Shown piece by piece: positions 1 to 36,873 of a DNA stretch of 36,873 nucleotides. Position 1 is the stretch's first letter, and each line of letters opens with the position of its first letter. The DNA is from Alphaproteobacteria bacterium. Its GTDB lineage: Bacteria; Pseudomonadota; Alphaproteobacteria; Reyranellales; Reyranellaceae. Location of the stretch: the NCBI GenBank assembly GCA_016870115.1, contig VGCH01000028.1, forward strand, positions 1-36,873, written 5' to 3'. The translations under genes were made by a program, and so were the position numbers. The notes under the pieces are model-generated. The model was not told the DNA's origin. It ran no database searches and saw nothing but the letters and a program-made list of their open reading frames with translations.

Positions 1-19
1 GGCGCGCTCGTTGCTGCCA

Positions 20-39
20 CGCGCCACTGGAGTGGCGCG
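20..39 (-). terminator. Hairpin after SDR remnant, possible terminator
   Basis: A perfect 9-bp inverted repeat with a 2-base centre (arms 20-28 and 31-39) lies 9 bases past the stop of the SDR remnant. On the minus strand it is not followed by a T-run, so intrinsic termination is uncertain. It may only be a leftover of the lost SDR gene's 3' region. Confidence 0.3.
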
Positions 40-48
40 CCCCGACCT

Positions 49-126
49 TCACACCGCCGGGCTCGTGCCGCCGTCGACGTTGATCGCGACTCCGGTGACA
101 TACGAGCCCGCGTCCGAGGCCAGGAA
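49..126 (-). pseudogene. 3' remnant of a short-chain dehydrogenase/reductase gene
   Basis: The last 25 codons before a TGA stop encode the C-terminal signature of an SDR oxidoreductase, including YVTGVAINVDGGTSPAV. In the family this segment closes the Rossmann core just after the final helix ('FLASDxxSYxTG') and ends the protein. Upstream of position 126 the reading frame stays open but the residues stop looking like an SDR: no YxxxK active site and no N-terminal GxxxGxG are present. A full member would be about 250 residues, so roughly 90 percent of the gene is missing. The loss coincides with the integrase-like start at 181 and the truncated sensor gene at 192, which suggests a deletion or insertion event. 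The remnant cannot be functional. Confidence 0.75.
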
Positions 127-180
127 GTAAGGGAACGTCCCTGACCTTGCGTAAACTGTGACTTCAGGAAACCCGCCACG

Positions 181-225
181 ATGCCCAAGACTCACGACCC
201 CCAGAACGAGCGTCTGAAGCGCGCC
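181..225 (+). pseudogene. 5' remnant of a probable tyrosine integrase gene
   Basis: An ATG preceded by AGGAAA opens a frame whose first 15 residues are MPKTHDPQNERLKRA. As I recall it, this matches the start of a family of bacterial site-specific tyrosine integrases, which open with 'NER(I/L)KRxYFxYL'. After codon 15 the frame (open to 390) becomes the antisense of the PAS sensor gene and loses all resemblance. The integrase start and its leader therefore appear to be spliced onto the sensor gene at about 222-226. No catalytic domain is present, so this is only a fragment. The call rests on a short match from memory and needs a database search; the alternative is chance similarity. Confidence 0.45.
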
Positions 226-2474
226 TCGCGTCGCGTCACCTCGAGCTCGGTGACGTCGCGCTGCATGATGACGCGCTGGCCATCGCCCAGGACCTTCACC
301 GCCACCTGGTATGTCGCGTGCGGGGTCCGCACCAGCTTCCAGCCTTCGGTTCCGGTTTCGAAGTCCGCGAGACGTGCGGCGATCGCCTGATCGCGCTGCT
401 CCGGCGTGATCGGTCCGAAATCGCCGCGCTCCGCCTGACCCACCAGCATGTTGCGCAGCGTGCCCGCCGCCTCCATCTCCGCCCGCCCGGCGCGGTGGAT
501 GCGCAACACGGCGTCGTTGGCAAAGGCGATGCGGCCATCGCGTTCGAACAGCATGACCGCGTCGTTCAGCTCGTTCAGCACGGTGTGCATCTTCTGTCGC
601 GCCGTCTCGGCCGCCTCCTTGGCCGCCGCCAAGTCGGCCTCGCGGCGGCGCAGTTCCGAGATGTCGGTCAGCAGCACCACGCGCCCGCCATCCGGGGTGG
701 GGCGGATGTTGAGGCGAATCCAACTATTGCGGCCGGTGACCTGCTCAGCCTCGCCGGCGGCGCGATGGAGGGCCAGCATCCGGGTGACGAATTCCTCCTC
801 GCGACCGCGATGCATGGTGGTGCTCGGGTCGTTGGCCAGCGCCCGGAGCCCTGCCTCCAGCTTCTCACCCGGCCGTATGGCGGCCTCGACGCTCCTCATC
901 GCGCGCCGGTACGCTTCGTTGCAGGCGACCAGGCACTCGTCGGCATCGAAGGTCGCGAAGGCGCTGTCCAACGACTCGATCGCGTCCGAAAGGCGCCGCT
1001 CCGCCCGCTCCAGCTCGGCCTCGCGGCGCTTGAGCTCGGAGATATCGGAGAAGCTCACCACATAGTGGCCGAGCGCCGTGCGGCGCGACCGGAAGCGCAG
1101 GACGCGTCCATCCGGCGTCTGACGATCGAGGGCGGCACCCGCTGGGTCGACGACGAAAGCCTCCCACCGCTCGACGAAGCGATCGACATTGAGGTCCGTA
1201 ACGCCGGGCACGCGCGCGCCAAGCGCCACCTCGCGCAGCGTGTCGCCGATCGGCCGCCCGACGACGCGCGCGTGCGGCACCCCGAACATGAAACCGACGA
1301 AACCGGGGTTGGCCACCAGCACCTTGAGATCGGCATCGAGGACGACGACGCCTTCGGCCAGGCCATCAATCGCATCGGCGAGCTCGGCCCGCGCGCGCGC
1401 CGCCTCCTCCTCGCCTTGCTTCAGATCGGTGATGTCACGGTAGATGCCGACAACATCGCCGTCGGGCAGCGGCTTGAACTGGAAGTCGATCCAGCGGCCC
1501 GACGCGGTCCGCCGTTGGTAGCGCGTGCCACCCGGCGTGAGCATGAGCCGCACTCGCTCCTCGACCTGCGCATCGATATCGCCCCCGGGTGCCGGCCCGA
1601 AGTCGCCGCGCCGTGCCTGGTAGCGCAGGATCTCGCGACCGTCGGCGCCCGGATAGGCGACATCCGCCGGCAAGCGGTTGAACTCACTGAGCTGTCGATT
1701 GGCCAATCGCAAGCCGAGGTCGGGCCCGAACAACATGACGCCGTCGTTCATGTTGTCGAGAATGGTGTTCATGCGCTGGTTGCCCTCGCTCAGCCGCTCG
1801 ACTGCCGTCCGGGCTTCTGTGAGCGCTTCCTCAAGCCGAGCCGACACGTCGCGATAGGCGAGCGCCAGCGCCACCTGCTCGCGTTGCAGGCGCTGTTCGG
1901 GCCGCGCGAGCAGAATCACGAGGGCGGTAAAGGGAATCGCCGTCAGCGAGGCGAACTGCCAATGCGCGTCGCCCGTTGCGATGAGGCCACCGGCAAGCGG
2001 CAACACCACGCAGAAGCAGTAGATCGCATGCGCCCGGGGCGAGAACGGCCGCGAGGGCGCGGCCATCATCGACAGCAGAAACAGCAGGCACACCACAAAG
2101 CGCGGACCCGCCTCGGGCAGGCTCGCGAGCAACCCGCCACCCACCCCGTAGGCGAGACCATTGAGAGCGCCCAGCCAGACGTAGACGGTGAACCACTGCT
2201 CGCCGGTCCGGGCCTCCGGATTGGCCCGGTGCTTCAGAGCCAGAGCATGGAACCCCAGAGTGGCCGCGAAATGGGCCAGCCCTGGTCCCACGACCATCCA
2301 CCACGGCGCCACTCCCCCGTAGATCAGCCAGAAGACCGGCCAGATCACGAGGCTCAGCAACCGCGCCGAGAGACTGGTCGTCATCAGTCGGGCGGCGAGC
2401 GTCGCCTGCACGAAGGGCTCATTCCGGGGGTCGAGCGGGGGCACGGAGGGCGCGGCGGCAGTCGCGTGGGTCAT
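192..2474 (-). CDS. Membrane-anchored multi-PAS sensor protein, probably truncated
   Basis: The 760-residue product starts at an ATG with AGGAA six bases upstream. Residues about 35-195 hold around six hydrophobic segments, forming an N-terminal membrane sensor region. A coiled-coil linker (about 200-235) leads into four PAS domains at roughly 236-350, 360-480, 488-610 and 635-745. The first and fourth share the 'RGDFGP' element typical of PAS_7-type domains, and each ends in a 'DIT/DIS/DVTEL' motif. Proteins of this design normally continue into a histidine kinase, diguanylate cyclase or adenylate cyclase output domain. Here the frame ends about 15 residues after PAS4, and the last residues (RSFWGS) are the antisense of the integrase-like start at 181-225. 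The output domain has therefore probably been lost, and any signalling function is doubtful. There is no neighbouring response regulator. Confidence 0.8.
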   Translation of the reverse strand: MTHATAAAPSVPPLDPRNEPFVQATLAARLMTTSLSARLLSLVIWPVFWLIYGGVAPWWMVVGPGLAHFAATLGFHALALKHRANPEARTGEQWFTVYVWLGALNGLAYGVGGGLLASLPEAGPRFVVCLLFLLSMMAAPSRPFSPRAHAIYCFCVVLPLAGGLIATGDAHWQFASLTAIPFTALVILLARPEQRLQREQVALALAYRDVSARLEEALTEARTAVERLSEGNQRMNTILDNMNDGVMLFGPDLGLRLANRQLSEFNRLPADVAYPGADGREILRYQARRGDFGPAPGGDIDAQVEERVRLMLTPGGTRYQRRTASGRWIDFQFKPLPDGDVVGIYRDITDLKQGEEEAARARAELADAIDGLAEGVVVLDADLKVLVANPGFVGFMFGVPHARVVGRPIGDTLREVALGARVPGVTDLNVDRFVERWEAFVVDPAGAALDRQTPDGRVLRFRSRRTALGHYVVSFSDISELKRREAELERAERRLSDAIESLDSAFATFDADECLVACNEAYRRAMRSVEAAIRPGEKLEAGLRALANDPSTTMHRGREEEFVTRMLALHRAAGEAEQVTGRNSWIRLNIRPTPDGGRVVLLTDISELRRREADLAAAKEAAETARQKMHTVLNELNDAVMLFERDGRIAFANDAVLRIHRAGRAEMEAAGTLRNMLVGQAERGDFGPITPEQRDQAIAARLADFETGTEGWKLVRTPHATYQVAVKVLGDGQRVIMQRDVTELEVTRREARFRRSFWGS

Positions 2475-2562
2475 GGGTTTCCTGAGGCACGGGCCAGGGC
2501 TTGAAACACCCGGGGAGAATGCCCGGTCGGTGTATCGCCCCTAAGTCGCGGAACGGGGGAAA

Positions 2563-2610
2563 TGTGTCGTCTGTGTCGTCAAAGGGGGTCCACGACACAC
2601 GGACGACACA
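2563..2610. repeat. Tandem-inverted 9-mer cluster, operator-like or hairpin
   Basis: TGTGTCGTC occurs twice head to tail at 2563-2571 and 2572-2580. The reverse complement occurs at 2602-2610 exactly and at 2591-2599 with one mismatch. The two halves can pair into a stem of about 17 bp with a 2-base bulge and a loop of about 12 bases. A second small inverted repeat, AAAAA/TTTTT, follows at 2610-2624. The element lies in the 273-bp region between the divergent sensor gene (start 2474) and thioredoxin-like gene (start 2748). Four half-sites of this kind suggest a transcription-factor operator, or a structured leader of the rightward transcript. No regulator is identified. Confidence 0.55.
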
Positions 2611-2747
2611 AAAACCTGCTTTTTCGCGACTGAGACGATACCAAACGACCAGAACCACGACATCGGCACGACGCACAAAGGGAGGAAAACGGCATCACTC
2701 CAGAGCGGCCAAGCGGTCGCCCCACAACAGACTGAAGCGAGGACGCC

Positions 2748-3170
2748 ATGACCACCACCAACCAGACCCGCCGCGGTTTTCTCGGCCTGCTGATGGGCAC
2801 CGTCGCGACCGTCGCCCTCACCGGTCAGGTCGAGGCGTCCCCCCGGGCCGGCGGCACCATGGTGATCTTCGTGTCGGCCGATGACTGCGGCCCCTGCAAG
2901 GTGTTCGAGGCCCAGGACTTCCCGCAGTTCGCCCAGTCGGCCCTGGCTCGCACGGTCAAGTTCGTCCGGGTGAAGGCGCCCAAGTCGGCCCAGGCCTTCC
3001 AGGCCAAGTACTGGCCGAAGGAGGCGCAGCCCTACCTCTCGTCTTTCAAGGCCGCGATGGTCCCGTCCTTCATGGTCGTGAGCGGCGGTGCCGTGATGAG
3101 CGTCGGCGCTGGTCTCCGCGGCTGGCGCGACCAGGCCCTGCCCCGCCTGCAGCAGCTCGCCCAGGCCTGA
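2748..3170 (+). CDS. Tat-type exported thioredoxin-like protein
   Basis: The 140-residue protein starts at an ATG with GCGAGG upstream. Its N-terminus carries a twin-arginine motif (TRRGFLG, residues 7-13), a hydrophobic core and a likely cleavage site after VEA at about residue 30. This predicts export of the folded protein by the Tat pathway, whose genes lie about 10 kb away. The mature part begins with a beta strand (MVIFVSADD) followed by CGPCK (Cys47-Cys50), the redox motif of thioredoxins. A cis-Pro-like segment 'MVPSFMVV' and a glycine-bearing strand 'VMSVGAGLRGW' follow, as in the thioredoxin fold. It probably reduces or isomerises disulfides in the periplasm, but its substrate is unknown. 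The small gene at 3201 and the terminator at 3401 complete the transcription unit. Confidence 0.8.
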   Translation: MTTTNQTRRGFLGLLMGTVATVALTGQVEASPRAGGTMVIFVSADDCGPCKVFEAQDFPQFAQSALARTVKFVRVKAPKSAQAFQAKYWPKEAQPYLSSFKAAMVPSFMVVSGGAVMSVGAGLRGWRDQALPRLQQLAQA

Positions 3171-3200
3171 TCCCGTACCCCCTTCCGAAAGATCGCCGCC

Positions 3201-3390
3201 ATGTTGCACACCCTCTTCACCATCGCTGCCCTCGGTGCCGGGTTTCGCCCGCGCCGTATCCGCGGTCGGACCCTTTGGGTCCTCGCGTGATGCCATGGCC
3301 CGCTACGAATTCCTCGAGGGTGTCTGCATCGCCCTGATCGCGGTGATCGCCGCGATCGCCACAGGACCCGCTCTCTCCCTGCTCTCTTGA
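3201..3390 (+). pseudogene. Small membrane protein gene split by a +1 frameshift
   Basis: Frame A, from ATG 3201, gives 29 residues and stops at 3290. It begins MLHTLFTIAALGAG, like a signal or membrane segment, then turns arginine-rich. Frame B, open through 3241 and ending at TGA 3390, reads on naturally as GFARAVSAVGPFGSS, then MARYEFLEGV and a hydrophobic helix to the end. Removing one G from the run at 3240-3242 joins both into a coherent 62-residue protein with two hydrophobic stretches. The gene lies 30 bases after the thioredoxin-like gene and 10 bases before a strong terminator, so the region is transcribed. It could be a mutated gene, a sequencing error, or two small ORFs (3201-3290 and 3295-3390). 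I do not recognise the family. Confidence 0.5.
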
Positions 3391-3400
3391 GCCAACTGAA

Positions 3401-3431
3401 AAGGGCCGGCAAATGCCGGCCCTTCTTTTTT
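3401..3431 (+). terminator. Rho-independent terminator
   Basis: A perfect 10-bp GC-rich stem (3401-3410 with 3415-3424) with an AAAT loop is followed by C and six T residues (3426-3431). It ends the rightward unit of the thioredoxin-like gene and small membrane gene. On the opposite strand the stem is followed by TTTTC, so it may also end leftward transcription from ridA, whose stop is at 3453. Confidence 0.93.
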
Positions 3432-3452
3432 CGCCCGCTAGTCGCGGCCGGG

Positions 3453-3800
3453 TCAGACCGCGGCCTGGACCATGATTTCCACCGTGAGAGCCGGCGCGGC
3501 CAGCTTGGCCTCGACCGTCGCGCGAGCGGGCGTGTTGCCCGGCGAGACCCAGGCGTCCCACACCTCGTTCATCTGGCTCCAGGTCTTGATGTCGGTCAGC
3601 CAGATGTTGGCGGACAAAATCTTCGACTTGTCGGATCCGGCTTCCTTCAGGAGCGCGTCGATCTTGGCGAGGATCTGGCGGGTCTGCCCCTTCACGTCCT
3701 GGGAGGTGTCGTCGGCCGTGAGACCGGCCAGATAGACCGTGTTGCCATGCACCACAGCGCCGCTCATGCGCGGGCCGGGCTTGATTCGCTTGATTGCCAT
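3453..3800 (-). CDS. ridA: RidA family protein (YjgF/YER057c/UK114)
   Basis: The 115-residue product has normal family length (about 115-130) and spans the whole fold from 'VYLAGLTADD' to 'VEIMVQAAV'. RidA enzymes are trimeric cytosolic deaminases that hydrolyse reactive enamine and imine intermediates formed by PLP enzymes. The substrate-binding Arg is present at residue 93 (PARATVE) and the acidic residue at Glu108 (VEI), so activity is plausible. RidA subfamilies act on different imines, and the exact substrate cannot be read here. The ATG has a strong GGAGG six bases upstream. It lies 59 bases after prfC on the same strand with two inverted repeats in the gap, so it may be read through from prfC or have its own promoter. 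Confidence 0.88.
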   Translation of the reverse strand: MAIKRIKPGPRMSGAVVHGNTVYLAGLTADDTSQDVKGQTRQILAKIDALLKEAGSDKSKILSANIWLTDIKTWSQMNEVWDAWVSPGNTPARATVEAKLAAPALTVEIMVQAAV

Positions 3801-3810
3801 GAAGTCCTCC

Positions 3811-3860
3811 GTTGGGCTGTCGCTCAGCGGCCGGACCCTAGCCCAACGCGCGCCGCGCGT
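3811..3860 (-). repeat. Two adjacent inverted repeats between prfC and ridA
   Basis: An 8-bp perfect inverted repeat (GTTGGGCT at 3811-3818, AGCCCAAC at 3840-3847, 21-base spacer) sits directly upstream of the ridA ribosome-binding site. Beside it is a 15-base GC palindrome at 3846-3860 that touches the prfC stop. Neither is followed by a T-run on the minus strand. They may protect mRNA 3' ends or weakly terminate prfC transcription. Confidence 0.4.
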
Positions 3861-5437
3861 CAGGCCCGTTCGCGGGTATCGGAGAAGCGGACTTTCGGCG
3901 CCCGTTCGGCGATGTAACCCAACTCCCAGGCGTTGCGCGCCAGAAACACCGGCGAGCCGTCACGATCCTCGGCGATCGCTGCCCGATTGGTGTCCATAAA
4001 GGCGTCGAGATCGGTCTTGGCGTCGGCGGCGATCCAACGCGCCGTCTCGAAGGGCGCCGGCTCAAGCTCGATCGCGACCTGATACTCCGTGGCCACGCGG
4101 GTCTTCAGCACGTCGAGCTGCAGCTCGCCCACGACACCCACGATGTGATCGCCGCCCAGCGTCCGGCGGAACACCTGGGTCACGCCCTCCTCGGCGAGAT
4201 CCTCGAGCGCGCGGCGCAGCTGTTTGGACTTCATCGGGTCCTCAAGCCGCACGCGACGCAGGATTTCCGGGGCGAAGTTCGGAATGCCGACGATCCGGAT
4301 GGCCTCGCCCTCGGTCAACGTGTCGCCGACCCGCAGAACGCCGTGATTGGGCACGCCTATGATGTCGCCGGGCCAGGCTTCGTCCACGATCTCGCGCTCG
4401 CGGGCGAAAAACAGGATGGGCGAGTTCACTGACAGGGTCTTGCCCGTGCCCATTTGGGTGAGCTTCATGCCGCGGCGGAACCGGCCGCTGCACAGCCGCA
4501 GGAAGGCGATGCGGTCGCGGTGATTGGGGTCCATGTTGGCCTGGACCTTGAAAACGAAGCCCGCGACTTTCGCCTCAGTGGGCGCGATCGCCCGTGGCTC
4601 GGCGGGCTGAGGACGCGGCGGCGGTGCCCAAGCGGCCAGCGCGTCCAGAAGCTCGCGAACGCCGAAATTGTTGTAGGCGCTCCCGAAGAACACCGGGCTG
4701 AGATGGCCCGCCCGGTAGGCGTCGAGATCGAACCCGGGATAGGCGGCACGCACGAGCTCGACATCCTCGGCGAGCTTGGGGTCGGCGATCTCGTAGTTCT
4801 CGACCACCTCGCCGATTCGACTGCGGTCGGCGGTATCGAACACCAGCATCCGGCTGTGGGCGAGGTCGTAGGTGCCGCGGAAGGACTGTCCCGATCCCAG
4901 CGGCCAGCTCATCGGCGCCACGTCGAGCGCCAGCGTCGACGCGATCTCGTCGAGCAGTTCGATCGGGTCCTTGCTCTCGCGGTCCATCTTGTTGATGAAG
5001 GTGACAATCGGCACGTCGCGCAGGCGGCAAATCTCGAACAGCTTGCGGGTGCGCGCCTCGATGCCCTTGGCGGCGTCGATGACCATCACAGCCGAGTCGA
5101 CGGCCGTCAGCGTGCGGTAGGTGTCCTCGCTGAAATCCTCGTGGCCCGGCGTGTCCAGCAGGTTGAACACCGCACCGCCATACTCGAAATGCATGACCGA
5201 GGTGGTGACCGAGATGCCGCGCTGCTGCTCGATCTTCATCCAGTCCGAGCGTGCGCGCCGCGCCTCGCCGCGCGCCTTGACCGCGCCCGCCACATGGATC
5301 GCGCCGCCAAACAGAAGCAGCTTCTCCGTCAGCGTGGTTTTGCCGGCGTCAGGATGCGAGATGATCGCGAACGTGCGCCGGCGCGACGAGGGATGGTCGC
5401 TCGGGATCGCGTCGGCCGCGGGGCTTGAGTCGGGCAC
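3860..5437 (-). CDS. prfC: Peptide chain release factor 3 (RF3)
   Basis: RF3 is a ribosomal GTPase that drives release of RF1/RF2 after stop-codon hydrolysis. Counting from the GTG at 5437 the protein is 525 residues, close to E. coli RF3 (529). G-domain motifs are intact: SHPDAGKTT at 27-35, DTPGHE at 95-100 and NKMD at 149-152. The EF-G-like second domain and the RF3 C-terminal domain ('EYQVAIELEPAPFETARWI') follow. The start is a choice: an in-frame TTG at 5491 overlaps the uup stop as TTGA and would add 18 Pro/Ser-rich residues. The GTG gives 'MPDSS...RRRTFAIISHP', the usual family beginning. Neither has a strong Shine-Dalgarno. The gene lies directly downstream of uup, another ribosome-associated NTPase. 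Confidence 0.93.
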   Translation of the reverse strand: MPDSSPAADAIPSDHPSSRRRTFAIISHPDAGKTTLTEKLLLFGGAIHVAGAVKARGEARRARSDWMKIEQQRGISVTTSVMHFEYGGAVFNLLDTPGHEDFSEDTYRTLTAVDSAVMVIDAAKGIEARTRKLFEICRLRDVPIVTFINKMDRESKDPIELLDEIASTLALDVAPMSWPLGSGQSFRGTYDLAHSRMLVFDTADRSRIGEVVENYEIADPKLAEDVELVRAAYPGFDLDAYRAGHLSPVFFGSAYNNFGVRELLDALAAWAPPPRPQPAEPRAIAPTEAKVAGFVFKVQANMDPNHRDRIAFLRLCSGRFRRGMKLTQMGTGKTLSVNSPILFFAREREIVDEAWPGDIIGVPNHGVLRVGDTLTEGEAIRIVGIPNFAPEILRRVRLEDPMKSKQLRRALEDLAEEGVTQVFRRTLGGDHIVGVVGELQLDVLKTRVATEYQVAIELEPAPFETARWIAADAKTDLDAFMDTNRAAIAEDRDGSPVFLARNAWELGYIAERAPKVRFSDTRERA

Positions 5438-5487
5438 TGTTGTTCTTTCGAGGGGCGCGCGGGGCGTATCTGATGGCCCGGACGGCG

Positions 5488-7299
5488 TCAACCGGCCTGC
5501 CGTCGGAGTTCCTCACGCAGCATTTCGAGCTCCAACCATTCCGTCTCGGCGGCATCGAGCTCGGCTTGGGCCGCCTGCAGCCGGGCGCCGCGCGCCGTGA
5601 AGCCGGCGGCGTCTCGACTGTAGAGACCCAGATCCGCAAGATCGCGCTGCAGCGTCGCGATCTCGGCGGTCAGCCCCTCGATGCGGATCGGCAGTTCGGC
5701 AAGCGCCCGCTCGCGCTTGTAGCCCAGGCGTTGCCGCGCAACGGCGGGCTCGCGCTGGGCTGGCGCTGGTTTGTCGCGGCGCACCGCCGGTTCGGGTTCG
5801 GCGTCGCGCGAGCCCCGTTGAACGAGGTAGTCGCTGTAGCCGCCGGCATACTCGGTCGCGCCGCCGTCGCCCTCCAGGACGATCGTCGAGGTCACGACCC
5901 GATCGAGGAAGTCGCGGTCATGACTCACCAGCAGAACCGTGCCGTCGTAGTCGGCGATCGCTTCCTGCAGCAGATCGAGCGTGTCGGCGTCGAGATCGTT
6001 GGTCGGCTCGTCTAGCACCAGGAGGTTGGACGGCTGGGCCAGCGCCTTGGCGAGCAGCAGGCGATTGCACTCTCCGCCCGAGAGCGTGCGGACCGGCTGC
6101 CGCGCCTGCTCGTCGCGGAAGAGATACTGGCGGAGATAGCTCATGACGTGCAGCGGCCGACCACGCACGTCGAGATGGTCGTTAGCACCGGCCAGCACCT
6201 CCCACGGCGTGCTGCGCGGATCGAGCGCGGCTCGCCGCTGGTCGATCACGACCGGGAGCAGACCCTCGCCCAGCCGTACCGAGCCGGAGTCGGGCGCGAG
6301 GTCGCCAATCAGCATGCGCAGAAGCGTCGTCTTTCCCGCGCCATTGGCGCCGATCAGACCCACTCGATCGCCCCTGGTGATGCGGGTCGAGAAACCGGTG
6401 ACAATCGAGCGCGCGCCCCAGCTCTTGGCGATGCTGCGGGCGACGATCGCGAGGCTGCCCGAGGCCGATGCCGCGCCCGCCTCGATGCTGGCGCGTCCGA
6501 CCGGGCCACCTTGCGTGCGCCGCACACGACGGAGCTCCTGCAGCGCGCGAAGGCGCCCTTCATTGCGGGTGCGGCGAGCGCGGATGCTGCGACCGGCCCA
6601 CTCAGTCTCACGCTCGATCAATCGGTCGAGCTTGTGGCGCTCCACCGCCTCGCGCTCGAGGATGCCGGTCGACCATTCGTCGAACCCGCCATAGCCCCCG
6701 TCCATGCGGCGGACGATGCCGCGGTCCAGCCACAACACGGCCTGGGACAGGGTCGCGAGAAAGCGCCGGTCGTGACTAACCATCACACAGGCACCACGCC
6801 ACGCCGCGAGCCGCGCCTCGAGCCATTCAATCGTCGGCAGGTCGAGGTGGTTGGTGGGCTCATCGAGCAACAGCACCTCGGGCTCGCCGATGAGGGCGCG
6901 AGCGATGGCGGCTCGCCGAGCCTCACCGCCCGACAGTTCGCCCGGTGCCTGACCCGCCGGCAGCCGAACCTCGTCCAGGATCGCGGCCACACGATAATCG
7001 TCCGCCGCCGTGCCGGAACGGCCGCCGGCGACGTAGTCCGCCACTGTCGCGGCGTCGGCGAACCCCGGCTCCTGGGCCAGCAGCGCGATGCGTGTGCCGG
7101 GCTGCACGAAGCGCTCGCCCCCATCGGCCAGCGGTTCACCCGCAAGGATGCGCAGCAGCGTCGACTTGCCCGCGCCGTTGCGACCGACCAGCGTGAGGCG
7201 CTCGGCGGGCCCCACCGACAGGTCGACACCAGCGAGGATCGGCTGGCCGCCGAGGCTGTAGCGGATGCCGGACAGGGCGAGGATGGGCGGGGGAGCCAT
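5488..7299 (-). CDS. uup: ABC-F ATPase, Uup type
   Basis: ABC-F proteins have two ATPase domains and no membrane part; they act on the ribosome or on DNA. The 603-residue product has Walker A motifs at 39-47 (GRNGAGKST) and 317-325 (GANGAGKTT). Both signatures (LSGGEARRA and LSGGECNRL) and both Walker B motifs (LLLDEPTNHLD and LVLDEPTNDLD) are present. The charged inter-domain linker (about 215-270) is typical of the class. The last 80 residues form the helical coiled-coil C-terminal domain starting 'LGYKRERALAELP', which marks Uup rather than EttA. Uup binds branched DNA and supports ribosome assembly in E. coli. The open frame extends to 7476, but the ATG at 7299 fits the family start (ILALSGIRYSLGG). 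Confidence 0.92.
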   Translation of the reverse strand: MAPPPILALSGIRYSLGGQPILAGVDLSVGPAERLTLVGRNGAGKSTLLRILAGEPLADGGERFVQPGTRIALLAQEPGFADAATVADYVAGGRSGTAADDYRVAAILDEVRLPAGQAPGELSGGEARRAAIARALIGEPEVLLLDEPTNHLDLPTIEWLEARLAAWRGACVMVSHDRRFLATLSQAVLWLDRGIVRRMDGGYGGFDEWSTGILEREAVERHKLDRLIERETEWAGRSIRARRTRNEGRLRALQELRRVRRTQGGPVGRASIEAGAASASGSLAIVARSIAKSWGARSIVTGFSTRITRGDRVGLIGANGAGKTTLLRMLIGDLAPDSGSVRLGEGLLPVVIDQRRAALDPRSTPWEVLAGANDHLDVRGRPLHVMSYLRQYLFRDEQARQPVRTLSGGECNRLLLAKALAQPSNLLVLDEPTNDLDADTLDLLQEAIADYDGTVLLVSHDRDFLDRVVTSTIVLEGDGGATEYAGGYSDYLVQRGSRDAEPEPAVRRDKPAPAQREPAVARQRLGYKRERALAELPIRIEGLTAEIATLQRDLADLGLYSRDAAGFTARGARLQAAQAELDAAETEWLELEMLREELRRQAG

Positions 7300-7345
7300 A
7301 CGCGGCTCTCTTGCCGGATGGGCGCGCGGCGGGCAATGGTCGCGC

Positions 7346-8293
7346 ATGCTGGGTGTCGTGGGGCAGGCAAGACGGATCGACCGCGCCGTAGCGCGGCTCA
7401 GGACCGCGTTGCGCGGCGTTCCGGTGCGCGGCGTGCGCCTCACGTGGCGGGGCGGCGAGTTGCGCACGACGATCAACTGGGCGCGCGACGACGGCTTCTG
7501 GTGGACGCTTCAGCCGCGGGGCGAATCCGCCACCGCGCGACATGCGCTGCTGCTCGGCCACGCGCCGACGGCACCCACACGGCGGGAAAGCATCACCTGC
7601 GAATTCAACATCGCCCGCGCCGGCGCCGATCGGCGGCTGGGCGGCCTGATTTTGCGCGACGGATCGGGTGGCCTCCTGCTCGGGCACAGCGGCCGCATGG
7701 CGCGGGCCCGGGCCGCAGGAGGAAATGCCGGCCTTCAGGGCTTCGCGGGACCCCTGTGGCGGGACGCCACCTGGCCGGACGGAAAGTGCGGCGGGGTGTT
7801 TGTCGTGGCACCGATCGAGTCGCCGCGTCTGTCGGCCCTCCTTGGTCGCTTCGTCGAGCTGGTTCGACGCTACAAGGCCGGCGAGTCGCCGCCGGCGGCG
7901 GCACCACATGTCCTCGCGTCATCGGTCGACCTCGAGCCCGCCGACGCCTGTGATCGCGCGCTGGTGCTCGACTCGTTGGCCGAGGAACTCGCCAAGCGCG
8001 GCCTGTTCGGTGGGCCGCGGGATCTGTTCTCGACCGACGCAAGGGTGCCGCGCCCGTTGTTCGCCACGGTCGATAGCGCCAACACGCCTTCCCTCGTGCA
8101 CGCCATCGGCGGCGCGTTGCTGGAGACGGCGCGACGCGGTCCTTCGGCGCGGGCCATTCTCCTCGCCCCCGCCGCGACCGCCGATCACGAGGGCGCTGCG
8201 TTGCGTCGCTTGCCGGTGGCCTGCGTGCGCTATCGCTGGCGCGGCGCCCGGGCGATCTTCGACGGCCTCGACGCCGCGTTGGCCGGAGCCTGA
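7346..8293 (+). CDS. Conserved-looking protein of unknown function
   Basis: A 315-residue protein that I do not recognise. The ATG at 7346 is chosen because it leaves a 46-bp divergent promoter region with uup (start 7299); an in-frame start at 7265 would overlap uup. It has no signal peptide or membrane segment. The N-terminal half is rich in short beta-type strands and glycines ('LGGLILRDGSGGLLLGHSG', 'GVFVVAPIE'). The C-terminal half has helices and strands ('DCRALVL'-like at DRALVLDSLAEELAKRGLF, then 'ARAILLAPAAT' and 'VACVRYRWRGARAIF'). The coding sense is supported by third-position GC and by the close downstream gene, one base after its stop. It was checked against common enzyme motifs by eye, with none found. 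Confidence 0.7.
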   Translation: MLGVVGQARRIDRAVARLRTALRGVPVRGVRLTWRGGELRTTINWARDDGFWWTLQPRGESATARHALLLGHAPTAPTRRESITCEFNIARAGADRRLGGLILRDGSGGLLLGHSGRMARARAAGGNAGLQGFAGPLWRDATWPDGKCGGVFVVAPIESPRLSALLGRFVELVRRYKAGESPPAAAPHVLASSVDLEPADACDRALVLDSLAEELAKRGLFGGPRDLFSTDARVPRPLFATVDSANTPSLVHAIGGALLETARRGPSARAILLAPAATADHEGAALRRLPVACVRYRWRGARAIFDGLDAALAGA

Positions 8294-8294
8294 G

Positions 8295-8630
8295 ATGGCG
8301 ATGGGACTCACGACATCGCTCTGGGTAATGGCGCAGGTCCGGCTATGCGACCTCGCCTTCATTCCGGCGACAGTGGTCCGACGCGGTGATCCCGATGTGG
8401 GTGCCGTGCTGGTGAAGGTGAACCGCTTCGATGCGGGCGTCACCGTGTTCGCGCAGGCGAGCAGCTTCGACGAGAAGCCCGCCTGGAGCCGCGGGTCGGG
8501 GGAGAACCCCGTGAACGAGGCCGAGGCCGACGCCTACATCGCTCGACAGGTCGCTCGCGATCCCGATCTCTGGGTGATCGAGATCGAGGACCGCCGTGGC
8601 AACTACGAGCTCGAGGGCAGGGTCGTCTAG
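8295..8630 (+). CDS. DUF1491 family protein
   Basis: A 111-residue protein matching my recollection of DUF1491 (PF07372), a small alphaproteobacterial family without known function. The family pattern is visible: 'LWVMAQVRLCDLAFIPATVVRRGD' near the N-terminus, split in the middle by 'VGAVLVKVNRFD', and 'EAEADAYIARQVARDPDLW' before an acidic 'VIEIEDR' end. The ATG at 8295 begins one base after the stop of the upstream gene, so the two are probably co-translated. A second in-frame ATG at 8301 is possible. It converges with the nlpD-like gene (stop at 8671) over a 40-bp gap without a visible terminator. Confidence 0.8.
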   Translation: MAMGLTTSLWVMAQVRLCDLAFIPATVVRRGDPDVGAVLVKVNRFDAGVTVFAQASSFDEKPAWSRGSGENPVNEAEADAYIARQVARDPDLWVIEIEDRRGNYELEGRVV

Positions 8631-8670
8631 ACGGCAGGACTCCAGGTCAGCGCGACGCGCCGATCGGGCG

Positions 8671-9579
8671 TCATTGTGCAGGCGGCAGCACCGTCATCGG
8701 ATCGATCGTCCGGTTGCCGCGACGGACCTCGAAGTGCAGGCGGGGATCGGGCACCCCGCCGCTATTGCCGACACGGGCCACGGTCTGGCCCTTGCGGACG
8801 GCATCGCCCTTCTTCACCAGCAGCGCCTCGTTGTGAGCGTAGGCCGTGACATAGCCGCCGGCGTGGCTGATCAGCAGGAGATTGCCCATGCCGCGGACCT
8901 CAGTGCCGGCATAGACCACGGTGCCGCTGTCGGCGGCCTTCACTGCCGCGCCGCGTTCGCCCGCGATGTCGATGCCGTCATTCTTCTGGCCGCCCTGTCG
9001 CGGGCCGTAGGGGGTGATCACGCGACCCTGAAGCGGCCAATCGAAGCGCGGCGTCGGGCCGGTGGCGGGCGTCGGCGAGGGCGGGCTGGCCGCGGCGGTG
9101 CTGAGCGGAGTCGGCTGCCCCGGCGCGGCCTGTGGCGGAGCGCCGGTGGCGGCTGGAGCGCCCCCGGGTGGCGGCAGCGGCTCCGCTCGTACTGTGGCCG
9201 TCGGTGTCGGCGGCGCAGTGGCAGCGGCGACGGCCTCGGGCTTGGCCCCCGGAATCTCCAGGTTCTGGCCGGGCCGCAGGGTATAGGGCGCCGTGAGTTT
9301 ATTGCGGTCGATGATGGTCTGGGCCGGGACGCCGAAGCGCCGGGCGATCTGTTCGACCGTCTCGCGCTCACGGACCACGTAGCTCGCCGCGGTGCCGGGG
9401 GCAGCCCCCGATCCCGCATGTTCGACCGTGCCCTCACGGCCGGCATAGAGAATTCCGTCCAGCATCGAGCAAGCGCCGAGCGGGACGAGGAGCGATGCGG
9501 CAAGCGCCAGCCGGACGGGCCAGCCTGCCCGCCGCTGGGGGAAGCGTTGGGCGTCTTTCATGGGGACAGCATACAACAT
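8671..9579 (-). CDS. nlpD: NlpD-like lipoprotein, LysM plus degenerate LytM (M23) domain
   Basis: The 302-residue product has a lipoprotein signal ending in LGAC, a LysM peptidoglycan-binding domain ('YVVRERETVEQIARRFGV' to 'LRPGQNLEIPG'), a long Ala/Pro-rich linker and a C-terminal M23 domain. Active LytM enzymes carry HxxxD and HxH zinc motifs. Here the first His is Asn (NDGID) and the HLH is RLH (PRLHFEV), the same losses as in E. coli NlpD. It is therefore likely to be an inactive domain that activates a periplasmic amidase during cell separation. Position after surE-pcm matches the classic surE-pcm-nlpD order. The ATG at 9579 has GGAA upstream inside a hairpin; an in-frame ATG at 9561 is the alternative. 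Confidence 0.88.
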   Translation of the reverse strand: MLYAVPMKDAQRFPQRRAGWPVRLALAASLLVPLGACSMLDGILYAGREGTVEHAGSGAAPGTAASYVVRERETVEQIARRFGVPAQTIIDRNKLTAPYTLRPGQNLEIPGAKPEAVAAATAPPTPTATVRAEPLPPPGGAPAATGAPPQAAPGQPTPLSTAAASPPSPTPATGPTPRFDWPLQGRVITPYGPRQGGQKNDGIDIAGERGAAVKAADSGTVVYAGTEVRGMGNLLLISHAGGYVTAYAHNEALLVKKGDAVRKGQTVARVGNSGGVPDPRLHFEVRRGNRTIDPMTVLPPAQ

Positions 9580-9581
9580 CG

Positions 9582-9599
9582 CGATTCCGGCGGGAATCG
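9582..9599 (-). promoter_or_regulatory. Hairpin covering the nlpD ribosome-binding site
   Basis: A perfect 7-bp inverted repeat with a 4-base loop (CGATTCC at 9582-9588, GGAATCG at 9593-9599) lies between the pcm stop and the ATG at 9579. On the mRNA the only Shine-Dalgarno-like GGAA is in the 3' arm, two bases before the start codon. Pairing would hide it and could limit translation of nlpD. It could instead be chance, especially if ATG 9561 is used. Confidence 0.4.
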
Positions 9600-9613
9600 G
9601 GCGGGTGTCCGCC

Positions 9614-10261
9614 TCAGCCCTGGCCCAGAACCGGGAGCGGGCCCGCCACCAGCGGCACGAAGCGCACCGGCATCAGCGTGTCGCGCCGCAAACCCGTTTC
9701 TGTGCGAACGATGCGCTCGACGATCTGGTTGGTGGGGTCGCGCCCCACCGGGACGATCAGGATGCCGCCCACCGCGAGCTGGTCGATCAGCGCTTGCGGG
9801 CGTTCCTCGGCGGCGGCGGTCACGATGATCCGGTCGAACGGCGCCTGGCGCGGCCAGCCGGCACTGCCGTCGCCGACATCGAAAACCACATTGTGGATCC
9901 GCAGGTCGAGCAGCAGGCGCTCGGCCTCGCGCGACAGCGGCTTGTACCGCTCGATGGTGTAGACGCGCCGCGCGATCTTGGCGAGCACGGCGGCCTGGTA
10001 GCCCGAGCCGGTGCCGACCTCGAGGACCTTCATGCGCGGACCGACGCGCAGCGCCTCGGTCATCGCCGCCACGACATAGGGCTGGCTGATGGTCTGGCCG
10101 AAGGCGATGGGCAGCGCGGTGTTCTCCCATGCGCGCTCGACGAAGGTGCCCGACACGAAGCGCTCGCGATCGACGGCGGCGATGGCCTCGAGCACCGCCT
10201 CATCGGCGATGCCGGCCGCCCGCAGCTCGGCAATCAGGCGCTGCATGGCGGCGACGTTCAC
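9614..10261 (-). CDS. pcm: Protein-L-isoaspartate O-methyltransferase
   Basis: This cytosolic enzyme methylates isoaspartyl residues in aged proteins using SAM, starting their repair. The 215-residue length is normal. Visible family motifs are GQTISQP at 55-61 (substrate side), VLEVGTGSGYQ at 79-89 (SAM-binding motif I) and 'VYTIERYKPL' (motif post I). 'FDRIIVTAAAEERPQALIDQL' and 'GGILIVPVG' cover the later strands. Start is GTG, seven bases after the surE stop, so the pair is probably translated from one message. The surE-pcm-nlpD order is conserved in many Proteobacteria and links protein repair with stationary-phase survival. Confidence 0.95.
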   Translation of the reverse strand: MNVAAMQRLIAELRAAGIADEAVLEAIAAVDRERFVSGTFVERAWENTALPIAFGQTISQPYVVAAMTEALRVGPRMKVLEVGTGSGYQAAVLAKIARRVYTIERYKPLSREAERLLLDLRIHNVVFDVGDGSAGWPRQAPFDRIIVTAAAEERPQALIDQLAVGGILIVPVGRDPTNQIVERIVRTETGLRRDTLMPVRFVPLVAGPLPVLGQG

Positions 10262-10268
10262 GGCCGCC

Positions 10269-11051
10269 TCACGCCGCGTCGAACAATCCGCGCAGCCGGC
10301 GTCGCATCGCCTCGTGCGTGAGGTCGAGCTGCAGCGGCGTCACGGAGATGTGGCCGGAGCGGACCGCGCGGATGTCGCTGTCGTCCTCGAGGTTGCGCTC
10401 GTCGGGAGCATAGGCGATCCAGTAGTAGGCGCCGCCGCGTGGATCGCGGCGCTCCACGATGTGGCCACCGAAGTCGCAATGGCCCTGACGCGTCACCTCG
10501 ATCCCCTTCACCGAGGCCGCCGGGACATCGGGAAAGTTGACGTTGAGGAAACTGTGCCGCGGCCATTCGATCGACAGCGCACGGCGCAGCACGTCGGGCG
10601 CCCAGTGCAACGCTGTCGCCCACTTGACCGGGTGGTCGGCGGCATGCGCCTGGCTCAGCGCGACGGACGGGATTCCAAGCAGGCAGCCTTCCATGGCGGC
10701 GGCGATCGTGCCCGAGTAGGTCACATCGTCGGCCATGTTGGTGCCGCGGTTGACGCCCGAGAGCACCAGATCCGGACGCTTGTCAGTCAGAAGGTGCTTG
10801 CCCGCGAACAGCACGCAATCGGTCGGCGTGCCTTCGATCGCGAACTTGGTCTCCGAGATTTCCCGCGCGCGGATCGGCCGACTGAGCGACAGCGAGTGCC
10901 CCGCGCCGCTCTGGTTCATTTCAGGCGCGACCACCCAGACATCGTCGCTGAGCCCGCGCGCTACCTCGATCAGCGTCTCCAGACCGGGGGCATTTATGCC
11001 GTCATCGTTGGTGACGAGGATACGGGCGCGGGCGAGATCGACAGGTTTCAT
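10269..11051 (-). CDS. surE: 5'/3'-nucleotidase SurE
   Basis: SurE is a metal-dependent phosphatase of nucleoside monophosphates and short polyphosphate, linked to stress survival. The 260-residue product starts at ATG 11051, overlapping the serS stop by four bases (ATGA). The metal-binding NDDG is at residues 15-18 ([13 protein letters not shown]). The other active-site strands are '[15 protein letters not shown]' and '[15 protein letters not shown]', followed by '[11 protein letters not shown]'. The C-terminal dimerisation region is complete. The open frame extends to 11552 only as a shadow of serS. The overlap implies translational coupling with serS. Confidence 0.96.
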
Positions 11052-12457
11052 TTGGCTCCCAACACGGATTGGCCGCCCATGTAGGGCTGCAGTGCCTGCG
11101 GCACCGTCACCGTGCCGTCGGCGTTCTGGTAGTTCTCCAGGACCGCGATCAGCGTGCGACCGACGGCGAGTCCGGAGCCGTTGAGCGTGTGCACGAACTG
11201 CGTGCCCTTGCCCTCCTTCGGGCGGAAGCGGGCAGCCATGCGACGGGCCTGGAAGTCGCCGCAGTTCGAGCAGCTCGAAATCTCGCGATAGGCGTTCTGG
11301 CCCGGCAACCAGACTTCGATGTCGTAGGTCTTGCGCGCGCCGAAGCCCATGTCTCCGCCGCACAGCACGACGGTCCGGAACGGCAGTCCGAGCCGGGTGA
11401 GAATGCCCTCGGCGCAGGCGGTCATGCGCTCGTGCTCGGCGGCCGACTGATCCGGCGCGGTGATGGAAACCAGCTCGACCTTGGTGAACTGGTGCTGGCG
11501 GATCATGCCGCGCGTGTCCTTGCCGGCGGCACCCGCTTCGGAGCGGAAGCACGGCGTGCCGGCGGTGAAGCGCAGGGGCAAGGCCTTCTCGTCCAGCACC
11601 TGCTCGCGCACCAGATTGGTAAGGGGCACCTCCGCGGTCGGGATCAACCAGAAATCCTCACGCGTGGGCGCGCGCTCGATGGCGCGCATCACCAGCTCCT
11701 TCTCGCCAATCTCGCCGCGGCGCAGCGCCTGGCCGTCCTCGATGGAGACATGGTCGAGCGCGGCTTCCAGCAGCTCCTGGCGCGAGCGCTGGCGGCTGGC
11801 GATGAACTGCTCATCGGTGAACTTCGGCAGCTGGCTGGTGCCGTAGAGCGCGTCGTCGCGTACCAGCAAGGGCGGGCTGACCTCGGTGTAGCCGTTTTCC
11901 TGCGTGTGCGCGTCGAGCATGAAAGCCGCCAGCGCCCGCTCCAGCCGCGCAAGTCCGCCCTTCAGCACCACGAAGCGCGCGCCGGAGAGCTTGGAAGCGG
12001 CGGCGAAGTCCATGCCGCCCATCGCCTCGCCCAGCGCCACGTGATCCTTGGGTTCGAAGGCAAACGCGCGCGGGGTGCCGACGCGGCGGATCTCGACATT
12101 GCCATGCTCGTCAATGCCGTCGGGAACGTCGTCGGCGGGCAGGTTGGGCAGCAGTGCCAGCCGCCGGACGAGATCGCCATCGAGCGCGGCGGCCTCGGCT
12201 TCGCCGGCCTTGAGCGTGACCTCGAGTTCCGCCACCTCGGCCATCAGGGCGCTCGCATCCTCACCCTTCCCGCGGGCCTGGCCGATCTGGCGGCTGAGCG
12301 CCTTGCGGCGCGCCTGCGCGGTCTCGCTGGCGGCGATGCTGGCGCGGCGCCTGGCGTCGAGCGCCACGAGTTCAGCGGCCTGCGCTGGCAGACCGCGCCG
12401 TGCGAGGCCGGCGTCGAAGGCGTCGGGCGCCTCCCGGATGGAACGGATGTCGTGCAT
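11048..12457 (-). CDS. serS: Seryl-tRNA synthetase with an extra insertion
   Basis: The enzyme charges tRNA-Ser (and tRNA-Sec where present) with serine. The 469-residue product is about 40 longer than usual (about 425-430). The N-terminal coiled-coil arm (about 30-100) and catalytic core are present. These include the TAEVPLTN element at 284-291, motif 2 around '[16 protein letters not shown]' (300-318) and motif 3 '[18 protein letters not shown]' near 427-444. The surplus length lies at about 216-265, between 'LPKFTDEQF' and 'FWLIPTAEV', where most SerRS have only a few residues. It is charged and helical-looking ([16 protein letters not shown]...[14 protein letters not shown]). The frame is clean, so this is a genuine insert. 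It sits three bases after tatC and overlaps surE. Confidence 0.96.
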
Positions 12458-12460
12458 GGG

Positions 12461-13246
12461 TCAGCCGGCGGCCGCCTCCTCTTCCGCTTCGGCCTTCTTG
12501 TCCGCGGCGGCGCGGCGCTTCTCGATCCAGCCCCCGATCAGGATGCTGAGTTCGTAGAAGATGATCAGCGGGATCGCGAGCGCGAGCTGGCTCACCACAT
12601 CAGGTGGCGTCAGAACGGCGGCGATCACGAAGGCGACGACGATGGCGTAGCGGCGCTTGTTGCGCAGTGCCTCGGTGGTGACGATACCGACGCGCACCAG
12701 CAGCGTCAGCAGTACCGGCACCTCGAACGCGAAGCCAAAGGCGAACACCAGCTGCAGCACGCGCTCCAGATAGTCCGACGAGCGCAACGTTTTCTCGATG
12801 TCGGGCGGCGCGTAGACCGTAAGCATGAAATTGATCACGTACGGCATGACCAGGTAGTACATCACCAGGCAGCCGGCGTAGAACATGAACGGCGTCGCGA
12901 TCAGGAACGGCAGAAACGCCTTTCGTTCATGCCGATAGAGGCCAGGCGCGACGAACAGCCAGATCTGCGAGGCGACGACGGGGAAGCCGACGATCAGCGC
13001 CACAAAGGCCGAGAGCTTCACGGTGACGAAGAAGAACTCGAAGATATCGAGCACCACCACCTTGTAGCCATCGCTCACCGCGGGCTGGATCAGGAAGGTG
13101 AAGATCGGCTTGGCGAAATAGAACGTGACGATGAAGACCGCGAGGAAGCCCAGCAAGGCGTAGATCAGCCGTTTGCGCAGCTCGATCAGGTGATCGAGGA
13201 GCGGCATCGGCTTGTCATCTTCGGGTCCGTCGTGGGCCTGGGTCAC
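12461..13246 (-). CDS. tatC: Sec-independent protein translocase subunit TatC
   Basis: TatC is the membrane receptor that recognises twin-arginine signal peptides and, with TatB, starts transport of folded proteins. The 261-residue product starts at GTG. It shows the cytosolic N-terminus 'MPLLDHLIELRKRLI' and six hydrophobic segments. It also has the family signature 'FVAPGLYRHERKAF' and the region 'FGFAFEVPVLLTLLVRVGIV'. The charged C-terminal tail is Lys/Glu/Ala-rich. It follows tatB by 69 bases, with a short GC hairpin in the gap, and serS starts three bases downstream. Confidence 0.97.
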   Translation of the reverse strand: MTQAHDGPEDDKPMPLLDHLIELRKRLIYALLGFLAVFIVTFYFAKPIFTFLIQPAVSDGYKVVVLDIFEFFFVTVKLSAFVALIVGFPVVASQIWLFVAPGLYRHERKAFLPFLIATPFMFYAGCLVMYYLVMPYVINFMLTVYAPPDIEKTLRSSDYLERVLQLVFAFGFAFEVPVLLTLLVRVGIVTTEALRNKRRYAIVVAFVIAAVLTPPDVVSQLALAIPLIIFYELSILIGGWIEKRRAAADKKAEAEEEAAAG

Positions 13247-13315
13247 GTCGAGGGGCGATTTCTAGGTCGGGCGGTTATGCCGCCTTCGCGCGGCCAGTTC
13301 AAAGCGGCAATTGCC

Positions 13316-13807
13316 TCACCCAGCGGCGACGCGAGGCGCCGGCTGGACCTCGGCCCCCGGTATCGCGGCGGCGGCCGGCGGCGGGAGCGGCTCTTGAGCG
13401 GCGATCTGTGGCGCGGGCTCAGAGGCTTGCGTGGCATCGGCGGTCGTGGGCGCCGCAGCGACCGTCGCCGGCGTGGCGTCGAACGGCGCGGTGAGCGCGC
13501 CCTTGGCATCGGCCATCGCCTTCTCGCCTTCAGCCATTCCCTCCTGCAGCGCGTTCTTGATCTCGCGCGTCGGATCGAGGGACTGGAGGTCGAGCCCGGG
13601 GCTGGCCTCGAGCTGTTTCTTCACTTCCTGGATTTCGGATTGACGCACCATGTCGTCGACATGGCCCCGGAACTCCGACGCCATGCCGCGCATACGCGAC
13701 ATCCAGTTGCCCCAGCTGCGCAGCATGCCAGGCAATTCCTTGGGGCCGATCACGATCAGCGCGACGATCGCGATGATCAGCAGCTCCGGACTGTCGATAC
13801 CGAACAT
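13316..13807 (-). CDS. tatB: Sec-independent protein translocase subunit TatB
   Basis: TatB partners TatC in binding twin-arginine signal peptides. The 163-residue protein begins MFGIDSPELLIIAIVALIV, the N-terminal membrane helix. The hinge 'GPKELPGMLRSWG' and an amphipathic helix follow, with 'MRGMASEFRGHVDDMVRQ' the TatB-type continuation. The family length varies; here the tail after about residue 100 is Ala/Pro-rich and probably disordered. The order tatA-tatB-tatC is the standard operon. It starts 30 bases after the tatA stop. Confidence 0.95.
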   Translation of the reverse strand: MFGIDSPELLIIAIVALIVIGPKELPGMLRSWGNWMSRMRGMASEFRGHVDDMVRQSEIQEVKKQLEASPGLDLQSLDPTREIKNALQEGMAEGEKAMADAKGALTAPFDATPATVAAAPTTADATQASEPAPQIAAQEPLPPPAAAAIPGAEVQPAPRVAAG

Positions 13808-13837
13808 GTGCCGCCGCTCGCGCGGCCTCTCCCGCGA

Positions 13838-14113
13838 TCAGACCTTGGCGGGATTGTCCTGGCGCACCTGGGCGCCCGGCGGCGGTGTGGTGGTGGCGCT
13901 GGCAGCGATCGGCTTGGCGTTGTCACCCGGTTGGCCAGCCGGCTGCGCCGCGGCCGCCGGAGCGGCCTCTTCCTCGCCACCGACGCCCTTCTTGAAGGCC
14001 TTCAGGCCCTTGCCGAAATCACCCATGAGCTGGGAAATCTTGCCGCGGCCGCCGAACAGCAGCAGCACGACCGCAAGCACGATCAGCCAGTGCCAGATGC
14101 TGAAGCTACCCAT
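13838..14113 (-). CDS. tatA: Sec-independent protein translocase subunit TatA
   Basis: TatA oligomerises to form the passage for folded proteins. From ATG 14113 the protein is 91 residues, normal for TatA. The N-terminal helix '[17 protein letters not shown]' is followed by '[19 protein letters not shown]', the hinge and amphipathic helix, with the conserved FGKGLKxFK motif. An Ala/Pro-rich tail follows. GGGAGC nine bases before this ATG supports the start; the longer frame to 14164 adds 17 residues in front of the helix and is unlikely. A 212-bp gap to scpB probably contains its promoter, but I saw no clear -35/-10 pair there. Confidence 0.95.
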
Positions 14114-14325
14114 TTGACTTGCTCCCAGAAGATTGGCGGTCACCGTGACGAGCCAGTATCGCACCCGCCCGCAGGGGCCGGCAACCCGGCCGCCGGAGCG
14201 CCTCAGCGTGTTTTCGGCTCAGTTGGAACCGCTCACGCGGTCTTATCTGAACGCAAACCTGCCAGTGGCGATGCCGCGTTCATCGGCTTTCCGATCCAGC
14301 TGATTGCAGTCGGATCGCAAAATCC

Positions 14326-14988
14326 CTAGCGCGGCGGGTCCTCGGCGGCCAGCGGTTCGTCCGCCTCGTCCTCAGTGGGCTCCAGCGGAAGATCCGGCTC
14401 CTCGGTCTGGAATATGGGGGGCTGGGCGCGCGCATCCAAGAGGCCGGCGGCTTTAAGGTCTTCGTGCCCGGGCAGGTCTTCGAGGCCGGCGAGACCGAAA
14501 TGCTCGAGGAAAAACTCCGTGGTTCCCCAGGTGACCGGCTTGCCGGGCGCCCGGCGGCGGCCGACGGGCTTGATCCAGTTCTGCTCAAACAGCAGGTCGA
14601 GCGTGCCTTTGCTGAGACCGACCCCGCGCACCTGCTCGATTTCCGCCCGCGTGACGGGCTGGTGGTAGGCGATGATGGCGAGCGTTTCCGTCGCGGCGCG
14701 CGACAGTTTCCGGGTAACCGGGCGTTCGATCTTGAGCCGTTCGGCAAGGTCGGGGGCCGTGCGGAAGATAAATCCCCCGCCCACCTTCACGAGATTGACC
14801 CCGCGGCTGGCATAGAGCGCGGCAAGATCGGCCAGCAGCGCGGCGACGTCTGTGCCTTCCGGCAGACGCTCGGCGAGCGCCGCCTCATCGACGGCATGGG
14901 CGCTCGCGAACACCAACGCCTCGATCAGGCGCAACTGGTCCGCCCGGTCGGCGGGTACGATATCGGTCACGGTCTCGCTGTCGGCCAT
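14326..14988 (-). CDS. scpB: Segregation and condensation protein B
   Basis: ScpB binds ScpA and the SMC ATPase to form the bacterial condensin, which organises and segregates the chromosome. The 220-residue protein contains two winged-helix-like units. The N-terminal one is 'LRLIEALVFASAHAVDEAALAERL'. The second, with the hallmark 'TETLAIIAYHQPVTRAEIEQVRG', is followed by 'WIKPVGRRRAPGKPVTWGTTEFFLEHFGL'. The C-terminal 40 residues are acidic and Pro-rich, a common variable tail. It begins 10 bases after scpA stops, as expected for an scpAB pair. Confidence 0.96.
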   Translation of the reverse strand: MADSETVTDIVPADRADQLRLIEALVFASAHAVDEAALAERLPEGTDVAALLADLAALYASRGVNLVKVGGGFIFRTAPDLAERLKIERPVTRKLSRAATETLAIIAYHQPVTRAEIEQVRGVGLSKGTLDLLFEQNWIKPVGRRRAPGKPVTWGTTEFFLEHFGLAGLEDLPGHEDLKAAGLLDARAQPPIFQTEEPDLPLEPTEDEADEPLAAEDPPR

Positions 14989-14998
14989 TCTCGGTCCG

Positions 14999-15808
14999 TT
15001 ACTGCTTTTCTTGGCGTTTGCGCACGAGGATCGGCCCGAAGCGCTCGGTCTGGCGCAGCTCGACGCTGCCGTCTTTAGCGAGCTGCAGCCCGGCTACGAA
15101 GGTCGCGGCGACCGCCGAGCGGCGGCGCATCGGATCGGTGAGTCCCGCCGGCAGGAAGGCTTCGAGCGACTGCCAGTCGATGGCGATGCCGAGCATACGT
15201 GAGAGCCGTTCCGCCGCTTCCTCGACCGAGAAGAACTGCATCGGCTCGATACGGTAGGTCTCGCCACCCTTGGGCTTCACCTGCTCGCCGTACGCCTTCA
15301 GGAGCTCGTACAGCTTCACGTCCCACACGGCGCGGCGCACTACGATCACACCCTCGGGCTGACCGCGCGGGAACACATCGCGGCCGAGCTGGGGACGAGC
15401 CATCAGACGCGTTCCTGCCTCCTGCATCGCCTCCAGCCGGCGCAACTGCCATTGCAGGGCCTCGGCCATTTCCTGACCGCTCGGCTCCTCGCCGGGAGGC
15501 GGCTCGGGCAGTAGCAGGCGCGATTTCAGGTACGCGAGCCACGCCGCCATAACCAGGTAGTCGGCGGCAAGCTCCAGTCGCAACCGACGGGCCTGGGCGA
15601 CATGGGCCAGATACTGGTCAACCAACGCCACCATCGAAATGCGCCGCAGATCGACCTTCTGGTCGCGCGCCAGTGTCAGCAGCAGGTCGAGGGGCCCTTC
15701 GAAGCCCTCCAGGTTAACGATCAGCTCACCCTCGCCCGGCGCGATCACGTCGGGGCCGCCGACGGTGAAACCGTCGGCAGGGGCTGGGGGCGGGGGCGCG
15801 TCGGACAT
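14999..15808 (-). CDS. scpA: Segregation and condensation protein A
   Basis: ScpA is the kleisin subunit of bacterial condensin, bridging the SMC heads. The 269-residue product from ATG 15808 has the family opening 'NLEGFEGPLDLLLTLARDQ' and then 'VALVDQYLAHV'. 'YLVMAAWLAYLKSRLLLP' and the C-terminal winged helix 'DWQSLEAFLPAGLTDPMRRRSAVAATFVAGLQL' follow, in two parts. The ending 'LRQTERFGPILVRKR' matches other alphaproteobacterial ScpA. A GC-rich purine run sits before the ATG. The frame extends to 16183, but that part shadows nagZ. nagZ ends 55 bases upstream. Confidence 0.96.
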   Translation of the reverse strand: MSDAPPPPAPADGFTVGGPDVIAPGEGELIVNLEGFEGPLDLLLTLARDQKVDLRRISMVALVDQYLAHVAQARRLRLELAADYLVMAAWLAYLKSRLLLPEPPPGEEPSGQEMAEALQWQLRRLEAMQEAGTRLMARPQLGRDVFPRGQPEGVIVVRRAVWDVKLYELLKAYGEQVKPKGGETYRIEPMQFFSVEEAAERLSRMLGIAIDWQSLEAFLPAGLTDPMRRRSAVAATFVAGLQLAKDGSVELRQTERFGPILVRKRQEKQ

Positions 15809-15863
15809 GCCCGCCCCGTTTAGCCCTGTGCGAGGCACGGCGGCTAGGGGCTTCGGGCGCGCC

Positions 15864-16895
15864 TTATCCCCATTCCGGGAGCAGTTCGGCCAGGCGCCGA
15901 CGATCGCGGGCCGCACCGGGCGGCGACACACCCGCGCGGTGGCGGGCAAGCGTGGCACGCCCTGCCGCGACCCGGCCTTCGGCGGCGCGGCTGAGGCGGC
16001 CCGACCGGGCCACCACGGCCTGCATCTCGTCCAGGCGGCCATTGCAGTGCAGAGCGACATCGCATCCCGCGGCAAGAGCGGCCCCGGCGCGATCGCCCAG
16101 CGCCCCGCCCAGCGCCTGCATCGAGAGATCGTCGGACAGCAGGAGCCCGGCGAAGCCGATATCGCCCCGGATCGCGCGCTCAATGCCCGAGGCCGAAACG
16201 GTGATCGCGCGATCCGGATCGATCGCCTCGAACAGCAGGTGTCCCGTCATCGCCCAGGGCAAATCGGCGAGCATGCGAAACGGGCTGAAATCCGTGCGGC
16301 CGAGCTCGTCCCAGCTTGCGGCCACCCGCGGCAGCGCGTCGTGGGAGTCCACGGTCGCGCGACCATGACCCGGAATGTGCTTGATCACCGGCATGACACC
16401 GAGATCCATCAACCCCTCGGCGGCCGCGCGCCCGATCGCGGCGACCGCTTCCGGTTCCGCCGCATAAGCGCGATCACCGATGACGGCGTGGGTCTCGGGC
16501 CGGGCGAGATCGAGCACCGGTAGGCAATCGACGTCGCACCCGATCGACGCCACATCGGCCGCCAGCAGGCGCGAGTTCAGTCGCGCGGCCTCCAGCCCGC
16601 GGCCGGGATCGCGCGCATAAAGCTCGCCCAGCACCCGACCGGGCGGCGCAGCCCGCCACGGCGCGCCTCGCAAACGCGCGACACGCCCGCCTTCCTGGTC
16701 GATCAGGACCGGCGCATCGGCGCGCGCGACCGAGGCCCGCAGCTCGTCGACGAGACGCCGCGCCTGGGCTCGGTTCTCGATATTGCGGGCGAACAGGATG
16801 AAGCCGAGAGGATCGGCGTCGCGGAAGAACGCGCGTTCACCGGCGGTCAGGACCGTACCGGAGCAACCGAGAATCGTGGCACCGGGCGCTGTCAT
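15864..16895 (-). CDS. nagZ: Beta-N-acetylhexosaminidase NagZ (GH3)
   Basis: NagZ removes GlcNAc from GlcNAc-1,6-anhydro-muropeptides in the cytosol during peptidoglycan recycling, and its product signals beta-lactamase induction in some species. The 343-residue size is normal. The substrate loop KHIPGHG lies at 172-178 and the general acid/base pair DSH at 183-185. The nucleophile region LLSDDLSM is near 252-259, all intact. 'LIDQEGGRVARL' near 64-75 is the usual N-terminal signature. The C-terminal tail is Arg-rich. It lies between the SPOR protein gene and scpA, the standard alphaproteobacterial neighbourhood. Confidence 0.95.
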   Translation of the reverse strand: MTAPGATILGCSGTVLTAGERAFFRDADPLGFILFARNIENRAQARRLVDELRASVARADAPVLIDQEGGRVARLRGAPWRAAPPGRVLGELYARDPGRGLEAARLNSRLLAADVASIGCDVDCLPVLDLARPETHAVIGDRAYAAEPEAVAAIGRAAAEGLMDLGVMPVIKHIPGHGRATVDSHDALPRVAASWDELGRTDFSPFRMLADLPWAMTGHLLFEAIDPDRAITVSASGIERAIRGDIGFAGLLLSDDLSMQALGGALGDRAGAALAAGCDVALHCNGRLDEMQAVVARSGRLSRAAEGRVAAGRATLARHRAGVSPPGAARDRRRLAELLPEWG

Positions 16896-16920
16896 GCCCG
16901 CGCCCTCCCCGACCGACCGC

Positions 16921-17799
16921 TCATCGTGCCGGGGCGACCGTGACGCAATCGGCCTTGCGACCCTTCAGTGTCCCGCAGACCGACTGGGCCTGTTTCTCAT
17001 CGAGCGATCCGGCCTGGACGCGATACCAGACGCCCTTGTCGCCGAGATCCACACGCTGAGCCTGCATGCGCAGATTGGCGAGGACATCGCCGTGCGCGCT
17101 CTGCAGCCGCGCCCAGGTGGAACGCGCGACTTCCTCGGACTTCACCGACGCGATCTGCACGCGCCAGCCGCCCGACGCGCCCGACATGCCCTCGATCAGG
17201 GAGGCGATGCTGGGGCCGCCTTCGGTCGTCGCGGGCGGCGCCACGGCCGCCGCAGGCGGTGCGGCAGGCGCCGGACCTGGCGGCGCGGCACCGGCGGGTG
17301 GTTTGGTTTCGACGGCCTGCGGCGGCCTTGGCGCGGCCGGAACCGGCATGCCCGAGGCGGGCAAGCGCGGGTTGGGCGTGGGCGGCAGAAGTTTCTCGGG
17401 CTGCGTCGGCACCGCACCAGGTGTCAGGCGATTGAAGACTTCCTTGTCCTGGTTCGGCACGGTGAGGCCGCCGGCATTGTCCGGCTTCACCCGGGTCGGT
17501 GTTGGCGGCGGCTGGACGACGAGCGGCTCAAGCCCGCGGCCGCCGGCTTTCACATCCTGATTGTGCGCCCACCAGACGACCGAGCCGAAGCTCGCCACGG
17601 CGGCGATCGAAACCATCACGGTCAGAATCTGGCCCCGACGGCGGTTGACGCGCATCATCAGCGTGTCCCGCGGCGGGGGCGGAATCGGATCGGGATCGAG
17701 AGCGACGGGACGCGGCTCGGGTTCTAGTCTTGCCGAGACCGACTCGTTGGGTCGGTAGATCGTCGGGCCGTCGCCGGAGGGGGGCCGGCGGATGTGCAT
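16921..17799 (-). CDS. SPOR-domain membrane protein
   Basis: SPOR domains bind peptidoglycan strands stripped of peptide stems, usually at the division septum. The 292-residue protein has a cytosolic Pro-rich N-terminus and one membrane helix at about 58-76 (ILTVMVSIAAVASFGSVVW). A long Pro/Ala-rich periplasmic linker leads to a C-terminal SPOR domain (about 208-290: 'GGWRVQIASVKSEEVAR' to 'VWYRVQAGSLDEKQAQ'). This is the layout of FtsN-type division proteins, although I would not name it FtsN. It begins four bases after argS stops and is followed by nagZ, so cell-wall functions are grouped here. Confidence 0.9.
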   Translation of the reverse strand: MHIRRPPSGDGPTIYRPNESVSARLEPEPRPVALDPDPIPPPPRDTLMMRVNRRRGQILTVMVSIAAVASFGSVVWWAHNQDVKAGGRGLEPLVVQPPPTPTRVKPDNAGGLTVPNQDKEVFNRLTPGAVPTQPEKLLPPTPNPRLPASGMPVPAAPRPPQAVETKPPAGAAPPGPAPAAPPAAAVAPPATTEGGPSIASLIEGMSGASGGWRVQIASVKSEEVARSTWARLQSAHGDVLANLRMQAQRVDLGDKGVWYRVQAGSLDEKQAQSVCGTLKGRKADCVTVAPAR

Positions 17800-17803
17800 T
17801 TTC

Positions 17804-19546
17804 TTATCTCATTTCTTCGACGGGTGTGACGCCGAAGACCTTGAGACCTGATCCTATCACAAAACCGATTCCCTTGACCAATGCCAGTCGCGCGCGGGTC
17901 AACTCGGGATCGCCCTCGACCACGAACCGGAGCGCCGGATCGTCCCGACCGAGGTTCCAGTGGGCGTGAAAGGCGGCCGCGAGGTCGTAGAGATAGAAGG
18001 CGATGCGGTGCGGCTCGTGCGCCAGCGCCGCCGCCTCGACCTGGCGTGGCCACTGCGCGACTAGCCGGATCAGCGCAAGTTCCGACGGATCAGTCAGGCG
18101 GCCGATGGGCGCGGCACCGGTCGCGCCGGGATCGATGCCGGCCTGCAACGCCTGGCGCATGACCGAGCGTGTGCGGGCATGTCCGTACTGGACGTACCAC
18201 ACCGGATTGTCGCGCGACTGCTCCGTCGCCTTCGCCAGGTCGAAGTCGAAGGGCGCATCGTTCTTGCGGGTGAGCATGGTGAAACGCACGACGTCGGGCC
18301 CCACCTCGTCGAGCAAGTCCCGCAGCGTGATGAAGTTGCCCGCGCGCTTGGACATCCGCACCAGCTCGCCGTTGCGCATCACGCGCACCAGCTGGCAGAG
18401 CTTGACGTCAAGGGCACCGCTCCCATTGGTGATCGCGCCCACCGCCGCCTTCATGCGCTTCACATAGCCGCCATGATCGGCACCCCACACGTCGATCATG
18501 TCGGCGAAGCCGCGGCGGAACTTGTCGTGGTGGTAGGCGATGTCGTTGGCGAAGTACGTCCAGCTGCCGTCCGACTTCTTCAGCGGCCGGTCGACCTCGT
18601 CGCCGAAGCGGGTGGCCCGGAAAAGGATCTGCTCACGATCCTCCCAGTCGTCCGGCTTCTGGCCCTTGGGTGGCTCAAGCCGACCGCGATAGATCAGGCC
18701 GCGCGCGGAGAGGTCGTCGAACGCGCGATCTACCGCACCGGACTCGACCAGGGCGCGTTCGGACGAATAGCGATCCATGTGAACGCCCAGAACCCCGAGG
18801 TCGGCCTTGATCTCGGCCATCAGGGTCTCAATGGCGAAGCCCCGCATCTCGGGTAGCCAATCCGACGCCGGCCGCTCCAACCACTTCGCGCCGTCCCGCC
18901 GGGCCAGTGCCTGGCCAACCTCCTTCAGATACTCGCCGGGATAGAGCCCCTCGGGGATCGCGCCGATGTCGCGACCGAGAGCCTCCTGGTAGCGCAGATA
19001 CGTCGAGCGCCCGAGCGTATCGACCTGCGCGCCCGCATCGTTGATGTAGTATTCCTTGGTCACCGACCATCCGGCCTTGGCGAGCAGGTTGGCGAGCGCA
19101 TCGCCCACCACAGCGCCACGGGCGTGCGCCACATGCAGCGGGCCCGTCGGATTGGCCGACACGTACTCGACATTGACGACTCGACCCGCGCCCAGGGCCG
19201 AGTCGCCGTAGGCGGTGCCCGCCGCGAGGCACTCCGCAAGGCGCGCGCGCCAGAAACCGTCGGCCAGCCGCAGATTGACGAACCCCGGCCCTGCGACCGA
19301 GCCCTCGACCACGTCGGGATCGGCGCGGAGACGCTCGAGCAGCAAGTCGGCGATGGCGCGCGGCTTCGCGCCCGCCGACTTGGCCAGCACCATCGCCGCG
19401 TTGGTCGCGATGTCGCCATGCGCGGTATCGCGCGGTGGCTCGGCGGTGATAGCAGAAAAATCGAGTCCGGTCGGCAGCGCGCCCTCGGCTTGCAGGCCGG
19501 AGAGCGCCACCACAATGCGGTCGACGAAGGCACGGTAGGGATTCAT
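17804..19546 (-). CDS. argS: Arginyl-tRNA synthetase
   Basis: A class I synthetase that charges tRNA-Arg. The 580-residue length is typical (about 560-590). The N-terminal add-on domain (1-110) is followed by '[20 protein letters not shown]', whose HVAH at 138-141 is the HIGH motif. The MSKR of '[13 protein letters not shown]' (about residue 400) is the KMSKS equivalent, and the DALR anticodon domain ends the protein. The SPOR gene follows by four bases and dgt precedes by 10 bases, so it is part of the long operon. Confidence 0.97.
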
Positions 19547-19556
19547 CGGGAGGCGT

Positions 19557-20744
19557 TCACTCGTAGAGATCGAACAGTCGGCGGTGCTCGTCGAGCGCGT
19601 ACCGGTCGGTCATGCCGGCGATGTAGTCGGCGATCACCCGCGCGCGCTGCGCCGGATCGCCTTGCTCGGCACGCTCCCGCCACGGGGTGGGCAGGCATTC
19701 CGGTTCGGCGTGCAGGAGCCGGAACAGACCCGCCACGACGCGGCGAGCCTTGGAGTGCGAGCGGTTGAGCCGCCAATGCTCGTACATTCGCTTGTAGAGG
19801 AACGTCTTGAGCTGGCGGTCGATCGCGGCCATCTCGGCTGAGAACGCGACCACCGGACGGCCGAGGGCACGGACCGCCGCGACATCGGCGGGTGCCGCCG
19901 CCGCGATCCGCCGGCCGGTCTCGGCCAGCACGTCCTCGACCATGGCGCTGATGATGCGGCGCACCGTCTCGTGGATCAGACGGGTCTGGTCGAGGCCGGG
20001 ATGGCGCCGCTCGACGTCGCGGAAGGTGTCGCCGACAAGCGGCAGCGGCAGCAGGTCCTCGACCGTGAAGAGCCCGGCGCGCAGGCCGTCGTCGATGTCA
20101 TGGTTGTTGTACGCGATGTCGTCGCTGATCGCGGCGACCTGCGCCTCGGGGCCGGCGTGCCCGTCGAGTTCGAGGTCCTGCTCACGGCTGTACTCGACAA
20201 TCGCCGCAGGCAAATCGGCGGCGCGACGCTCCGGCGTGACCAGCGGACCGTTGTGCTTGACCGTTCCTTCCAGGGTTTCCCAGGTGAGGTTGAGCCCGCT
20301 GAACGCCGCGTAGCGATCCTCGAGCTTGGTCAGGATGCGCAAGGTCTGAGCGTTGTGATCGAAGCCGCCCCATGGCGTCATCGCGCCGTGCAATGCCTCC
20401 TCGCCAGCGTGACCGAAGGGTGTGTGGCCGAGATCATGGGCGAGCGCCAGCGCTTCGCCGAGATCCTCGTCGAGTCGCAACAGCCGGCAAAGCGTGCGGG
20501 CAATCTGCGCCACCTCGATCGAGTGGGTGAGGCGGGTGCGATAGTGGTCGCCTTCGTGGCTGACGAAGACCTGGGTCTTCTGCTTGAGGCGCCGAAACGC
20601 CGTCGAGTGGATGATCCGGTCGCGGTCGCGCTGGAACGGGCTGCGGGTCGGCGACTCCGGTTCGGCGTGGCGCCGGCCTCGGCTTGCCCAGGGCAAGGTG
20701 GCCCAGGACGCCAGATCCTGCCGCCGCCACAAGCGCTCGCTCAA
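19557..20744 (-). CDS. dgt: dGTPase, HD superfamily
   Basis: The enzyme hydrolyses dGTP or other dNTPs to the nucleoside and triphosphate, helping control dNTP pools. HD-domain metal ligands are visible: His74 ([10 protein letters not shown]), HD at 103-104 ([12 protein letters not shown]) and the later Asp in '[14 protein letters not shown]'. The family signature '[18 protein letters not shown]' is near the N-terminus. The frame runs to 20816, but the TTG at 20744 is the best start. GAGGAGGGG lies just upstream with ideal spacing, and the 395-residue product fits alphaproteobacterial dGTPases (about 380-400). It belongs to the type often annotated as 'dGTP triphosphohydrolase-like protein', so exact substrate preference is unknown. 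Confidence 0.94.
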
Positions 20745-20787
20745 GACCCCTCCTCGCCCCGCAGGCCATTTCGTCGTCGGCGGCGCG

Positions 20788-20816
20788 GTTCTACGCTTTC
20801 CCGGGCGGCCCAACAA
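20788..20816 (-). promoter_or_regulatory. Candidate sigma-70 promoter upstream of dgt
   Basis: Reading the minus strand, TTGTTG (20811-20816) and TAGAAC (20788-20793) are separated by exactly 17 bases and lie 44 bases before the dgt start, in the 84-bp gap after the universal stress gene. They match the consensus at three and four of six positions. The long downstream run (dgt, argS, SPOR and onwards) could begin here. Confidence 0.3.
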
Positions 20817-20828
20817 CCGCCGCGGCCG

Positions 20829-21260
20829 CTACTTCACGAGACAAACCGGGACGTCGACATGGGCCACGACATCCTGGGCAACCGACCCCAGCAGGACGCC
20901 CGCCAGGCCGGTATGGCCGCGCGTGCCCATCATCACCATGCCGATGCCGAGGCTCGCCACAAAATCGCGAACCGTCGGGCCGTGGCGGCCCACTCCGATA
21001 TGGGTTTCCGCTCGCACACCGGCTTCCTTGGCGATGGCAACAGCAGAGGCGAGCGCCTTCTCGCCTTCCTCCCGGTGATAGGTCTCAATCTGGGCTCGCG
21101 GCACAAACGTCGCGACGACGCCACCGAAGTCTGGCTGCACGTTCAGGAGATGGAGACGATCTCCGACGCCCCGGCCCACCAGGTCGATCGCGGCGCGGAC
21201 GGCGCGGTCTGAACAGGCCGAGCCGTCGACCGGCACGAGGATCGGTTTGCCCCTGGGCAT
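20829..21260 (-). CDS. Universal stress protein (UspA family)
   Basis: A single-domain Usp of 143 residues. It has the first strand 'ILVPVDGSACSDRAVRAA' and the C-terminal nucleotide loop 'MGTRGHTGLAGVLLGSVAQ', which fits the G-2x-G-9x-G(S/T) pattern of ATP-binding Usp proteins. They are cytosolic stress proteins with varied roles. The ATG at 21260 is chosen because AAGGAG lies eight bases upstream; a GTG at 21267-21269 overlaps the same Shine-Dalgarno and the TerC stop, so it is unlikely. It starts five bases after the TerC gene ends, so the two are probably co-expressed. Confidence 0.9.
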   Translation of the reverse strand: MPRGKPILVPVDGSACSDRAVRAAIDLVGRGVGDRLHLLNVQPDFGGVVATFVPRAQIETYHREEGEKALASAVAIAKEAGVRAETHIGVGRHGPTVRDFVASLGIGMVMMGTRGHTGLAGVLLGSVAQDVVAHVDVPVCLVK

Positions 21261-21265
21261 GGAGG

Positions 21266-22009
21266 TCACTCCTTGGACTGGCCTTTCGCCAAATCAATCG
21301 GCCCAGCGACGGCCACCTTGGCCGCGTGAGCCGCCTTGGCACGACGCTGCAGCCACAAGCCTAGCGCGACACAGAACACCGCGCATCCGATCTCGAAGGC
21401 CAGCTTGGCCGAGGGAAGCTGGACCTGCAGCCAGGTCGAATACCCCGGATCGGTAGCAATGACTTCGCCCGCGATCCAGCCCAGCAAGGCGCCGCCGGCC
21501 ACGACGATGATCGGAAAGCGCCCCAACAGCATCATGATCAGGGTCGCCCCGAACACGATCAACGGAATGCTGACGAGAAGGCCGATGATGATGAGTGCGG
21601 TGTTGCCCTTGGCCGCCGCGGCGATCGCGATGGCATTGTCGAGACTCATGACGGCGTCGGCGATCACGATCGTCCGAATGGCGCCCCAGATCGAGCCCGA
21701 TCCCTCGATCTTGTCCCCTTCGTGATCTTCACCCTGGACCAGCTTTACGCCGATCCAGAGCAGCAAGAGGCCGCCCGCAAGTTTGAGGAAGGAAATCTGC
21801 ATCAGCTGATCGACAATCAGCACGAACACAACACGCAGCAGGATCGCACCGGCGCTGCCCGCCAGGATTGCCGTGCGCTGGTACTGCTTGGGCAGATTCC
21901 GGCAGGCGAGTGCGATCACGAGCGCGTTGTCGCCGGAGAGGACGATATTGACGAGGACGATCTCGGTGAGTCCGACCCAGAACTGCGGCGTCAGTTCGAT
22001 TCCCAGCAT
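21266..22009 (-). CDS. TerC family integral membrane protein
   Basis: TerC proteins are multi-spanning inner-membrane proteins linked to manganese and tellurite/metal homeostasis. The 247-residue product (ATG 22009) carries the family motifs '[15 protein letters not shown]' and '[14 protein letters not shown]', each with Asp in a membrane helix, and about seven hydrophobic segments. It is closest in pattern to the YjbE subgroup. An in-frame ATG at 22051 would add 14 residues; 22009 is preferred because the family starts just before '[12 protein letters not shown]'. I searched the leader by eye for a yybP-ykoY (Mn) riboswitch and did not see one. Divergent from gpt over 112 bp. Confidence 0.88.
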
Positions 22010-22121
22010 CCCCAGCTTCCCCGAGCGATATTTCGTTGCCGCGACCTTCATTGGCCGGGTCGAATCTGTTAATCCACGCCAAAGCCGCCGGCAAGCTGGC
22101 GGGCGGACGCAGGGGAATTGC

Positions 22122-22619
22122 ATGGCGAGCGGCGGCTACACGCGCATGTTTCCGGTCTCGTGGTCAGAGCTGCATCGCGACGCGCGGGCGCTCGCCTGGC
22201 GGCTGGCCGATCTCGGCCCGTTCAAGGGTCTGGTCGCGGTAACCCGCGGCGGGCTGGTCCCCGCGGCGATCGTCGCCCGCGAGCTGAACCTCCGCCTGAT
22301 CGATACCGTTTGCTGCTCCACCTACGATCGCCTGGAACGGGCGGCCAAGGTCGAGACGCTCAAGGGCACCATGGCTGCGGACGAAGCGGGCGCGGGCTGG
22401 CTGATCGTCGACGACCTGGTCGACACGGGGGTTACGGCACGAGCGGTGCGCGCGCTTCTGCCCAAGGCGCATTTCGCGACTGTGTATGCCAAGCCGGCCG
22501 GACGGCCGACCGTCGACAGCTACATCACCGAGGTGAGTCAGGACACCTGGATCCTGTTTCCCTGGGACCAGGAAGCCGTCATGGCCAAGACCATCGTTGA
22601 GCTGAAGGGCGGCAAGTGA
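22122..22619 (+). CDS. gpt: Xanthine-guanine phosphoribosyltransferase
   Basis: The enzyme salvages guanine and xanthine with PRPP to make GMP and XMP. The 165-residue protein resembles E. coli Gpt (152 residues) over its length: '[21 protein letters not shown]', 'DTVCCSTYD', the PRPP loop [12 protein letters not shown] at 95-106, and '[16 protein letters not shown]' leading to '[10 protein letters not shown]'. The ATG at 22122 has AGGGGA six bases upstream, deciding the start. The following oxidoreductase gene overlaps its stop as TGATG. Confidence 0.94.
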
Positions 22620-23629
22620 TGCGCAGTTGGATCATTCCGAAACCGGCCGGGATCGACTCGCTGAAGCTGGTCGAGCGCGCGGACCCAGCGCCGGGCGCTG
22701 GACAGGTGTTGGTGCGGGTGCGCGCGACGTCGTTGAACTACCGCGACCTGCTCACGATCGAGGCACAGTATGCGCGCAGCGCGCCCAAGCCCGATCTGGT
22801 GCCGCTGTCCGATGGCGCGGGCGAGGTCGTGGCGGTAGGTCCGGGTGTCACCCGCTTCAAGACCGGTGATCGCGTCGCGGGCTGCTTCATGCAGCGTTGG
22901 CCCGGCGGGGCGATCGACGAACGGGCCATGGGTTCCGCCATGGGCGGGGCGATCGACGGCATGCTGACCGAGCTCGCCCTTCTTGAAGAGGATGGCGCCG
23001 TGGCGCTCCCCGCCGGTTACTCGTTCGAGGAAGGCGCGACGTTGCCCTGCGCGGCGCTGACCGCATGGCACGCGCTGGTCGAGATCGGCCGCATGAAAGC
23101 GGGTGACACGGTCCTGCTTCAGGGCACCGGCGGCGTGTCGATCTTCGCGCTGCAGCTCGCACGGCAGGCGGGTGCGCGCGTCATCGGTACCTCGAGCTCG
23201 GCTGCGAAGGCCGCACGGCTGCGCGAGATGGGCGCCGAGCACGTCATCGACTACCGGGCGCAGCCCGAATGGGATCGCGAGGTCCAGCGCCTCACCGGCG
23301 GTCGCGGGGCCGACATCGTGGTCGAGGTGGGCGGCGCGGGAACCCTGCCCCGCTCGTTCGGCGCCGCGCGCATCGGGGGCACGATCGCGGTGATCGGCCT
23401 GCTCTCGGGTATGGCGACGCTCGATCCGATGCCGATCCTGCGGCGGAACCTTCGCGTCCAGGGACTCTATGTCGGCAGTCGCAAGATGTTCGCCGGCATG
23501 AACCGCGCGCTGGAGGCCGGCGCCATCCGGCCGGTTATCGATCGGGTGTTCACCTTCGCCGAGGCGCCCGCCGCCTACCGCCATCTCAAGGGCCAGACGC
23601 ATTTCGGCAAGGTCGTGATCGCGCACTAG
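22619..23629 (+). CDS. MDR family NAD(P)-dependent alcohol dehydrogenase / quinone reductase
   Basis: A 336-residue medium-chain dehydrogenase. The N-terminal GroES-like domain contains 'VRVRATSLNYRDLL' and 'PLSDGAGEVVAVGPGVTRFKTGD', and the Rossmann nucleotide motif GTGGVSIFALQLA is near 164-176. 'SSSAAKAARLREMGAEHVIDY' follows the first strands. The usual catalytic-zinc Cys is replaced by Asn in SLNYRD, and the four-Cys structural-zinc lobe is absent, so a zinc-independent quinone-oxidoreductase-like enzyme is likely. The substrate is unknown. The ATG overlaps the gpt stop (TGATG), so expression is coupled, although no metabolic link is obvious. Confidence 0.88.
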   Translation: MRSWIIPKPAGIDSLKLVERADPAPGAGQVLVRVRATSLNYRDLLTIEAQYARSAPKPDLVPLSDGAGEVVAVGPGVTRFKTGDRVAGCFMQRWPGGAIDERAMGSAMGGAIDGMLTELALLEEDGAVALPAGYSFEEGATLPCAALTAWHALVEIGRMKAGDTVLLQGTGGVSIFALQLARQAGARVIGTSSSAAKAARLREMGAEHVIDYRAQPEWDREVQRLTGGRGADIVVEVGGAGTLPRSFGAARIGGTIAVIGLLSGMATLDPMPILRRNLRVQGLYVGSRKMFAGMNRALEAGAIRPVIDRVFTFAEAPAAYRHLKGQTHFGKVVIAH

Positions 23630-23633
23630 GTCG

Positions 23634-24479
23634 ATGCCCGCGACGGCCCTCCGCGTCGCCACGCTGACGACGCTTGCCATGCTGGCCTTCGCCGCGAACT
23701 CGCTGATCTGTCGCGTGGCGCTGCGCGACACCGCGATCGACGCCGGGACCTTCACGGCGGTTCGACTGGCCGCCGGTGCGCTGGTGCTGATCGTCGTCCT
23801 GCGTCTGCGCGGCCTGGCACCGACATCCGGCGGCAGCTGGCCGGCGGCCGCGATGCTGTTCGGCTATGCCGCGTTTTTCTCCTTCGCGTACCGTGATCTC
23901 ACTGCGGCGACGGGAGCCTTGCTGTTGTTCGGCGCGGTGCAGCTCACCATGAGCCTGTGGGGCCTCGCGCGCGGCGAACGACCGGGCTTGCGGCCCTTGG
24001 CCGGGCTCACCATCGCCATGGGCGGTCTGGTCTGGCTCCTCCTGCCCGGTCTGTCGGCTCCCCCCGTGCTGGGCGCGGCCTGCATGATCGCCGCTGGCGC
24101 CGCGTGGGGTGCCTACTCCATCTTGGGTCGGGGCGGCGGCGATCCGGTCGCGGCAACGGCGGGCAACTTCGTGCGGTCCGTCCCCTTCGCCGCGGTTCTG
24201 ATGCTGGCCGGCGCGTCGACGGCGGAGGCCGATCTGGCGGGCGCCGCCTGGGCGGCACTCTCCGGCGCGGTGACCTCGGGACTGGGGTACGTGATCTGGT
24301 ATGCCGCGCTGCCGTTCCTGCGACCCGTGCAGGCTGCAACCGTACAGCTCAGTGTGCCCGCCATCGCCGCGTTGGGCGGCATCGCGCTGCTGGCCGAGCC
24401 CTTCGATGCGCGACTGATCGCCGCCAGCGCCGCGATCCTGGGCGGCATCGCGCTTGCTGTCTTGCCCAAGCGCAGCTAA
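23634..24479 (+). CDS. EamA/DMT family transporter
   Basis: A 281-residue polytopic membrane protein with about 10 predicted helices. It is arranged as two EamA halves: 'LAMLAFAANSLICRVALRD' opening the first, and 'GAAWGAYSILGRGGGDP' opening the second, around residue 160. Members export or import small metabolites such as amino acids and nucleotides; the substrate here is unknown. The last helix ends 'ILGGIALAVLPKRS'. The ATG at 23634 is four bases after the MDR stop, so it is likely co-transcribed with gpt and the oxidoreductase. Confidence 0.88.
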   Translation: MPATALRVATLTTLAMLAFAANSLICRVALRDTAIDAGTFTAVRLAAGALVLIVVLRLRGLAPTSGGSWPAAAMLFGYAAFFSFAYRDLTAATGALLLFGAVQLTMSLWGLARGERPGLRPLAGLTIAMGGLVWLLLPGLSAPPVLGAACMIAAGAAWGAYSILGRGGGDPVAATAGNFVRSVPFAAVLMLAGASTAEADLAGAAWAALSGAVTSGLGYVIWYAALPFLRPVQAATVQLSVPAIAALGGIALLAEPFDARLIAASAAILGGIALAVLPKRS

Positions 24480-24501
24480 CGAAGGCGCAGGGGAAGAATA
24501 C

Positions 24502-26349
24502 GTGGATTTGAATCGATCGGCTCTGCGGCGGACAGTCGACATGTTCGCGGCGCTGGGGCTGTTTCTCCTGGGGTTTCTGTATTTCGGGGCCGACTACCGG
24601 GCCCGAGAGCAGGACTACCACTTCTACCAGAAGTATCTCGGCTCCGCGGTGAGCATCTACTGCACCGGCTCGCCGGATGTTCGCGACTATCTCATCTCCA
24701 TCAAGGTCGTTCGGGAGCGGCTGGATCTCGCCGCCGTCGATTGCGCGGCACTCGCGGCGAGTCCGCGGTTGGCCAAGTCCATGTTCAACGGGTGGCACGA
24801 CTCGCACGTCGTGTTCTCGACCCTGACCGGCCATATGTGGCGCTGGTGGGGGCTGAGTTGGCAGGCGCTGTGGCCGATGATCGGAATGGTCGCCGGGCTG
24901 ACATTCCTCGCGCTCTACGCAGCCGCGCGCTCGTTTGGGCTTCCCTGGTACTGGGCAGTCGCCGGCATTCCCATTCTCATCCCCTGGAGTGGCATCGCCG
25001 ATAGCGTTCCCTTCTTCCGCGACTTTTCGAAGGTGCCGTTCATCCTCGCTGCGTTCGCCTTATGTGGCGTCTTCTTCAGGGCTCAGAACGGGCTCCGCGC
25101 CCGGCTCGCCGCTTCGGCCGGGATCGCCGTCATCGTCGCGATCGGAGTCGGCTTTCGTCAGGACGTGGTGGTGATTCTGCCGGTGGCGCTCGCCGCCATG
25201 GCGCTGGCCGAGCCCCCGCTTGCATCACGCGCCCCAAGGCTGACCGCCGCCGCCACGATGGCCCTCACGCTCGGCGTGTACGTCGCGATGACAATCGCGA
25301 TGGCCGGCCTCAAGACCACCGAACCGCTCAAGTACGAGGGCATGCCGCACTTCATGGTGCAGGGTTTCGCCGATGAATTCTGGGAGGCTGCAGGTCTGCC
25401 CCTGCGCGGCCTGTCGTTCGTGGCGCTCTACACCGACTTCCTGCCCTGGGCGTTCGTCGACGCCAACGACGCCCGCGTCATCGACTATGTTCTAAGCTAC
25501 GACCCCGCCTATCGCGAGAGTGCGGTCGCGCTGTGGTTTCGCTGGGCCGCGCTTGCCCCGGCGGACATGCTGGTCCGGATTCTGACGGCGCTTTCGGCGA
25601 TCGCGCACATGTTCTGGCACGTGAAGTGGCCTGTGCTCTGGCTCGCGCTTCTGCTGCTTCTCGCGGCGGTGGGCGGCTGGCGGCGGGCTACGTTTGTCGG
25701 CGCGACGATGGCCATATTGGTCGCCGTCGGCACCTTGCAGTTCGGAGCCCGCCATGTGCTCCATCTGATCTTTCTCGATCGCGTTCTGCTCGCGGCCATC
25801 GCGGTCGGGCTGGTGCCCGCGCTGCTCTCGCTGTGGCGCCGCCGCCCAGCACCGGACTGGAAACCCCCGGCGATCGCCGTCGCACTGCTCACCGTGACAA
25901 TCGCCTCAACGGTCGCCGTCGCAACGCAGCTCCAATCACGTGGGTTGGCGGATTTCTCAGCGCGGCTTGAGGCCCTGCCCTGGGTGCCCACCGAAGCCGA
26001 GCATCGCCAGCGGGCACCCGAGGCGCGTGAAGCGTGGCTCAGGCTTGAGGTCGACCCGGCGATGTGTCCGGGCGGGCGATTCTCGATCAAGGCAGATGCC
26101 GAGGGTTTGTCGAGGTCCTACACTGCTGACGGCGCAGGGGGTCGGCGATTCGTCTACCTCGCGGTTACCGATCCAGCGATTGTTCCCGTCAGCTTCACCG
26201 TCGAGTCGGAGTCTTGCGTTGTCGCCAGGCATTGGGGTCCGTTGGGCGACGGATCGCTGGCACCCGTGCAATTCTTCGATCCGCGGGCGGCACTTGCCGG
26301 TAACAGGCTCCTGGATCACCTTGCACGCGCGGTGGGTGCATTGTTCTGA
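24502..26349 (+). CDS. Large polytopic membrane protein, possible GT-C-type enzyme
   Basis: A 615-residue protein with a GTG start preceded by AGGGGAAG, which decides against the longer frame from 24454. One helix near the N-terminus (about 14-30) is followed by a loop of about 80 residues with Asp, Tyr and Cys. Around eight or nine further hydrophobic helices run to about residue 480, and a soluble, beta-rich C-terminal domain of about 120 residues with two Cys closes the protein. Large first loop plus many helices is the plan of GT-C lipid-linked sugar transferases. However, I see no conserved catalytic motif, so this is a suggestion only. It converges tail-to-tail with the FkbM gene over 23 bases and adjoins the glycan cluster. 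Confidence 0.7.
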   Translation: MDLNRSALRRTVDMFAALGLFLLGFLYFGADYRAREQDYHFYQKYLGSAVSIYCTGSPDVRDYLISIKVVRERLDLAAVDCAALAASPRLAKSMFNGWHDSHVVFSTLTGHMWRWWGLSWQALWPMIGMVAGLTFLALYAAARSFGLPWYWAVAGIPILIPWSGIADSVPFFRDFSKVPFILAAFALCGVFFRAQNGLRARLAASAGIAVIVAIGVGFRQDVVVILPVALAAMALAEPPLASRAPRLTAAATMALTLGVYVAMTIAMAGLKTTEPLKYEGMPHFMVQGFADEFWEAAGLPLRGLSFVALYTDFLPWAFVDANDARVIDYVLSYDPAYRESAVALWFRWAALAPADMLVRILTALSAIAHMFWHVKWPVLWLALLLLLAAVGGWRRATFVGATMAILVAVGTLQFGARHVLHLIFLDRVLLAAIAVGLVPALLSLWRRRPAPDWKPPAIAVALLTVTIASTVAVATQLQSRGLADFSARLEALPWVPTEAEHRQRAPEAREAWLRLEVDPAMCPGGRFSIKADAEGLSRSYTADGAGGRRFVYLAVTDPAIVPVSFTVESESCVVARHWGPLGDGSLAPVQFFDPRAALAGNRLLDHLARAVGALF

Positions 26350-26372
26350 CCAGGCACGCTGCCCGCCCGGCG

Positions 26373-28625
26373 CTAGCGTCGCGACAGCAACCACGGCCGC
26401 TGCCAGGCGCGCGCCGCCGCCCGCAACCGCTGGCGCAGCGATACGTTCGCGTAGTCGGGGGCGTGGAAGGCCGAGGGATCGGCATCAAACCGGGCGATGT
26501 AGTCGCGGTAGCCGAGGGGGAACAGCGCATCTGGTTGCGCCTGGCGCGCCAGTTCGTCGAGCGCGGCGTCGACATCGACCAACCCGGCAATGCTGTCGCG
26601 GAATACGATCAACAGCTCGGCTGCGGAATCCGGTTGCTGGCGGAGCGAGAAAAGCGCTGCGAGCTTGATCAGCTTCAGCGGCGTCATTCTCCGCGCGGCG
26701 TCCTGCCAGTACGCCGCGGCGGGATCGCGAGCGTAGAACGCATCGGCCTGAACGACGCGGCCGCGCACGGTCTCGGCCGGCCACGGCAGGATGAAGGGCT
26801 GCGGGAGCGTCGCCATGGAGTAGTTGCGGGGCTCCAGGGCGAACAGCTCGAAGCCGCACTCGCGCATGAATCGGTCGGTGTTGTGGAACGTGTGCTCCCA
26901 GTCTGCGTCCCCGCCGAACAGGTTCACTTCCAGCCCGAGCGCGAGCACAGAGAGGCGGTCCAGGTGGCCTTCGAGTGACCGGAGGACCTGGAAGTCGGCA
27001 CCGTCGATGTCGATCTTGACGTAGTCGAGATCGCTCCAGCCGGACTGCGCCACAAGGGCCGCGATGTCGAGGCGCTCCCCCGATCCGACAGTGCGCGTCA
27101 TCTGCCAGTCGTTGCGATGGATCTTCTCGAGATGCGAGGCGTCGGCGCGATCCGCGCGCTGACGCGAGTGCTGCCAGGCGCTAGTTCGCGGCATCGGATT
27201 GTGCACGAACGCCGGACGGCCGACGAACAGCGCGGCGCGCAGATGATCAGCTGGCAATGTCGCGAGTCCCGCTCGATAGCTGACGCCAGGTAGCGTCTCT
27301 TGCCTGGCCAGACGCTGGCACTCATCCGCACTCGCGTCGATCCCGATGGCGCGCAGCCGGTCGCCGAACACCCGCAACGGGGTCTCGATGCCGAGGGCAC
27401 AGCCGACGTCGATCGCCGAGAAGTGCGCGCTCCCGAGCGCCCGCCGCACGCGCGCCGCGAATGGCGTCGACACCGGCGGATCGCCCTCGAGTGAGCGATG
27501 GGGCGGCACTTTCCAGGCGTTCCTGTAGGCATCGAGAGCTGCGGTAGCCCGTGCCATCAGGCTCGGACTGTACCGCTGCGGGTCGGGCAGGAGGGTTTCG
27601 GGGTGGTCGCGACACCGCTCCCTGTAAGTGGTGAAGTCGCGCGGCGACGCTGACGCTGGCTGGGACTGAGCCGCCAGAAGGTCGAGCGCCCGATCGACGT
27701 CGAAGAGGCCGGACACGCGATCGCGAAACCCGAGGATCAATTCGGCAGCACTGTCGGGCTGGTTCCAGAGCGCGAATATCGCGGCTAGCTTCGCCAGCTT
27801 CTCGCCGGACCAGCGGTCGGTGAACGCTCGCGCATGCGAAGATGCGAGGTCGCGCGCATAGTAGGCCTCCGCCTGGAACACCCGGCCGGTGACAGTCTGG
27901 GCCGGGGCGCGGATCGCGAAGGGCGCCGGTAAGGCAGCCATGGCGTAGCGCCGTGGCTCCAAGGCGTAGAGGTCGAATCCGCGCGACCGCATGAACTTTT
28001 CGGTGTTGTGGAACACGTGTTCCCACTCACCGGTTCCGCCGAACAGGTTCACCTCCATACGCGCCGCGAGAACCCCAAGAGACTCCAGTTGTCCGTCAAG
28101 GCTCTGCAACACCTGGTAGTCCGGGCCGTCGATATCGATCTTGATGAGGTCGACATCGTTCCAGCCCAGAGCCGCGACTTCCTCGGCAAGAACCACGGGT
28201 CGCTCGGGATCGGCCAGCGCGGTCATGCGCCAGGCATTGTTGCTGAGCTTCTCGTCCAGCGATGCGCTCTCCAAGCGGTCGCGCGTCAGGTCCGCCGCCC
28301 GTTGCGCGCTGAAGCGTGGGAACGGATCGTTGACGTAGCGCGGCTTTCCCGCAACGATCGCGGCGAATGGGTGATCCGGGGGCAGGCCGACAAACGCCCC
28401 CTTGTAGATAATGTTGCCCGAGGGCTCCGCCGCCGCGAGACGCCGGCACTCTTCGACACTGGCGTCGAGCGCCAGCACGCGCAGTCGCTCGCCGAATGCG
28501 CGCCACGCCGGATCGATACCTCCAGCGCACCCAACGTCGATTGCGGTAAATCTCTCGGAACGAAGATGGCGACCGATAAAGGCAGCGAACTCTAGGCTCA
28601 CGCGCCGAGACTGCTCGTGGTTCAT
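26373..28625 (-). CDS. Tandem-duplicated FkbM-family methyltransferase
   Basis: A 750-residue protein with two copies of an FkbM-type SAM-dependent methyltransferase unit, about 375 residues apart. Matching motifs in copy 1 and copy 2 are IDVGCA(G/L)GI (SAM loop, 29 and 405) and KIDIDG(P/A)D(Y/F)QVL (162 and 537). Also paired are EVNLFGG (191 and 566), WEH(V/T)FHNT (201 and 576) and a C-terminal helical extension 'QPDSAAEL' (299-ish and 674-ish) that also repeats. Both copies keep the SAM loop, so both may be active. FkbM enzymes O-methylate sugars or polyketide hydroxyls. ATG 28625 is chosen over GTG 28682, which would overlap the upstream gene by 49 bases. It ends the minus-strand glycan operon. 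Confidence 0.88.
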   Translation of the reverse strand: MNHEQSRRVSLEFAAFIGRHLRSERFTAIDVGCAGGIDPAWRAFGERLRVLALDASVEECRRLAAAEPSGNIIYKGAFVGLPPDHPFAAIVAGKPRYVNDPFPRFSAQRAADLTRDRLESASLDEKLSNNAWRMTALADPERPVVLAEEVAALGWNDVDLIKIDIDGPDYQVLQSLDGQLESLGVLAARMEVNLFGGTGEWEHVFHNTEKFMRSRGFDLYALEPRRYAMAALPAPFAIRAPAQTVTGRVFQAEAYYARDLASSHARAFTDRWSGEKLAKLAAIFALWNQPDSAAELILGFRDRVSGLFDVDRALDLLAAQSQPASASPRDFTTYRERCRDHPETLLPDPQRYSPSLMARATAALDAYRNAWKVPPHRSLEGDPPVSTPFAARVRRALGSAHFSAIDVGCALGIETPLRVFGDRLRAIGIDASADECQRLARQETLPGVSYRAGLATLPADHLRAALFVGRPAFVHNPMPRTSAWQHSRQRADRADASHLEKIHRNDWQMTRTVGSGERLDIAALVAQSGWSDLDYVKIDIDGADFQVLRSLEGHLDRLSVLALGLEVNLFGGDADWEHTFHNTDRFMRECGFELFALEPRNYSMATLPQPFILPWPAETVRGRVVQADAFYARDPAAAYWQDAARRMTPLKLIKLAALFSLRQQPDSAAELLIVFRDSIAGLVDVDAALDELARQAQPDALFPLGYRDYIARFDADPSAFHAPDYANVSLRQRLRAAARAWQRPWLLSRR

Positions 28626-28633
28626 GCCAAACT

Positions 28634-29146
28634 CTAGGCGTAGTCGCGCTCGGAGAGGATCGGATCGCGCACCGGCCACCACATCTTGTAGTCGGGGTCA
28701 TTCCACTTGATGGTGAATTGACCGGCGCGATCGTAGTATGTGGTCTGCTTGTAGTGGAACACCGCGACGTCCGACATCACTAGGTAGGCGTTCCCGAACC
28801 GGGCCGGAATGTAGACCTGCAACCGGTTGTCGCTTGAAAGCGTGAATCCTTGCCACTGGCGATACTGCCGGGACGCCGGATCGTTGTTCACGACATTAAC
28901 GTAGAGCCTGCCATACGGACACGAAATCAGCTTCACGGTCTTGTTGTCGCCGTGCACGCCCCTAAGCACATGCCGGCCGGACGTGGCATAGTCATCCTGG
29001 ATGAAGCGATCGACAATGCCGGCGGCGTGGTAGGCTGCCTCGTTGTAGGTTTCCACGTAGTCGCCGCGGAAATCCTCATACATGGAAAGCGGGTGGATGA
29101 GCAGCACGCCGTCCAGTCGGGTGCGTTCGACCTTCAATCCGGACAT
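28634..29146 (-). CDS. RmlC-like dTDP-4-keto-sugar 3,5-epimerase family protein
   Basis: A 170-residue cupin with clear RmlC pattern. It has 'GRHVLRGVHGD' containing the catalytic His, then 'KLISCPYGRLYVNVV', 'IPARFGNAYLVMSD', 'TTYYDR' and 'IKWNDPDYKMWWP'. RmlC epimerases convert 4-keto-6-deoxy sugar nucleotides. The usual 'AHGF' after the IP element is 'GNAY', losing a His. The cluster lacks rmlA and rmlB but has gmd, so the substrate may be a GDP- rather than dTDP-linked 4-keto sugar; this is inference. ATG 29146 is preferred over TTG 29161 because GAAGGAGA precedes it by about seven bases. It lies 11 bases after the FAD gene and eight before the FkbM gene. Confidence 0.85.
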   Translation of the reverse strand: MSGLKVERTRLDGVLLIHPLSMYEDFRGDYVETYNEAAYHAAGIVDRFIQDDYATSGRHVLRGVHGDNKTVKLISCPYGRLYVNVVNNDPASRQYRQWQGFTLSSDNRLQVYIPARFGNAYLVMSDVAVFHYKQTTYYDRAGQFTIKWNDPDYKMWWPVRDPILSERDYA

Positions 29147-29157
29147 CGCACTCTCCT

Positions 29158-30645
29158 TCAAACAGCCTTGTCACGGGGATGGTTGCACGCGGCATAGAAT
29201 TCGTCGTTCTCGTAGAGATGGATCAGTTCGGGGTGGATACCGAAACCCTCGATGCCGCGCTTTGCGTAGATCGACTCGGCGGTCTTGCGGATCGCGTCGC
29301 GGTAACGCGCGTGGGCGTAGGGCGGCAACTGAAGCCCGTGCTGGATCTCGCCCCCGAGGTCCGCCGAGACATAGTCGTCGAGCGCCTGTTCCTTGTTCTT
29401 GAACGAGATCAGCTTGCGGCTCGGCGCGAACCGTTTGGGCAACGCGCTCTGGCCGCTCAGGATGTCGCGCGCCAGTTCGCGGCAGATGTAGGGGCTCAGG
29501 GTGAAACCGTCGCGTTTTGTGCCGTTGGCGAACCAGACTCCAGGCAGGTGGGACTGCCCGAGCAGCGGGAACGTGTCCATTGAAACGGGCCGGAATCCCG
29601 GCCCGCGCAGGCCGACCGTGCACCAGAAGAAACCCTTGTTGATCTCCTCAACGACGCTGCGCATCAGTACATGAATCGCGTGCAGGCGGGGCTGGTGTTC
29701 CGGCTCAAACCAAACCCCGGAAGACGCCCCGAGGTAGTACTCACCTCGGCCGTAGGGCACCAGGTGAACACCGCACGCCCCGCCGCGATCCGTGGTGCGG
29801 ACCACCGCGTCGATCTCAAGCGCAGTCGGATCAAGCCCGCCATACTTGTGGACCCAGCCCGGGAAAGTGACGTCGATACCCGAGCCGGCCCCCCACAGTA
29901 GCCTCGGCACCTCGCGGCGCAGCCCGGGAACCTGATCGACCAAAGCCTGGGCGAAGGAGCCGTTCGCGAGGACAACTGTCTTCGTGGTGAGTTTGCTTCC
30001 GTCCGACAGCGTCAATGTCTTGTCCGCGCTGCCGAAGGGTAGCCGCATCCCGACCTCGAACTTGTCGACCGTGGCGTCGAACTGGACCACGTTCCGTGCC
30101 GCGCAGAACCGCTCGTACGCCGCCAGAACCTTTCGCGAATCGATGTGGCCATCCGGACACCGCACCACGCGTGTGGCCTGTCCGCGCTGCTCGGGCTTCA
30201 GCCAGGGAACCGAATCCGGCGCCACGACATCGTGCTTCACGCCACGTTTGCTCATGGTTTCGATAATGTAGTCGACGGCGCGGACCTCGTGCGGTGACCC
30301 CAGGGCGTTGTTCAGGATGTAGGTCGTCCAGCCAACCTTGAGCGGCTCGGCGTCAAACTCGGACAATGCCGCCGCATGCGCGTCCCACAGGCCGTGCGCG
30401 GCGATCGTGAGCTCGGCACGATCCGCCAGGGCCGGATTCTCGAATTGCCCGTGCGCGATCTCCGCCCAGCAGTTGATCATCGCACCTGCCGTTGTTGTCG
30501 CTGCGCCGCGTCGATGCGATGGCCCCACGACCGCGATCGAAACAGACGGATCCTGCTGCCGCAGGAAATATGCCGTCCCCAGCCCGAGGGCGGCGTTGCC
30601 GACAATCACAACATCGAAGGTCATCCGGTTCGCGATGGCGGCCAT
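29158..30645 (-). CDS. FAD-dependent oxidoreductase (DAO family)
   Basis: A 495-residue flavoenzyme. The N-terminal dinucleotide motif GNAALGLG lies at 16-23 after a beta strand (FDVVIVG). A later 'KTVVLANGSFAQALVDQVPGL' is the second FAD-contacting strand, and 'GLRGPGFRPVSMDTFPLLG' with 'GVWFANGTKRDGFTLSP' matches the C-terminal FAD-binding part of the DAO fold. DAO enzymes oxidise amines, amino acids or alcohols. This substrate is unknown, but lying between sugar-biosynthesis genes it could act on an amino- or keto-sugar. ATG 30645 has AAGGGAG six bases upstream, so the longer frame to 30714 is not needed. It is 28 bases after the glycosyltransferase gene and overlaps nothing. Confidence 0.85.
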   Translation of the reverse strand: MAAIANRMTFDVVIVGNAALGLGTAYFLRQQDPSVSIAVVGPSHRRGAATTTAGAMINCWAEIAHGQFENPALADRAELTIAAHGLWDAHAAALSEFDAEPLKVGWTTYILNNALGSPHEVRAVDYIIETMSKRGVKHDVVAPDSVPWLKPEQRGQATRVVRCPDGHIDSRKVLAAYERFCAARNVVQFDATVDKFEVGMRLPFGSADKTLTLSDGSKLTTKTVVLANGSFAQALVDQVPGLRREVPRLLWGAGSGIDVTFPGWVHKYGGLDPTALEIDAVVRTTDRGGACGVHLVPYGRGEYYLGASSGVWFEPEHQPRLHAIHVLMRSVVEEINKGFFWCTVGLRGPGFRPVSMDTFPLLGQSHLPGVWFANGTKRDGFTLSPYICRELARDILSGQSALPKRFAPSRKLISFKNKEQALDDYVSADLGGEIQHGLQLPPYAHARYRDAIRKTAESIYAKRGIEGFGIHPELIHLYENDEFYAACNHPRDKAV

Positions 30646-30673
30646 CCGCTGCTCCCTTGCGTGCGCTGCCGCC

Positions 30674-31798
30674 TCAAGCGCCCAGGCGCTGGGTCGGCAG
30701 CTCGATGTTCCCAAGCCCCCAATCGGGGCCGTTCATGACATACGATCTCGTGCCCCGAACGATGTCCGAGAACACTGCTTCGTGCTCGGCGTACTCCATA
30801 CCCTCGTTGAAACCGGCCCGTGCCGACCGGTCGTGATCGGCGTGATACACCGCGTGTCGATGGTCGAAAACTGCCTGACGATAACCTGCGGCGAAGAGTT
30901 GCATGACGGCGTAGCTGTCCGTGTGCATGTAGATTTCGGTCGATTCTGGCATGCCTTGAATCTTCTCAAACGCAGCGCGCGGCGCGAGCAGGAAGTCGCC
31001 CGCCGCGTTGGTGTGGAGATTGAACCGCGTATAGTAGGTCCGCGCAGACCATTCGTCGCGCCAGGCGCGGTGTGCGGCGGATCGCCACCCGACGCGCCAA
31101 GCGAGATCGTAGAGGCGATCGGTGCGTCGGCGGCGCTCGGCCGAAACGCAATCGATGATTCCAGTGGCGGGCTCGACGACGTCGCCTGACTCAAGGATCG
31201 ATGCCGCATCGCCCGCGGCCGATGGATCCACCGGGTTGGAGATCGCGTGCCCACTCGTGCTGTGGCGTCGGTGGACAGCGAAGACGTTCGCTCGTGCCGC
31301 CGCCTCGATCCGTTCTCCGGCCTCTTCCCGGCAGGGTTCAAAGTCGAAGTCCCGACGGTCGGCACGGTAGAAGTGCCGCTCCGACAGCGCCCTGCGAGAG
31401 ATCACCTCCATGACGCTCTGGCCCGCATAGATGTCTTGATTCATGACCAGCGAGAAGACGCCCCGGCTACGCCGGATCGCGGCGTTCCGACCGAAATAGT
31501 CAAGCATCGGGCGGCCCCGAGGACCAGCTAGCTGACGATGAAGCTCCGGCGGCACCGTAACGTGCAGCACGTCGCCCAGCGCACCCCAGTCGAAAGCGTC
31601 GCGCAGCGGCTTCTTGTCGGGTGGCGGATTCCAGTCGCACACTACGAACTCGAACAACCCCGGCCAGCGGCGCGTGTAGGGCGCGTAGTACTCGATGAAG
31701 CGTGCCATGCGCAGCTCGAGGTCGCCGCCATAGCCGTCGTTGCGGTTGACGAACGCGACACTCACATACGGATCGACCGTGCCAGCGCGTTCAGGCAC
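30674..31798 (-). CDS. Putative GT-A-type glycosyltransferase
   Basis: A 374-residue protein that opens with a Rossmann-like strand 'VSVAFVNRNDGYGGD', a form common in GT2-like enzymes. It continues with 'LDYFGRNAAIRRSRGVFSLVMNQDIYA', split here by context, in which 'NAAIRRSRG...NQD' resembles the 'NxGxxxAxG...DxD' region that holds the sugar-nucleotide metal ligand. A 'RRDFDFEP' acidic patch follows near residue 150. The assignment is by pattern only, and the donor and acceptor are unknown. The GTG start overlaps the methyltransferase stop by eight bases, so the two are translationally coupled. Gene context (gmd, aminotransferase, methyltransferases) supports a role in glycan assembly. Confidence 0.62.
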   Translation of the reverse strand: MPERAGTVDPYVSVAFVNRNDGYGGDLELRMARFIEYYAPYTRRWPGLFEFVVCDWNPPPDKKPLRDAFDWGALGDVLHVTVPPELHRQLAGPRGRPMLDYFGRNAAIRRSRGVFSLVMNQDIYAGQSVMEVISRRALSERHFYRADRRDFDFEPCREEAGERIEAAARANVFAVHRRHSTSGHAISNPVDPSAAGDAASILESGDVVEPATGIIDCVSAERRRRTDRLYDLAWRVGWRSAAHRAWRDEWSARTYYTRFNLHTNAAGDFLLAPRAAFEKIQGMPESTEIYMHTDSYAVMQLFAAGYRQAVFDHRHAVYHADHDRSARAGFNEGMEYAEHEAVFSDIVRGTRSYVMNGPDWGLGNIELPTQRLGA

Positions 31799-32330
31799 GG
31801 GTCGCCTCGACGTTCAGCATCATCAGTCGGCCATTCGTCTTGTCCATGTGCGGCAGATACGCCTGGCTGAAATCGTCAATCCCGGCCTTGCCGATGTCCG
31901 TCTCGCGCCAGTCGTAGCGGCGCACGTCGCGGAACCCGGCGTCGACCAGCCCGGCCGCCAGATTGCGGAAATCGAAAATCATGCCGTGCCAGTCGTAGTC
32001 ATCTTTCTGGCCGCCGATCAGCAGTCCCAGGAGTTCATCGACATTGCCGGCCTCGCGGTAACGCTCGACCGCGGCAGAGAAGTCGGCAGTCGACAGACGC
32101 AGCGATGCCCCGGGCTTGAGGACGCGCGCCCACTCGCGGACCACACCCACCCACTCGCGCCGCCCGAAATGCTCGATAGCCGCGCAGCTGTAAACGAAAT
32201 CGACCGACCCGTCGGCGAACGGCAACTGACGAAGGTCGGCGAGCAGGTCGGCCGACTTGTCCGTCATGATGTCGATGTTGATGTAGCTGGGAAGCCTGAT
32301 CCTGCCACAGCCCAGGTGGAGCTTGATCAC
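31791..32330 (-). CDS. Class I SAM-dependent methyltransferase
   Basis: A 179-residue Methyltransf_11-type enzyme. The SAM motif 'LHLGCG' sits at 4-9, followed by 'YINIDI' (acidic end of strand 2), 'FADGSVDFVYSCAAIEHF' (motif around the catalytic face) and 'REWARVLKPGASLRLS'. This short family is common in polysaccharide loci. GTG start overlaps the gmd stop (GTGA). It could methylate the sugar, sugar nucleotide or a glycan end; the sequence does not tell which. Confidence 0.85.
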   Translation of the reverse strand: MIKLHLGCGRIRLPSYINIDIMTDKSADLLADLRQLPFADGSVDFVYSCAAIEHFGRREWVGVVREWARVLKPGASLRLSTADFSAAVERYREAGNVDELLGLLIGGQKDDYDWHGMIFDFRNLAAGLVDAGFRDVRRYDWRETDIGKAGIDDFSQAYLPHMDKTNGRLMMLNVEATRA

Positions 32331-33412
32331 GTCCGCCCCTCCATCCGGCGCGCGACGTCGGCATCATCGACCAGATCGGGAAACCCGAACTCGTCATGTA
32401 CAATATCGTACCGCACCATCAGCCGTGCGAGCGCCGGCGCAAGGGTGCGGGCGCGCCAGCCCAGTGTCCGCTCGGCAAGCCGTGGATCGGCACGCAGCCG
32501 CTCCGTCTCCAGCGGCCGAAAATAGACCGGGTCGACCGCTACGCGAACGGCGCCGGTGCGCCGGTCGCGCCCGCGCTCGTCGGCGCCTTGTCCGGACCAC
32601 CCGAGCTCGATGCCGACCACGGCGAAGGCCATCTCGGCGAACTGGCGAATCGTGTAGGCCGTGCCTGTGCCGATCACCAGATCGCAGGGTACGTCCCGTT
32701 GCAGGATGAGCCACATGGCCTCGACATATTCAGGGGCGTACCCCCAGTCTCGCACGGCATCGAGGTTACCGAGTCGCAGCATCTCCTGCTCACCCCGCGC
32801 GATACGCGCTGCGGCCTGCGTGATCTTCTTGGTGACGAAGTTCCGCCCGCGCCTTGGCGATTCATGGTTGAACAGGATGCCGTTGGAAGCGTGCATTCCA
32901 TACGCCTCACGATAGTTGCGCACGGTCCAGTAGCCAAAGAGCTTGCTGGTCGAGTACGGCGAGCGCGGTGTGAGCGGTGTTCCCTCGTGTTGCGGTTCGG
33001 TTCCCCGCAATCCGCCGAACAGCTCCGAGGTCGACGCCTGGTAAAAGCGCGCTTTGAGATCGACCTCGCGAATCGCGTTCAGCAGGCGGAGCGTGCCGAG
33101 GGCGTTGACCTGGGCCGAATAGTCGGGGACAGAGAAGGAGACGGCGACATGCGACTGCGCCGCCAGATGGTAGATCTCGGACGGTCCAACCCTAGCAAGT
33201 AGCGTATGCAACGACGACGTGTCGACGACATCGCCGTAGTGGGTGGTGAAGCGTTCGTGGAACAGGATGCGGTCGAGGCGACGAGAGGTGAACTCGGAAT
33301 TGCGGCGCACGATCCCGTGAACATCGTAGCCTTTGGCCAGCAGCAACTCGGCCAGGTAGGACCCGTCCTGGCCGCTGACCCCGGTGATGAGGGCCTTCTT
33401 TCGGGCGGTCAT
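32327..33412 (-). CDS. gmd: GDP-mannose 4,6-dehydratase
   Basis: Gmd converts GDP-D-mannose to GDP-4-keto-6-deoxy-D-mannose, the branch point to perosamine, fucose, colitose and rhamnose. The 361-residue product has the extended-SDR loop GVSGQDG at 11-17, 'STSELFGG' and YxxxK as Tyr153/Lys157 (SPYSTSKLFGYW). It also has the Gmd hallmark 'GILFNHESPRRG' and then 'FVTKKIT'. Most Gmd sequences have 'YGVSK', here 'YSTSK', with catalytic residues kept. 'LGNLDAVRDWGYAPEYVEAMW' confirms the nucleotide-sugar pocket. ATG 33412 has GAGGGAG upstream. It is the cluster's pathway entry point. Confidence 0.95.
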   Translation of the reverse strand: MTARKKALITGVSGQDGSYLAELLLAKGYDVHGIVRRNSEFTSRRLDRILFHERFTTHYGDVVDTSSLHTLLARVGPSEIYHLAAQSHVAVSFSVPDYSAQVNALGTLRLLNAIREVDLKARFYQASTSELFGGLRGTEPQHEGTPLTPRSPYSTSKLFGYWTVRNYREAYGMHASNGILFNHESPRRGRNFVTKKITQAAARIARGEQEMLRLGNLDAVRDWGYAPEYVEAMWLILQRDVPCDLVIGTGTAYTIRQFAEMAFAVVGIELGWSGQGADERGRDRRTGAVRVAVDPVYFRPLETERLRADPRLAERTLGWRARTLAPALARLMVRYDIVHDEFGFPDLVDDADVARRMEGRT

Positions 33413-33424
33413 CGCGTCGCTCCC

Positions 33425-34165
33425 TCAGCTCTTGCGCGCGTACAACCAAACGCGCCAGCTCACCGATCCCGCCGCACGGCGGGAATCGCGCCAGTCACGG
33501 AACTCGATATGCGAAAAGCCCGCCGCCCGGAAGGTGGCTTCCAGGGCCGGTCGAGTCCACAGATGGAGCCGGAGACGCTCGTCGAACCGTTCGACCGGTC
33601 GTCCGGGCGCCTCTACCTCGAACGAATAATCCAATTCGACCTCAGCGCCGCCCGGCACATAGCGCGGCGAAATGCGCTGTAGCAGTCGAACGCCCCCGGC
33701 GCGCTTCGTTCGCGTTTCCTCCCGTGGCGGATCGCGCTCTACCGCCTCGGCATGCCAGAGGTCGGCAAGAAAGCGGCCACCGGCAACCAACCTTTCCCCT
33801 ATGGCGCCCACGAACCCCGCGCGCGCCGCGGGCGGAATGTAGTTCAGCACGTGAAAGAAGGCCGCGGCGACGTCAAATCCAGTCTCGGGAAGCTCTTCCA
33901 CCGGGGTCGCATAGAGGGTGACATTGCGGCTGTCGGCGGCCTGCAACCGCGCCGCGCAGGCAGAATGGAAATCGGCGTCGATCTCGACGCTCACGACTTC
34001 GCGGCAGAAACGGCCGAGACGATGGCTGTGGCTGCCCGTGCCCGCGCCCAGCTCCAGCACGCGGCTCGTCGCGCCGGCGCCAGTGAGGGTCGCGAGCGTC
34101 ACGACATCGGAGTCGTAGTCCTTGTCGGCGAATAACGTGTCGTAGTGACGGACGAACGGCCTCAC
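33425..34165 (-). CDS. Class I SAM-dependent methyltransferase
   Basis: A 246-residue methyltransferase with SAM motif LELGAGTG at 37-44 and 'VVSVEID' at the second acidic strand. 'FDVAAAFFHVLNYIP' and 'GGRFLADLWHAEAVE' follow. The C-terminal part (about 160-230, 'VELDYSFEVEAPG', 'LWTRPALEATFRAAGFSHIEF') is typical of sugar N- or C-methyltransferases of the broad type. The open frame continues to 34384, but that part is the antisense of the aminotransferase. GTG 34165 (MRPFVRHYDTLF) lies eight bases after the aminotransferase stop and gives a normal N-terminus. An N-methyltransferase acting on the amino sugar is an attractive but unproven idea. Confidence 0.82.
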   Translation of the reverse strand: MRPFVRHYDTLFADKDYDSDVVTLATLTGAGATSRVLELGAGTGSHSHRLGRFCREVVSVEIDADFHSACAARLQAADSRNVTLYATPVEELPETGFDVAAAFFHVLNYIPPAARAGFVGAIGERLVAGGRFLADLWHAEAVERDPPREETRTKRAGGVRLLQRISPRYVPGGAEVELDYSFEVEAPGRPVERFDERLRLHLWTRPALEATFRAAGFSHIEFRDWRDSRRAAGSVSWRVWLYARKS

Positions 34166-34172
34166 GAGAGCA

Positions 34173-35264
34173 TCACGCGCCGAAATGTCGCCTGATCGTG
34201 CCGACGATATCGTCAAGCTGGCCGTCCGTGACATGGACATGGACCGGCAGGCAGAGCCCCTCGCGCGACAGCCGCTCGGACACCGGCAGCGAAGGCTGAT
34301 TCTCTTGCCGCAGCTTCGGCTGGAGATGCATGGGATAGAAGAAGCCGCGCGTCTGGATGCCCGCGGCTTCCAACGAATTCGCAAGCGCTTCGCGTTGGGC
34401 GGTCAATATGGGAAAGCGGAATGGAACAATGGTCGACCCGCGAATTCTCTTCATGAACCGAAGGTCGCCAACGCCGGCCAGACCGTCGGAGTAGCGGACG
34501 CGCTTTCGCTCCCGATCCGCGAGGATGGCGGGCAACTTGCCGAACTGGGCCAACCCGATCGCGGCCTGCAGATCGGTGATGCGGAAGTTCATTCCGAGGG
34601 ACGGATGGACGAAGGTGCCGGAATTCGGCCGACCCTGATTGCGGATAAGGCGGATACGCTCGGCGATGGCGTCATCGTCGGTCACCAGAATGCCGCCTTC
34701 GCCCGTCGTGATGGTCTTGTCGGAAAACAACGAAAAGACCCCGATATCGCCGAACGTGCCCGCAGACTTGCCGTCCAGGGTGACGCTCAGCGCCTGCGCC
34801 GCGTCCTCGATGATCGCAAGCCCTCGCCCGCGCGCCAGGTCGACGATCGGGGCCATATCGCAACACTGCCCGTAGATGTGCACTGGCATGAGCGCTCGCG
34901 TCGCCGGACCGATCGCCGCCTCGAATTGATCAGCGGCTACGGCGAACGTCTCCGGATCGACATCGACGAACACCGGCTTGAAACCGGCGTAGTGAGCGGC
35001 CGTCGCGGAGCCATAAAAGGTGAAAGACGGGATCAGAATCTCGTCTCCTGGCCTGGGCTCTAGCGCGAGAGCCGCCAGAAACAGGCCAAGCGTGCCGTTC
35101 GGCGCGAAGAACACGTGGCGCGCGCCGGTAAGTGTCGCGATCTTCTCCTGGAAGGCGCGTGCGAGCGGACCCTCGGTCAGCCAGCGCGCATCAAGCGGCG
35201 GCATGATCGCGGCCTTTTCGGCAGCGTCCACGGCGAGATCGACTTGTGTGATACGGTAGCTCAT
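34173..35264 (-). CDS. DegT/DnrJ/EryC1/StrS-family sugar aminotransferase
   Basis: A 363-residue PLP enzyme that transfers an amino group to a keto-sugar nucleotide. Asp154 (IIEDAAQAL) binds the PLP ring nitrogen and Lys183 (SDKTITTGEGG) is the Schiff-base lysine. 'GPLARAFQEKIATLTGARHV' near the N-terminus and 'LGMNFRITDLQAAIGLAQ' are standard. With gmd in the same cluster, GDP-4-keto-6-deoxymannose is the likely substrate, making GDP-perosamine as PerA/RfbE does. The sequence itself does not fix the sugar or position. It starts the minus-strand glycan run, with the methyltransferase eight bases downstream; 64 bases separate it from the lipoprotein gene. Confidence 0.88.
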   Translation of the reverse strand: MSYRITQVDLAVDAAEKAAIMPPLDARWLTEGPLARAFQEKIATLTGARHVFFAPNGTLGLFLAALALEPRPGDEILIPSFTFYGSATAAHYAGFKPVFVDVDPETFAVAADQFEAAIGPATRALMPVHIYGQCCDMAPIVDLARGRGLAIIEDAAQALSVTLDGKSAGTFGDIGVFSLFSDKTITTGEGGILVTDDDAIAERIRLIRNQGRPNSGTFVHPSLGMNFRITDLQAAIGLAQFGKLPAILADRERKRVRYSDGLAGVGDLRFMKRIRGSTIVPFRFPILTAQREALANSLEAAGIQTRGFFYPMHLQPKLRQENQPSLPVSERLSREGLCLPVHVHVTDGQLDDIVGTIRRHFGA

Positions 35265-35328
35265 CGCGACCTACATAGCACCTGTCCCGGCGGAGGACAC
35301 GCGCGGTTCCGCGCACCCGCCACCCACG

Positions 35329-35829
35329 TCAAGCGCGGCCGGCGAGCCGGTCCTCCAGAAGCCTGATCTCGCGAAGGTCGCGGTCCATCGCGATTTTGCG
35401 GCGGCAGAGCGGCCAATGCCAGGGCTCCGCAAGGTCGAAGATCATGTACTTGGTGAGCGCCGCTGCGCGCTCGTAGTCCTGCGCGAAGTCGTGCGCCTCC
35501 TTTAGGTTCAGTTCGACGCCATCCCGCTGCCGTACGTAGGCAATGAGGGTCCGCAGGGTGAACTGGAAGCGCCCGTTGTAGATGCGCCCGCGCCCCCCAT
35601 AGATCGCTTTGTCCGAAATCCCCGAGCCGCCGCTTTCGCAAACCGCGAGTTTGCGCAGGAGCTCATCCTTGCGGTTGTCGATCTCGACGAGCCGCGGATC
35701 GGGCGGTGCCGGCGATGGCGCCGCGGCGACGGGCGGCGCCGTCGGGGCAGGCCTGATCCCGAGCTGCTCACAGGCAGTCAACGCGGTGACAAGAACGAGA
35801 GCGAGGATCGTGCGTACCAGCGCGCCCAT
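35329..35829 (-). CDS. Small lipoprotein with a lysozyme-like active-site motif
   Basis: A 166-residue protein whose signal ends in a lipobox (LTAC, Cys20), then a Pro/Ala-rich linker to about residue 43. The rest is a compact domain with 'LAVCESGGSG' and then 'GGRGRIYNGRFQFTLRTL'. Glu65 in CESGG followed by a 'G.(Y/F)NGRFQF' stretch resembles the catalytic Glu and substrate loop of lytic transglycosylase/Rpf-like folds. Peptidoglycan cleavage is therefore possible, though the match is short. Two Cys (64 and 142 by count) may form a disulfide. It starts one base after the acyl-CoA synthetase stop, so it is co-transcribed. Confidence 0.7.
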   Translation of the reverse strand: MGALVRTILALVLVTALTACEQLGIRPAPTAPPVAAAPSPAPPDPRLVEIDNRKDELLRKLAVCESGGSGISDKAIYGGRGRIYNGRFQFTLRTLIAYVRQRDGVELNLKEAHDFAQDYERAAALTKYMIFDLAEPWHWPLCRRKIAMDRDLREIRLLEDRLAGRA

Positions 35830-35830
35830 G

Positions 35831-36873
35831 TCAGCCCACCATCCGCTGTTGGCCGGCCCAGAAGCGGGCGCGCAGCACCTTCTTGTCGACCTTGCCGACT
35901 GCGGTCAGCGGCAGCGCGTCCACGAACTCGACTCGCTTGGGCGCATGCGTCGAACCCTTGCGATCCTTGACGAGGGTCATGAGCGCGTCGGCGGACGGCC
36001 GGGTGCCTGCCTTCGCCACAATCAGCGCCGTGACGGCCTCCCCCCATTTCGGATCGGGAGTTCCAATCACTGCCGCCATCGCCACATCGGGGTGGCTCGC
36101 CAGCACATCCTCGACCTCGCGGGGAAACACGTTGAAGCCACCGGTGACGATCATGTCCTTCTTGCGATCGACGATATAGAGATAGCCGCGCTCGTCGGTT
36201 CGAGCGATGTCACCGGTGTGCAGCCAACCGCCCTTGAAGACCTCCTCGGTCTGGTCGGGCCGATTCCAATAGCTCTCCATGACGTGCGGTGCGCGCACGC
36301 AGATCTCGCCGGCTTCACCGGGTGCGACCTCACGATTGTCTTCGTCGCGCAGGGTCACTGCGCAACTCGACACGGGAAAGCCACACGAGGCGAACAGATC
36401 CGGCCGCGTGGCGTCATGATCGGCCTTGCGCAACACGCTCACCGGATAGCATTCCGTCTGGCCATACAGCTGGCTGAAGACCGGCCCGATCCGTTCCAGA
36501 CCCTCGACCAGGCGCGACGGCGACATCGGCGAGGCTCCGTAGAGCAGCAACTCAAGCGATGAGAGGTTGGTGCTGTCGAGTCTCGGGTGGTCGAGCAGCA
36601 CGTAGATCATGGTCGGCACCATGAGCGTGAAGTTGATGCGCTCGCGCTCGATCGCGCGCAGGAACTTCTCCGGCTCGAAACCTTTCAGCAAGTGCACCGA
36701 CCCGCCCAGCAGCAACGCCGGCATCACTTTTGTACCCGACACATGCGTGATCGGCGCCGCCGCGAGATAGCGCGGCTGGCGGGGAAACTCGAAGTCGGCG
36801 GCGATCGCGAGCGTGGAGGCAGCCGTGGATCGATGTCTGCGGATCGCACCTTTGGACTTGCCCGTCGTGCCGC
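35831..36873 (-). CDS. Acyl-CoA synthetase (AMP-binding), partial
   Basis: The coding region continues past the end of the window; 347 C-terminal codons are visible. Adenylate-forming enzymes make acyl-AMP and then acyl-CoA from a carboxylate, ATP and CoA. At the window edge lies the P-loop-like A3 motif (GTTGKSKG). 'LYGQTECYPV' (A5), 'GWLHTGDIARTDERGYLYI' (A7), 'DRKKDMIVTGGFNVFPREVE' (A8) and the C-terminal Lys region 'PLTAVGKVDKKVLR' (A10) follow, all intact. The acid substrate (fatty, aromatic or other) is not evident. The N-terminal part and start lie beyond 36873. Confidence 0.93.
   Translation of the reverse strand, partial: GTTGKSKGAIRRHRSTAASTLAIAADFEFPRQPRYLAAAPITHVSGTKVMPALLLGGSVHLLKGFEPEKFLRAIERERINFTLMVPTMIYVLLDHPRLDSTNLSSLELLLYGASPMSPSRLVEGLERIGPVFSQLYGQTECYPVSVLRKADHDATRPDLFASCGFPVSSCAVTLRDEDNREVAPGEAGEICVRAPHVMESYWNRPDQTEEVFKGGWLHTGDIARTDERGYLYIVDRKKDMIVTGGFNVFPREVEDVLASHPDVAMAAVIGTPDPKWGEAVTALIVAKAGTRPSADALMTLVKDRKGSTHAPKRVEFVDALPLTAVGKVDKKVLRARFWAGQQRMVG

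Follow-up and report, generated by a model that had tools for sequence, protein, structure and literature searches.

Our analysis addressed whether one polypeptide can hold two complete FkbM-type methyltransferases, and how such a protein would have arisen, for a gene on contig VGCH01000028.1 (assembly GCA_016870115.1) of an alphaproteobacterium in the Reyranellaceae. The window, meaning the whole stretch analysed, comprises 36,873 nucleotides (positions 1 to 36,873 of the forward strand). Within it, the minus-strand frame 26373-28682 is open throughout, and translation of the ORF from the ATG at 28625 gives 750 amino acids (Table 1). A first-pass annotation had proposed from the sequence that the protein encoded at 26373-28625 consists of two fused FkbM units, the product of an internal duplication of about 375 residues, and two full-length copies were indeed found at residues 9-372 and 385-746. 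Self-comparison, two PF05050 matches, the predicted fold and a residue-level check against 41 single-unit relatives all agree on this duplication. The dot-plot gave a single dominant diagonal at an offset of 375/376, with ungapped scores of 579 and 249 compared with 53 for the best other offset. Each of the motif pairs listed at residues 29/405, 162/537, 191/566 and 201/576 was located (I29/I405 beside D30/D406, K162/K537, E191/E566 and W201/W576, respectively), and both halves keep their SAM loop, which reads DVGCAGG in unit A and DVGCALG in unit B. SAM-binding residues are not confined to one half, nor is the repeat missing from the dot-plot, the two outcomes that the annotation had set against its own proposal.

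Alignment of the two halves showed that 174 of 361 residues are identical (48%), with an alignment score of 830, compared with a mean of 39.1 (SD 5.3, maximum 57) for 200 shuffled controls. Codon positions 1, 2 and 3 are identical at 61, 65 and 43%, indicating that the copies are old and that both are apparently coding. Since the halves differ so strongly in their DNA, particularly at third codon positions, and the ORF is open, an assembly or sequencing artefact was ruled out.

Table 1. Coordinates of the double-unit gene, its parts and its neighbours in the window
Feature	Position	Strand	Basis
Membrane protein, convergent with the double gene	24454..26349	+	No Pfam match
Double-unit FkbM-type methyltransferase gene	26373..28625	-	750 aa, ATG start 28625; PF05050 twice, TIGR01444
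Unit B, aa 376-750	26376..27500	-	PF05050 34.0 bits alone; 8/84 family-conserved positions lost
Unit B C-terminal helical extension (predicted), aa 634-750	26376..26726	-	Helices 649-715 in full-length model; aligns with unit A extension
Linker between units, aa 374-383	27477..27506	-	Junction alignment; pLDDT <50 at 343-386
Unit A, aa 1-373	27507..28625	-	48% identity with unit B; PF05050 26.5 bits alone; 55-57% identity with close single units
Unit A C-terminal helical extension (predicted), aa 263-373	27507..27839	-	Predicted helices 263-340; conserved in single-unit relatives
Unit A methyltransferase core (predicted), aa 11-258	27852..28595	-	AlphaFold2 model, seven Rossmann strands; PDB matches
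RmlC-like dTDP-sugar 3,5-epimerase family gene	28634..29161	-	PF00908 142.5 bits
FAD-dependent oxidoreductase, DAO family	29158..30714	-	PF01266; 66-67% identical orthologues in L075, L083
Conserved 374-aa protein, no Pfam match	30674..31798	-	Recurrent sugar-cluster member; 59% identical orthologues in L075, L083
Methyltransf_11 protein	31791..32330	-	PF08241 45 bits; 77-78% identical in L075, L083
GDP-mannose 4,6-dehydratase Gmd	32327..33412	-	TIGR01472 450.5 bits, cut-off 415
Class I methyltransferase	33425..34384	-	PF13649 37.7 bits
DegT/DnrJ/EryC1/StrS sugar aminotransferase	34173..35264	-	PF01041 329 bits

Against PF05050, the whole protein gave two matching stretches (58.4 bits, curated cut-off 22.7), and each unit alone also exceeded this cut-off (Table 1); the TIGR01444 match, at 38.8, was just over its cut-off of 37.7. 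Coverage of the Pfam profile was partial, spanning positions 89-173 (unit B) and 112-172 (unit A) of 173, as it was in the single-unit relatives tested. Because the units pass the cut-off yet match only part of the profile, just as single units do, we assign the protein on sequence grounds to a divergent subfamily of FkbM type, marked by a DVGC[SA]xG loop and a helical C-terminal domain.

The SAM-binding G-loop, the acidic residue after strand 2 (D54/D430), the KIDIDG motif and the HNT motif are present in both halves; in unit A, the core motifs are the G-loop D30-G36, D54, KIDIDG 162-167, E191 and HNT 206-208. An AlphaFold2 model of unit A (pLDDT 69, pTM 0.72) has seven Rossmann strands up to residue 258 followed by helices at 263-340. 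Residues 11-266 of this model are matched by class I methyltransferases in the PDB, the best with Z 12.9 and an rmsd of 3.2 for 152 residues. A PDB sequence search returned nothing significant. In the full-length model (pTM 0.45), unit B was folded into the same elements as unit A, although no aligned relative covered unit B. The models thus assign a class I methyltransferase core to both halves.

The first-pass annotation had also noted a repeated extension beyond the methyltransferase core and regarded it as foreign to the FkbM domain. The extension is repeated in both units, as described, because the unit as a whole is repeated; rather than being foreign, it is a normal part of this subfamily that aligns across single-unit relatives. 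Single units of ~360 aa align end to end with the fused units, extension included, and K279, P290-D291, E295, Q322 and Y334 of the extension are conserved among them. An extension specific to the fused protein was ruled out, as full-length single units carry it. Alignment and model together identify it as a predicted helical domain of the subfamily, which none of the listed PDB chains matched by the unit A model covers.

The gene's surroundings bear on its likely substrate. A co-directional run lies upstream, in the order DegT, methyltransferase, Gmd, Methyltransf_11, 374-aa protein, DAO oxidoreductase and RmlC, and the ATG of the double gene (28625) is 8 bp downstream of the stop codon of the RmlC-like gene. 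This sugar cluster is common to three other genomes, each with a single-unit relative nearby: L075 has the whole run in the same order, L083 has DegT to DAO, and L084 has the DegT-methyltransferase end, where the stretch stops. Because the single unit in these genomes is not directly behind RmlC, the double gene has an operon position peculiar to the window. In L086 and L088, a homologue of the convergent membrane protein, 39-42% identical along 598-617 aa, is encoded next to a single-unit relative. A different, 525-aa protein is encoded convergent to single units of clade I, the clade that holds both halves, at L075:4471-6048, L034:5832-7409 and L040:4953-6530. Its L075 and L034 copies are 82% identical, and the L075 copy has no Pfam match; a homologue in the window's genome (56%) sits elsewhere (G000:C3:77659-79206).

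Gmd produces GDP-4-keto-6-deoxymannose, a keto sugar of the kind that DegT-type enzymes aminate; the likely substrate is therefore a surface glycan containing deoxy or amino-deoxy sugars. We favour, although with no more than even confidence, a tandem SAM-dependent O-methyltransferase that acts on a surface glycan, binds one SAM in each half and arose by duplication and in-frame fusion. The analysis establishes the duplication, that both units are complete and retain their SAM-site residues, the fold class and the sugar-gene setting; the glycan substrate, the O-methylation and the activity of both halves are what we infer. A single-unit gene would have been duplicated and the copies then joined end to start in frame via a short flexible linker, each unit consisting of a predicted class I Rossmann core and a C-terminal helical domain. 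The enzyme would methylate hydroxyls on a surface glycan made by its neighbours, namely Gmd, the DegT aminotransferase, the RmlC-like epimerase and two further methyltransferases. With a SAM in each half, one polypeptide could carry out two methylations, at two positions or on two residues of the same glycan. In a more specific and unlikely version, the two diverged copies would work one after the other on adjacent hydroxyls, take the place of two separate enzymes and provide this lineage with a di-O-methylated surface sugar. FkbM methyltransferases recur as variable decorations of bacterial glycan islands and loci (PMC4875605). The glycan role rests on the neighbours, and the substrate may also be a protein or a small molecule.

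The soundness of both halves was assessed at 84 reference columns, each of them conserved in 95% or more of the 41 single units. Unit A has changed at 7 of these and unit B at 8 (77 and 76 kept), and two fast-evolving single units have changed at 10 and 11 of 87 conserved positions. Residues kept in both halves include D30/D406, G32/G408, G36/G412, D54/D430, K162/K537, D164/D539, D166/D541, E191/E566, H206/H581 and N207/N582. Judged by the conserved positions, neither half shows selective decay. Of the two options in the first-pass annotation, two methylations by one polypeptide or a catalytic and a structural half, this leans towards two active sites without proving them. Near the SAM loop, three changes occur in unit B only: G35 to L411, W41 to L417 and F78 to L454. 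Position 35 is glycine in nearly all single units and serine in a relative from Azospirillum, and the loop residue corresponding to L411 differs among ordinary FkbM proteins encoded by this genome and by a relative (I, W and D in DVGANIG, DIGAHWG and DVGANDG). The end branch is longer for unit B as well (0.9 vs 0.56-0.63). Since position 35 and W41 are changed only in unit B and its end branch is longer, unit B could be altered or weakened.

The B-only leucines and the longer branch would also fit a protein in which one half, more likely unit A, is catalytic and the other structural or regulatory, forming a covalent pseudo-dimer of the kind documented for the tandem methyltransferase domains of PRMT7 (PMC12595767). 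We consider this doubtful: unit B retains D406, G408, G412, D430, KIDIDG and E566, its losses match those of unit A and stay below those of the two fast-evolving single units, which have no partner, and the full-length model, itself weak, predicts no confident interface between the halves.

The frames of single-unit relatives were inspected directly in the regions that contain them. Among 76 genomes of its own order, 65 have members, and two units in one frame occur only in the window's genome. Class-wide (385 genomes), remote relatives were found outside the family in two genomes only, and the phylum set (398 genomes) added no further genome outside the family with relatives; some genomes in the order, class and phylum sets were searched more than once. 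Nearly every sister-genus genome (e.g. L031, L034 and L036) has single-unit relatives at 40-60% identity, and WP_237908261.1, encoded on the Azospirillum brasilense plasmid NZ_CP059454, is a single-unit relative at 40.6% identity; the polysaccharide island around it also encodes nucleotide-sugar dehydrogenases, epimerases, a glycosyltransferase and further methyltransferases. The viral contigs searched held no relative, and a PF05050 search of the window's own genome found five other FkbM genes with a single match apiece. Long frames in G023, G029 and G076 (687-724 aa) were ruled out as doubles, as each has one unit match; domain scans of G023 and G029 showed a single unit, the excess length being upstream open frame. 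A literature search found no fused FkbM protein. The fused architecture is new for this subfamily among the searched genomes and is one lineage-specific case of a known type of event.

Other branches of the family were observed in these genomes. Clade II single-unit paralogues (L034:12231-13337, L040:14667-15890 and many more) occur in most sister-genus genomes and are absent from the window's genome, estimated to be 100% complete, where the fused clade I gene is the sole member. A distant branch at 28-34% identity is found in some sister-genus genomes (L047:11676-12884, G005:C11:97306-98193), in one case with a clade II gene ~4 kb away. The clade I units L038:15869-16906, L039:15318-16412 and L040:6530-7624 (from G008, G011 and G014) stop early, ~20 residues short of the usual C-terminus, with the profile match continuing past the TAG.

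At the junction, unit A reaches the family C-terminus and is followed by about ten linker residues and then the start of unit B, where V384 occupies the position of the start methionine of single units (VSTPFAA vs MSTAFAA). The alignment here supports a fusion of complete genes. The first-pass annotation had suggested building trees of the halves. In the best trees obtained, units A and B came out as sisters, with support values of 95/90, 87/90 and 95/91, and both fell in clade I rather than being split between the two paralogue clades that are common. Each half sits on a long branch, however, and the two share six residues absent from all remaining rows, a count that the best other pair equals or exceeds. 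A local duplication followed by in-frame fusion is the simplest reading of these data, if an unproven one.

The halves could instead be two older paralogues that were brought together and had different substrates before the fusion, an origin compatible with any functional reading. The A+B grouping is unstarred in the larger tree (87/90), topologies that put only A or only B next to the core singles are statistically acceptable (p-AU 0.38 and 0.25), and sister-genus genomes often have two single-unit paralogues 5-9 kb apart. However, the halves do not represent one of each common paralogue clade, and when the other half was omitted, unit A joined the core singles (97/92) while unit B found no firm place (79/71), so we regard this origin as improbable. 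A functionally neutral fusion, in which a lost stop codon joined a pair of copies with the same, redundant activity and no new chemistry resulted, would suit a protein found in one genome whose halves group together in the best tree, but it is the least probable reading, because halves only 48% identical and 43% identical at third codon positions have both been kept for a long time, when redundancy should lead to decay of one copy.

The locus offers a clear example of how duplication and fusion would give a sugar-modifying methyltransferase a second active unit, and its many single-unit relatives serve as controls. It also delimits a divergent FkbM-type subfamily, recognizable by a DVGCSGG loop and a helical C-terminal domain, for which the current Pfam profile has only partial coverage. 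The protein resembles the FkbM family (PF05050/TIGR01444) in passing the curated cut-offs and in its SAM loop, K-I-D-[VI]-[DE]-G motif, predicted class I fold and sugar-gene context, which in other members includes flagellin glycosylation loci (PMC4875605). In contrast with that family, the Pfam match is confined to the profile's second half, DVGC[SA]xG replaces the DVGANxG loop, and each chain has two units with C-terminal helical domains. Single-unit relatives, WP_237908261.1 among them, share the whole unit including the extension, at 40-60% identity, along with sugar or polysaccharide neighbours, but have one unit per protein.

Fused or tandem methyltransferases are already known. RlmKL of E. 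coli consists of two fused rRNA methyltransferases that are separate proteins in other bacteria (PMC11194073); it likewise has two methyltransferase units in one chain with relatives that are separate elsewhere, and its units are each active, although its substrate is RNA and its domains, which are not FkbM-type, differ in site and chemistry. METTL13 has two methyltransferase domains that act on two sites (PMC11514484), and PRMT7 has two in one chain as a pseudo-dimer (PMC12595767). Both resemble the fused protein in having two methyltransferase domains per chain, but they are eukaryotic, act on protein substrates and belong to other methyltransferase families. We judge two working sites, as in RlmKL and METTL13, to be most likely, with a pseudo-dimer of the PRMT7 kind as the chief alternative.
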